From positions 1-44,999 of the IMG/VR virus record IMGVR_UViG_3300032291_004228: a stretch of DNA of 44,999 bases. One strand, 5' to 3'. Made by a program: the position numbers and the translations under genes. The notes beneath the pieces are model-generated. The model was not told where the DNA came from. It saw only the letters and a program-made list of their open reading frames with translations, and made no database searches. This document shows, one piece after another, positions 1 through 44,999 of the stretch (positions are counted from its first letter, which is position 1; the number at the start of each line of letters is the position of its first letter). The DNA comes from a virus.

Positions 1-87
1 AGCAACCTCTTTGCCGTTGTTCATTTGTTTAATTTCTGGTTTTCCACCCATTCTGCCAATAAATCGGCAGCTATTTAATGTAGCCAT
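1..87 (-). CDS. ssb: Single-stranded DNA-binding protein, 5' fragment (runs off window)
   Basis: This is the first 29 codons of the SSB gene, beginning with the ATG at 87 and leaving the window at base 1. It is a duplicate of the start of the complete copy at 44523-44963, produced by the terminal repeat, and is not a second gene. Confidence 0.9.
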   Translation of the reverse strand, partial: MATLNSCRFIGRMGGKPEIKQMNNGKEVA

Positions 88-123
88 TTTATTTATTTAT
101 TAAATTGATATATTCTTCCTTAG
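1..123. repeat. Direct terminal repeat, left copy
   Basis: These 123 bases are identical to 44877-44999. They contain the 5' end of the SSB gene and the last codons of the HNH gene. Such a repeat at contig ends usually means a circular assembly whose overlap was not trimmed; a short direct terminal repeat of a linear virion genome is the alternative. Joining the ends keeps both genes intact. Confidence 0.95.
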
Positions 124-589
124 AAATGAATCTAGCTACATCGGGTTTATTTTTTATCCAATAAGCCACCGTGCCAGAGCCAACTTCTAATTTCTTTTCA
201 GCCTCATTCAGGCTTCCATAAGCTTTTCCTTTTACAAAAACCTGTTTTGACTGACTTCTTTTAACTCCACTAACTCCTCTATACTTAATTTTACTATGAT
301 CTAACAACTTATCTTTAACGGCTTGTTGCATATTTTGTTTATGAGTCCCCTTTTTTAAATGATCGGGATTAATACATAGTTTATTATTACACAAATGCAT
401 TATCTCGAAACCAGTATCTATATTTCCTTTGTGCAACTCATATGAATATTTATGAGTAGTTCTCATTTTTCCAAATACTTTTATTTGTCCATAGTTGGAC
501 GCAATAGAGCCTTGCCATATCCAACAACCTAATTCATTGACTTTGTAATTGTTTAATAATCTTTTAAAAGGAGGAATTGCTGCTGGCAT
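89..589 (-). CDS. HNH endonuclease, homing-type
   Basis: A 166-residue free-standing HNH nuclease. The HNH core is visible around residues 60-90 (MHLCNNKLCINPDHL then KGTHKQN), with the paired Cys-x4-Cys and the Asn-Pro-Asp-His signature of HNH_3 phage and intron enzymes. The C-terminal part (about 125-155, GSLNEAEKKLEVGSGTVAYW) looks like the NUMOD/intron-encoded nuclease helix-turn-helix that contacts DNA. Such proteins cut phage DNA and spread by recombination; no intron is evident here. It starts at ATG 589, about 30 bases after a good sigma70-like promoter, and its end nearly abuts ssb. It is probably a selfish insertion between nadV and ssb. Confidence 0.85.
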   Translation of the reverse strand: MPAAIPPFKRLLNNYKVNELGCWIWQGSIASNYGQIKVFGKMRTTHKYSYELHKGNIDTGFEIMHLCNNKLCINPDHLKKGTHKQNMQQAVKDKLLDHSKIKYRGVSGVKRSQSKQVFVKGKAYGSLNEAEKKLEVGSGTVAYWIKNKPDVARFISKEEYINLINK

Positions 590-628
590 AAGATAGTTAG
601 ATTAGATTTATATTAGACTAAAAAAACC

Positions 629-656
629 ATCTTATATTCTAAATTTCACTAGTCAA
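629..656 (-). promoter_or_regulatory. Sigma70-like promoter for the HNH gene
   Basis: On the - strand TTGACT (656-651) is followed after 16 bases by TAAGAT (634-629). The expected start would leave a ~30-base leader before ATG 589. The -35 box and next bases (TTGACTAGT) are repeated at the promoter-like site 10903 before the BstA-like gene. Confidence 0.5.
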
Positions 657-684
657 ATAAAATAATTGCTTTATTCACTGCCAT
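649..684 (-). other. 11-codon mini-ORF after nadV
   Basis: Directly after the nadV stop there is an AGGAG ribosome site and ATG at 684, but the frame stops after 11 codons at a TAG that overlaps the -35 box of the HNH promoter. It may be the decapitated start of a gene lost when the HNH gene inserted, or a leader peptide. No function is claimed. Confidence 0.25.
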
Positions 685-693
685 TTTTACTCC

Positions 694-1971
694 TTAAATT
701 AATATTTCACCATTTTTAAAAACAGTTACAAACCTATAATCTTCAACCCGACCACGAATTGATTTCTTTCCTTGGTCTGTAATTGGATCTTTATAAACAT
801 CTCGCCACTCACCATTTACTTTAATTGCAGAACATTTCATTGCAAATTTAAGCGTATCTCTGCTTACATTTTGCATTAAATCACCGCCAGAACCAAAAGC
901 AAAATTTTGAGCTGAAATATCATATTTTTCCGTTGCAGCAAGAATTTCATCAATTGTTTTTAAAGAAATTCCATCACCCCAAATAATCCGGTATTTATCA
1001 AAAACTTTGTAGCCTTTGCCGTTAAAAGAACGAGCAACGCCATTTGCTTCCATAATTTGAATAATTTTCTCAATTACTTCAATTGGCTTGCCGCTATCTG
1101 GTCGAATTACAAAAATTGGATAATCTTTGCTTTCAATTTTATCTTTCATTGTGCCACTAGTTACAAAATTTACAGCTTTGTAAATATCGTAAGAATCAAG
1201 CACGCAAGCAATAATTGGCGATGATTTATAAGTTTCTAAATAATTCTCAATCATCTCAAATTCGTTTTCACGACCCCAACTAGTTACCGTGGAATGCTCG
1301 CTTGCTCGAATTGAAAAACCTTGATATTTCCCATCATAATATTTGTTGGAATGCTCCAAACAATTAAAGTTATCCGTGCCTTTAAATTGTGTTAAGTGAG
1401 CAACTCCACCAATAGCCGCACTTTCAACACTTGAAGAGCCTCTATCTCCAAAGTTATGATAAGCAAAATCAACGCCGCTTATATCATCGGCAGTTTTTTC
1501 CCAGTGTTTTAAAAGCATTTCTTTGACAGCCAAAGACTTGCTTGCAATTGTTACAGGATACCAAAGCTTTAGTAGTAAAGTTTCAAGATAGCCAACAAGC
1601 CAAGCGCAGTTTGGATCGGTGTTTTCAATTGTTAGAAGAGGTTCTTTATTGCCGACAATTAAGCCTTCTGGTAACGCTTTAATTTCAATTGGTAATTTAC
1701 CATGCATTTCATACGCTATGTATTCCCAGCCCTTTCTATTAAAAGGCACTCCATGTGTATTTGCTAACTTTTCAGCATCGTCTATTTTATCAAATGTTAC
1801 CTTACCAAAGCCGCTTAAATATTCTTTTAAAATATAAGGCAAACCGTGCATCACAACCTTCTCATATTCCCCGCCTCTTGGCGCAAGGTAAGAATGGATA
1901 ATTTCAGTGCCTTTTGGATATTGGTTAAAATGCGAAAATTTGTAGCTGTCGCTTAAGTTTATTAAATTCAT
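694..1971 (-). CDS. nadV: Nicotinamide phosphoribosyltransferase
   Basis: This 425-residue protein makes NMN from nicotinamide and PRPP, the first step of a two-step NAD+ salvage route. Family signatures are clear: DSYK near residue 8, FGDRGSSSVESAAIGG about 173-188 (active-site Arg region), FKGTDN, SEHSTVTSWG with the catalytic His, VIRPDSGKP with the PRPP-binding Asp, GDGI, and FGSGGDLMQNVSRDTLKFAMK followed by KDP. It is somewhat shorter than animal NAMPT (about 490), as is usual for phage and bacterial NadV. It follows the radical SAM gene by 11 bases in one leftward operon with the adenylyltransferase. No Shine-Dalgarno sequence precedes ATG 1971. Likely role: restoring NAD+ during infection or countering NAD+-depleting defences. 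Confidence 0.95.
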   Translation of the reverse strand: MNLINLSDSYKFSHFNQYPKGTEIIHSYLAPRGGEYEKVVMHGLPYILKEYLSGFGKVTFDKIDDAEKLANTHGVPFNRKGWEYIAYEMHGKLPIEIKALPEGLIVGNKEPLLTIENTDPNCAWLVGYLETLLLKLWYPVTIASKSLAVKEMLLKHWEKTADDISGVDFAYHNFGDRGSSSVESAAIGGVAHLTQFKGTDNFNCLEHSNKYYDGKYQGFSIRASEHSTVTSWGRENEFEMIENYLETYKSSPIIACVLDSYDIYKAVNFVTSGTMKDKIESKDYPIFVIRPDSGKPIEVIEKIIQIMEANGVARSFNGKGYKVFDKYRIIWGDGISLKTIDEILAATEKYDISAQNFAFGSGGDLMQNVSRDTLKFAMKCSAIKVNGEWRDVYKDPITDQGKKSIRGRVEDYRFVTVFKNGEILI

Positions 1972-1982
1972 TTTGTTTAACT

Positions 1983-2924
1983 TTAATTTAAATTAATAGG
2001 AGCATGAACTTTCTGTAAACCGCAGCCTACAGAAGGTTTTGCATATTCAGGATTTTCTCTCATCCAATTTTGGACATACCACAATTGACCACAACCGCCG
2101 CCAATTGTGTCTTGACCAGCAGGATCAAAAACTCTTACATTATACCCAGCCTCAACTAACTTAGAACCAAATTCAACTGCTAGATTGCGTTGATATTCAT
2201 TACTAGCTTTCTCATGAGATTCTCTTTCGCAAATTACTGAAACGGTAGCTTCCCAAACTTTTGGATTAAATAAATTAAGGAGTCTTTCTACATCTTCGTT
2301 CGAGCTATTGCTTTCGTGAGCGCAATAATTAAAAAATGGTTTTCTTCCAGTTGCTGTATGCCATAGTTCACCTTCGGTTGCTATTTCTGCCAAATTTAGT
2401 TTAGACTTAAACGGAATTAGCTTGTTTCTTGCTTCATCAGTGCTTTCGTGGATGCTAAATTGCAAACCAATTGTCGGAATTTTAATACTTAGATCACGAA
2501 TCCAAGCATAATCAACTTTCGGCGCACTTGAGCTAATCAAAAGAGCGGCTTTAGGATATTTTTCATGCAAAATCTCAAAAGCTTTTGCTAAATTTTTGTT
2601 AAGAGCTGGCTCACCCATGCTCATAACCATAATTTGCAATTTATTGATAGAATTAGGATTAATTCCATCAATTTGAGAATCTAAAATATATTGAGCTTGT
2701 CCAACTATTTCTTCGGCTGATAAATTCCTTACAAAGTAATCACCTGTTCCGCAAAAACGGCAACCCATTGGACAGCCACACATTGTAGAAATACATAGAA
2801 CAGTTCTTTGTTCATAAGTTGGATATTTATAAAGCACCGATTCGACTGCAATATCTTTTTTCTCAAAGATATATTTTTTTACATGCTCCTTTGAATCTTC
2901 AAAAACATTAATTTTAGTCCACAT
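1983..2924 (-). CDS. RlmN/Cfr-like radical SAM protein in NAD salvage operon
   Basis: A 313-residue radical SAM protein. C51-x3-C55-x2-C58 (GCPMGCRFCGTG) is the 4Fe-4S motif. The layout matches RlmN/Cfr adenine-C2/C8 methyltransferases: a cysteine seven residues earlier (C44, the resolving position), RNLSAEEIVGQ after the cluster, MSMGEPALN, ISSSAPKV, FSIHESTDEARNKLIPF, and C278 in GGGCGQLW at the methyl-carrier position. Both special cysteines of the RlmN mechanism are therefore kept. The N-terminal RNA-binding domain of RlmN is reduced to about 40 residues. It lies 3 bases after nadM and 11 before nadV. Known family members methylate A2503 of 23S rRNA or A37 of tRNA; the substrate here is unknown, and a role tied to NAD metabolism is only inferred from position. 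Confidence 0.88.
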   Translation of the reverse strand: MWTKINVFEDSKEHVKKYIFEKKDIAVESVLYKYPTYEQRTVLCISTMCGCPMGCRFCGTGDYFVRNLSAEEIVGQAQYILDSQIDGINPNSINKLQIMVMSMGEPALNKNLAKAFEILHEKYPKAALLISSSAPKVDYAWIRDLSIKIPTIGLQFSIHESTDEARNKLIPFKSKLNLAEIATEGELWHTATGRKPFFNYCAHESNSSNEDVERLLNLFNPKVWEATVSVICERESHEKASNEYQRNLAVEFGSKLVEAGYNVRVFDPAGQDTIGGGCGQLWYVQNWMRENPEYAKPSVGCGLQKVHAPINLN

Positions 2925-2927
2925 ATT

Positions 2928-3821
2928 TTAAGAAATAAAAGTTAAAAGGGGTTTGTGAAAATCGTGTAGCAATTCTTCAAGCTCTTCTTTAGTAGCCCAA
3001 ACAAAATCTTTAAACTCTTTGTCTTGGATTTCATTTTTCGAATCTCTTGCATTTCTTACCAAAAAACAGTGAGTCATAATTGAGTCTTTTGTTCCTTTAT
3101 ATCGAACATCATCAATTTTAATCGAGCCGCAATAATCAATATCTCTAAAATCAGTAATTCCAGTTTCTTCTTTTAGTTCGCGAATAGCCGCCGCTTTTAA
3201 AGTATTGTCTGACGGATCAACAAAACCACCAACGAAGCAATATTTATCACCTTTTTTACCAACTAAATATTTATTATCATTTTTAACAATTACATCGACT
3301 GTTGAATAAACAATCGGATAGCGATTTTCAGCGGCGTAAATAATGCCAGCTCTAAAATCTTCTGATGATTTTGGATTAGACATACCAATTGCTTTTCTTA
3401 ATGCAGTTGCCGAATGCGCTCCAACATCATTAATAATTTTTACTTTATGCTTGCCATGATAATAGCCTTCAATCGAATTATCTTTGCCGCCAAAAATAGT
3501 TGCTTCTTTAAATCCTAAATCAGCAATAATCTTATCAATTTGATCTGACCAATCTTTATCGCTTGGCATATCAAAAAGTGGTAAAATATCAATTATATCT
3601 TCAAAATCATTTCGATAACAACCCTCTTCAGTTTTAAATAACATCTTACGAGTTTCAAAATCTAGTGGATTTTTATCTGTTCCAATCGCTGCTGTACAAC
3701 CAATCAAGAGTAAGATCTTTTTTTGTGAAATATTTGACATTGGATTAGCCGCCTCAAATAGTGCAGAATGTCCTTTGTGTAAATCAGGCGTTTGAAATCT
3801 TCCAATAATTACTGACAACAT
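2928..3821 (-). CDS. nadM: Bifunctional NMN adenylyltransferase / Nudix hydrolase
   Basis: A 297-residue two-domain enzyme. The N-terminal half is a nucleotidyltransferase: GRFQTPDLHKGH at 7-18 carries H15 and H18 of the HxGH motif, and SATALRK near 137 is the ISxTxxR motif. It should convert NMN plus ATP to NAD+. The C-terminal half has a Nudix box (GGFVDPSDNTLKAAAIRELKEETG) and probably hydrolyses ADP-ribose or a related nucleotide; the first Nudix Glu is replaced by Asn, while RELxEE is kept. The same fusion is known in cyanobacterial slr0787-type proteins and in vibriophage KVP40 (NatV). AAAGGAG precedes ATG 3821, so this is probably the first gene of the nadM-radical SAM-nadV unit. Confidence 0.93.
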   Translation of the reverse strand: MLSVIIGRFQTPDLHKGHSALFEAANPMSNISQKKILLLIGCTAAIGTDKNPLDFETRKMLFKTEEGCYRNDFEDIIDILPLFDMPSDKDWSDQIDKIIADLGFKEATIFGGKDNSIEGYYHGKHKVKIINDVGAHSATALRKAIGMSNPKSSEDFRAGIIYAAENRYPIVYSTVDVIVKNDNKYLVGKKGDKYCFVGGFVDPSDNTLKAAAIRELKEETGITDFRDIDYCGSIKIDDVRYKGTKDSIMTHCFLVRNARDSKNEIQDKEFKDFVWATKEELEELLHDFHKPLLTFIS

Positions 3822-3853
3822 ATTATCTCCTTTTGTTATTGTTCTCCATTTGT

Positions 3854-3887
3854 TTCGTTTTTTACTTCCAAATTAATTCTTTGCGTT
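3854..3887. repeat. 34-base repeat shared with 43216-43249
   Basis: An exact 34-base match to 43216-43249. Here it covers the last codons and stop of the 67-residue gene; at 43 kb the same bases are read in another frame within a gene remnant. It marks past recombination between the two early-region loci. Confidence 0.9.
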
Positions 3888-4065
3888 GTTTTCCAACTGG
3901 TCTTGTGAAAGCCCTTGGTAAACTATGTTTTTTTGTATATTTTTTCATTATTGAGTAAAGAGTACATTGTTTCATATCTACTAACAAATTTGCGGCATCT
4001 CTGCACGATAATTTTTCCGTTATTATTTTGTCGTATATTTCTTTTAACATTTTTTCATTGTTCAT
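3862..4065 (-). CDS. Small helix-turn-helix-like protein
   Basis: A 67-residue basic protein of unknown function, preceded by AAGGGG eight bases before ATG 4065. Residues 8-45 have the spacing of a helix-turn-helix (a helix ending in CRDAANLL, then a second helix with QCTLYSIMKKY). The protein at 14199-14414 has a similar plan (EIYEKMI..., AAMLI, LRYHIKRY), so the two are probably distant paralogues. A DNA-binding regulator is a reasonable guess, not proven. Its 3' end lies within the 34-base repeat. Confidence 0.6.
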   Translation of the reverse strand: MNNEKMLKEIYDKIITEKLSCRDAANLLVDMKQCTLYSIMKKYTKKHSLPRAFTRPVGKQRKELIWK

Positions 4066-4096
4066 CTACTACCCCTTAATTTGTTTTAAAATTTCG

Positions 4097-4768
4097 TCAC
4101 GCATTGTTATTGTTTTTTGATTGCCATTTAGTTAAAAACATTTCTTTAGCTTCTTTGTCGTTTTCCAAATAACCTAAAAAATCACTTATTTTACTTTTAA
4201 TTTCATTTTCAATCCCAGCGTGATTGTGATAATCTTCGCGCCAAAATTCCTTACCATCAGAAATTAAATAAGAAAAGTTAGGCAAATCAGAACAATAAAG
4301 ATAAATCAAATGTTGGCTTGAGTCTAAAAACTTGCCTAGCTCGTAGTTACTTGTAAACTTGATGTCGTAAATAGTATCTCGCTTAATGACATCGGTGCGT
4401 CCGTAAAGTAAGAACTCTTGATTGCCAACTGTAATTTCTTTTTTGACTGATTGTTGCCAGAGTCCGCCTTTGACAATATCGCCAATATCTTTAATTATTC
4501 CTTCATATCCTTCTGGAGGACAATTTGCCGCGAATTCCTTAGTATGTATATGCCAATTCCCATCAATAAAAGTGATTTTTTCTTCTGAAAATAATTGAAC
4601 AAATCTTTCAAAATCAATTCCCTTCTGCATAGCCTCATTAGGTTCAAACTTCTCTCTACTCAAAGTTTTAAGGAAGTCAGCTCTACTATCTTGAGGCGAT
4701 TTCCATTCGTCATTGATGTAATACTGGTAAGCATTAATCAGGCTAGGTGTAATTAAGAATTTAGTCAT
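4097..4768 (-). CDS. PD-(D/E)XK nuclease, RecB/Cas4-like
   Basis: A 223-residue protein with the core of a restriction-like nuclease: GIDFERFVQLF near residue 50 (motif I Glu), YGRTDVI near 123 (motif II Asp) and DIKFT near 136 (D/E-x-K), followed by SSQHLIYLYC, the helix with the motif IV Gln/Tyr. This order fits phage RecB-like or YqaJ-like exonucleases, which usually partner a recombinase; the Sak4-like gene lies just upstream. The start ATG overlaps the stop of the 47-codon membrane ORF. A piece of a homologous gene remains at 4981-5043. Confidence 0.75.
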   Translation of the reverse strand: MTKFLITPSLINAYQYYINDEWKSPQDSRADFLKTLSREKFEPNEAMQKGIDFERFVQLFSEEKITFIDGNWHIHTKEFAANCPPEGYEGIIKDIGDIVKGGLWQQSVKKEITVGNQEFLLYGRTDVIKRDTIYDIKFTSNYELGKFLDSSQHLIYLYCSDLPNFSYLISDGKEFWREDYHNHAGIENEIKSKISDFLGYLENDKEAKEMFLTKWQSKNNNNA

Positions 4769-4904
4769 GTGAAAAAATAAAATAAATCGCTAAAGATGAT
4801 GCCAGCCAAACTAATAAAGCTACTGGCTTAGAAAAGTCATCCACAAGAAGAATGCCCAAAATGACTAACTGTATAGCAATCCCACCCCAAGATACTCTCT
4901 TCAT
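4761..4904 (-). CDS. Small membrane protein, 47 aa
   Basis: ATG 4904 is preceded by a strong GGAGGGTAAGTAGT ribosome site. The protein has two hydrophobic stretches (about residues 7-21 and 29-44) separated by a short acidic turn (VDDFSK), as in a two-helix hairpin. Its stop overlaps the start of the nuclease gene (ATGACTAA), so the two are translationally coupled. Function unknown. Confidence 0.6.
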   Translation of the reverse strand: MKRVSWGGIAIQLVILGILLVDDFSKPVALLVWLASSLAIYFIFSHD

Positions 4905-4905
4905 A

Positions 4906-5058
4906 CTACTTACCCTCCTTTTTAGTTTCTTCATTCAAAAAATGCGTTATAGCAAGAAAATTTTCGTCATTAGCTACTACCTAACCTCCAGTAATGTGGT
5001 CAAAAATAGCTACTTGGTTGCCAACCTTGATTTCTTTTTTGACTGACCGTTTTTTGCT
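4906..5058 (-). pseudogene. Remnant of a second nuclease-like gene
   Basis: The - strand reads VKKEIKVGNQVAIFDHITGG then TAG at 4983-4981, then continues in frame as VVANDENFLAITHFLNEETK to TAG at 4908-4906. VKKEIKVGNQ matches VKKEITVGNQ of the adjacent nuclease (4097-4768), and the DNA around 5018-5045 is close to that around 4421-4450. No start codon belongs to the frame. I read this as a decayed duplicate joined to an unknown tail; a suppressed TAG is less likely. Confidence 0.4.
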
Positions 5059-5138
5059 AACGAATATATAACCATTAGCGATAATGGCATAATGTAGCAG
5101 AAAACTACGATTACGCCGATTATATTAAGAATTTGCAT
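5010..5138 (-). CDS. Small membrane protein, 42 aa
   Basis: ATG 5138 follows GAGGT and overlaps the end of the Sak4-like gene. Residues 3-27 form one hydrophobic segment (LNIIGVIVVFCYIM...LSLMVIYSL) followed by a Lys/Ser/Arg-rich tail. The tail is encoded by the same bases as the nuclease remnant, read in another frame, so its C-terminus may be recent. Function unknown. Confidence 0.5.
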   Translation of the reverse strand: MQILNIIGVIVVFCYIMPLSLMVIYSLAKNGQSKKKSRLATK

Positions 5139-6087
5139 CTTTTACCTCTTCTTTTTTAGCTTTAACCTTAACCTTAAACTCCTTACTCTTAGCATCAAAC
5201 TCACAACCAAGCTCTGCAACTTTAGTCTTTAGAAAAGATGCTTCCATTTGGTAAGAAGACCAAAGCTTGTCATGCTTGTTGTAATGAGTGTTGTAATAGC
5301 TGTTTAGTTGCTCTAAATCTTTAATGTTTGCTACTTTAGTTTTTAGCTCTTCAATCAAAGCATCATAATCTTTTGCAAGCTCTTCATCCTTCTTAAGTTT
5401 TTCTTGGTAAGCGTCAAAGATTGCTTCTGAAAGAAAATTATTTATACCAGCAAGTGGTTTATATTCTAAAAAAGAATTAATTCCTAGCGAGTTTTTAGTG
5501 TAAAAGTTATCATTCGGAGATAAATCAATAGTTCTTTTACCACCTTGAATTGACATATAGCCAACAAAATCAAGTTCCTTAATAACATCTTTACCAGCTG
5601 AACCCGAAACATCGAGGCGTTTAAATACTTTATCATCCACTTTTTCTTCTCTTTCGTGAGAGATAAAAATTACTGATTTATTTTTTGCTTCCAATAATTT
5701 AAGAAGTCTTTGAAATTCACCTTTGATACTTCCCCAGCCTTTTTGAGACAATTGACCATCCAATTGTTTTAGTTTTGGGTTTGAAAGTGCAAGCCAGTCA
5801 CCCATTCTATCAATTACTTTTCCAAGGGTGTCAATTACAATCGTTTCAAAACTAGAAATATCTTCTTTTGTTAAAGTATCTATCAAATCTTGGTAGCTTT
5901 GGACTTCAATAAAATCAGTGCGATATTGTGGTGAAACACGCTTCAAGCCATTGTCAAAATCAATTAAAAGTGGTTTAGGTGCAGATAATGCTAAAACCGT
6001 TTTTCCAGCACCGGGTTGACCGTAAATAAGCCCTTTTAGTTTAATTTTAGTTTGCGTTAATTCATTTGGTTTTTTGATTAAACTCAT
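5125..6087 (-). CDS. Sak4-like ATP-binding recombination protein
   Basis: A 320-residue RecA-fold ATPase of the phage AAA_24/Sak4 group. Walker A is GQPGAGKT at 23-30 and Walker B is ETIVIDTLG at 81-89; FISHERE near 143 fits the sensor strand. The C-terminal third (about 225-320) is charged and helical. Sak4 proteins promote single-strand annealing together with the phage SSB, and the genome encodes an SSB and two nucleases in the same arm, giving a plausible recombination module. GAGG lies upstream of ATG 6087. Confidence 0.8.
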   Translation of the reverse strand: MSLIKKPNELTQTKIKLKGLIYGQPGAGKTVLALSAPKPLLIDFDNGLKRVSPQYRTDFIEVQSYQDLIDTLTKEDISSFETIVIDTLGKVIDRMGDWLALSNPKLKQLDGQLSQKGWGSIKGEFQRLLKLLEAKNKSVIFISHEREEKVDDKVFKRLDVSGSAGKDVIKELDFVGYMSIQGGKRTIDLSPNDNFYTKNSLGINSFLEYKPLAGINNFLSEAIFDAYQEKLKKDEELAKDYDALIEELKTKVANIKDLEQLNSYYNTHYNKHDKLWSSYQMEASFLKTKVAELGCEFDAKSKEFKVKVKAKKEEVKDANS

Positions 6088-6157
6088 TTTTATTTCCTCA
6101 TTTATTTGTTAATTTGACTTGCCCAATAGTACTAATATTCTTGCGAATCATTGTCGT

Positions 6158-6412
6158 TCATAAAACCTCTAATGATTTTAAGTGATCTATAGTTATCTCT
6201 TTATTTGAATTAAGATAAATGTGATCTTTGGCTGCTTCTAAATTCTTGCCATAAATTGCTTTGCCAATGTAATCATAAATTGCATTGCCAATGAAATTAT
6301 GAGAAGTTGTTGCCGCATTCATTGGCAATGCAATTCTAAAATTTGCCATTTGCTTTTCAGCATCAATCCAAGCCTGATGAATTTCTGGTGTTATTTCTAA
6401 TTGTTTTGTCAT
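6158..6412 (-). CDS. Hypothetical protein, 84 aa
   Basis: Not recognised. A soluble, mixed-charge protein with AAGG upstream of its ATG and 11 bases between it and the next gene upstream. Its position in a run of small early genes suggests an accessory role. Confidence 0.55.
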   Translation of the reverse strand: MTKQLEITPEIHQAWIDAEKQMANFRIALPMNAATTSHNFIGNAIYDYIGKAIYGKNLEAAKDHIYLNSNKEITIDHLKSLEVL

Positions 6413-6423
6413 GTTTTACCTTT

Positions 6424-6618
6424 TTAGTTGTTAATAATTTCCATTTTATATCTTGGTTTTTCGTTTTCCGTCCATTTTAGTCTTTTAATATTATCTCTAC
6501 CTTCCTGAATAGCCTTAACGTAAACTATTCTTTTAGCTTCCATGTCATTAATAGCTTCGACTTCTACTGTGTCGAAATGCTCGATATACTTGGTAATTTG
6601 TATTTTGTATTTAGGCAT
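6424..6618 (-). CDS. Small protein resembling DpnD/PcfM family, 64 aa
   Basis: The sequence begins KYKIQITKYIEHFDTVEVEA followed by an acidic/basic helix with EAKRIVY, the usual arrangement of the short DpnD/PcfM-like phage proteins. GGAGG precedes ATG 6618, which sits at the end of the preceding 89-residue gene, so the two are coupled. The family has no firmly known function. Confidence 0.5.
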   Translation of the reverse strand: MPKYKIQITKYIEHFDTVEVEAINDMEAKRIVYVKAIQEGRDNIKRLKWTENEKPRYKMEIINN

Positions 6619-6887
6619 TATCTTGCCTCCATTGCTTCTTGTTGAGCGCGTCTTAATCCTTCGCTCTCAATTTCAGCTTTTGAAATCCATTTGTAAATTT
6701 CATGTTCAATATCAACTGAAATCTCATTAATTCTTTTTTTATCAAGAGCTTTCCCGTCAATTAAAATTTCTTCGATGTCTAAATTTGTTTTTCCATATTG
6801 TCCTAAACACTCGATTATTTTTTCCGAAACTTTTTCTAAAGTTGGAGCTTCAAACTCACCCCAATTTTTACATTCAATAATTACCAT
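6618..6887 (-). CDS. Hypothetical protein, 89 aa
   Basis: Not recognised. An acidic N-terminal half and a helical, charged C-terminal half (AEIESEGLRRAQQEAMEAR). It overlaps the next gene by one base. The leader before it (6888-7017) is AT-rich with no Shine-Dalgarno sequence. Confidence 0.5.
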   Translation of the reverse strand: MVIIECKNWGEFEAPTLEKVSEKIIECLGQYGKTNLDIEEILIDGKALDKKRINEISVDIEHEIYKWISKAEIESEGLRRAQQEAMEAR

Positions 6888-6968
6888 AAAAAAATAATTA
6901 AATTAATTTTGTTACCGCATTAAAAAGATTTAATTTTTACTTGCAAGAATTATTTTTACTGCCGCAGT

Positions 6969-6987
6969 AAATAAATTACTTGACATT
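6969..6987. repeat. 19-base repeat containing TTGACAT
   Basis: The 19 bases aaataaattacttgacatt recur exactly at 16156-16174 in the divergent control region. Both copies are followed by a GAGGCT motif (6999 and 16192). It lies in the only sizeable gene-free gap of this neighbourhood (6888-7017) and could be a regulator site. Confidence 0.7.
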
Positions 6988-7017
6988 AATTTAGCCTAGA
7001 GGCTGTAGAGAGAAAAT

Positions 7018-7416
7018 TTATACAAGCCCCATTTTTTTTAATTTTAGCCACATTCTTGCTGCGGTGTCTGCCAATGATTCGTTTTCTTGCTTATCAACGC
7101 GGTAATAATTAAAAGAAAGCGTGCTTGAGTATTGAATATAATCTTTTGTCAATTCCAAACTTTCTTCAGAAGAGCAATTTTCTTTATCATGAATCGAGTC
7201 GGACAAAGCCTCCAAAATCGTTTCTAAATCATAAGCAAAGCAATCAACTTGAGTATTTTCTTTATCAGTGCTACAATATGGTTCTTGATTTCTATGCCTA
7301 AGTTGCTTGTCTGTGTTGTAATAATATTCCATAAAACTAAGTTTTGATTCGCCATTTAATTTGCTTAACCCATTTTTTTGAAGTTGCTTAGAAATTTTAT
7401 AAGATGTTGTTTTCAT
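7018..7416 (-). CDS. Hypothetical protein, 132 aa
   Basis: Not recognised. Hydrophilic protein with AAGGAAAAGGAAAA before ATG 7416. The C-terminal part (about 95-130) looks helical with Ala/Leu/Lys (DTAARMWLKLKK). No known motif. Confidence 0.55.
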   Translation of the reverse strand: MKTTSYKISKQLQKNGLSKLNGESKLSFMEYYYNTDKQLRHRNQEPYCSTDKENTQVDCFAYDLETILEALSDSIHDKENCSSEESLELTKDYIQYSSTLSFNYYRVDKQENESLADTAARMWLKLKKMGLV

Positions 7417-7440
7417 TTTTCCTTTTCCTTTATTGTTGAT

Positions 7441-7665
7441 TTAAAACTCGCAATAATTTTGACAGCCGCCCGTTGGAACTTTTATTCTAAAATCTGATTG
7501 CCTTTGTTTGCATTTCGGGCAAACTATCAAGACAACAGTATTTGGATTATTTCTAAATTCCGCCTCACCTTTCAGTTTATTTATTTTTTTAACAGCTCTA
7601 ATCATTTGATTAGCCTGTTTTTCAGTTCCTTTTTTTATTCTTTTCAAAGTTCTTTTGCTTAACAT
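7441..7665 (-). CDS. Small zinc-ribbon-like protein, 74 aa
   Basis: A basic N-terminal half (KRTLKRIKKGTEKQ) is followed by two cysteine pairs, CPKC near 50-53 and CQNYC near 68-72, the pattern of a zinc ribbon. DNA or RNA binding is possible. GAGG precedes the ATG, which lies 1 base from the stop of the 38-residue zinc protein. Confidence 0.55.
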   Translation of the reverse strand: MLSKRTLKRIKKGTEKQANQMIRAVKKINKLKGEAEFRNNPNTVVLIVCPKCKQRQSDFRIKVPTGGCQNYCEF

Positions 7666-7666
7666 T

Positions 7667-7783
7667 TTATTCCTCGTTTAATCTTTCAAAACATTCCTCA
7701 CAGCATTCTTTGCCGTCTAATTCAGCGCAGTTAAAGTCGCTGTCTTTTTGTTGATTGCAGATTGTGCAGATATAGATGCTCAT
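7667..7783 (-). CDS. Small Cys-rich protein, 38 aa
   Basis: ATG 7783 overlaps the TGA of the ASCH-like gene (ATGA). The product has CTIC near the N-terminus and C, CC and C further on, six cysteines in 38 residues, consistent with a tiny zinc-binding protein. Followed immediately by the other zinc-ribbon gene. Confidence 0.55.
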   Translation of the reverse strand: MSIYICTICNQQKDSDFNCAELDGKECCEECFERLNEE

Positions 7784-8199
7784 TTCACTACCTCAAAATC
7801 AATTACCCAATTCCATAACTCATCAAACCTTTCCACTCTAATCTCTTTTATTAGCAGCGTTAAGCGTGAGTGTTCTTGTTTCATGTGTTGGGCTGGTTTC
7901 CATTTAAGCTCTGCAATTTTTGCAAGATTATTTATTTCAAAATCTGATTTGTAGAAAATTTCAGAATTGTTGCTTCTAAAATCGGCAAAACTCTCTTTGC
8001 AAAAAATCTTTTGTCCTACTTGGTAGGGGCATTTTCTACTATTTTCTTTTGCTCCATCTCCCCAAATTCCAGTAAAGTTAAATCCCATTTTTACAGGATT
8101 TCTGTCGCTATTTTGCTGAACCTTCACCTCCCTAAATTGCGTTTTATTCCCCGCAATTATCGCTTGCACTTCTTGTGCGTTAAAAATTTTACCTTTCAT
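7780..8199 (-). CDS. ASCH-like (PUA-fold) phage protein
   Basis: A 139-residue protein with the pattern of short phage ASCH-type proteins: an N-terminal IFNAQEVQAIIAGNKTQFRE, a central CPYQVGQKIFCKESF (GDxLWVRE-like), then a KPAQHM segment and LTLLIKEIRVERFDEL at the C-terminus. ASCH domains resemble PUA folds and are thought to bind RNA or modified nucleotides. The start overlaps the end of the preceding gene by 11 bases. Confidence 0.7.
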   Translation of the reverse strand: MKGKIFNAQEVQAIIAGNKTQFREVKVQQNSDRNPVKMGFNFTGIWGDGAKENSRKCPYQVGQKIFCKESFADFRSNNSEIFYKSDFEINNLAKIAELKWKPAQHMKQEHSRLTLLIKEIRVERFDELWNWVIDFEVVK

Positions 8200-8650
8200 T
8201 TTCTACCTCTGGCATAAAAAATTGTTTGTTGTCGCGCATGATGATTAAAAATTCTCTCGCATCTATTTTGTAAATTTTAGGTGAGTTCATACCTTGGCTT
8301 TGTAATTTCCACTTTAAAATACTTTCGCAATCTACAAAACTTTCTAAATAAGTTGCTGTAATTTTATTTTTACCACTTCGGCTTTTGTAATTTACGAGAT
8401 CTTCTTTCTGTAATTTGAAAATACGCTCTGATTCAGCCGCCACATAAATTTTACGAAAATCCTTAGATATTTCTAAAAAATCTTCAATCGTGTTGCTTTC
8501 ACAAGCTGCTTCATCAAAATCATAAAATTTGTGTAAAGGTTCGTATTCCGCAATTTCTTCGGGCGTGTATTTGCATTCAAATTTAACGCCGAACTCTTTC
8601 ATCATGTAAAGAGCCTTGATCGGGCATGTGAAGTATAAGCGTTTAGTCAT
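8189..8650 (-). CDS. Hypothetical protein, 153 aa
   Basis: Not recognised. It begins MTKRLYFTCPIKALYMMKEF and contains an acidic middle and a hydrophobic C-terminal strand region (YKIDAREFLIIMRDN). AGGAGTAAAAAA precedes ATG 8650. It lies 4 bases from the next gene, so it is co-transcribed. Confidence 0.55.
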   Translation of the reverse strand: MTKRLYFTCPIKALYMMKEFGVKFECKYTPEEIAEYEPLHKFYDFDEAACESNTIEDFLEISKDFRKIYVAAESERIFKLQKEDLVNYKSRSGKNKITATYLESFVDCESILKWKLQSQGMNSPKIYKIDAREFLIIMRDNKQFFMPEVENER

Positions 8651-8654
8651 TTTT

Positions 8655-8921
8655 TTACTCCTTATTTGATTTTTCGTTAATTAAGTTAAGAAGTTTTTCC
8701 CACTCCTCTAAAGCTTCTTCCTTTGTGTTACAAGTTGTTGTAAATTCTTGTTTAGCATCACCAAAACTAAAAAAATATTTAGCATTTTCTTTAATTATTG
8801 CTCTTGTCCATAAGAATAACCATTGTTGAATTTCATATTCTGGTTCTTCCTCAATATGTCCGATCCAAGCTGTTTTTCGGCTAATCGCAAAACCATCCAT
8901 TACTTTTATGTATTTAGTCAT
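8655..8921 (-). CDS. Hypothetical protein, 88 aa
   Basis: Not recognised. AGGAGTAAGAA precedes ATG 8921. Aromatic-rich middle (QQWLFLWTRAIIKENAKYFF) and an acidic C-terminal helix (EEALEEWEKLLN). Confidence 0.5.
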   Translation of the reverse strand: MTKYIKVMDGFAISRKTAWIGHIEEEPEYEIQQWLFLWTRAIIKENAKYFFSFGDAKQEFTTTCNTKEEALEEWEKLLNLINEKSNKE

Positions 8922-8954
8922 TTCTTACTCCTTTGTTATTGTTAATTGATTGTC

Positions 8955-9353
8955 TTAAAGCTTAAATTTCTTGATTAAATCAAAATGCTCTTTTTTGTAA
9001 ATTGGTTTAATGAATCCGTTGTCTAACGTGGTATTTTTAAACCAGTCCGAACGAAAAAAACCCACAAAATCATTATTCCAGATCGGCAAATGAATCTCGT
9101 ATTGATTTAGAATTTTGAGTTGAATAGCAAAACTATTTCTAAGATAACCAAGAAGCCCAAGATGATTTTTAGCTATCCGATAGCCTAACCAACCCTCTTC
9201 TTTTGCTTTTTGACATAAATCAGCGTGTGATTTGCAAAAATTATCAATATTCATTTCTACAACTCCCCAAACATCAATTTCTTCATAAGGTGTTGTTGCT
9301 AACGAGTTCCTTTTTTCTACGCCTTTAATAATATCTAACGCGGATCTAGTCAT
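8955..9353 (-). CDS. Hypothetical protein, 132 aa
   Basis: Not recognised. The start overlaps the stop of the replication-organiser-like gene (ATGACTAG) and has GAGGT upstream. Residues 30-60 are Cys/Lys-rich and helical. Translational coupling suggests a function linked to the upstream protein. Confidence 0.5.
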   Translation of the reverse strand: MTRSALDIIKGVEKRNSLATTPYEEIDVWGVVEMNIDNFCKSHADLCQKAKEEGWLGYRIAKNHLGLLGYLRNSFAIQLKILNQYEIHLPIWNNDFVGFFRSDWFKNTTLDNGFIKPIYKKEHFDLIKKFKL

Positions 9354-10008
9354 GTTTTTTTACCTCTAAATTTATTTGTTGATAATCATCTAAAAATCTC
9401 TCTTGGTTTAAAAATACGACTGCTTGGCAGCTTAGGCGGTTGTTTTCATAGCAATTCACTAAATATTTAGCCGCGCCTTCGTAAATCTTTTCTGCGCCGT
9501 GCTTTTTTCTTGCTCTTTCGTATGCAATTAGGGCTGTCTTACGGCTTCCTTTTGCAACAACTTTTCCATCTGAAACTTTTACTGGAGTATAATCTTCCCA
9601 GAATTTTTGGAAATCCTCGGTTAGAGGATTAGATGTTTTTAATTTTAATTCTAATTCTGATTTAGATTCTTCATTAGGGGTTACGCTAGGGGTTAGCTTG
9701 GGGTTAGCTTGGGGTTTTTTAGGGGTTTTTTTACTTTTTGGACGACCTCCTTTGCTTCCATTGTCTCTATTTGCAGTGATTTGCTTTGTTCTCTTTTCAG
9801 CATCTCTTTTAATATTTCCAATGATTGTTGTTGTTACCATTTCAATTGCCAAATCTCCACTTTCCAAAATCTCAAAAGTTTCGTTAAAATGAAAAATTAT
9901 TCTCAAGCATTCCTTCACTTGCTCACCAGTCATTTTGCAAAAATAGCTTTTCCAATAATCCGTGTAAAACGGAAAACCTGCTTTGCTAGTTATTATTTCT
10001 TTTAACAT
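9346..10008 (-). CDS. Replisome-organiser-like protein (DUF6291/DnaD-like)
   Basis: A 220-residue protein with two parts. The N-terminal ~80 residues (FYTDYWKSYFCKMTGEQVKE..., then IKRDAEKRTKQITANRDNG) end in SKGGRPKSKK, the layout of DUF6291-type phage proteins. A Pro/Thr-rich linker (about 88-115, encoded by short ggggttagctt repeats) leads to a C-terminal domain with FWEDYTP, SRKTALIAYERARKKHG and FLNQERF, as in the C-terminal part of many phage replication organisers. It probably recruits host replication proteins to the origin. The iteron-like region directly upstream supports this. Confidence 0.6.
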   Translation of the reverse strand: MLKEIITSKAGFPFYTDYWKSYFCKMTGEQVKECLRIIFHFNETFEILESGDLAIEMVTTTIIGNIKRDAEKRTKQITANRDNGSKGGRPKSKKTPKKPQANPKLTPSVTPNEESKSELELKLKTSNPLTEDFQKFWEDYTPVKVSDGKVVAKGSRKTALIAYERARKKHGAEKIYEGAAKYLVNCYENNRLSCQAVVFLNQERFLDDYQQINLEVKKHD

Positions 10009-10041
10009 AGTTTCTAATTCCTATTTTCTTTTAACTTATCT

Positions 10042-10142
10042 CTTCTTTCTTATATCTTATATCTTATATCTATTAAGGCTTTTGATGGGTTTTAGTGGGT
10101 TATTTTAAAAAACCCAAATTAACCCAAATAACCCAATGGGTT
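10042..10142. other. Iteron-like repeats, candidate replication origin
   Basis: Upstream of the replication-organiser-like gene, TTATATC occurs three times in tandem (about 10049-10071), an easily melted run. It is followed by two TGGGTT sites (10085-10103), then three AACCCA sites at close spacing and a final TGGGTT (10110-10142). Short repeats plus an AT-rich tract next to a replication gene fit a phage origin; an operator array is the alternative. Confidence 0.45.
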
Positions 10143-10331
10143 TTATTCAATAATATTGACTTTAGCCTTCGTCTGTCTATTGCCAGAGCCTTTTAACTCA
10201 ATTTTGTTTTTCTTCAAATAACTCATCAAAGTAGGCATGGTAATTTTAAGAATTTCACACAATTCTCTATTCTTTTTTGTTGAATAAAGTTGCTTTAATT
10301 CCGATTGGGTTATTGTTAATTTTGTTTTCAT
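10143..10331 (-). CDS. Small helix-turn-helix protein, 62 aa
   Basis: Residues 10-42 form a helix-turn-helix: a helix with LKQLYSTKKNRELCEILKI, a turn at TMP, and a recognition helix TLMSYLKKNKI, followed by a basic tail. Likely a DNA-binding regulator or repeat-binding protein; its gene ends at the last TGGGTT repeat. No Shine-Dalgarno sequence. Confidence 0.6.
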   Translation of the reverse strand: MKTKLTITQSELKQLYSTKKNRELCEILKITMPTLMSYLKKNKIELKGSGNRQTKAKVNIIE

Positions 10332-10370
10332 AAAAGTAAAAGTAAAAATTAAATATAGTTAGTCAAGAGA

Positions 10371-10724
10371 TTATTTTGTAAAAATTAAAAAGTTTTTGAT
10401 TAAATTAATTAAATCAAGAAAACGCGGATAAGCTATTTTGAAAATAATTTTAGCAAAATATTTCCGAAGAATTATTCTAACTTTTAACTGGTCAATTTGG
10501 TTTTCTTCAAAATTTATTTCTGATAATTTCTTGCTGGTGATGTATTCGGCTAATCTGATAATTTTCTTTCTGTTGCGGGAATATTCTCGAACTAGTGCGG
10601 TTTTGTCTTTTGCATAAATTAATTGAACCCCACAAACATCGCGCAAGGCTTGATTCATCACCTTTATTTCTTCATGGAGTATTCTGTGCGATAATCTTAA
10701 AAGATTTCCTTGATTGTCTTGCAT
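10371..10724 (-). CDS. Hypothetical basic protein, about 117 aa
   Basis: I place the start at ATG 10724 (AAAGGG seven bases upstream) rather than the GTG at 10763, which lies inside a hairpin. The protein is basic and helical with repeated Arg/Lys/Ile (about 35-117), and has no known motif. Its leader carries the 34-base promoter-like element (10855-10822) and an 8-bp inverted repeat, so it may be separately regulated. Confidence 0.55.
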   Translation of the reverse strand: MQDNQGNLLRLSHRILHEEIKVMNQALRDVCGVQLIYAKDKTALVREYSRNRKKIIRLAEYITSKKLSEINFEENQIDQLKVRIILRKYFAKIIFKIAYPRFLDLINLIKNFLIFTK

Positions 10725-10746
10725 AATGTGCCCTTTGTAGTTTGGC

Positions 10747-10774
10747 GCTAGGAACAAGGGCACTCATTCCTAGC
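10747..10774. promoter_or_regulatory. Inverted repeat in the leader of the 10.4 kb gene
   Basis: GCTAGGAA (10747-10754) and TTCCTAGC (10767-10774) are perfect 8-base arms around a 12-base loop that contains GGGCAC. The related gtgccc/gggcac word occurs at 10728, 10756 and 10801. No T-run follows on either strand, so it is more likely an operator or leader hairpin than a terminator. Confidence 0.5.
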
Positions 10775-10821
10775 ATAAAAAAGAAACAAAATTAATCTCT
10801 GTGCCCTGATGATTAATTTCT

Positions 10822-10855
10822 TTCACCACTCTCAACCTTTTTTTACAAAAGTCAA
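10822..10855 (-). promoter_or_regulatory. 34-base promoter-like element, copy 1
   Basis: On the - strand: TTGACTTTT, nine variable bases, then GGTTGAGAGTGGTGAA. The same two blocks at the same spacing occur at 13317-13284. A TTGACT box is present, but the expected -10 position reads AGAGTG, unlike sigma70. It may be a promoter needing a phage or alternative factor. It reads toward the gene at 10371-10724. Confidence 0.55.
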
Positions 10856-10872
10856 GAAACCGAATTGCATTA

Positions 10873-10892
10873 GGTGATTATATACTTAACAC
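10873..10892 (+). repeat. 20-base element, copy A
   Basis: ggtgattatatacttaacac occurs here, inverted at 12969-12950, and again at 38419-38438. Copies A and B point inward toward the BstA-like gene and its convergent neighbour. The element contains TATACT on one strand and TATAAT on the other, so promoter function is possible; a recombinase site is the alternative. Confidence 0.75.
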
Positions 10893-10902
10893 ATAAAAAG
10901 AT

Positions 10903-10931
10903 TTGACTAGTAATTTATTAGGTGTTTAATT
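10903..10931 (+). promoter_or_regulatory. Possible promoter for the BstA-like gene
   Basis: TTGACT (10903-10908) is followed after 17 bases by TTAATT, a weak -10. The -35 and adjoining bases match the HNH promoter at 656. A 20-base near-palindrome follows at once. Confidence 0.35.
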
Positions 10932-10950
10932 AATGTTATTCGCAACATTA
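10931..10950. promoter_or_regulatory. Operator-like inverted repeat
   Basis: TAATGTT (10931-10937) and AACATTA (10944-10950) form 7-base arms around ATTCGC, immediately downstream of the possible promoter. This is the size and position of a repressor operator. Confidence 0.45.
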
Positions 10951-10979
10951 TTTAACTGCCTAAATTATGAATTTACTAA

Positions 10980-11053
10980 AACAAAAATATCGCGGGGTCT
11001 AGCGATAGTAAAATCAAGGCTCTAGAAGCAAAAATGAACAAAAATATCGCGGG
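10980..11053 (+). repeat. 17-base direct repeat spanning the BstA-like start codon
   Basis: aacaaaaatatcgcggg is found at 10980-10996 and again at 11037-11053, starting directly after the ATG at 11034. The first copy lies in an 11-codon ORF (ATG 10966) that ends at TAG. In characterised BstA systems an anti-bstA DNA element spans the gene start; this repeat is in the equivalent place, but homology is not shown. Confidence 0.6.
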
Positions 11054-12062
11054 CGGCGTGACTATTCAAACCGAATTAGTTTTTGAAGTAGAGGTAGAAA
11101 AAGAAATTAACGGAATCCAGATGGGTGTTCTTAAGGGGGGAACTCCTTATTTAACGCAAACAGGATTAGCAAAGCTTTGCGGCATTCCAAGAAAAACAAT
11201 ATATAACATCGACCAAGAATTAAACACAGCAACACAAGGTAAAACCAAAGAACGCGCCGACAAACTCAGAGATTTGCTGAAAAGCCAAGATTATATTGAA
11301 CAAGATTTGTTCATAAAAATTAGAAATGGCGCAGATGCCTACAACGCTTATCCAGATAGTGTTTGTATGGCTCTTTTGGAATATTTCGCTTTTGAAGAGA
11401 ATCGTAAGGAGGCTTTAAATAGCTACAGATTGCTTGCTAGATCATCTTTTCGAGCATATATCTATAATCTTGTTGGCTACACCCAAGATACAAAGCGACT
11501 AGATGAATGGAAATATTTTCTAGATAGAGTTGATATAAATTTTGATGCCGTTCCTCATGGTTATTTTAGTATTTTTAAGGAAATTTCAGGTCTCACAGTT
11601 TCGTTGATAAAAAACAAAATTATGATAGACGATAGCACTATTCCTGACTTGAGTGTTGGCTCAACTTGGGGAAGATATTGGACAGAACACGACTTATCAA
11701 AAGAATTCGGCGACAGAATAAAATACAATCATAATTATCCAGATTATTACCCTCAGGCATTATCAAACCCTCAAGAAGCTTGGTGCTATCCTAATGATGC
11801 TCTAGCTTTGTTTAGATCATGGTTCACTGCTGAGTATATTTTCAATAAATTCCCAGCTTATCTATTAAGCAAAGTAAAACAGTTAAAACTCACTCACGAA
11901 CATAAAAATAAAATTTTGGAAGCGGTGAGGCCAAAGGAGATACAAGGGCAAACTGAGAATAACAAAATGATCGAAGCTATCCGACGAGATACTTTGGATT
12001 TAGAGAATCCAAATTTTGAAAAGAAGCTGGAAAAAATTTCTTTCGGAAAGAAAGGGAATTAG
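11034..12062 (+). CDS. KilA-N/P63C-type phage protein, possibly BstA-like
   Basis: A 342-residue protein, the only + strand gene in this part of the leftward arm. Residues 40-70 include a helix-turn-helix-like segment (TQTGLAKLCGIPRKTIYNID). The middle (about 120-150) has YRLLARSSFRAYIYNLVGYTQ, resembling the hinge region of P63C-type proteins, and the C-terminal half is rich in Trp, Tyr and Pro (GRYWTEHDL, PDYYPQAL, WCYPNDALALFRSWF). This overall plan resembles BstA, a prophage abortive-infection protein, and related KilA-N regulators. I cannot confirm the family by eye. The repeat at its start and the flanking inverted 20-base elements support a self-contained superinfection-exclusion or regulatory cassette. 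Confidence 0.5.
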   Translation: MNKNIAGGVTIQTELVFEVEVEKEINGIQMGVLKGGTPYLTQTGLAKLCGIPRKTIYNIDQELNTATQGKTKERADKLRDLLKSQDYIEQDLFIKIRNGADAYNAYPDSVCMALLEYFAFEENRKEALNSYRLLARSSFRAYIYNLVGYTQDTKRLDEWKYFLDRVDINFDAVPHGYFSIFKEISGLTVSLIKNKIMIDDSTIPDLSVGSTWGRYWTEHDLSKEFGDRIKYNHNYPDYYPQALSNPQEAWCYPNDALALFRSWFTAEYIFNKFPAYLLSKVKQLKLTHEHKNKILEAVRPKEIQGQTENNKMIEAIRRDTLDLENPNFEKKLEKISFGKKGN

Positions 12063-12065
12063 ATT

Positions 12066-12863
12066 TTATTCGCTCGGGTCAAAAATATCTTCCTTGTAAA
12101 GCTTTGTGATTTTGTATTCTCTAGGTATATCTTGGATATAAGATACTTCTACATCTACTATGTAAGCTAAGTCTTGCCATTGTTTATTCGGAAAGGACGC
12201 ATTGTAAGAAGTGGCAACAGATTTTTCGTGATCGTTTAAAAAGACCACTTTTCTTGGTTTTTTATCAATTTTTTCAATAATAGCTTTGTCAGTAGTTTTT
12301 TGTTTAACAAAAGCGGCATTCGCCCAATACATCACCTCTCTATAAAGAATTTTCGGATCTTCGTCTATCCCTTCAAGATACTTTCTGATTTTGTTTTGAA
12401 TCGCATTCGATTCAAGAGAATCAACCTTTAAAATTGGGCATAGAACGATGTTGTTATCGCCCTTAACTTCAATGTTTATGTTGCTTCCATTGTCATTTGC
12501 GGTTTGCGATACAAATTCTGATAATTCTAAGCAATCATTTTTTGTTAGATTGTACTCAATTTTATCTTTCGTGCCGCGAAAATAATCATAAACATTTTTT
12601 AGATAAGAACCAAATCTTAGAATTGAATTCAAATCGTTGAGAAGCGGCATTACAGCAGGCAGCAATTCCGCGTAAATACAACCAGTTTCAAGTTTGGAAA
12701 TGTATAATTTTCTGTCTGTTTTGTGATAATCAAATTTATCGCTTTTTCTCAGGAAGCTATCGTATTGACGAGCTAACGCATTCAAAGACAGCGTGAGTTG
12801 GTTAAGCTCAACAGGTTTGTTATTCTCTATTTTTATTGATAGTTTAAGCTGCTGTCCTTCCAT
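12066..12863 (-). CDS. Unknown protein convergent with the BstA-like gene, 265 aa
   Basis: Not recognised with certainty. An N-terminal region (1-60) with LKLSIKIENN and LNQLTLSLNALARQYDSFL, then LYISKLETGCIYAELLP near 70-86, followed by a charged middle. A second beta-rich half carries IEVKGDNNIVLCPIL and ends DVEVSYIQDIPREYK. Proteins of this general shape are found as orphan genes in phages and defence islands. It ends only 3 bases from the BstA-like gene, tail to tail, with no terminator between them, and lies inside the same pair of inverted 20-base elements. Confidence 0.55.
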   Translation of the reverse strand: MEGQQLKLSIKIENNKPVELNQLTLSLNALARQYDSFLRKSDKFDYHKTDRKLYISKLETGCIYAELLPAVMPLLNDLNSILRFGSYLKNVYDYFRGTKDKIEYNLTKNDCLELSEFVSQTANDNGSNINIEVKGDNNIVLCPILKVDSLESNAIQNKIRKYLEGIDEDPKILYREVMYWANAAFVKQKTTDKAIIEKIDKKPRKVVFLNDHEKSVATSYNASFPNKQWQDLAYIVDVEVSYIQDIPREYKITKLYKEDIFDPSE

Positions 12864-12949
12864 TTGATTTTTTTTAAATTCAAGTTTTTAAGCAAAAAAA
12901 ATAATTTACTAAAAGATTTTAACAAACTTTTTTATTTTATTTCTAATCT

Positions 12950-12969
12950 GTGTTAAGTATATAATCACC
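12950..12969 (-). repeat. 20-base element, copy B (inverted)
   Basis: The reverse complement of ggtgattatatacttaacac; the match to copy A extends one more base. It lies 87 bases upstream of ATG 12863 and points toward that gene. Confidence 0.75.
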
Positions 12970-13005
12970 GCTGGTGCGATCCTTTCAGAGTCGTTCGGAG
13001 GCACT

Positions 13006-13144
13006 ATTTATCACTTAGCCCTATGCCCTTTCTCGCTCAAGCCCTACAACTGGCACATAGCAAGATTCGAACTTGCCCCAATTGAGCTTGGTTTCCATTT
13101 GATTATGCCCCTCAGTAAAAAAGACATAGGGCTAAGTGATAAAT
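13006..13144. repeat. Perfect 20-base inverted repeat
   Basis: Arms 13006-13025 (atttatcacttagccctatg) and 13125-13144 are exact reverse complements separated by 99 bases. The loop contains the tRNA-like segment. It is read as a central stem of the structured RNA. Confidence 0.85.
13051..13110 (-). tRNA. tRNA-like segment (truncated or degenerate)
   Basis: On the - strand GCAAG-TTCGAAT-CTTGC (13076-13060) is a perfect T arm, followed by TATGT and GCCA; GCATA (13108-13104) can pair with TATGT. Only about 27 bases separate the possible acceptor strand from the T arm, too few for D and anticodon arms. It is a tRNA mimic or remnant rather than a working tRNA. Confidence 0.35.
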
Positions 13145-13283
13145 TATTCCCCGCCTTTGCGTGCGGGGCTTGTCCTTTCGGAATTTAAGAAAGCCTAATT
13201 TTTCAGCTTTCCCGCTATTTCTAGCTATTTTTCGTTCACTTGCTCATTTAAAGAGGAGGCTTGATCTGCCCCGAACGAGTTGC

Positions 13284-13317
13284 TTCACCACTCTCAACCC
13301 CTATTTCTAAAAGTCAA
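13284..13317 (-). promoter_or_regulatory. 34-base promoter-like element, copy 2
   Basis: TTGACTTTT, nine variable bases and GGTTGAGAGTGGTGAA, as at 10855-10822. It ends six bases before the closing stem of the structured RNA, so the RNA would start at or near 13280. Confidence 0.55.
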
Positions 13318-13318
13318 C

Positions 13319-13495
13319 TTATTTTAAATATTCTTTTTCCCAAGTGTCTTTGATTACTAAGCTTAGTTTTTGAAAATCTATTTCTTCACCCAAATAATAA
13401 TTTTTTGGACTTTCTTTATAGAAGATCAATTTTATTAAAAACAGAAATGCAGTTATTACAATCAATAGTTTAATTTTTATTAAAAAAATTTTCAT
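13319..13495 (-). CDS. Small membrane protein, 58 aa
   Basis: ATG 13495 overlaps the TGA of the preceding small gene (ATGA), which makes it a better start than the upstream TTG at 13501. Residues 2-25 form one hydrophobic helix (FLIKIKLLIVITAFLFLIKL); the rest is soluble and charged. Function unknown. Confidence 0.5.
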   Translation of the reverse strand: MKIFLIKIKLLIVITAFLFLIKLIFYKESPKNYYLGEEIDFQKLSLVIKDTWEKEYLK

Positions 13496-13629
13496 AGGCA
13501 AAGAATTTTTATTAAATAAATACCCCAGACTCCAATTGTAATTAGAGTTGTGAAAATAATAGCAAATGCCGCCATTAATACTGGTCTTTCAAAAATATAT
13601 TTTTCAAAATTGAATTGTTTTTGCTTCAT
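13492..13629 (-). CDS. Small membrane protein, 45 aa
   Basis: AGGAGTAAAA precedes ATG 13629. One hydrophobic segment covers residues 18-45 (LMAAFAIIFTTLITIGVWGI). Translationally coupled to the next membrane protein. Function unknown. Confidence 0.55.
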   Translation of the reverse strand: MKQKQFNFEKYIFERPVLMAAFAIIFTTLITIGVWGIYLIKILCL

Positions 13630-13632
13630 TTT

Positions 13633-14196
13633 TTACTCCTTAATTTTAAAAGTTATTAATTTTTCCAAAAAATCGACAGCCAAGTGATACTCTGATTCAA
13701 GCCCATATTTCTTCTCGACTTTTTCTAAAAGCTCATCTTTTTTTCCAAAAAAACAACCTGCTTGAAAATAAAAAACCCCTTCTAAATTCCAGCAGTAAAG
13801 TTTTCGTTTAGATCCACCAATTCTATCAACCGCTTTATAATTTATAATTTTTAAGTCAAATAACTTGCAATACTTGCCAAAGCTGCAACCCTCGGCAAAT
13901 TTGCAACCCTCACCAAAGCTGCAATCCTCACCAAAGCTGCAACCCACGTTAAATTTGCAATCCTCACCAAAGCTGCAACCCACGTTAAATTTGCAATCCT
14001 CACCAAAGCTGCAACCCACGTTAAATTTGCAATCCTCACCAAAGCTGCAACCCTCACCAAAGCTGCAACCTTCACCAAAGCTGCAATACTCGGCAAATCT
14101 CTTTATCAAACTTAAATTCGAAAAAGCTGGGACAATTTTTCCTCCCCATTCATTTTCAGGCAACGCGTCAAATTCTTCTTGTGTTATTACTTTCAT
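13633..14196 (-). CDS. Cys-Phe hexapeptide-repeat protein
   Basis: A 187-residue protein whose residues 38-110 are 12 repeats of six residues, C-(S/K)-F-(G/N)-(E/V)-(G/D), e.g. CSFGEG and CKFNVG. A period of six with a buried position fits a left-handed beta helix, with cysteines and phenylalanines forming ladders; pentapeptide-repeat proteins have a period of five. Several copies are identical at DNA level (18- and 36-base units). The flanks are a short N-terminal part with EEFDALPENEWGG and a helical C-terminus. AAGGAAT precedes ATG 14196. Function unknown; DNA mimicry or protein binding is possible. Confidence 0.7.
   Translation of the reverse strand: MKVITQEEFDALPENEWGGKIVPAFSNLSLIKRFAEYCSFGEGCSFGEGCSFGEDCKFNVGCSFGEDCKFNVGCSFGEDCKFNVGCSFGEDCSFGEGCKFAEGCSFGKYCKLFDLKIINYKAVDRIGGSKRKLYCWNLEGVFYFQAGCFFGKKDELLEKVEKKYGLESEYHLAVDFLEKLITFKIKE
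13866..14095. repeat. In-frame tandem repeats (18/36 bases)
   Basis: The unit caccaaagctgcaa(t/c)cc repeats every 18 bases, and a 36-base double unit is repeated three times. It lies wholly within the hexapeptide-repeat gene and changes length in whole codons. Confidence 0.9.
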
Positions 14197-14198
14197 TT

Positions 14199-14414
14199 TT
14201 ATTCCTTAATTTTAAAAATTTTAACTTTCGTCTTTCTGCCTCTTTTAACACTAGCTGGCATCGGTTTATTATATTCTTTACAATATCTTTTAATGTGATA
14301 ACGTAAATGTTGATGGCTCGTATTAATAAGCATTGCCGCCATTTCGGTAAAACCCAAATTCTCGGCGATCATTTTTTCATAAATTTCAGATGATATAAAT
14401 TGTTTTTCTGTCAT
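14199..14414 (-). CDS. Small helix-turn-helix-like protein, 71 aa
   Basis: A basic protein resembling the 3862-4065 product: SEIYEKMIAENLGFTEMAAM then a second helix LRYHIKRYCKEY and a Lys/Arg tail (KRGRKTKVK). Probably DNA-binding. No Shine-Dalgarno sequence; 2 bases from the repeat protein gene. Confidence 0.55.
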   Translation of the reverse strand: MTEKQFISSEIYEKMIAENLGFTEMAAMLINTSHQHLRYHIKRYCKEYNKPMPASVKRGRKTKVKIFKIKE

Positions 14415-14424
14415 AGTTTTTTGA

Positions 14425-14982
14425 TTATAAATTGTTTTGATTCCAAATTTTTAGAGGCAAATATTTTCGACAAATATCAGCGGTTTGTTTTTGTTTCAAA
14501 ATAAGCTGACCACTAAACGCCGCAGAATAACAAGTATAACCAATTGCTTGATAAGCGTTATCTAACCTAGACGATTCGAATGCAGAAGCAGAAAGCCAAG
14601 CGGCATAAGCGGCAGCATCAGCAGCGTAAATTTCATTACTCTCGCCCTTAGTTGCCGATGGATCGGCATTATAAGCTAAATCTGCAAAATCTTTCAATAC
14701 CTTTTTGGTTATTTTACCTTCACCAAAAGCAATAGCGGCATCAACTGCATTAGTGCTAGCTTTATCTCTCATCCTATCACGAATTGTATTGACGCAATGT
14801 GCAGTTGCTAAAATAATTTGTTTTAAGCAATCAGGATTAGTTCTAGCAAATAGCCATAAAATCCAATCTCCGCGCTCGCAAGTGTTTAAAAATTGTTCAA
14901 TAGTGAGATTTTGAGCAAATTTCGCTATTTCTGGCCAAGTATAATTTTTTTGCAAAAATTCTTTTAACATTTTTTCTTTCAT
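14425..14982 (-). CDS. Imm5-like helical protein, 185 aa
   Basis: An alpha-helical, Ala-rich protein. GDWILWLFARTNPDCLKQIILATAHC near residues 38-63 and the Ala/Tyr-rich run near 120-140 (AADAAAYAAWLSASAFESS) resemble the putative immunity-protein (Imm5-like) domain seen in many phage genomes. Whether it neutralises anything is unknown. No Shine-Dalgarno sequence before ATG 14982. Confidence 0.5.
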   Translation of the reverse strand: MKEKMLKEFLQKNYTWPEIAKFAQNLTIEQFLNTCERGDWILWLFARTNPDCLKQIILATAHCVNTIRDRMRDKASTNAVDAAIAFGEGKITKKVLKDFADLAYNADPSATKGESNEIYAADAAAYAAWLSASAFESSRLDNAYQAIGYTCYSAAFSGQLILKQKQTADICRKYLPLKIWNQNNL

Positions 14983-14994
14983 AATTTTTATAAG

Positions 14995-15158
14995 TTAGTT
15001 GTTTATTTCTATTAAAAGCTTTTTCAATTCTGGAATTTTCATTGTTTCAATTTTTAAGATTTTTCTACCAATTTCATAATTAAATTTTTTATCAATTGCA
15101 ATTTCAATTTCTTTTCTTAATTGCAAAATTTTAAAATTTTCATTTTTTTTTCTTTCAT
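14995..15158 (-). pseudogene. Small gene split by a run of nine A
   Basis: ATG 15158 begins MKEKK, then reaches an A9 run and stops soon after. The +2 frame from the same run is open to 14995 and gives a sensible lysine/isoleucine-rich helix (ENFKILQLRKEIEIAI...ELKKLLIEINN) but has no start of its own. A one-base slip at the A run would give a ~54-residue protein. Either decay, transcriptional slippage, or a sequencing error in the A run. Confidence 0.35.
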
Positions 15159-15212
15159 ATCTTACATTTTTTTAATTGTTAAAATTTTTTCCGCCCCTGT
15201 TTTAGTTGTTAG

Positions 15213-15452
15213 TTAAAAATCGGTCGCCCAATTGTGCTGGTTTTGAAGTTTTTGTAATTTTGCTCTTGTTACAAAATCTCTTTTTCCGTCTTTCCATTCA
15301 ATAATTGTTTTTGATTTAAGATGCCCCGTAATTAAAAAATCGGCGGCAGCTTTTCTTTCGTCGAGAGCAGTTTTACAATATGGCTTTGATTCTGGTGGAT
15401 CTTGTTGCAATTTTCCGTTAAACAACCATCCAGCAAATTTAAATTCTGACAT
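15213..15452 (-). CDS. Hypothetical protein, 79 aa
   Basis: Not recognised. GGGGGG precedes ATG 15452. Residues 1-30 include FAGWLFNGKLQQDPPESKPYC, then a Lys/Ala-rich helix. It lies 18 bases after the next gene upstream. Confidence 0.5.
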   Translation of the reverse strand: MSEFKFAGWLFNGKLQQDPPESKPYCKTALDERKAAADFLITGHLKSKTIIEWKDGKRDFVTRAKLQKLQNQHNWATDF

Positions 15453-15470
15453 ATTTTTCCCCCCTGTTTT

Positions 15471-15761
15471 TTAGTTATTAAAATTTTGAATAATTTTTAA
15501 TTGATCTTTATTTGATAAACCCGTCGCGCCGCATTCCCGCCACCCTTCGACTAATTCAAGATGATTGCGCCCGTCTTTTTTTGTGATTTTCCACAAACCA
15601 TCATGACCACCGCGCCCGCCGCCATAATTATCAAATACGCAAATTTTGACTTCAATTTTGTCTAAAAATTCAGTATTTTTGAAACGTAGTAAATTAGCCG
15701 CGCCATTTTGCCAGCGGCTTTTTCCGTCAATTGTGATTAGTGTTGATTTTTTAAAAGCCAT
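15471..15761 (-). CDS. Hypothetical protein, 96 aa
   Basis: Not recognised. First gene of the leftward arm, with GGGG before ATG 15761. Gly-rich centre (FDNYGGGRGGHDGLW) between two beta-rich parts. Confidence 0.5.
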   Translation of the reverse strand: MAFKKSTLITIDGKSRWQNGAANLLRFKNTEFLDKIEVKICVFDNYGGGRGGHDGLWKITKKDGRNHLELVEGWRECGATGLSNKDQLKIIQNFNN

Positions 15762-16282
15762 ATTTTGCCCCTGATTTTAATTATTAATTTGTTTTTTTGT
15801 TATTTGTTTTTTGGTGATGAAATCATCTTAAAGAATAAAAAAATAACATGCAAGCAATTAATAAAAGAATTAAAAAAATAATTTAAAAAGCTATCAACCC
15901 AAGAGAGAGTAGGGCGCAACTAACCAAAACAAAGATAAAATCTAAAAAAATAAAAAATAATTTAAAAAAGATTTTGCAAAGAAAAGGAAAGAAAAAAGAA
16001 AAGTGTATTTACGAAATGTTTACAATACGGCAAAGAAAAGAATTGAATGGCGCGGAATAAATTTAAGAAATCATGTCAATAAATATTTGGAAGAAATGTT
16101 AAAATAATTTAAAGTGTGTCAATTTGAGACTAATTGAAAAAAGGGTTGACATGTAAAATAAATTACTTGACATTTCTCGCGTGGAAGCAGGGAGGCTACA
16201 ATTTAATATTTATTATTTAATGGCTCTCTTTTAACAAGAAATCCATTCGTTTAGAAGAATTAACTAATAAAAAAATTATTTT
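15762..16282. promoter_or_regulatory. Divergent control region between early and late arms
   Basis: A 521-base AT-rich gap with no supported gene. On the + strand TTGACA occurs at 16146-16151 and 16167-16172, the second within the 19-base repeat also found at 6969. On the - strand TTGACA lies at 16122-16117. Clear -10 boxes at normal spacing are absent, so activators or non-sigma70 promoters are likely. TerS has no Shine-Dalgarno sequence. Confidence 0.5.
16156..16174. repeat. 19-base repeat, copy at late promoter region
   Basis: Exact match to 6969-6987, containing TTGACAT. Confidence 0.7.
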
Positions 16283-16756
16283 ATGACATTGCAGATTGAG
16301 GGCAAGAATCGGGGCGGAAGACCGCGAGCTTTTAAAAACCCAGAAGAAATGGAAAAGCTCATTAATGAATATTTTGAAATAAAAAAAGGCCATGTAACAA
16401 AGATGGTTTTAAAAGACGGGAAAACGGTTGTGGAGATTCCTGAACCTGAGCCAATACATATAGCGGGGCTTTGTGCTTATTTAGAGCTTACTTATGAGGG
16501 GTTGAGGGAATATCAAAATAGAGAAGAGTTTTCTGCAACGATTGCGCGCGCAAAGCAAATTTGCCAATCTTACGCTGTGGATATGTGCTTCAAAGGAAAA
16601 AACAAAGCTGATTTTGTGTTGATGAATAATTACGGGTGGAAAAACCGTTCCGAACAAGAGAACACAGGTCAAGGCCTCATAAGCATTACCACTGTAATTA
16701 CTGAGAAAGAACTTGAAGAAGCCAGAAAAAGACTTGAACAACAAAATGAAAAATAG
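16283..16756 (+). CDS. terS: Terminase small subunit
   Basis: A 157-residue protein directly before the large terminase. It begins with a GGRPRAFKNPEEMEKLI segment and carries the usual phage TerS helices (HIAGLCAYLELTYEGLREYQ, then FSATIARAKQICQSYAVD), the central GKNKADFVLMNNYGWKN, and a charged C-terminal tail. It should bind the packaging site and feed DNA to TerL. There is no Shine-Dalgarno sequence before ATG 16283. Confidence 0.85.
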   Translation: MTLQIEGKNRGGRPRAFKNPEEMEKLINEYFEIKKGHVTKMVLKDGKTVVEIPEPEPIHIAGLCAYLELTYEGLREYQNREEFSATIARAKQICQSYAVDMCFKGKNKADFVLMNNYGWKNRSEQENTGQGLISITTVITEKELEEARKRLEQQNEK

Positions 16757-16803
16757 CTCAATCTTAAAATTAGGGGCGCAGAAAAAATCAACTTTAGATT
16801 AAA

Positions 16804-18327
16804 ATGATTGATTCAACTCGCGCTTTATTGGCTGAAAAAAAAATATTAGAAACCAGCCTTTCAACACATATCAAGCACTTTTTTAAAATACAGAAAGGTT
16901 ATCCGTTCACCTACTCCGCTTTTCACAACAAAGTAACTGCGGCTTTTGAAGAAGTCCTTGATGGTAAGGTTCAAAATCTTTTGCTTTTAATGCCGCCACG
17001 GCATTCAAAAACTGAAATCGCTAAATATTTTTGTACAATGGGCTTTGCGCGGAATCCAGCAAGCGAATTTATTTACACTTGCTCTGATATTGGGCTTGCT
17101 TTAAATTGCTCATCCGAAATTAGAAACACTATCAGCATGCCTGACTTTAAAAAATATTGGGATGTGACGATTCGAGATGATACGAGTGCAAAGGGGCTTT
17201 GGAAAACGGATCAGGGCGGCTCTTTTTGGGCTGGCGGTTTTGGTTCGCCGATTGTAGGATATGGTGCTGGAAAAATGCCGGGCGCGATGGTAGGAAAACA
17301 ATATCAATTTGGCGGTGCAATAGTTGTGGATGATCCATTAAAAGAACAAGACCGCCATCGCTCATTGGCGCGGCAGGAAATGCTTTCATTTTTCAAAGAG
17401 GTTTTACCGACTCGTAAAAATAGTCCAAAAACTCCAGTGGTTATAATCATGCAGCCGCTTCATAAAGAAGATTTGGGGCAATGGATCAAAGAAAACCGCG
17501 CTGAACATTTTAAGATTCTTGAATTACCGATCATTGAAGAAGATCAACCACTTTTTCCCGAAGTTTATAGTTTTGAAGATTTGATGGCGCTGAAAGAAGA
17601 AATTGGAAACGAGATGTGGCAAGCTAAGTGTCTTTTGCGACCAGTTAAATTGGGCGGAAATCTTTTAAAAACAAATTTGCTAAAACATTATGGCGAACTT
17701 CCTTTTCTTAAAAGCAGATGGATTGAAGGGGACACCGCGCAAAAAACAGAAGAGCGCCACGATTACACAGTCTTTCAGTGCTGGGGCAAAGGTTACACAG
17801 GCGGAATTTATCTTATTGACCAGTTTCGTGGAAAAGTTGAATATCAAGATTTGAAGCAAAGATTCAAAGATTTTTGGAATAAGCATAATTGCATTGACAC
17901 TTACGACCCGCGAAAGTACGGTTCGCTCTCGTGCGCCTACATCGAGGATAAATCAAGCGGAACGCAGATTATTCAAGAAACAAGGTCAGAAGGTAACATC
18001 CCAATTATTGGAGTTCCTCGCGGCGCTGGACAATCTAAATTTGAAAGAGCTGTTACAATAGCAGTACCTAAATTGGAGTCTGGCTATATCAATATTCCCG
18101 CCGATGCTTCATTTTCTCACGATTTGAAAGAGGAGATGGAGACTTTTACGGGGCAGGAAGATAGCAAGCAAGCTATTCTGAAAATGGATAAGAAAAAAAC
18201 TTTTGACGATCAGGTTGATTGTTTAATTTCGGCTTGCGAACATGGATTTACTGAATTTACAACAAGCTCTGAAGTGGTTAAAACATTTATGGAGCGCAAA
18301 TTAAAAAGACACAATGACAGACGGTAA
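16804..18327 (+). CDS. terL: Terminase large subunit
   Basis: A 507-residue packaging motor. The ATPase has Walker A-like PPRHSKT at 64-70 and Walker B AIVVDDP near 171-178. The C-terminal RNase H-like nuclease shows EGDTAQ near 305, IEDKSSG near 380 and FDDQVDCL near 467, the three acidic positions. It cuts and pumps DNA into the prohead. Length and plan are normal. Confidence 0.95.
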   Translation: MIDSTRALLAEKKILETSLSTHIKHFFKIQKGYPFTYSAFHNKVTAAFEEVLDGKVQNLLLLMPPRHSKTEIAKYFCTMGFARNPASEFIYTCSDIGLALNCSSEIRNTISMPDFKKYWDVTIRDDTSAKGLWKTDQGGSFWAGGFGSPIVGYGAGKMPGAMVGKQYQFGGAIVVDDPLKEQDRHRSLARQEMLSFFKEVLPTRKNSPKTPVVIIMQPLHKEDLGQWIKENRAEHFKILELPIIEEDQPLFPEVYSFEDLMALKEEIGNEMWQAKCLLRPVKLGGNLLKTNLLKHYGELPFLKSRWIEGDTAQKTEERHDYTVFQCWGKGYTGGIYLIDQFRGKVEYQDLKQRFKDFWNKHNCIDTYDPRKYGSLSCAYIEDKSSGTQIIQETRSEGNIPIIGVPRGAGQSKFERAVTIAVPKLESGYINIPADASFSHDLKEEMETFTGQEDSKQAILKMDKKKTFDDQVDCLISACEHGFTEFTTSSEVVKTFMERKLKRHNDRR

Positions 18328-18369
18328 AATTCTTCTGAAAAATAATCAATTTTTTATTCCCGCTTAATC

Positions 18370-20571
18370 ATGAAAAATAAAGTAAAAACAACGCCAAATG
18401 CTGCAGAAAAAGAGTTTAATGTTGTTGGAAAGTTTTTGGAAAATATGGAAGCAAAAAGAAAGATTGGTGAGCCAGATTCGGGGCTTTTGAAATATTTTTC
18501 AAACGATGTAACAACTGAATTAGACTCTTGTTTACAAGGTCAAGCTGGAGCTATTGCGTTTAAAAAAATGTCTCGCAACGATTCAATTGTTGGAGGCATT
18601 CTAAAAAGTTATGAAAACCCTATTCAATCAGCAAAATGGACAATTGCCGAAATCTGCAATCCTACGCCACGCGAACAAGAGGTTTTGAAAGTTTTGAATG
18701 AATGGTTTTTTAAAAAAAATAATTTCGGCGCGCTTTTGACGCAAATTTTAGGAATGTTACCAATTGGATTTTCTCTTTTTGAAAGATATTACACACCAGT
18801 TCAATTTGAAAGCGGCAAATATATGATGCCCGTACTTGCCGAAAGGGTGCAACAATCAATCAGAAGAATAGATTATCGCGAACGCTACGTTGAACAACAC
18901 ACTACTCACGGTGGCTTAGTTGAAATTCCCTTTGATGATTTAGTTTTCTTCACATTCCGTCAATCGGGTAATGATAGACGCGGTACTTCTCTTTTGCGTC
19001 AGGCTTATTACGATTTTTTAAGCAAAAAAGAAATTAAAAAAGCGGGAACAAAAGGAATTATCCGCTCAATGATTGGCTTAATTTTAGGAACTGTACCGAA
19101 GGAAGTTCAAGCAAATTCCCAAACTTTTGAAGATTTTAACGATTTAATTATTGATCTTGGGGAGCGTGATTATAACGGCCTATCTGATTCAGCAATTAAA
19201 TCAGAAGGTTACGAAATTGAAATTCTAAACAGTTCTTTTGATCTTAAGGCAATGAAAGAGTATATCGCTTATTTAGACTCATCAATGACAATGAGCGTTC
19301 TGACGCAATTTATCACGCTTGGTCAATCTGGCGGCGGCGGGTCTTATTCTTTGGGGCGCGATGCTTCTGACATGCTTCTTGATGGTTTGGGCTATATTAT
19401 CAACTATATTGAGCAGAATTTTAGTCAGCAAATTATTCATGAAACCGTTGCGATGAACTGGGCTGATGTAGACCCGACCAAATTCAATTTGGTGGGTGAT
19501 AATTTGAACAAGAAAGATTCAAAAGAGTTTGCGGAAATCATGAAATTATTGAAAGACGCTGGACTTGTTAAAGAAGAGCAGGCTGACGAAATAAAAATTC
19601 GTAAAATGTATGGCTTGCCAGAAATTGATTTAGAAAAAAGAAAAGCAGAAGAAAAACTGGCAGGAGAGAAAAAAGAAATTGAAGAGCCAGAAGAGGCAGA
19701 AGAGGCAGAGGAAATAGTTAAGGAAGAAGTTGAAAAAGAAGAAGATGACGCAGAAAAAAAAGTAATGAAACTTTCTGAAAATTGGAAAAATGGAAAAGAG
19801 CGCCGCGCTTATAAAGTCCAAGAAACAGAGAAACTAACAAAATTTGCAAAAGCCTCACTACAACTTATAGCTGATGAATTTTCTAAGGCGCTAAGACGTC
19901 AGCTTAACAAGGGCGCGGTAGAGGCGCAAGGCTTGAAAGATTTACAAATTAATAATGTTGGAGCTTACAAAAAGCGTTTAGGTCAAAAATTAGCAGGAAT
20001 TTCAAACCAAGCTTGGAAGAATGCGTTTAAAAATTCTTCTAAAAAAATTAAACTAAGCGAAGTTAAGCCAAGCGATTTGCCGACAAGCGTTTTGACCTCG
20101 TTTGTTTTAAATCTTGCTGATACAATGACGGAAAAACAAATTAATGACATGCGCGAAATCGCTATTTTAACAGCTAACACCAACGCTACAAAGGGCTTAC
20201 CAGTCAATAACAATATGGCGATGGTGGAAATGAAATTAGATGAGTATATTGACAACGCCAATATTATTGCTGGAGGAAATGATTTAGCTGTTGTGCAGGC
20301 TATGAATTACGGCGAAATGCAATATTACAAATCAATTGAAAATGATTTGTGGGGCTATCGCTTTGCCAATGATCTTCCTGAAACTGATATTTGCAGATCA
20401 TCGGTTGGAAAGACTTATGCCATCGGGTCAGCCGAGCTTGACATAATGCAGCCGCCTTTACATTATCGCTGCGATTCTTTTCTAGTTCCGATTTATAAAA
20501 GCGAAGAGTCAAAACCTCAATTGGATAATTACGTTCCAGCGCCTTCAATTCTGAAACAAAAAACAATTTGA
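18370..20571 (+). CDS. Portal protein fused to MuF-like head morphogenesis domain
   Basis: A 733-residue fusion. Residues ~1-430 match DUF935 (Mu gp29-type) portals: KKMSRNDSIVGGIL, MLPIGFSLFERYY, RQSGNDRRGTSLLR, LGRDASDMLL. A Glu/Lys-rich linker (~425-465) leads to a C-terminal MuF/SPP1 gp7-like domain that ends ...DLPETDICRSSVGKTY...IMQPPLHYRCDSFLVPI. In Mu these are separate proteins (gp29 and gp30). The portal forms the DNA channel; the MuF-like part probably aids head assembly or is carried inside. Confidence 0.85.
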   Translation: MKNKVKTTPNAAEKEFNVVGKFLENMEAKRKIGEPDSGLLKYFSNDVTTELDSCLQGQAGAIAFKKMSRNDSIVGGILKSYENPIQSAKWTIAEICNPTPREQEVLKVLNEWFFKKNNFGALLTQILGMLPIGFSLFERYYTPVQFESGKYMMPVLAERVQQSIRRIDYRERYVEQHTTHGGLVEIPFDDLVFFTFRQSGNDRRGTSLLRQAYYDFLSKKEIKKAGTKGIIRSMIGLILGTVPKEVQANSQTFEDFNDLIIDLGERDYNGLSDSAIKSEGYEIEILNSSFDLKAMKEYIAYLDSSMTMSVLTQFITLGQSGGGGSYSLGRDASDMLLDGLGYIINYIEQNFSQQIIHETVAMNWADVDPTKFNLVGDNLNKKDSKEFAEIMKLLKDAGLVKEEQADEIKIRKMYGLPEIDLEKRKAEEKLAGEKKEIEEPEEAEEAEEIVKEEVEKEEDDAEKKVMKLSENWKNGKERRAYKVQETEKLTKFAKASLQLIADEFSKALRRQLNKGAVEAQGLKDLQINNVGAYKKRLGQKLAGISNQAWKNAFKNSSKKIKLSEVKPSDLPTSVLTSFVLNLADTMTEKQINDMREIAILTANTNATKGLPVNNNMAMVEMKLDEYIDNANIIAGGNDLAVVQAMNYGEMQYYKSIENDLWGYRFANDLPETDICRSSVGKTYAIGSAELDIMQPPLHYRCDSFLVPIYKSEESKPQLDNYVPAPSILKQKTI

Positions 20572-20636
20572 CAATAATTTGATTAAAAAATAATTTCTAA
20601 AATTATAACAATTTTTTCAATTAATCATTACTAACA

Positions 20637-22196
20637 ATGCCAATTTTTGGACTTATAGATAACAAAAGAAGTATTTATTTATTCGACCCAATTTTCCCGT
20701 GGACTGCGGAAAATTTGATTCGTGATTTACTTGAAATGAATTCTGAATCGCAAGAGCCAATCAATATTTTTATTAATTCGCCAGGTGGTATTGTAATGGA
20801 TGCTTTGGGAATTGTTGATGTGATGAAAGCAATAAAATCTCCAATCAACACAATCGTTCTAGGCCGTGCGGCATCGGCAGCTTCTTTAATTGCTACTTGC
20901 GGCGGCAAAAGATATATTTCCGCAAATTCTGAGGTGATGATTCATGAGGCAGCAATGCAAGGTTTTGGTTATATTGACACAAGAGACGAAAAATTTGCAA
21001 AAGCCTTGAAAAAATTAGACGAAATGAATATCCGCGTTAATACAATCTATGCAAAACAAACTGGAAAAACTTTAGATCAAATCAACAAAGTTATGGCAAC
21101 AAAAGAAGATATTTTTATGACAGCGCAAGAGGCCATTTCTTTTGGTTTGGTTGATGCAATTCTGACAGAAGATGAACTTGCTAAGATAAAGCTTTCTGAA
21201 TCTTTCAAAAATATTAAGCTTTCTGAGCAATTCGAAGTTGAACAATCTGAAACCGAATTAAAAAAACTTCATCTTTTAAAAACTTGCTCTTTGAAAGATC
21301 GCGGCGTTGAAATTACCACCGCGACGCTTGAAAGCCTTAAGAAAAATTTTGAAGCAAATGTTCGCGGACAAGACATTTCAATTGATTACACTCATGATAA
21401 CGACGGAGGCGAAAAGCCAGCGGGCGCGTGGATTAAATCACTTGAAATCGAAGGCGATAATCTTTTTGCAATGGTTGAACTTACTCCAATTGCTCAAGAA
21501 ATGATTAAAAATAAAGAATATAAATATTTATCGGTCGAAATTGACCCTCTTTATTGCGATAATGATGGAAAGATGCACTCAAACGTATTGCTTGGTGGAA
21601 CTTTTACAAATCGCCCAGCAGTAAAGGGTTTAGACCCGATTAAACTTTCCGAAAATAACAATCAAAACGAAATCGAAATGAAATTATCACAAGAAGAAAT
21701 TAACTCAATTGAGGCGGTAAAAGCTTTTAATATTGAAATCAAAGATTTTCATAAATGTTTTGCCGAAATAAAATCTGAAAATGAAATTTTAGTTGCGGCA
21801 AAAGCCGAGCTAGAGCAAGGCAAAATAGCTTTAGAAGCAAAAATAACAGAATCAGAAACTAAAGCAAAGGAAGCCATTACAGCTCTTGCAAAAATTGAAG
21901 CCGACAAAATTATTGCGGAAAAAATTGCAATTGTCGAAGTTTTAGTTGAAAAAGGAATAATCGCTAATTCTCAAAAGGAAAAAGTATTAACAAAATTCTC
22001 TTCAAAATCAGAAATCGAAGACTTTTACAAAGATGTTCCAGCATCTGTTAAAGTAAGAGCAACAGGATCGGATATTGAAGATGGTGACGGAAAAGCTCTT
22101 CAAGAATCAAAATTACAAGAATTGTCGGCACAAACTGGGCAATCGGTTGAAGATTTTTTGAAGTACGGAATGAACAAAAAAACAAGAAAAAAATAA
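20637..22196 (+). CDS. ClpP-like protease fused to Mu gpI-like protease/scaffold
   Basis: A 519-residue fusion. Residues ~1-185 are a ClpP-fold prohead protease: INSPGG near 47, a nucleophile region GRAASAASLIA near 78-88, and MIHEAAMQG with the catalytic His near 103-105. Residues ~205-345 match Mu gpI: GVEITTATLESLKKNF, DYTHDN, PAGAWIKSLEI, YLSVEIDP. The C-terminal ~150 residues are a Glu/Lys/Ala coiled coil typical of scaffolds. It therefore combines two protease-type domains and a scaffold in one chain. Confidence 0.82.
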   Translation: MPIFGLIDNKRSIYLFDPIFPWTAENLIRDLLEMNSESQEPINIFINSPGGIVMDALGIVDVMKAIKSPINTIVLGRAASAASLIATCGGKRYISANSEVMIHEAAMQGFGYIDTRDEKFAKALKKLDEMNIRVNTIYAKQTGKTLDQINKVMATKEDIFMTAQEAISFGLVDAILTEDELAKIKLSESFKNIKLSEQFEVEQSETELKKLHLLKTCSLKDRGVEITTATLESLKKNFEANVRGQDISIDYTHDNDGGEKPAGAWIKSLEIEGDNLFAMVELTPIAQEMIKNKEYKYLSVEIDPLYCDNDGKMHSNVLLGGTFTNRPAVKGLDPIKLSENNNQNEIEMKLSQEEINSIEAVKAFNIEIKDFHKCFAEIKSENEILVAAKAELEQGKIALEAKITESETKAKEAITALAKIEADKIIAEKIAIVEVLVEKGIIANSQKEKVLTKFSSKSEIEDFYKDVPASVKVRATGSDIEDGDGKALQESKLQELSAQTGQSVEDFLKYGMNKKTRKK

Positions 22197-22215
22197 CAAT
22201 TAATTTTTAAATCAA

Positions 22216-22638
22216 ATGGCTTTATCAGCAAACGCTCCAATTGTAGATTTGAAAGATTTTTCACGCTACAAACAAAAAGTAGCATCTGGCGCAATTCACT
22301 TTTACAAAGGCGCAATTTGCAACTTTAACTCTTCTCTTTATGTGAAACTTGGTGGAGACACCTCTGGCGAATTATTCGCAGGAATTGCATTGGAAGAATT
22401 AGAACAAGCATCTGGTGGTTCAAACGGAGATGAAAGTATTACTTTAATTCCTGCGAAAAGCGGCGCAATTGTAGAGCTTACACTTCCTTCCGTTGCTCAA
22501 GCAAACCTTTATTCAAGCGCTTATGTGAACGGTGACGACGCAGTTGCATTGGTTGGTACAACTTCTAATGATGTTAGAGTTGGAACAATTGTCGCCCTTT
22601 CTAACGTTGCCAATAAGTGTTTTGTAAGATTAGATTAA
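22216..22638 (+). CDS. Head decoration protein
   Basis: A 140-residue beta-rich protein between protease/scaffold and major capsid, the usual place for a decoration protein. Ala/Gly/Val-rich, with repeats of GxxVxL type. AT-rich leader without Shine-Dalgarno sequence. Confidence 0.65.
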   Translation: MALSANAPIVDLKDFSRYKQKVASGAIHFYKGAICNFNSSLYVKLGGDTSGELFAGIALEELEQASGGSNGDESITLIPAKSGAIVELTLPSVAQANLYSSAYVNGDDAVALVGTTSNDVRVGTIVALSNVANKCFVRLD

Positions 22639-22657
22639 CTTTAAATAACAAATAAAA

Positions 22658-23644
22658 ATGACAATTAAATCTTTTGAAGACGTTGTTGCGGATTTTAACT
22701 TATCCGCGATAACCGAATTTAATAAGCAGTATGAGATGCTTGAGCCTGAGCTTAAGGATTTTGCTTTTAAATATAATGCTGGTGATGTTTCAAATTCTAA
22801 ATTCTTTATTAACATGCTTTTCGGCGATGTGAAAGAATGGAAAGGAACTCAAGAATACGAAAAAGTTGACAAAATTATTCAGCAACAAATTAATCACACT
22901 GAATATTATGTTGATGGTGTTGAAATCTTCAAAAGAGATTTCAAACGCGCTCAAGCTGCTAACTCAATTACTGGTCTTGATATGTATATCAAAATGATCG
23001 GCGATAGAGCTGCAAGAGCAAAAGACGCTCCTTATGAAATTATGCTTGATCTTTTAGAGTCTGGTGATTCTTCAACTTATGGCGTATGTTTTGACGGTCA
23101 AACTTTGTTTGATACTGACCACGCTTTTGATGGCGTTGCTGGAACTCAATCAAATCTCTTGAGCGGAACTGGAACTAGTCTTTATCAACTTTCTGCCGAT
23201 CTTAAATCAGCCTTTTCAGCAATGAGAGGTTTCACTTACTCGACCGATACTGGCAACACAGCCAATAAAAAGAAGAGAATGTTAAATCGTGGAAAATTGA
23301 AACCAGTTGTAGTTTGCGACCCTTCACTTTCTCAAAAGTTTGAAGATTTGAGAACTTTGGAAAATATTGCAAATAATTCTGGTTCTGAAACTAACTCATT
23401 AAGAAATACTTTTGAAATTGTTGTAAGACCTTTTACAAACGCATCGGATTGGTTTGTAATTGACGTTTCAAATCCAACTCAAAAACCTTTCTTGATTTCA
23501 ATGGAAGATGAAGGCGTTTTAAAAACTCCTGCTGACAATCCAGAAGCTTTGACTAATCTTCAAGTGTTCCGTTACGCCTACAATGGCCTATCTTTCGGCG
23601 TTGCGTATGGTGCTTGGTGGAAAATTGTGAAAGTAAACAACTAG
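22658..23644 (+). CDS. Major capsid protein, Mu gpT-like
   Basis: A 328-residue HK97-fold major head protein of the Mu gpT type: an N-terminal arm (FNKQYEMLEP), KRAQAANSITGLDMYIKMIGDRAAR, GQTLFDTDHAFD, RGKLKPVVVCDPSL and a C-terminal DASDWFVIDV...YGVAYGAWW type end (here NASDWFVIDV and SFGVAYGAWWKI). It is followed by a strong terminator, fitting high expression. Confidence 0.9.
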   Translation: MTIKSFEDVVADFNLSAITEFNKQYEMLEPELKDFAFKYNAGDVSNSKFFINMLFGDVKEWKGTQEYEKVDKIIQQQINHTEYYVDGVEIFKRDFKRAQAANSITGLDMYIKMIGDRAARAKDAPYEIMLDLLESGDSSTYGVCFDGQTLFDTDHAFDGVAGTQSNLLSGTGTSLYQLSADLKSAFSAMRGFTYSTDTGNTANKKKRMLNRGKLKPVVVCDPSLSQKFEDLRTLENIANNSGSETNSLRNTFEIVVRPFTNASDWFVIDVSNPTQKPFLISMEDEGVLKTPADNPEALTNLQVFRYAYNGLSFGVAYGAWWKIVKVNN

Positions 23645-23650
23645 AAATAG

Positions 23651-23680
23651 GAAGGGGGCTCAAAACCCCCCTCTTTTTTT
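23651..23680 (+). terminator. Rho-independent terminator after the capsid gene
   Basis: GGGGG (23654-23658), loop CTCAAAA, CCCCC (23666-23670), then CTCTTTTTTT. Probably lowers transcription into the tail genes. Confidence 0.85.
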
Positions 23681-23698
23681 AATTTAAAAAACGATTCT

Positions 23699-24031
23699 AT
23701 GTACTCAGTAATTTCAGAAGGAAAAGGCTTTTTCAAATTAGAAAAAGAAAAAATAAAATATATTGTTTCGGCTAAAAGATTTGCTCAAATGCAAAAAGAT
23801 GAATTAATCAAAGGAAATAAGCCAGCTTTTGTGAAACCAAAAGCCCCAGCTCGGATCACAGAAGATTTAACCCCTTCTACTGAGCCAGCTAAAACTGCTC
23901 CTGAAGATTTAACATTTTTAAAAAAAGATGATTTAATTGAAATTGCAAAAAGATTAGGATTTGAGGGCGAAGTTGCTATTGCCACAACTAAAGCTTCTTT
24001 AATTGAATTTATTAATTCAAAACAACTTTAA
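23699..24031 (+). CDS. Mu gp35-like head protein with SAP-like end
   Basis: A 110-residue protein with a beta-rich start (FFKLEKEKIKYIVSAK), a Pro/Ala/Lys linker and a C-terminal LKKDDLIEIAKRLGFE...TKASLIEFI, the helix-extended-helix layout of the Rho N/SAP-like tail of Mu gp35-type proteins. Placed between capsid and gp36-like genes as in Mu. Confidence 0.55.
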   Translation: MYSVISEGKGFFKLEKEKIKYIVSAKRFAQMQKDELIKGNKPAFVKPKAPARITEDLTPSTEPAKTAPEDLTFLKKDDLIEIAKRLGFEGEVAIATTKASLIEFINSKQL

Positions 24032-24033
24032 TC

Positions 24034-24477
24034 ATGTCTTACACTACCGCTTCAGATATTCTAAAATATTTTAATGGCCTTACTTATACTGATAGCGAAG
24101 GCGCAGATAATAACATATCTGAAGCTGATGTAGAGCAATTTATTGAGGAGCAGGGACTAATAATTGACTTGATAATCGGCGACAAATATCTTCTGCCGAT
24201 CACAAACACCACAGCGTTAAATTATTTAAAATTAATTTGTGACAAGTTGGTAGTTTGCCAAATTGATAAAATCCTGCGCACCTTTGCGATGGCTGATGAA
24301 AGCGAATTTGTAAGAAGAAGAAACTACTGCAAAGAAGCGAAAGAGATGCTTGATAAAATTGTGAGCGGCGAAATTGTTTTCGATACGATTCAAAAAAGTT
24401 CAGCTGCTTTTCGTTACAATTCAACATCAATTTATAAAACCAGCGATTGCGGTTGTCGTCAGGAGGAAAATGACTAA
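24034..24477 (+). CDS. Mu gp36-like head-tail connector (DUF1320)
   Basis: A 147-residue protein beginning SYTTASDILKYFNG, with LIIDLIIGDKYLLPI and EFVRRRNYCKEAKEML. These are DUF1320 signatures; the protein completes the head-tail joint. A Cys-rich C-terminus (DCGCRQEE) is extra. Confidence 0.8.
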   Translation: MSYTTASDILKYFNGLTYTDSEGADNNISEADVEQFIEEQGLIIDLIIGDKYLLPITNTTALNYLKLICDKLVVCQIDKILRTFAMADESEFVRRRNYCKEAKEMLDKIVSGEIVFDTIQKSSAAFRYNSTSIYKTSDCGCRQEEND

Positions 24478-24985
24478 AACCCGCAGCAGTCTTTTTTCAG
24501 TTGAGTTAAATGACGAATCGAAAAGATTGATGAAGGCCTTGTATGATCACGCTGGCGGCCTTTCAGTTAAAAACTCGATGAATTTGATAGGAATGCAATA
24601 TCGTAAAGAGGTTGACTTGATTTTCGCGAGAAAACAAGTTCGTCAACCAAATCTAAAATGGCCTGATTTAAAGCCTAGTACGATTGCCGATAAAAAAAGA
24701 AAAGGTTTTGGAGACAAAGGAATTCTAGAAAGAACAGGTGAATTGCGGCGCAGTATGACAGTTCGTAATCATCCTGATAACATCACTTTAATTGGGAAAA
24801 ATTTTGGTCAATTCGGCTCAAATAATAAATATGGCAATTATCACGATGACGTGGAAGCATCAAGAAGTAAAATACCTTTGAGAAATTATTCAATTCCTTC
24901 AGAAACTACTTACGGCGTATTTCTAAGAACAATTGACGAAGATATTAAGGCTCAACTTAAACACATAGGGGTTTCCGTTGCTTGA
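24470..24985 (+). CDS. Mu gpG-like virion morphogenesis protein
   Basis: I start at ATG 24470, which has AGGAGG seven bases upstream and overlaps the stop of the gp36-like gene. The 171-residue product has KPSTIADKKRKGFGDKGILE and RTGELRRSMTV, the hallmark of gpG/tail-completion proteins. Confidence 0.8.
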   Translation: MTKTRSSLFSVELNDESKRLMKALYDHAGGLSVKNSMNLIGMQYRKEVDLIFARKQVRQPNLKWPDLKPSTIADKKRKGFGDKGILERTGELRRSMTVRNHPDNITLIGKNFGQFGSNNKYGNYHDDVEASRSKIPLRNYSIPSETTYGVFLRTIDEDIKAQLKHIGVSVA

Positions 24986-25472
24986 TTCAGAAGATATTTT
25001 AAAATCCATCACCGATTACTTAACTGAAATTGTAGGCTCGAAAAGCAGAATTAACAATGCGATTGACGCTGTCAACGCAATAAAAGAAGATTCACTTTTG
25101 CCAAATGTTTCAAATGATATTGTTCTTGGCCAAAGAATAAATGAGATCAACACTTTCACCAACGGCAGAATTAATATTGACATTGTTGGTGAGAGTAAAT
25201 TTAATCCTGCTTACGATACCGTTATTAAGCATTACATAGTTGAGCTTTCTTACATTGTAAGAGATGATTTTGCAAAAAATGTTTTTTTAAGAACTCTTCG
25301 TATGGAAAGAGTTTTTACGGACGTTATGCAAAATTATTTTAAAGATTGTCAAGAGGCTGGATTTATTAAAGGGGAAATTGAAAGCTCGTTCACTCCAGAA
25401 AGAGTTTTACTTGGAAACACCGATTTTAAAGCAATTAAAAGCGGTATAGTTTATAAAATAATAATTTTTTAA
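24978..25472 (+). CDS. Tail completion/terminator-like protein
   Basis: A 164-residue protein starting at TTG 24978 inside the end of gpG, preceded by GGGG. Central IVKHYIVELSYIV-type strands and position after gpG match Mu gp37-like or tail terminator proteins, but the assignment rests mainly on gene order. Confidence 0.6.
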   Translation: MLDSEDILKSITDYLTEIVGSKSRINNAIDAVNAIKEDSLLPNVSNDIVLGQRINEINTFTNGRINIDIVGESKFNPAYDTVIKHYIVELSYIVRDDFAKNVFLRTLRMERVFTDVMQNYFKDCQEAGFIKGEIESSFTPERVLLGNTDFKAIKSGIVYKIIIF

Positions 25473-25478
25473 AAATTT

Positions 25479-25760
25479 ATGAAAGACAAAAAAGACATTA
25501 GAAAAGAACAGGCTAACGAAATCGAAGCTGTTTTAAATGCAGTAAAAAAAGACAAAGAAGAAAATGGCGTTATTCCCGCCGATAATAAGAAGATTATTAT
25601 CATTGATGGACAAAAAGATTTTTCAGGAAAAAGCTTAAAGATTCAAAAAGGGCTTTTCAAAAACGGTCAAAATTATTCCTATGCGGCTGGAACTAAGTGG
25701 GAAGACATTGATATTTTTGGTCGGAAAAATATTCACTTCTCCGAAAGTGATTTTATTTAA
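25479..25760 (+). CDS. Small tail-region protein, 93 aa
   Basis: Not recognised. A Lys/Glu-rich N-terminal helix (1-30) and a beta-rich C-terminal part with a SYAAGTKWEDID segment. It lies between tail completion and tail tube genes. Confidence 0.5.
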   Translation: MKDKKDIRKEQANEIEAVLNAVKKDKEENGVIPADNKKIIIIDGQKDFSGKSLKIQKGLFKNGQNYSYAAGTKWEDIDIFGRKNIHFSESDFI

Positions 25761-25777
25761 TTTAAATTTTTTCTCAA

Positions 25778-26653
25778 ATGAGCGAACAAGTAAAATATAA
25801 TTTTGGTGTTAAAGCTTTGATCTTTTACAACCGAACAACTTTCAAGCCAGTTGGAATTTTTCGCGTAATCTCAAATGTAGAATTTGCAAGAGAGATTGAA
25901 AAATTACCTTTAACTGGTGGTCATCACAACGGCCCATGGGCTGTTGAGGCTGGTGAACCAACCAATACTTTAACTGCAACACTCATGGAATTTCCTGATT
26001 TTGCATTTACTGAATTAGACAACGCGACGACAACCGTTACAAGTTCGGAAGATACCACTGGATACATTGGAAGTATTGCTAATAAAAAAGGCACTTCTGT
26101 TTTTAATGCTACGACTGGCGTTGCTTCAGTAACCTTAATTTCTGGTTCTGGAGCATTATTGCCACTTGGAAAAGTGGTTCTAGTTGCTACTGCTGCGAAA
26201 GTAGTTGATATTTACCTACTCGGCGATGTAGCTTCGGGTCCGATACCTGTTACTGATGAGTTGACAAAAATTGCTTCTTCTGTGTCTATTGCTGACGCAG
26301 GTGCGACAATTGATGTCGCTGCTTACGGAATCAGGATTACTTCTGGTTCTGGCACGATTGCAATGACTGTAGGTAATACTGCTGTATTCGATACGCGCCC
26401 AGCGAACTCGAAAACTACCGAAATTGTAATGCCAGATTCTTCTGACATTAAAACTTTGGGATGTATTTTAGTTTTTCCGAAAAATTCGAACAAACAACAA
26501 AAAATTATCGACTTTCCAAAAGTTGCCGTTGCAGGGACTCCTTTTGCAGCTAATACTAGAGAATATGCGGAATTTGAGATGACAGCAACGCCTCTTTATG
26601 ATGAAGATGCGAGCTACTTATTCAAAAAAACCGAGATTATCGCTACAAACTAA
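25778..26653 (+). CDS. Major tail tube protein
   Basis: A 291-residue beta-rich protein followed by a strong terminator. The N-terminal FKPVGIFRVISNVEFAREIE and C-terminal TREYAEFEMTATPLYDED flank a Thr/Ala/Gly-rich domain (about 80-200) that may be an Ig-like insertion. Order before the chaperones and tape measure supports a tail tube role. Confidence 0.65.
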   Translation: MSEQVKYNFGVKALIFYNRTTFKPVGIFRVISNVEFAREIEKLPLTGGHHNGPWAVEAGEPTNTLTATLMEFPDFAFTELDNATTTVTSSEDTTGYIGSIANKKGTSVFNATTGVASVTLISGSGALLPLGKVVLVATAAKVVDIYLLGDVASGPIPVTDELTKIASSVSIADAGATIDVAAYGIRITSGSGTIAMTVGNTAVFDTRPANSKTTEIVMPDSSDIKTLGCILVFPKNSNKQQKIIDFPKVAVAGTPFAANTREYAEFEMTATPLYDEDASYLFKKTEIIATN

Positions 26654-26659
26654 TTAACG

Positions 26660-26690
26660 GCTCGCTTCTTACGGGAAGCGAGCTTTATTT
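26660..26690 (+). terminator. Rho-independent terminator after the tail tube gene
   Basis: GCTCGCTTC (26660-26668) and GAAGCGAGC (26675-26683) form a 9-base-pair stem with a 6-base loop, followed by TTTATTT. Confidence 0.85.
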
Positions 26691-26700
26691 CATTTTAAAT

Positions 26701-27063
26701 ATGTCAAACCAATTTGTAATTTTCGAAGAACAAGCAGTCGATGGAGATTCAGCAGAATTTTCAATTAGTCCACGTGATAGCGTAGGAATTGCTGATACTG
26801 ATTATAGTGCTTATTTTGAAGTTTTTGGTGGATTAGGCGGCGGCTCTTTAGTTTTGAAAAAGAAATGCAAAGATGGTACTTTTAGAGAGGCGGAAAACAT
26901 AAATACAGCATTTAACGAAAGCCTTCCTTCAAGCGGAAAATGCGCGTTAATTGCTATGAACTTTAAAGATCCAACCGGAATATTTAAATTTACTTTATCT
27001 GATGCAACTGACGCGGACTTAACAATAACTGGAATCAATATGAATGCTCCAATAACTAACTAG
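26701..27063 (+). CDS. Hypothetical structural protein, 120 aa
   Basis: Beta-rich, Gly/Ser/Asp-rich protein (SRDSVGIADTDYSAYFEVFG; TFREAENINTAFNES). Likely a small tail or decoration protein, directly upstream of the tail chaperones. Not recognised. Confidence 0.5.
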   Translation: MSNQFVIFEEQAVDGDSAEFSISPRDSVGIADTDYSAYFEVFGGLGGGSLVLKKKCKDGTFREAENINTAFNESLPSSGKCALIAMNFKDPTGIFKFTLSDATDADLTITGINMNAPITN

Positions 27064-27067
27064 CTGT

Positions 27068-27412
27068 ATGATTAGAATCAGGAACGAAGAATACAAACTG
27101 AAAGTGACGCTTGGATTTTATAAAAATCTAAGCTTTGCAAAATCAGAAATAAATACAATAAGCGACAATTATTCGCGTCTTTTGGAAGTTGTTAAGCTGG
27201 CTGTATTTTTCGGAAACAAAGAAGAGAAGGGCTGGCATTCTTTAGCTGATATGAGTGCCGTAATTTCTGATGAAGATTTTGAAGATATTGATGATCCAAA
27301 TATTGTGCAGAAAATTTCTGACGCAGTTTTTGAAAATTTACCAGATTCTTTAAAAAATTACTTAAAAGAAAAGGCGGAAAAAGAAACAGAAGAAAATTTA
27401 AAAAAAAAATAA
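27068..27412 (+). CDS. Tail assembly chaperone G-like (unshifted)
   Basis: A 114-residue acidic protein ending in ENLKKK at TAA 27410. In long-tailed phages the gene before the tape measure encodes the G chaperone, part of which is extended by frameshifting. The slippery site lies in the last codons here. Confidence 0.75.
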   Translation: MIRIRNEEYKLKVTLGFYKNLSFAKSEINTISDNYSRLLEVVKLAVFFGNKEEKGWHSLADMSAVISDEDFEDIDDPNIVQKISDAVFENLPDSLKNYLKEKAEKETEENLKKK

Positions 27413-27741
27413 CTTTTGACGAATATCTTTTTGAAATAGAAAATTTACTTTTGATTCTTATACCTTCCTTAAATTTGAAAGAAATTGAAGGAATGACTTT
27501 AAAAGAAATTGAAAAGAGAATTATTTTTTTCAATAAGACAAAAAAAGAAATCAAAAATGTTGAGCTAAAAAATTTTATGTCAATATTACATTTAGCAATT
27601 TCTGCTGGGTCAAATGCTTCAAGAAAAAACAACAAAATATTCCACGATCAATTGAACAAAATTTTTGATAATAAAGAAAAAAAACCAGACGATGAGCAAT
27701 CTCTGGAGGATTTAATGGGACTTGTGAATGTCAAGAAATAA
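27068..27741 (+). CDS. Tail assembly chaperone GT-like, -1 frameshift product
   Basis: A -1 shift at T-TTA-AAA (27397-27403) joins the G frame to an open frame that runs to 27741, giving about 224 residues. The second frame is open across the junction (ITFDEYLFEIENLLL...) and continues with LKEIEGMTLKEIEKRI. The internal TTG at 27451 is not a convincing start. GT recruits the tape measure protein and tail tube subunits. Confidence 0.75.
27397..27409 (+). other. -1 ribosomal frameshift site
   Basis: The zero-frame reads AAT TTA AAA AAA AAA TAA. T TTA AAA is a canonical X-XXY-YYZ slippery heptamer, and the following A run provides two more A-AAA-AAA registers just before the stop. Confidence 0.75.
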
Positions 27742-30697
27742 AGTAATTTTCGATGTATTAGCGGATTCGAGCCAATACAAAGCACAGATGCAGTCAATCG
27801 CCAAAACGACTGACGACACAAGCAAGACAATCACAACCGCTTTTGCCCTATCTGCGGCAGCAATTGGTGGCACTTTGGCGGCCTTTGCTAAATATGAAAC
27901 CCAGCTTATTAAAGTTGGAAAAACTGCAAACTTAGGCGGGAAAGAATTAGATGATTTTGGAAAAGATATTGTGGCACTTTCTTCAAAAATTCCACTTTCT
28001 ACAAACGAACTCTTGGAACTTTCTGCTTCTGCTGCACAATTAGGCGTAAAAGGTAAAGACAACATTATTAAATTTACTGAAACGGTCGCAAAATTAGGAA
28101 CTGCAACAAATATCACGGGCGAAGAAGGGTCGCAACAAATAGCGCGCTTACTAAATATCACAGGTGAAGGCGTTGGAACAGTTGACCGATTTGCCAATGT
28201 AATTACGCGTTTAGGAAATAACGTTGCGGCAACAGAAGCGGAAATTTTAAGCATGGCTTCCCGCGTAGGTAAGGCAACCGCGCAATTTGATCTTGGAACA
28301 ACTGCGGTTTTAGGAATTTCGGCAGCTTTAAAAGAGATTGGAATCGAAGCGGAGCTGGGCGGCTCTGCTATCGGTAGAACATTCTTTGCGATTCAAGATG
28401 CTGTGTACAAAGGCGGCGATGCGATGAAAACTTTTTCAGCAATAACTGGAAAATCAAGCGAAGAATTAAAAACAATTTTTGAAACAAACGCCACCAACGC
28501 CTTCCAATTATTTATTGATTCTTTGCATAAATTGCCCGCTGAACAAGTAGCGGGAGCGATGAGTTCGATGGGGCTTGAGGGCGTTAGGCTAATTGAGGTT
28601 GTCGGAACATTAGCTAAAAGATCAGAATTGCTCGCCACAAATTTAGCGATGGCAAATGATGAGGCCATTAAACAAACTGCATTAGATCAAGAATTCAATC
28701 GCGCCGTAGTCAGTCTTGAAAATTCTTTTAAATTCATGGTCACAGAGGTAAAAAATCTTGCCGCATCAATTGGACAAGATTTATCACCAGCCGCTAGTGA
28801 ATTGATAAAAGACATTACCGGGATGATTAAAGGAATAAGAGACTTTAACGAAGCCACGGGCGCAGCAATTAGCACTTCAATTGTGATGGCTGCGAAAGTT
28901 GCTGCTTTGGTGCTTGCTGTGAATAAATTGCAGGCGGTTTTAGTAACGACCGGAATTTTTAGCGGAACTTTAGCGGTTCAATTAGGCTTAGCAAGCAAGG
29001 CGACTGCTGGATATAGTTTATCCGCAGCTTTAGGTATGGTTCAAAACAAATTATTTGCTATCAGTTTTACAAGCATATCTGCCGCTTCTAGAACCGCTTT
29101 AGTTGCTATTAAGAAGTTTCAAGTTAGCCTTAGTGCTTTGGTAGCTGGACTATATATTGCTTATGAAGCTGGAACAGCACTTGGAAAGGTAATTGCAAAA
29201 TTAGGTGAGTTAAATTCTTCAGAAAAAGACTTAGCAAACACGCAAAAACAACTCAATTCTTTGCTTGATGTAAGAGCTAAACTTCAAGAAAAAGTGAACG
29301 CTGGCGAAGCTGGAGCGCAAGAAAGATTAGATAATATTAACAAAGAAATCTCTCAAAGAGAAGGATTAATTGCAGTTATTCAAAAAGAGGTGGATGTTAG
29401 AGCTGGTGGTGGAGTTGCGTCAAAAAGTGGAGATATGCCTAATGTTGCTACAGAATTGCCAGTTGATTTAGGTGGAGATGAAATTAGTTCAAAAGAAGCT
29501 GAAAAGACTGCCGCTGTTGAAGAAAATGTTGCTTTAAGAATTGCCGCTGCTCAAAGAGAAGCGCAATTATTGGCACAGATTGAAGCTGGGATGGGTGATG
29601 ATGCTATCAAAGCGGTTACCGAAAAAAATGCACAACTCGCCGAAATAGATAAAAAAAGAGCCGAACTTGATCTTATAAATCAGGATTTATCACGCACGGG
29701 AATTAAAGCTAATGAACAATCAATTCTAGAGTTAAAAAGAAGCGCCGCAGAACAAGAGCTGGTAATTTTAGAGGAAAAATTTGCGCTTACTCAAGAGAAA
29801 ACTGCCGAGCAAGAAGCACAAGATATGGAAGCGCGAATTGCTGCAAAGCAAATGTTAAATCAAGGCTTGACCGAACAAGAATTAATTTTTTTAGAAGAAA
29901 AAAAAGCTCGCGAAGTTGAAAATAGAGAAATTGATTTAGAGATAAAAGCAACGCAAGCAGAAGAAGATTTGTTATTTCTTCAAAACCAGCTAATTACAGA
30001 GCAAGAAGCAAAGGATGCGGTGCGTCAAGAGGATCTAAAAAGGCTTGCGGCAATTCAAAACACAAAGCTAAAAAATGAAGCAAGATTTGGAAAAGAAATT
30101 GGCGGAATGCACAACTTTTTTCAAAGCGAAGAAGTAAAAGGCGTCCAATCAACGCTTGGAATGATTGGGCAAATTAAAACTAAAGAAGGTTCAAAAGCTG
30201 GCGAAGCTCAAAAAGCTTTTGCGATGGCAGATGCTGCGATAAAAATTCCTCAATCTATGCTTTCCGCTTACACGGCAATGGTCGGCATTCCCGTTGTTGG
30301 GCCAGCACTTGCCGCCGCCGCCGCTGCTGCTGCTGGAATAGTTGGCGCTCAAAATCTAAACGCAATCAGAAGCGCAAAGACTCCCTCTTACGCCGTAGGT
30401 ACGGATTATGTGCCAAGTGATATGATGGCAAATATTCACGCGGGCGAAGCAATTATTCCAGCGAAGCAAAACCAATTTTTGCAAAGTGGTGATTTGATTC
30501 TTGGAAGTCCTGAGGCTGTAAGTAATGGAAATAGTTCAACAAATATTATCAACCTTAATTTTGAAGGTGCGAATTTTGTTGGCAATGTTGGTGATGATGA
30601 TCAATTTATTAATCAAGTTTTCGAAGGAATTGCCGTTGGAATAAATGAGGGCAGGCTTCCGGGCTTTGAAAGCGCAACTTTAGCGGTAACAAGATGA
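27728..30697 (+). CDS. Tail tape measure protein
   Basis: A 989-residue protein with the TP901-type start (FDVLADSSQYKAQMQSIAK) and core phage tape measure region (LGGKELDDFGKDIVALSSKIP...SASAAQLGVKG). Hydrophobic stretches near 380-470 and an Ala-rich one near 855-880 may insert in membranes. A coiled coil lies between. The C-terminus has AVGTDYVPSDMMANIHAGEAIIP, common to such proteins. It sets tail length and overlaps the GT stop by 14 bases. Confidence 0.9.
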   Translation: MSRNKVIFDVLADSSQYKAQMQSIAKTTDDTSKTITTAFALSAAAIGGTLAAFAKYETQLIKVGKTANLGGKELDDFGKDIVALSSKIPLSTNELLELSASAAQLGVKGKDNIIKFTETVAKLGTATNITGEEGSQQIARLLNITGEGVGTVDRFANVITRLGNNVAATEAEILSMASRVGKATAQFDLGTTAVLGISAALKEIGIEAELGGSAIGRTFFAIQDAVYKGGDAMKTFSAITGKSSEELKTIFETNATNAFQLFIDSLHKLPAEQVAGAMSSMGLEGVRLIEVVGTLAKRSELLATNLAMANDEAIKQTALDQEFNRAVVSLENSFKFMVTEVKNLAASIGQDLSPAASELIKDITGMIKGIRDFNEATGAAISTSIVMAAKVAALVLAVNKLQAVLVTTGIFSGTLAVQLGLASKATAGYSLSAALGMVQNKLFAISFTSISAASRTALVAIKKFQVSLSALVAGLYIAYEAGTALGKVIAKLGELNSSEKDLANTQKQLNSLLDVRAKLQEKVNAGEAGAQERLDNINKEISQREGLIAVIQKEVDVRAGGGVASKSGDMPNVATELPVDLGGDEISSKEAEKTAAVEENVALRIAAAQREAQLLAQIEAGMGDDAIKAVTEKNAQLAEIDKKRAELDLINQDLSRTGIKANEQSILELKRSAAEQELVILEEKFALTQEKTAEQEAQDMEARIAAKQMLNQGLTEQELIFLEEKKAREVENREIDLEIKATQAEEDLLFLQNQLITEQEAKDAVRQEDLKRLAAIQNTKLKNEARFGKEIGGMHNFFQSEEVKGVQSTLGMIGQIKTKEGSKAGEAQKAFAMADAAIKIPQSMLSAYTAMVGIPVVGPALAAAAAAAAGIVGAQNLNAIRSAKTPSYAVGTDYVPSDMMANIHAGEAIIPAKQNQFLQSGDLILGSPEAVSNGNSSTNIINLNFEGANFVGNVGDDDQFINQVFEGIAVGINEGRLPGFESATLAVTR

Positions 30698-31506
30698 GAT
30701 TTTTGAGCGAGAATTTTTTAGGTAGTTATAACGGGCAAGATTCAATTACCGCATCAAGCGGCGACCCTTACAATGCCTTTAGTGACACAACAAAATTTAA
30801 TTATCAAAGCGATGGCCAAGGAACTGACGGTAATATTGTTTCTTTGCAACAAGACTTTTCTTCAGCTCAAACCTTAGATACAATTGCTGTTTTAATTTCA
30901 AATTTTGATGATTTTAAAATTAGTATTGCGTCTGGTGGTTCTTTTACTGACGTTACAAGTCAGGCTACTTTAACAATAAGCCAAGATGGATTAAGCCGCA
31001 TTTATAAATTCGCTTCATCAATAAATTTCACCGAAATTAAATTTGAAATTTCTGATACAATTACACCAAATCAAGAAAAGATTTGTGGCGCGATTTTGGG
31101 ATTTACAGAAATTGGCAGTATTGAAAGATTTAAAAGCGTTAAACCAAAAGGACAAATTCAAAAAAAAATAATCAATCTTGAATCTGGCGGCGTAGCTGTG
31201 CTAAACAAGGGTGATATTCATTGGAACTTTACAATCAACACCGATTTAGTTTCTGTGCAATCCGAAATTGACATTGTGGAATTAATCCAACAAAGAAATA
31301 AGGATTTTTGGTTTTGGATTAATGACAACTATGATGGGCAAGAGCTTGTTAAGCAAGCTCCTTATAGATTTCAAGATTTTATAAGATGCTCTTACACAGG
31401 AGATTCAAACCCCGCATTTTACAAGAATTATTTAAATAAAACTGCAATGAATGATTTAAAATTTAGCCAAACTGCGTGCATTAATTATTTTGATCCAACG
31501 GCATGA
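30694..31506 (+). CDS. Distal tail-like protein, 270 aa
   Basis: ATG overlaps the tape measure stop (ATGA). The first half (about 10-140) resembles a discoidin/galactose-binding beta sandwich (TLDTIAVLISNFDDFKISIASGG); the second half is a DUF2460-like region with FWFWINDNYDG. Likely at the tail tip. Confidence 0.55.
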   Translation: MRFLSENFLGSYNGQDSITASSGDPYNAFSDTTKFNYQSDGQGTDGNIVSLQQDFSSAQTLDTIAVLISNFDDFKISIASGGSFTDVTSQATLTISQDGLSRIYKFASSINFTEIKFEISDTITPNQEKICGAILGFTEIGSIERFKSVKPKGQIQKKIINLESGGVAVLNKGDIHWNFTINTDLVSVQSEIDIVELIQQRNKDFWFWINDNYDGQELVKQAPYRFQDFIRCSYTGDSNPAFYKNYLNKTAMNDLKFSQTACINYFDPTA

Positions 31507-32708
31507 GCTACGACAGCACCTACTTAAAATCAAATACTTTAGATTCTGATTTATTAATTCAAATAAAAAGAATTGATGAAAATGGATATTACGAAGCAAA
31601 CTGGCAAGATATTTCTAGTTTAATTGCCAATCAAACTATTGTTGAAAATTCAATTCCAGCCATGACTTACAAGCTGGAAAATGAAAGTTATAGTTACGGC
31701 GTTTTGAGAGTTCCAGACTGTACTTTAAAATTATTAAGCCTCAACGGAGAGTTTGATAATCAGACAAATTTTAATTCTATATTTTTTGGCTACGTTCGGC
31801 ATAAAACGCTCGTCAAAATCTCGCATGGATACCGCAACACAACATCGGGAAATTATGATTACATCGAGGTTTATAGAGGGTTTATAAATGAAAAATCCAA
31901 TAATACCAAGGTAAGTAATGACAATACTTATCAAGATTTATTCATTGAAGATTTACTGACATTTCTCTTAAAAGAATACACTTTTTCAGCTTTTACCATC
32001 ACAGCCACAACGCTTGAAGCTTTTTTATTTGAACTTTTTAATCGTTCGGAATTTACAGATTTTTTAACAGTTGATGCTTTAAATATTACAGCAGGGTACG
32101 ACATACAAAATATTGACGACACGGCCCTTGAAGGTCAAACGCAATGGCTGACCATTTTGCAAGATTTATCAATTGGACATTCTTATTTATTCCAAAAAGA
32201 AGGGGTGCTTTATTATAAGCCAATTTCTCCTCAAAATAACACGCCAAAATTATTTGACCGCGATAAAATTGTTAAAATAGAAAATTTTAGTAGCGGAATT
32301 GATGAGGTTTTTGAAAGGTTATATTGGGAAGAGACAGCAATTTCTTTTATCTCTCCGACAAATATTTACAACCAAAGCAAAACTTTTAATATTAAGACAA
32401 TCACCGATGCGACTGATCGTAATAATCTTTTAGCAACGATCGGAACAAGAACTGCGACAATTAGAAGAAAGTTTAAAATAATGGTTGTTTTATACGTGAA
32501 TCTTTATATTTTAGACAGAATTCGTGCCAATGCTGGAGACTATGAAACAAATGATGGTTTAATCTGGGATCAAGGCAACTGGGATGAGGAAAACTGGGGG
32601 TCTAATTTAGGGGCTGCTTTTACTGAAAGCTCCTCTTTTTGGATGATTAAAGAAATTAAACACAACTTTCAATCCGGGACAACCGAATTGCTAGTTGAAG
32701 AGGTATAA
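31503..32708 (+). CDS. Tail hub-like protein, 401 aa
   Basis: Starts at an ATGA overlap. Strand-rich first part (PAMTYKLENESYSYGVLRVP), then a baseplate-hub-like region with VYRGFINEKS and LLTFLLKEY, and a C-terminal Trp-rich NDGLIWDQGNWDEENWGS before SSSFWMIKEIKHNF. Position after the distal tail protein supports a hub role. Confidence 0.6.
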   Translation: MSYDSTYLKSNTLDSDLLIQIKRIDENGYYEANWQDISSLIANQTIVENSIPAMTYKLENESYSYGVLRVPDCTLKLLSLNGEFDNQTNFNSIFFGYVRHKTLVKISHGYRNTTSGNYDYIEVYRGFINEKSNNTKVSNDNTYQDLFIEDLLTFLLKEYTFSAFTITATTLEAFLFELFNRSEFTDFLTVDALNITAGYDIQNIDDTALEGQTQWLTILQDLSIGHSYLFQKEGVLYYKPISPQNNTPKLFDRDKIVKIENFSSGIDEVFERLYWEETAISFISPTNIYNQSKTFNIKTITDATDRNNLLATIGTRTATIRRKFKIMVVLYVNLYILDRIRANAGDYETNDGLIWDQGNWDEENWGSNLGAAFTESSSFWMIKEIKHNFQSGTTELLVEEV

Positions 32709-32711
32709 AAA

Positions 32712-33566
32712 ATGGTTTTTTCAATATTCCAAGCAAATAAAAAAGCAAAATCTGCTGAGGTGAACGCAAACTTTGCTTTTGTCGCGGGCGGTAGATTAAT
32801 TGCGTTTAATTCTTCAACTGGCGCGGCAATTGGCACTTTTCCAATTGGAGATTTAACAGCAATCACAAACGGTTCTTTAGCGGGTGATTTATTGGCACGA
32901 TCTGGAGAAGAAATAAAAGTTTATAACTCAAGCGGCGCTCTTATTGGGAGCATCACATACGATCAACTGCTAAATCTTCAAAGTGCGACTGAATCTCAAG
33001 AAGGTGTTGCAGAAATCGCCACCCAATCTGAGACTGACGCAGGCGCAGATGATGCGCGGTTTATTACGCCCTTGAAATTAAAAAATGCCACTTCAATATT
33101 TAAGCTTGCTACAGCCCAGAATTCTACGGGAGGCACGGCGATTGATTTTATTGGAATTCCAGAGGGGGTTAAAAAAATTTCAGTTATTTTTTCAGGAGTT
33201 TCAACGAGTGGTACATCTAGTGTAATTATCCAGTTGGGCTCTGGCAGCGTGCAAACATCTGGCTATTTAGGAGCTGGTTCAAATTATATAGGAACTCCAG
33301 CTGTGACTAATATCACAAATGGTCTTGGAATAGAATCAACGGCGACTAGAAGTGCCGATAAAATTAGGCACGGCATAGCCACTTTTGAAAGAATAGATGG
33401 TAATTCGTGGGTGGGAAAATGGACGGGATCATATAGTAATGACAACGAAATGTCAATGGGAGCGACAAGCGTTACTCTTTCTGGAGCTCTTGACAGGCTC
33501 AGAATTACTACATCTGGAGGCTCAATCACATTTGATGCTGGAACTATAAATATTCAATATTGTTAA
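32712..33566 (+). CDS. Tail fibre protein, 284 aa
   Basis: Residues ~1-80 resemble a fibre attachment region; EGVAEIATQSETDAGADDAR near 98-117 followed by FITPLKL is the short repeat typical of phage fibres. The C-terminal domain has GIPEGVKKISVIFSGVS, the start of a jelly-roll receptor-binding domain seen in other fibres. GAGG precedes the ATG. Confidence 0.75.
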   Translation: MVFSIFQANKKAKSAEVNANFAFVAGGRLIAFNSSTGAAIGTFPIGDLTAITNGSLAGDLLARSGEEIKVYNSSGALIGSITYDQLLNLQSATESQEGVAEIATQSETDAGADDARFITPLKLKNATSIFKLATAQNSTGGTAIDFIGIPEGVKKISVIFSGVSTSGTSSVIIQLGSGSVQTSGYLGAGSNYIGTPAVTNITNGLGIESTATRSADKIRHGIATFERIDGNSWVGKWTGSYSNDNEMSMGATSVTLSGALDRLRITTSGGSITFDAGTINIQYC

Positions 33567-33568
33567 TC

Positions 33569-33856
33569 ATGTTTAGAACAGAAATAAATGTAATTACAGG
33601 GGAGACAATTGAAATTCCAGTATCTCCTAATGAGATTGTAATTAATCTAGAAGAAGAAAAAAAAATAAAAATTGCTGAATGTATAAAATATTTAGAATCA
33701 ACAGCTTGGCAAGTTGAAAGGCTTTGTGACCCTAGCTCTGGAAAACCTTTAAAAGAAGGAGTTGCAGAAAAAAGAGCTTTAGCAAGAAGCTTGCAAGATA
33801 AAATTAATTCAGCTAATAATTTAGAAGAATTACAAGATATTAATACTAATTTTTAA
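33569..33856 (+). CDS. Tail fibre assembly-like protein, 95 aa
   Basis: Start at ATG 33569, just after the fibre stop. Residues 30-95 include CIKYLESTAWQVERL and AEKRALARSLQDKIN, the pattern of small fibre-assembly proteins in which a tryptophan helix is followed by a charged helix. Confidence 0.55.
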   Translation: MFRTEINVITGETIEIPVSPNEIVINLEEEKKIKIAECIKYLESTAWQVERLCDPSSGKPLKEGVAEKRALARSLQDKINSANNLEELQDINTNF

Positions 33857-33859
33857 AAT

Positions 33860-35653
33860 ATGTTTGGCCAAGTTATTCCTTCAAAAACTAAAAATAATTT
33901 CACAGCTACAACTGCCCCAACTGTTAATAATGATAAATCAGAAGGTTACAAGCCTGGCTCGATTATCTATATTCCGACAACTGGCGCAACTTATCTTTGC
34001 GTTTCAAATGCGGAAGGGGCAGCGGTTTGGAGGCTTTTAAGTGGCGAACAATATCTTGGGGTCTGGAACGCTTCAACTAACTCACCCACTTTAGCTGATG
34101 GCACTGGAGTTTCTTCGACTTATTATATCGTTTCAATTGCAGGAACTCAAAATTTAGGTAGCGGAGAGCAAACTTTCACAGCTGGCGATAAAGTTATTTA
34201 CAATGGTACAATCTGGCAGAAACAAGATGGTGGAACTTCTTATGTGCCAGAAGATGTTGCGAACAAAGAAAATACAACTCTTGATACCTCTGAAACAAAA
34301 TATCCGACAAATAAGCTCGTCAAAGAGCAAGTTGATTCAAAACTTCCCCTAGCTGGCGGCGCAATGACTGGCAACCTAGGCTTTAGCGGAGATAGCCGAA
34401 GAATAACTGGCGATTTAACCAATGCTACTCGATTAAACAGGCTTCTTTTTCAAACAACAACCGCAGATTCTAATTCAAACCTTGGTATAATTCCCTTAGG
34501 AACTGGAAGATTAGGATCATTCACAGCTTATGGAAATCCTGATGCAGATAATGCCAGTTTGCTTCAAGTACACGCCGATGAAACAAATTCTCATGTTGGC
34601 TTAAATTCTTCAAAAACAGGTGGTGGGACAACTCAAAATTTAGTTTTTCAGATAGACGGAATTACCAAAGCTCAAATTGATGCTACTACTGGAGCTTTAG
34701 AAATGAGTAACGAACTGAGTAGCGCAGCGATAAATGAAGCTGCCTACGCAACAGTTGCTTCGGCTTCTACTTGCAACATAGGCGCAGCAAAATCAAATAA
34801 TGTTGCAATTTCAGGCACAACAACAATCACTTCTTTTGGCATCGCAGACGCTGGCATAACTAGAAGATGCCGAGCTACTGGTGCTTTTTTAATCACCTAC
34901 AACGCTACTTCATTAATTACTAAAAACGGAAAGAATATCACAACCAAAGCAGATGATTGCTTTACAATGACTTCTTTAGGTTCTGGCAATTGGATTATGA
35001 CGCAATTTGATCCAGCAGACGGCAGAGCCTTAGCTAATGCAATTAATAACCAAACTGGCACGTCTTACACTTTGGCACTTACAGATATTGGAAATGATGT
35101 AACTCTTTCCAACGCTTCTGCAATTGCACTTACCATTCCTCTTGCCTCTAGTTTTCCTATAGGTTCGACTATTACCGTTAGAAATATTGGTGCTGGCGCG
35201 GTTACTTCTACTAAAGTCGCAGGTTCTAGTGATACCGTTATTGGAAACACTACATTAATTACAGGCGGCGTTGCGATATACAAAGTTATGTCATCAACTT
35301 CGTGGCAAATATTCGCAGGAACTGCCGTTGTTACTGAATCTTTTAGCATTGCCTTTAGTGGGACTTTAGTAAACAACCAAGTCTATGATATTGCCGTGCC
35401 AAATTTCAGCGGGACTATCACTGGTCTTTCTCTTAGAAACACTTCGGCAGCTACCGCAGGAACTTATACCGCTAAAATTGACGGCACAAACATCACTGGT
35501 TTGGCAGCAATTGCCAACTCAACAACTAGAACTTTAACTGCCGCAACCGCCGCAAATACTTTTACCTCTGGTCAAGTTATTAGCTACACTCCAACAGGTA
35601 TGACTAGCGTTATAGATGCGTTTATAACAATTAACTACACAAGGAATTACTAA
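33860..35653 (+). CDS. Tail fibre / receptor-binding protein, 597 aa
   Basis: A long beta-rich fibre. Residues ~75-130 resemble a carbohydrate-binding-like domain (YLGVWNAST...SGEQTFTAGDKVIYNG), then LDTSETKYPTNKLVKEQVDSK and LPLAGGAMTGNL near 150-175, a widely shared fibre hinge. The rest is Thr/Ala/Ser-rich with VTLSNASAIALTIPL and a C-terminal receptor-binding-like domain. Confidence 0.75.
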   Translation: MFGQVIPSKTKNNFTATTAPTVNNDKSEGYKPGSIIYIPTTGATYLCVSNAEGAAVWRLLSGEQYLGVWNASTNSPTLADGTGVSSTYYIVSIAGTQNLGSGEQTFTAGDKVIYNGTIWQKQDGGTSYVPEDVANKENTTLDTSETKYPTNKLVKEQVDSKLPLAGGAMTGNLGFSGDSRRITGDLTNATRLNRLLFQTTTADSNSNLGIIPLGTGRLGSFTAYGNPDADNASLLQVHADETNSHVGLNSSKTGGGTTQNLVFQIDGITKAQIDATTGALEMSNELSSAAINEAAYATVASASTCNIGAAKSNNVAISGTTTITSFGIADAGITRRCRATGAFLITYNATSLITKNGKNITTKADDCFTMTSLGSGNWIMTQFDPADGRALANAINNQTGTSYTLALTDIGNDVTLSNASAIALTIPLASSFPIGSTITVRNIGAGAVTSTKVAGSSDTVIGNTTLITGGVAIYKVMSSTSWQIFAGTAVVTESFSIAFSGTLVNNQVYDIAVPNFSGTITGLSLRNTSAATAGTYTAKIDGTNITGLAAIANSTTRTLTAATAANTFTSGQVISYTPTGMTSVIDAFITINYTRNY

Positions 35654-36384
35654 TGGCTATATTCCCTCAAACACAAATTCCAGCCACTATATCAGGCGCA
35701 GTTTTTTGGTATGATGCTTTTAAACAAGCACAAGGTTTAGTTTCTTCGTGGAGCAATCAAATTTTACCTACTCTAGCCACTCAAGGCACTACCACTAACC
35801 AACCAAACAATACTGCGGCAACAATTAATGATAAACCTGCGCTAGTTTTTGATGGTGTAAATGATGGGATTTCGGTAAGTCCAACTAATGCAAATGCTGA
35901 TATATTTGCAAATGGTGGAACTATTGCGGGAGTTTTTAGACCTATCGGGGATTCGTCTGGTTTTGCGGGTAGGTTTTTTGATAAATCAATATCTAATGCA
36001 GGTTATTTCTGTTCACACGGGCTAAGAAGTTTAAGATTTTTAGCTAACTTTACAGTATCATCAGGATTGTGGGATACGCCAAGCAATTCTGTAATTAACG
36101 GAACTAATTATTTTTTTATCATCACCTACGACAATTCGTCAATTGCAAATAATCCTAGCATTTATCTTAATTCAACTTCTCCCGTAACTCTAACAAAATC
36201 TATTACTCCCTCTGGCGTTAAAGTTTCAGATTTTTCCAATACTTTATACATAGGCAATGTTGGAGCTTTAAACAGGGGTTTTAATGGCGCTATTGCCGAA
36301 TTAATGGGTTACAAAAAAATATTAAGTGCGTCCGAAATTTCTCAATTAATAAATTATTTTAAAAACAAATATGGCTTTGCTTAG
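35653..36384 (+). CDS. LamG/concanavalin-like tail protein, 243 aa
   Basis: Starts at the base where the fibre gene stops. Residues 15-75 (FWYDAFKQAQ...KPALVFDGVNDGISV) and the C-terminal AELMGYKKILSASEISQLI are hallmarks of a laminin-G-like lectin sandwich. Probably binds surface glycans on the host. Confidence 0.75.
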   Translation: MAIFPQTQIPATISGAVFWYDAFKQAQGLVSSWSNQILPTLATQGTTTNQPNNTAATINDKPALVFDGVNDGISVSPTNANADIFANGGTIAGVFRPIGDSSGFAGRFFDKSISNAGYFCSHGLRSLRFLANFTVSSGLWDTPSNSVINGTNYFFIITYDNSSIANNPSIYLNSTSPVTLTKSITPSGVKVSDFSNTLYIGNVGALNRGFNGAIAELMGYKKILSASEISQLINYFKNKYGFA

Positions 36385-36778
36385 ATTTAATGTTTTTCCT
36401 TCTTTTGAAGAAGCAATGGAAGGTCAACAATACGATCACTCTTATCAAAAGGCAGTTGGTTTGGCTACTGTAACAGGAATTGATTTAGAAATTATCCGTG
36501 AAAATAATTTACATATTTTGCAAGATGGCGTGTTTCCTTTGGAAAATTATGTTGTTGAAAACAACATCAAAGTAATTGATGAACAACTTTATCGTCAAGC
36601 ATTAGAATATTGGAAAAATACAATTGCTTGGTCTGATTACTATCGCTTAGAAAATGAATTCTTTTATATAAAAGATCATTCTGATCGCTCTTACACTGTA
36701 AGAGAGCTTGATTTAAACACACTAACAAAGCTTGATGATAGTGGAAATGATATTGTTAATAACAATTTTGATATTTAA
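36371..36778 (+). CDS. Tail-associated protein, 135 aa
   Basis: Overlaps the lectin gene by 14 bases. A soluble, acidic protein with LLRFNVFPSFEEAMEGQQ and EQLYRQALEYWKN. Not recognised; coupling suggests a fibre chaperone or accessory role. Confidence 0.5.
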   Translation: MALLRFNVFPSFEEAMEGQQYDHSYQKAVGLATVTGIDLEIIRENNLHILQDGVFPLENYVVENNIKVIDEQLYRQALEYWKNTIAWSDYYRLENEFFYIKDHSDRSYTVRELDLNTLTKLDDSGNDIVNNNFDI

Positions 36779-36790
36779 AAAGGAGAAATA

Positions 36791-37129
36791 ATGGACTTAA
36801 CCTCTCTTTATGAAATAGCTGGAATTGCTGCTTTTGTTATTGGTGGAGCAAATTTTGTAGTAATTGTTGTTGCTAAAACATTTTGGAAATTAACTTTTGA
36901 GAAAAAACAAACTGATGATGAAAAAAGATTCCAAAACATTGAAGCTGATTTAGAAAAAATAGAAGTAAAAATTTTTGAACATGAAGAAAAAAATAAATTC
37001 TTTCGCCATAATTTTGATTCGGTAACTAAAAGTTTAGAAGTTCTTATCTCATCAGAAATAAAACATTTAGGCGAAATTATTGGACTTCAAATTAAAAATA
37101 TTTTAGAAAAAATTAATGAAAAAAAATAA
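36791..37129 (+). CDS. Membrane protein with coiled coil, 112 aa
   Basis: AAAAAGGAGAAATA precedes ATG 36791. One membrane helix at ~10-32 (AGIAAFVIGGANFVVIVVAK) is followed by a Lys/Glu-rich coiled coil. At the start of the lysis block; a holin-like or antiholin-like function is possible. Confidence 0.55.
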   Translation: MDLTSLYEIAGIAAFVIGGANFVVIVVAKTFWKLTFEKKQTDDEKRFQNIEADLEKIEVKIFEHEEKNKFFRHNFDSVTKSLEVLISSEIKHLGEIIGLQIKNILEKINEKK

Positions 37130-37292
37130 ATCCGAATTAGCCTTAGAAGCCTTTAAAATTTTGTTAGATTATTTAGACAAACATAGAATACAAGCTAGGA
37201 TTCTTATTAGCGCGTTTTGTTTTTATTTAATTTTAAAAACATGTCCAGACGAAATAATTACTATAATCGAAGCTTTTAAATCATGCAATTAA
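37116..37292 (+). CDS. Small membrane protein, 58 aa
   Basis: ATG 37116 overlaps the end of the preceding gene and its stop overlaps the next. Residues 29-41 (ILISAFCFYLILK) form one short hydrophobic helix. Holin-related role possible. Confidence 0.45.
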   Translation: MKKNKSELALEAFKILLDYLDKHRIQARILISAFCFYLILKTCPDEIITIIEAFKSCN

Positions 37293-37600
37293 AATTATTT
37301 GAATTCTTACAAGGCTCTTCAGGAGAAAATAGCTCAAAAAGACTTGCTTTTTTACTTGGACACATAAGCATTACTTTCGGTTTTTTCTGGGCAGGAAATA
37401 AATTTATTGACACTAATCATCCTGAATTAGTGCTGGAAATTTACAATTCTTACTTGTTTTATTGTTCAATTCTTGGAGGCTTTGTTACCGCCGACATTTT
37501 AGTAAATTTACTTGAAATTTACAAAGGCAAAAATAAAACAGAAGAACCAAAACCAATTCAAGAGGTAAAAGATGATAAAGCAAATTTTAACAATTCTTAG
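37283..37600 (+). CDS. Holin candidate, 105 aa
   Basis: Two hydrophobic segments (about 22-40, AFLLGHISITFGFFWAG, and 55-77, YLFYCSILGGFVTADILVNLL) and a charged C-terminus. Size, topology and place before spanins and endolysin fit a holin that opens the inner membrane. Confidence 0.6.
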   Translation: MQLKLFEFLQGSSGENSSKRLAFLLGHISITFGFFWAGNKFIDTNHPELVLEIYNSYLFYCSILGGFVTADILVNLLEIYKGKNKTEEPKPIQEVKDDKANFNNS

Positions 37601-37784
37601 TGCCATTTTAACCGCTTTGGCTTATGGTTTTTTTAAAGGTAAAAAATCAATTGAAATATTAGAAAATGAAAATACAGCTAAACAAGTGCAAGAAAAAAAT
37701 AAATATGTTGACGATGCTCGCAAGCTTACTGATGATGAGCGCGCTAAACTCGTGCAAAAACTCACAAAAAAGCGAGCCGAGTAA
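37572..37784 (+). CDS. Rz-like inner-membrane spanin
   Basis: A 70-residue protein with an N-terminal membrane helix (LTILSAILTALAYGFF) and a charged coiled-coil tail, preceded by AGAGG. The Rz1-like gene begins inside it in another frame. Confidence 0.7.
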   Translation: MIKQILTILSAILTALAYGFFKGKKSIEILENENTAKQVQEKNKYVDDARKLTDDERAKLVQKLTKKRAE

Positions 37785-37956
37785 AAATTTATGTTATGGC
37801 GCGCACATGGAATATTTTTACGAAGGAAACGAATATTCCGTTGAACAAGAAAATGCAGTAATTGCAAATTGTAAATTTGTTTGTAATAAATGTCTTGATA
37901 GCCTAACTCATAAAGAGCAGGATGATTGTAAACAATTTGAAAACTGTAACTACTGA
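37705..37956 (+). CDS. Rz1-like outer-membrane lipoprotein
   Basis: I start at ATG 37705: MLTMLASLLMMSALNSC is a lipoprotein signal with an atypical lipobox (LNSC). The mature ~65 residues are Cys-rich (seven more Cys), unlike classical proline-rich Rz1. The gene starts inside the Rz-like frame, the usual nested arrangement. Together they fuse inner and outer membranes at lysis. Confidence 0.65.
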   Translation: MLTMLASLLMMSALNSCKNSQKSEPSKNLCYGAHMEYFYEGNEYSVEQENAVIANCKFVCNKCLDSLTHKEQDDCKQFENCNY

Positions 37957-38411
37957 TGCTTACACTTGAAAACTTACGCCGCCCTAATTTTAAGCCAGAA
38001 GATTTTGTAAAATCAAACACGGCTGAACAAAAAGGAATTAATAACATTCCAAATCAAAATCATTTAATCGCAGGCATGGTGCTTGCAGATAAAATGCAGG
38101 AATTGCGCGATAAAATCAACCTGCCAATCATTATTTCAAGCGGGTTTCGCTCTGCCGAATTAAACAAGGCAATTGGTGGCGCGCCTAGCAGTTGGCACAT
38201 GCAATTTTTGGCTTGTGATTTTAATGTAAAAGGGCTTGATCCTTACGAAGCAGTTTTAAAAATTAAAGAGTCAAAAGTTACTTTGGATAAATGCTTTGTA
38301 GAACGCAATTGCGTTCATATTCAAACTTGCATGGATGAATCTAAAAACCGTAATTTCTTTGGAACTGCAACAAAAGTAAATGGGAAATGGGTTGTTATAA
38401 AGAATATTTAG
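37956..38411 (+). CDS. Endolysin, M15 family peptidase
   Basis: A 151-residue zinc peptidase of the M15_3 type. SSGFRSAELNKAIGGA at 61-76 precedes H81 and D88 (SSWHMQFLACDF); E116 and H121 lie in FVERNCVHIQ. These are the metal ligands and catalytic Glu. It cuts peptidoglycan cross-links. It has no signal peptide, so it needs the holin. Confidence 0.9.
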   Translation: MLTLENLRRPNFKPEDFVKSNTAEQKGINNIPNQNHLIAGMVLADKMQELRDKINLPIIISSGFRSAELNKAIGGAPSSWHMQFLACDFNVKGLDPYEAVLKIKESKVTLDKCFVERNCVHIQTCMDESKNRNFFGTATKVNGKWVVIKNI

Positions 38412-38524
38412 ATAAACTGGTGATTATATACTTAACACATAGCTATTATTGGAGCGGGCGGTAGGAAAAAGATTGACTTACAAGCAATAAGTTAAGAAAA
38501 TTTTAGACATACTTTAGATAAACT
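38407..38524 (+). repeat. 12-base direct repeat at the arm junction
   Basis: tttagataaact occurs at 38407-38418 (covering the endolysin stop) and 38513-38524. The interval is the convergence of the two arms and has no supported gene. Confidence 0.6.
38419..38441 (+). repeat. 20-base element, copy C
   Basis: A 23-base exact match to copy A at 10873 (ggtgattatatacttaacac plus ata). It lies 8 bases after the endolysin stop. A run aaaaagatt(t)gact follows at some distance in both A and C. Confidence 0.75.
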
Positions 38525-38536
38525 CTTCTAAGGTTT

Positions 38537-39061
38537 TTAGTTTATGAGCTTCGCTGGTAATTTTACAAGAACAAATAGATTGTCACTAACATCCTTCCAA
38601 ATACTCACTGGCTCGACACGTTCTTCTTTCATGTCGATTTTAGGCTCTGGTTTTGACATAACAATTTTTTCAGCTTCCAAAGCATCGACAAGATTTTGTG
38701 CTGCTTGTTTTAAATTTTCGTATTTTTGTTGCAAGTTGTCTTTCGAGTCTTCTTCATAATAAAGACCTAGAAACGATATACTGGATAAGCCATTTGTTAT
38801 GCCATCATCATCTTTGTAATGTATGAGATAATCTCCTTTTCGTTCTTCTATTTCAGTAACAATTACTTTCTTATTTTCACGAGTAGTTTTATTATTGTTG
38901 TTATCTAAGTATCTTTTTTGTAAGCGATATTTTTTTCCCACTACTGGCAATTTATCTGTCATGCACTTCTCCTTTTTGTTGAGTTTATTTATAGCTTCTT
39001 CACAAATTATAATAGCAGATTTAGCATCTCTTACCAATCTATCAGTTATAAGCGTTGTCAT
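38537..39061 (-). CDS. Hypothetical protein, 174 aa
   Basis: Last gene of the leftward arm. An N-terminal helix, then a beta-rich centre with KKYRLQKRYLDNNNNKTT and KVIVTEIEERKGDYLIHYKD (small SH3-like barrel plan), then a coiled coil (QQKYENLKQAAQNLVDALEAE). Not recognised. Its start overlaps the membrane protein stop. Confidence 0.55.
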   Translation of the reverse strand: MTTLITDRLVRDAKSAIIICEEAINKLNKKEKCMTDKLPVVGKKYRLQKRYLDNNNNKTTRENKKVIVTEIEERKGDYLIHYKDDDGITNGLSSISFLGLYYEEDSKDNLQQKYENLKQAAQNLVDALEAEKIVMSKPEPKIDMKEERVEPVSIWKDVSDNLFVLVKLPAKLIN

Positions 39062-39378
39062 TCGTCCTCATCAAATTTCGTGTCAGTCAAAATCTTACGA
39101 ATTTTAAAACCACCAACAATGGTTGATGCAATTGCAACCAAAAAGAAAAAGCTGGAGAAAACAAAGCACAAATTTTCGTTCGATTTCCAAATCTGAATTT
39201 TTTCTGGACTAATTCCGCTGTTTAAATCCAAATCTTTGAAGATGTAAAAAGCACATCCTAAAAACCACCCAGCAATTAAAAAGGAAATTGCGGCAACTAC
39301 GCCAACTGCAAAAAAATTCCATAATTCATCTTCCGATATTTCGTAGAATTTCATATCACGCCTCAAGTTATTTGTCAT
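39058..39378 (-). CDS. Membrane protein, 106 aa
   Basis: Two hydrophobic helices (about 24-45, FAVGVVAAISFLIAGWFLG, and 72-93, FVFSSFFFLVAIASTIVGG) and charged ends. Function unknown. Overlaps the next gene. Confidence 0.55.
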   Translation of the reverse strand: MTNNLRRDMKFYEISEDELWNFFAVGVVAAISFLIAGWFLGCAFYIFKDLDLNSGISPEKIQIWKSNENLCFVFSSFFFLVAIASTIVGGFKIRKILTDTKFDEDE

Positions 39379-39508
39379 TTTAATTGTTTTTTAATTAATA
39401 TCTCACCACGCCAGACTAACTCTTTGCTCAAATAAGTTTCGTCCAAAACTTTCTCCCAATTTACAATGGGCTGCGGTTAATCTGGCTTGGAAAGATATTG
39501 GCGGGAAT

Positions 39509-39545
39509 GATTGGAATCGAACCAATATTTAGACGAGGGGTTGAA
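39509..39545 (-). tRNA. tRNA-like T arm and CCA end
   Basis: ATTGG-TTCGATT-CCAAT is followed by CATTCCC, G and CCA. A matching acceptor strand GGGAATG is absent; GGGAGGTG at about 39621-39614 could pair with one bulge, giving a 120-nt body with a D-loop-like AGTTGGTA. It is enclosed by a stem (39464-39474 with 39554-39563), so it is more likely a tRNA-like domain of the large RNA than a separate tRNA. Confidence 0.35.
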
Positions 39546-40188
39546 CCCTCCTTGCAGCCATTGCTCGTTTTTAATTGATAAAAAATTTATCAATTACCAA
39601 CTATATGTCTCACCTCCCCTCGAAACGAAGCCAGAACGCGCCTAAACGACGCATAACAATTAATGTCCTGACTTCGTAGCCCTTTCGAGCATTAATTAGC
39701 TTAATTACCGAGAAAACCCCAATAATTGTCTAATATTCTTTAAACAGAAAGCTAAGTTTAGAGCTGCTTCTTTAGCTTAGCACGCTATAGTATGAAGTTA
39801 TCTCTGGCTCTTAAGCGTCTTTCGATTTTCTGCCATCCTTTCGGATTGATGCTATCGAATTCAATAGCATGTATTCACCCTCTTCTTTAACCGAGTAGGT
39901 TGCCTTTTTACAGAAGGCTAACTGTCCGCTCTCTCCGAATGTCAAACTCAATCGTTTTGTTCTCTTCTGTCCAGATTGCCAGAGTCCTTTCACCCAGTCA
40001 ATTAGTCTTACCTAATAGTAATGATACAAAACACTTTATTTACTTGGTTGTGTTTCGAATTATCTCCAAGCTCAATTTCTGTTTCCACTCATTGAGAAGC
40101 AGCCAATCGTATTGCTTGCAATTATACTTGATTAGCCTGACTTAGTGTTATTTCACTCATTGCTTTCGCAATTATGCAAGTCGTAGGT

Positions 40189-40237
40189 CTGCCTTCATCT
40201 TTGCCAAGGCTAGCTTAATAATTTTACCAAACTCTTT
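40189..40237. repeat. 49-base direct repeat, copy 1
   Basis: Matches 41041-41089 with one difference. In the - strand frame both copies encode KSLVKLLS and the TAG stop of the 155-residue gene; the difference is a synonymous TTA/TTG. Downstream both form a GCCTT/AAGGC hairpin. Confidence 0.9.
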
Positions 40238-40318
40238 TAACGATCGGTGAGTACTGTTTATCTACACAAGTGGGCTGAAACGCCCAGCGAGCCGCCAAAA
40301 AACTTTTAAGATTTCTAT

Positions 40319-40792
40319 ATGTTAGAAAATAAACTTCAAGTGTTCAGTATCCAAGAGCAGCTAAATTCTCACCAGCAGCAAATTAAGCATATTGAAGAAG
40401 AGAGAGCTAAAGCAACGGAAAAGTTTGATACTGACATTGCCACCCATCAAGCCATCGTGGATTTCCTAAAATCCAAATTATCAAAATCCCCTTCAATATC
40501 AGCATCGGTTATTATTAACCCAATCGCACAAACTTCACAGGAAGGAAACTCGGAAAAGAAAAAAAGAGTTTATACTATGCCCGGTGTTGTTGAGAAAGGC
40601 GTTTTGGCTATTCTGAAAGATAATTTGGAAGGAATGACAGTCCCAGAACTAAATAGAACCCTAGAGATTAGAGGAATAAAAGTTTCTCTTGGTGCGGTTG
40701 ATAATAACGTGAAGGGACTATTGGAAGATGGAATAATTAAAAAGCTAAATCCAGAAGATAAAGTTGGCGTAAAATACGGATTAGCTAAATAG
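40319..40792 (+). CDS. Coiled-coil protein with winged-helix-like end, 157 aa
   Basis: The only + strand gene in this part of the arm. Residues 8-55 form a coiled coil; 85-157 (GVVEKGVLAILKDNLEGMTVPELNRTLE...LGAVDNNVKGLLEDGII) look like a winged helix. A DNA-binding regulator is likely. It sits between 49-base direct repeats with its own structured leader (GGGC-TGAAAC-GCCC at 40272) and trailer, suggesting a separately acquired cassette. No Shine-Dalgarno sequence. Confidence 0.65.
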   Translation: MLENKLQVFSIQEQLNSHQQQIKHIEEERAKATEKFDTDIATHQAIVDFLKSKLSKSPSISASVIINPIAQTSQEGNSEKKKRVYTMPGVVEKGVLAILKDNLEGMTVPELNRTLEIRGIKVSLGAVDNNVKGLLEDGIIKKLNPEDKVGVKYGLAK

Positions 40793-40799
40793 AACACCG

Positions 40800-41040
40800 A
40801 AGAGGAAACTCTAAGGAAAAGAACATGGCAACTTGGCTCGAGTATGCGACTGCAAGCCAAGTGCCACATAGTTTGATTTAAGCGTGAAGCTCGCAACCAA
40901 AAGCGTCAGAACTTTTATGTTGTGGGTTTTTTATGAAAAATCAAGCATTTTAGTAAACGCTCTAATCTATTGGAGTGGTCGCACCAAATTTTTCGCAACA
41001 TGGTAAGACATGAGGGCGAAGAAGGTTATATCGAAGTTTT
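40800..41040 (+). ncRNA. Structured trailer after the 157-residue gene
   Basis: No gene found. On the + strand AGAG-GAAA-CTCT is followed by a 12-pair hairpin (TGGCA and CTTGGCT with AGCCAAG and TGCCA, about 40834-40874) and further pairings such as TTCGC with GCGAA around 41000-41022. It may be a 3' UTR structure or a separate RNA belonging to the cassette. Confidence 0.4.
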
Positions 41041-41089
41041 CTGCCTTCATCTTTGCCAAGGCTAGCTTAATAATTTTACTAAACTCTTT
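41041..41089. repeat. 49-base direct repeat, copy 2
   Basis: See copy 1 at 40189. This copy overlaps the end of the intact 155-residue gene. Confidence 0.9.
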
Positions 41090-41529
41090 ATTCTATCTTG
41101 CATCTTTTTAGCTGAAATTTCAGACTCTATTGCTCTTCTTTTATAATCATCTATATCTTTTAAATAAGATTTTAACCAACGCTTACAATCATTAATGTAA
41201 AATTTAAAAGCTTTTTCTTTGTTTGAAAAACATTTTTTACTATAAAGAAATGTAATTTTACCATTCTGTACAGTCATTGATATTTCTTTATATTTACTTC
41301 CTTGTAAAGTATAATGTTCAATTTTTTTATTTTCTTCATAAGAAATACTTTGTATTTCTAATTTTTTTTCACATTGTTCAAATGTTTCGTTTATCAAAGC
41401 ATCACAACAATAAATAACAGTTCCGTTAGGTAAAGTTGGCTCCCACTTTTGTTTTTTTCTTTTCATATTTTTATTTAATTTTAAGGCTGGCTTAAGTTTT
41501 TTTAAAGCAACGCTGGCAGAGAATTTCAC
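41062..41529 (-). CDS. Hypothetical basic protein, up to 155 aa
   Basis: Not recognised. The open frame begins at GTG 41529; ATG 41466 would give 134 residues and follows a very basic stretch (MKRKKQKWEP). Neither has a clear Shine-Dalgarno sequence. It contains GTVIYCCDALINETFEQC, a beta-rich centre and a Lys/Arg-rich helical C-terminus. Placed between two structured RNA regions, RNA binding is a fair guess. Confidence 0.5.
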   Translation of the reverse strand: MKFSASVALKKLKPALKLNKNMKRKKQKWEPTLPNGTVIYCCDALINETFEQCEKKLEIQSISYEENKKIEHYTLQGSKYKEISMTVQNGKITFLYSKKCFSNKEKAFKFYINDCKRWLKSYLKDIDDYKRRAIESEISAKKMQDRIKSLVKLLS

Positions 41530-41853
41530 TCTGCACGAACGGCATTTTCAGTTGATATGATACGTTTGCGCTGGATACAAGCCCACGTATCGGTATTTTA
41601 ATAAACCATCTAGCTGGTTCCGTTTATTAAAACCTACATCCTAACTATCCGTTCATAAACTCTAAATACAGCTAGATATAAGCAGAGTTATTTGAACATT
41701 TCGTCTTATTCCGACACAGCGTTGCCATAAAAAAACTTACGAAGCAGAACCAGAAAAGCAATTTTACAAAACTTTTCTGATCCTGCCCCAGTTGAAGACT
41801 GTTTTCAGTCTATCTCTTACGAGATTCTTTGCCTAATCTTTAGCTGGCAAGCT
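41530..41853 (-). ncRNA. Structured leader or separate RNA, about 320 nt
   Basis: No gene found. On the - strand GCAGGATCAGAAAAG pairs with CTTTTCTGGTTCTGC (41786-41743), 15 pairs including two G-U; a T7 run follows shortly. AGACTG-AAAA-CAGTCT and TCTC-GTAA-GAGA hairpins precede it, and AATAAAC/GTTTATT arms follow near 41600-41628. Probably a processed or terminated RNA upstream of the basic protein gene. Confidence 0.45.
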
Positions 41854-42081
41854 TTAAATTATAACTTTCCCCAAACAAATTCTTTTAAAAGTTTCAAACT
41901 CTTTTTTTATTGAGTTACGAAAAATCTTTGAAGAGCAAAAATTCTTGTTTGCTTTTCTCATGATTTTTATTTTGTTTTTTGTTACCGCATCGCTAGAAAG
42001 ATAAATCCGAGTGTATTTTTCTTCTGGCTTTTTACGAGGTCTTCCACGTATTTTCTTTGCGGCAGTTTTATTGTCAAGCAT
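41854..42081 (-). CDS. Small basic protein, 75 aa
   Basis: AT-hook-like start (KKIRGRPRKKPEEKY) and a Lys/Arg-rich helical remainder. It overlaps the VRR-NUC stop (TAATG). Probably nucleic-acid binding; not recognised. Confidence 0.55.
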   Translation of the reverse strand: MLDNKTAAKKIRGRPRKKPEEKYTRIYLSSDAVTKNKIKIMRKANKNFCSSKIFRNSIKKEFETFKRICLGKVII

Positions 42082-42512
42082 TATTTTTTAATAACTCCAT
42101 TTTTTTCTAAAAATTCAATTGCTTCCTTTACAGAGTAAGCGACAAAATAAAAACTATTTACCGAGTCTTTAAAAATATTTTCAAAATCTTTTTGTAACTC
42201 ACTTTGTTTCCCTGCCGCAGTTTTAGTCTTTGGTTTTTTAAATTCAATCCAAAAATAAAGCGTTTCAAAGATTGGTGAATTACAACCATTTTTTCTACCA
42301 CATTGCCTATTCTTAATAAAAAGATAATCCGCTTTGCCAGATTGCAGCCCTTTCGCCTTAAGTAAAGAAGCCGTCATTACTGTTCTTTTTTCTCCCGTGC
42401 TATCATAGCTCCAGAAATCACATTTAAGCTTTTTGTAAAGCTCTAATTGCCTAATCATTGCGGCAAAGTCTTTGTGGATTTTGTCTTCTATTCCTAAGCC
42501 TCTTTTAGCCAT
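42081..42512 (-). CDS. VRR-NUC nuclease
   Basis: A 143-residue single-domain nuclease. GKADYLFIKN near 58-67 and WIEFKKPKTKTAAGKQSELQKDF near 88-110 carry the D...ExK and Gln of VRR-NUC. Such phage proteins often resolve branched DNA during replication. It overlaps the GNAT-like gene by 8 bases. Confidence 0.8.
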   Translation of the reverse strand: MAKRGLGIEDKIHKDFAAMIRQLELYKKLKCDFWSYDSTGEKRTVMTASLLKAKGLQSGKADYLFIKNRQCGRKNGCNSPIFETLYFWIEFKKPKTKTAAGKQSELQKDFENIFKDSVNSFYFVAYSVKEAIEFLEKNGVIKK

Positions 42513-42894
42513 TTAAAACCACTCCCATACTCTTAATTGCGTTTTTATTGAATATTCCAATTTCTAACATTAAATCTTGCGCTAGCACATATCCAAACTT
42601 ATCATCAAAAGTAGCGATTTTGATAAATTTGTTATTTTCAAGCAATCTAATTGAAGCCTTGTTATTCTGCTTAACCATTGCTATCAATCTCGGTATTTCT
42701 AGTTTTTTACATTTTTTAAGAAACTTTGGCAACTCGAGAGACATTATTTTTTGATTCCAATAATTTTGAATAAGCGAGTATTCAATATGAGGCAGTCCAT
42801 TCCTTTGGTATTTTACCAATTGAATGTAGCCAATAATTTCTTTGCCATTTTTTATTTCTCTTTTACTAAAAACTCTAGGATTCATCTTTGTCAA
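42505..42894 (-). CDS. GNAT-like N-acetyltransferase
   Basis: A 129-residue protein. IIGYIQLVKY, IEYSLIQNYWNQKI and MVKQNNKASIRLLENNKFIKI follow the strand-helix order of GNAT enzymes, the last being the typical N-x-x-S-xxLLExxxF motif B. Substrate unknown. Confidence 0.7.
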   Translation of the reverse strand: MTKMNPRVFSKREIKNGKEIIGYIQLVKYQRNGLPHIEYSLIQNYWNQKIMSLELPKFLKKCKKLEIPRLIAMVKQNNKASIRLLENNKFIKIATFDDKFGYVLAQDLMLEIGIFNKNAIKSMGVVLNG

Positions 42895-42897
42895 TTT

Positions 42898-42990
42898 TTA
42901 TATTACATTTTCAATTTTTTGCACATCAGAAAGCTCAACCTGCAATTTAGACCAGTTTGGTTTGTCGGATTGTAAAAAAGGGATTTTCAT
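42898..42990 (-). CDS. Very small protein, 30 aa
   Basis: ATG 42990 follows AGTAAAAAA and the frame overlaps nothing else convincing. MKIPFLQSDKPNWSKLQVEL is the start. Low certainty because of length. Confidence 0.3.
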   Translation of the reverse strand: MKIPFLQSDKPNWSKLQVELSDVQKIENVI

Positions 42991-42994
42991 TTTT

Positions 42995-43180
42995 TTACTT
43001 TTTACCAAAATGCTTTTCAAACAAATTTCGTATTTTAATTTCAACTCCAAGGCTAGCCCCCCAGATAGCCCAAATAATACGGTCAGTTGAATCTTCTGCG
43101 TATAAAAACATCGCAAAAGTGAATAATATCAATTTATATTTCCATAATAATTTTAATAATTCTTTTAATAATGTTTTCAT
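42995..43180 (-). CDS. Membrane protein, 61 aa
   Basis: AGGAGGAGAGTAG precedes ATG 43180. Residues 13-32 form one hydrophobic segment; the C-terminal half (DRIIWAIWGASLGVEIKIRNL) may be amphipathic. Function unknown. Confidence 0.55.
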   Translation of the reverse strand: MKTLLKELLKLLWKYKLILFTFAMFLYAEDSTDRIIWAIWGASLGVEIKIRNLFEKHFGKK

Positions 43181-43202
43181 CTACTCTCCTCCTTTAGTTT
43201 TT

Positions 43203-43277
43203 ATTTCTTCTTAAGTTCGTTTTTTACTTCCAAATTAATTCTTTGCGTTTCTTCGCTTTGTTCTTCAAGAGTTTCTT
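43203..43277 (-). pseudogene. Fragment of a 43895-type gene
   Basis: The - strand frame reads ETLEEQSEETQRINLEVKNE then LKKK and a stop. ETLEEQSEETQR is identical to the end of the 108-residue product at 43895-44221. There is no start codon. It contains the 34-base repeat 43216-43249. Confidence 0.5.
43216..43249. repeat. 34-base repeat shared with 3854-3887
   Basis: Exact copy of 3854-3887, here within a gene fragment and read in a different frame. Confidence 0.9.
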
Positions 43278-43279
43278 AA

Positions 43280-43771
43280 TTATCTAACCTCTATTCCTTC
43301 TTTCTTTGAATATTTAAGCATCTCCGAATTATAGTCGAAAACCTTAATTTCTTCTTTGGCGTTTTTTATGATGTTAAAAAGCCTAATCTCATCTTGTTTA
43401 ATAAAATTAGTTTCTTGTGCCGCCTCAACCAAAGCCTCAAGCATTTCGTAAGAATGATTTGTGGCAAAAACCTGTAAATCATTCTCAATTACCGAAGCAA
43501 TAAGCTTAGTCCAAAAATCTTTCATAATTGTAAAATGCAAACCATTTTCAATTTCATCGAATAAAACAATCTTTGATCCTTGGCAAACTCTATAAAATCT
43601 CCACGAAGAAAAAAATGGCGCATATTCTTGGTGGTAAGTTTCATTAATCCACTCAAGAACTGCCGTCTTTCCAACTCCATTTTTACCAACTAGCAAATTA
43701 ATCCGTTTGCAATCTTTAATTTTTAGATCGGTTATGTTGCGATAGTTTTGAATGTAAATGTCTTTAATCAT
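43280..43771 (-). CDS. Shortened OLD/AAA_15-like ATPase
   Basis: A 163-residue protein with the start of an OLD/RecF-type ATPase (IKDIYIQNYRNI), Walker A GKNGVGKT at 29-36, Walker B KIVLFDEIENGLH at 67-79 and H-loop FATNHS near 103-108. Only about 30 residues separate Walker A from Walker B, and no ABC signature is visible; normal members have well over 100 there. An in-frame internal deletion is likely. The ATPase may be inactive, or act as a decoy or partner of a host ABC-type defence protein. Confidence 0.7.
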   Translation of the reverse strand: MIKDIYIQNYRNITDLKIKDCKRINLLVGKNGVGKTAVLEWINETYHQEYAPFFSSWRFYRVCQGSKIVLFDEIENGLHFTIMKDFWTKLIASVIENDLQVFATNHSYEMLEALVEAAQETNFIKQDEIRLFNIIKNAKEEIKVFDYNSEMLKYSKKEGIEVR

Positions 43772-43772
43772 A

Positions 43773-43904
43773 TTACTTTAATTTTCCAAAATATTTAAAA
43801 ACGACTAACAAATATTTTTCGAGGCTATTCTTAGGATAACAAAGAATGCTCATTGATCCAAAAGCATTCAAAATAAAAGCAATCAAATATAATCCTAGCC
43901 ACAT
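43773..43904 (-). CDS. Small membrane protein, 43 aa
   Basis: ATG 43904 overlaps the end of the preceding gene; residues 2-24 are hydrophobic (WLGLYLIAFILNAFGSMSIL). Its stop lies one base before the ATPase start. Function unknown. Confidence 0.5.
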   Translation of the reverse strand: MWLGLYLIAFILNAFGSMSILCYPKNSLEKYLLVVFKYFGKLK

Positions 43905-44221
43905 TTTTTACCATATTTTTTTGTTAAAAGTTCATTAATAGTTCTTTGTGTTTCTTCGCTTTGTTCTTCGAGGGTTTCTTTGGTTAAGTCCCACGGATAA
44001 CCATTAATTGTAATGATGTAACCATTGTAAAATTTAATTTCAGGTTTTGGTTGAGAAATATCTTTGTGAGTTAATGCCAAAAGCACTCGTGATAAATCCA
44101 ATCTTGCACCAGAAAAATCTCCTATATTCTCTTTTAATAACCTCAAGTTATTACCTTCAAGAATAGTCTCTAATATCAACCTACGATTCTCTTGCTGGAT
44201 TTCTTCTAATGATTTAATCAT
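43895..44221 (-). CDS. Hypothetical protein, 108 aa
   Basis: Start at ATG 44221, with GAGGGGG 10 bases upstream, rather than the in-frame TTG at 44239. Helical N-terminus (SLEEIQQENRRLILETILEGNN), a short beta hairpin (FYNGYIITINGYPWDL) and an acidic helix ending the chain. A fragment of a paralogue lies at 43203-43277. Function unknown. Confidence 0.55.
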   Translation of the reverse strand: MIKSLEEIQQENRRLILETILEGNNLRLLKENIGDFSGARLDLSRVLLALTHKDISQPKPEIKFYNGYIITINGYPWDLTKETLEEQSEETQRTINELLTKKYGKKCG

Positions 44222-44222
44222 A

Positions 44223-44396
44223 TTACTTATCCCCCTCAATTAATTTCCACCCTTCATTCCGCTTTTTTAAATCAAGCCGAGCAAGAGTAAGAACTTGTTT
44301 AACATTTTTTCCTTCAACTTCCACTTGAGCATTGCCATTGAAATAATGAACAATGATTTTGCGGCTAAGGCTGTCTTTGTAATGTTCTGTTTTCAT
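44223..44396 (-). CDS. Small protein, 57 aa
   Basis: ATG 44396 opens a frame with KIIVHYFNGNAQVEVEGKN (beta hairpin) and QVLTLARLDLKKRNEGWKLI. It ends one base before the next start. Not recognised. Confidence 0.55.
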   Translation of the reverse strand: MKTEHYKDSLSRKIIVHYFNGNAQVEVEGKNVKQVLTLARLDLKKRNEGWKLIEGDK

Positions 44397-44407
44397 GTTT
44401 ATTAATT

Positions 44408-44514
44408 TGGTGGAAGAGGCTGGATTCGAACCAGCTTACGCGCCTAACCTTTCGATCTCACATTCCAGTTTTGCTCTATACATTGATATGCCCTTAAGGC
44501 TTCGCTACTCTTCC
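44408..44514 (-). tRNA. tRNA-like RNA, 107 nt, isotype unassigned
   Basis: GGAAGAG (44514-44508) pairs perfectly with CTCTTCC (44418-44412), followed by A and an encoded CCA. The T arm GCTGG-TTCGAAT-CCAGC is perfect. The 70 bases between are too long and I cannot fold ordinary D and anticodon arms; they include C-GAAA-G and a GTTAGGCGCGTAAGCTGG word close to one in the large RNA at about 39650. It may be an odd long-arm tRNA or a tRNA-like RNA. Confidence 0.5.
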
Positions 44515-44522
44515 TTGTTATT

Positions 44523-44963
44523 TTAAAAAGTCACAAAATCATCATTTTCTTCAAAATGATTAGACTCTGGCGCGTAACCATTGCCTTTATCAATTGCATG
44601 TTGCGAAACTTCGCCGTCTTTCTTGCTATCCAACAATTGAATAGTTGAATTGAAGCCTTGTAGGATAATTTCAGTTGTGTATCTTTCGATGTTATTCTTA
44701 TCGATCCATTTTCTAGTTTGGATTGATCCTTCTACATAGATTAGGCTTCCTTTATCCGTATAATTTCTGATAAGATTAATTAATCCTTCGGTGAATACGG
44801 ATATTTTTACCCATTCAGTCTTGGAAATTTTTTGACCATCTTTTTTATAAGATTGATCTATTGCTAAAGAAAATGAAGCAACCTCTTTGCCGTTGTTCAT
44901 TTGTTTAATTTCTGGTTTTCCACCCATTCTGCCAATAAATCGGCAGCTATTTAATGTAGCCAT
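44523..44963 (-). CDS. ssb: Single-stranded DNA-binding protein
   Basis: A 146-residue SSB. The OB fold spans 1-110: SCRFIGRMGGKPEI, KEVASFSLAIDQSYK, KTEWVKISVFTEGL, GSLIYVEGSIQTRKW, YTTEIILQGFNSTIQLLD. The acidic C-terminal end DDFVTF is the protein-interaction tail. It protects single-stranded DNA in replication and should work with the Sak4-like annealing protein. Residues in the last strand resemble alphaproteobacterial SSBs. Confidence 0.92.
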   Translation of the reverse strand: MATLNSCRFIGRMGGKPEIKQMNNGKEVASFSLAIDQSYKKDGQKISKTEWVKISVFTEGLINLIRNYTDKGSLIYVEGSIQTRKWIDKNNIERYTTEIILQGFNSTIQLLDSKKDGEVSQHAIDKGNGYAPESNHFEENDDFVTF

Positions 44964-44999
44964 TTTATTTATTTATTAAATTGATATATTCTTCCTTAG
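44877..44999. repeat. Direct terminal repeat, right copy
   Basis: Identical to 1-123; see the left copy. Confidence 0.95.

Follow-up and report, generated by a model that had tools for sequence, protein, structure and literature searches.

The DNA analysed here (the window) comprises positions 1 to 44,999 of IMG/VR virus record IMGVR_UViG_3300032291_004228. Judged by comparison with related sequences, its minus strand carries a long modular structured RNA, made up of a tRNA-like core, small H-type pseudoknots in repeated copies, hairpins of the GNRA type and a 3' domain that is conserved. Read from 5' to 3' on the minus strand, the features are as follows.

41831..41852, minus strand: 5'-most H-type pseudoknot, with S1 GCU/AGC, S2 GCC/GGC and the conserved loop UAAAGAUUA
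41494..41737, minus strand: core domain 'B', with P1a AGUUUUUUUA/UAAAAAAACU and P1b GCAACGCUG/CAGCGUUGC, the conserved GUGUCGGAAUAAGAC and a variable 165-nt insert
41516..41534, minus strand: T-arm-like hairpin of the core, GCAGAG-UGAAAUU-CUCUGC, with a 7-nt T-loop-like loop, joined directly to P1b
41062..41466, minus strand: 134-aa ORF that separates the core domain from the pseudoknot after it (the ORF tool lists a GTG start at 41529)
41040..41089, minus strand: outer copy of a 50-bp direct repeat, spanning the last part of the 134-aa ORF and pseudoknot Y
41043..41066, minus strand: pseudoknot Y, copy 1, GCUAGCCUUGGCAAAGAUGAAGGC
40238..41039, no strand assigned: 802-bp insertion, holding a plus-strand ORF at 40319-40792 (157 aa, no family)
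40188..40237, minus strand: inner copy of the 50-bp direct repeat, which restarts the RNA
40191-40214, minus strand: pseudoknot Y, copy 2, inside the inner repeat
40159..40172, minus strand: GAAA hairpin, AUUGCGAAAGCAAU
39900..39925, minus strand: pseudoknot or hairpin Z (PK-Z), ACAGUUAGCCUUCUGUAAAAAGGCAA
39835..39846, minus strand: GAAA hairpin, AUCCGAAAGGAU
39679..39690, minus strand: GAAA hairpin, GCUCGAAAGGGC, with counterparts GCUCGAAAGAGC in L038 and CCUCGAAAGAGG in L092
39625..39677, minus strand: module C, an 18-bp interrupted hairpin, ACGAAGUCAGGACA...GUUCUGGCUUCGU
39499..39619, minus strand: CCA-ended tRNA-like element, with an acceptor and T arm and with D and anticodon regions that are not tRNA-like
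39392..39493, minus strand: module D, the closing 3' domain, with the stem GCCAGAUUAAC/GUUAGUCUGGC and inner hairpins

The first-pass annotation of this DNA had proposed a large structured minus-strand RNA, in a stretch lacking genes, at 39405-40290. The region is gene-poor, and the predicted fold bears the proposal out, with an MFE of -254.6 kcal/mol for the minus strand of 39405-40310 (z -3.5 against dinucleotide shuffles) and of -206.5 for the plus strand (z -2.7 on the same basis). The proposed extent holds for most of its length, but its 5' boundary was misplaced, as 40238-40290 belongs to an inserted element; the joined sequence of the relatives puts the 5' start at about 41865 in the window, and the RNA is larger than first described. 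Two ORF-bearing insertions lie within it in the window. The two 50-bp repeats (40188-40237 and 41040-41089) differ by one mismatch and are 98% identical. In L017 and L018 the 802-bp insertion is absent, there is one copy of the repeat, and the middle part of the RNA is joined to what in the window is found past 41040. It follows that the window RNA is interrupted by the 802-bp insertion and the 134-aa ORF. The latter gave no match in a Pfam search; at the same junction of core and pseudoknot it is present in L017 and L029 and absent from L013 and L018. The RNA at 39405-40290 is overlapped by two ORFs, of 60 and 81 aa, attributed to chance, and no conserved ORF was found in this region. Homologues that keep a reading frame rather than stems had been named as the observation that would count against an RNA; what the relatives retain is the stems, while the sequence is replaced.

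Related loci number about ten in viral contigs, together with four contigs in three Rickettsiales genomes. Sister contigs came from a search for the phage endolysin, and scanning with patterns taken from the RNA added L022, L024, L029 and L038. A degenerate loop pattern run against viral contigs gave L038 as the single new member, alongside contigs known already, among the matches listed and checked for other modules. L092 covers the full L021 locus, and L147 and L148 are second arrays in the contigs of L015 and L017. Blastn of the window RNA against INPHARED and PLSDB found nothing, and the RNAs of L022 and L013 gave only chance-level matches there. The relatives have modules in common but in differing order, and between the modules lie tRNA genes, degenerate tRNAs and small ORFs.

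The core domain is built around a double stem, P1a-P1b, which surrounds an unrelated insert of 33-165 nt in the different copies. Ten core copies were aligned, giving nine distinct rows. Over these rows 90/90 cells of P1a and 79/81 of P1b are paired (169/171 together), with double changes at 8/10 and 8/9 pairs respectively (16/19 together) and covariation scores of 0.66 and 0.98 that were reached in 0/2000 shuffles; the helix registers were set manually, and sequence kinship inflates both the pairing and the covariation counts. Nearly the whole sequence of the arms has been replaced, as seen on comparing GCAACGCUG/CAGCGUUGC with GCUAGUGUU/AACACUAGC and GCAAAAUCG/CGGUUUUGC. Seven of the ten copies have a hairpin with a 7-nt loop (UGAAAUU, UGAAAGU, UGCAAAU or UGAAAAC) adjoining the 3' arm of P1b, for example GCAAAGG-UGAAAGU-CCUUUGC in L092 and GCAGAG-UGCAAAU-CUUUGC in L038, and in most of them UGUGGYGGAAUAAGAC follows the 5' arm. 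The hairpin lies against P1b as a T arm lies against the acceptor stem in tRNA, and we infer that the core may form a tRNA-like elbow; its acceptor-like stem has no CCA end.

A CCA end is found in the element at 39499-39619, where the T arm ATTGG-TTCGATT-CCAAT is followed by an acceptor and CCA. This is the T arm with CCA noted from the sequence originally, and it is real, if weak as a tRNA: the Rfam tRNA model scores it at 17.1 bits (E=3), below the threshold of 29 bits, its fold has z -2.1, ARAGORN calls no tRNA there, and only the acceptor and T arm of a canonical cloverleaf are found. Its counterpart in L154 scores 34.3 bits with the same model. The single tRNA-like domain of the first-pass annotation is present, but as one of several tRNA-like elements in a longer, modular RNA.

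The second recurrent element is an H-type pseudoknot of 22-26 nt, S1-L1-S2-S1'-UAAAGAUGA-S2', present in at most three copies per array. The 3-bp S1 is paired in 38/39 cells and occurs in 13 distinct versions, a result equalled in 0/5000 strand shuffles. L1 is 1 nt, S2 3-4 bp and L3 9 nt, sizes that are compatible with a small H-type pseudoknot. The 5'-most copy of the window has the same motif opening the RNA in L013, L017, L018 and L029. PK-Z is identical or compensated in L018, L038, L092, L147, L148 and L151-L154. Its CUGUAAA loop and 5-bp stem resemble the anticodon arm of tRNA-Tyr, and a Tyr anticodon mimic was considered and set aside: the flanking ACAG is able to pair with CUGU in the window, L018 and L038, so that a pseudoknot fits equally well. 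The second helix of this pseudoknot is broken in L147 and L148.

The remaining modules also show compensation, with double changes in 2/18 pairs of module C (five relatives, and several G-U swaps), in 4/32 predicted pairs of module D (six relatives) and in 7/43 predicted pairs of module E (L038, L092, L151 and L152). The RNA ends at its 3' side either with D (window, L013, L017, L018, L022, L024) or with E/PK-Z (L038, L092, L151, L152). Modules C and D occur together in the window, L013, L017, L018 and L022, and D occurs alone in L024. Covariation in the family, which the first-pass annotation had put forward as a check, is thus seen in P1a/P1b, pseudoknot S1 and modules C, D and E. It is the retention of the fold in relatives while the letters change that argues for a real structured RNA.

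G-U and A-C pairs stand at 7:0 in P1 and 10:0 in pseudoknot S1, which fits an RNA on the minus strand rather than pairing of DNA. Structures from RNAalifold favour G-U by construction, and modules C, D and E were therefore kept out of this strand test. The three minus-strand GAAA hairpins pointed out at the start are also confirmed: with stems of at least 4 bp there are exactly three on the minus strand of 39395-40237 and none on the plus strand. Mononucleotide shuffles of 39395-40237 plus 41480-41865 give an expectation of 0.2, and 4/2000 of them reached three.

Several loci carry real tRNA genes between the modules: Gln in L018; Met, Asn and Trp in L092; Asn and Gln in L153; and one canonical tRNA, Leu by eye, in L154. 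L015 has two tRNA-Ser. Directly after them is a D-like hairpin, seen by eye, CACGCCAGAUUGC...GCAGUCUGGCGUG (L015 14170-14100, minus strand), at about the position of the window RNA, and it is possible that this is a minimal version of the RNA. Degenerate tRNA-like elements are found in the window, L022, L038, L147 and L154 (those of L038 and L147 by eye).

A Rfam cmscan of the whole window at gathering thresholds gave no hit. GOLLD and ROOL were not matched at E values up to 10 (window 39000-40700 and 41000-41900, L013, L022), 5 (L018) or 1 (L092, L147, L148, L153, L154), and the Rfam check proposed originally, with GOLLD, ROOL, OLE and tmRNA, detected no homology. Rfam and ARAGORN found no tmRNA in the window or in the relatives scanned, ARAGORN reported neither tRNA nor tmRNA in the whole window, and for group I/II intron and RNase P motifs, looked for by eye, Rfam gave no match. 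GOLLD is a phage-encoded RNA of more than 800 nt, near or containing tRNAs, with a variable linker that may hold tRNAs and with pseudoknots; ROOL is a large structured phage RNA near tRNA islands, also with pseudoknots, and each of the two assembles into cages (PMC12286853). Neither class is described in that account as having repeated modules or a free module order (PMC12286853). The resemblance to GOLLD, known from phages and prophages of Lactobacillales and from environmental sequences, extends to size, phage setting, tRNAs, a variable insert and pseudoknots. The new RNA differs from GOLLD in not matching its covariance model and in having repeated pseudoknot modules, embedded ORFs and a tRNA-like core; in place of a universal 3' region with a variable 5' region, or any one 3' half conserved throughout the family, there are the two 3' ends. 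With ROOL it shares size, structure, phage origin, tRNA association and pseudoknots, and differs from it in the lack of a model match, in variable module order and in its other elements. Phage tRNA arrays likewise contain real tRNA genes, apparently co-transcribed, in an early region, whereas here a larger covarying RNA may or may not host tRNAs, and several loci have none. The new class first mooted is thus plausible, given covariation and no model match, and these sequence comparisons make it very probable that this is a new class of large modular structured phage RNA, analogous to GOLLD and ROOL and not a member of either.

Several other readings have to be weighed against this one. A highly diverged GOLLD/ROOL-type RNA that assembles into a homo-oligomeric cage and carries tRNAs in linkers would account for the shared features just listed; given the silent covariance models and a repeated, freely ordered construction foreign to those classes, we regard it as improbable. 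The cassette-like shuffling of ORFs, tRNAs and modules might instead reflect elements acting as DNA, such as attC-like hairpin recombination sites or the seams of a cassette array that exchanges small anti-defence genes, with pairing of single-stranded DNA under selection. The direct repeats around the 802-bp insertion and the AAATCGTAAATAT repeats that flank the tRNA block of L092 would suit such elements, but the two best helices have G-U and no A-C pairs, GAAA loops are confined to one strand, the loops of the core hairpins are T-loop-like, and no integrase-type gene was recognised beside the RNA among 10 ORFs at 37.9-45.0 kb; this explanation is a little more doubtful still. Degenerate tRNA-like elements are what a decaying tRNA array, of functionless tRNAs and spacers, would leave behind. 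Selection is needed, however, to explain the compensatory changes in the pseudoknots and at nearly every pair of P1; these contradict decay, which we consider very unlikely. tmRNA combines a T-arm/acceptor-like domain, multiple H-type pseudoknots and an embedded reading frame, and all three ingredients are found here. A tmRNA-like RNA acting in translation is nevertheless the least likely of these readings, because no tmRNA model matches, the core lacks CCA, and the ORFs resemble ordinary small genes with their own starts rather than tags.

The main rival is control in cis, in which the modules would be structured leaders or intergenic regions governing how stable the small early ORFs downstream are, or how they are translated or read through. 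It is the main rival because each unit stops 10-50 nt short of a start codon, with an AU-rich ...AUAUUAA(C) linker between the unit end and the ATG. A promoter lies directly upstream in several loci: L092, L038, L153, L154 and L151 (5/9 loci) begin just after TTGACA-(15-17)-TATAAT-like boxes, of which there are three pairs in the 45-kb window on both strands. At the 5' edge of the window RNA no promoter is scored, and there is just a TTATAAT-type sequence where the upstream gene ends; within 39000-42200 promoters are predicted no more often than chance would give. Against control in cis stand the length of 600-1200 nt, the interruption by whole tRNA genes and ORFs, and a module order that is not tied to the downstream gene. 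It also tells mildly against it that differing ORFs follow one module and that one gene follows differing modules (module D in L024, pseudoknot Y in L029). We take control in cis to be a minority possibility that deserves attention, and lean towards a structured RNA acting in trans.

A trans-acting RNA would be transcribed together with the early operon, driven in the relatives by a strong promoter at the 5' edge of the RNA. Once the tRNAs were processed and the AU-rich linkers cut, stable folded pieces would be set free, which could act in trans, most likely as a scaffold or decoy for host proteins that handle or attack tRNA. The gene neighbourhood links this to defence: ORFs with an Acb2/Tad1 domain (PF24729) adjoin or sit within four arrays, in L153, L147 and L017 above the Pfam cut-off and in L148 below it (19.8 bits). 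Acb2/Tad1 domains are sponges of immune cyclic nucleotides, and the RNA may belong to a counter-defence region that also encodes such sponges. A specific decoy or counter-defence role is suggested only tentatively by this neighbourhood. The fullest version, an undescribed giant modular RNA class that shuffles tRNA-derived elbows, tiny pseudoknots and real tRNAs, and serves Rickettsiales phages as a tRNA-mimicking decoy or scaffold beside Acb2/Tad1-type sponges, is a shade more speculative.

The host assignment comes from the motif searches. In genomes of 84,980 species the 22-nt sequence of PK-Z occurs in three contigs, all of Rickettsiales MAGs; among 344 Rickettsiales genomes PK-Z is found in three, and pseudoknot X, an unrelated motif searched separately, in two of those three. 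A pattern search with module D matched no cellular genome. Since the cellular matches to PK-Z are confined to Rickettsiales MAGs, and pseudoknot X points to the same genomes, the window phage probably infects Rickettsiales, bearing in mind that MAG bins can hold stray phage contigs. To our knowledge little is known of the biology of Rickettsiales phages, and the RNA family offers a way into it. Giant structured RNAs of phages known so far are few, and this family would be an independent addition with a clear anatomy, whose modular build makes single modules usable for binding and protection tests.

Some further observations were made at these loci. The window encodes a BstA-like abortive-infection protein (11034-12062, plus strand; phrog_6287, E 2.5e-90), pointing to a temperate phage or a relative of a prophage. 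A nicotinamide phosphoribosyltransferase (694-1971, minus strand; phrog_448, E 1e-130) could possibly provide NAD salvage in answer to NAD-depleting defences. At 43280-43771 on the minus strand, a 163-aa protein brings together both termini of an AAA_15/AAA_21 (OLD/AbiEii-like) ATPase whose central part seems to be missing. In L153 the gene of a crAss001_48-related protein (PF21825; 2737-3060, plus strand) stands between two RNA units, and a pair of Gly/Asp-rich repeat ORFs, in two copies, is open in several frames (5375-6207, plus strand). A protein of L015 contains a long series of five-residue repeats in which cysteine and serine abound (NCSYCSxCS...; 13920-13680, minus strand). Finally, L147 (1300-1130, minus strand) and L148 (1590-1400, minus strand) share a near-identical 5' domain (GGGGGAUGAAACAAAUCGGACUAAGGGGCUGGCAAG...) in arrays that are otherwise different, and this domain is a putative further module of the RNA family.
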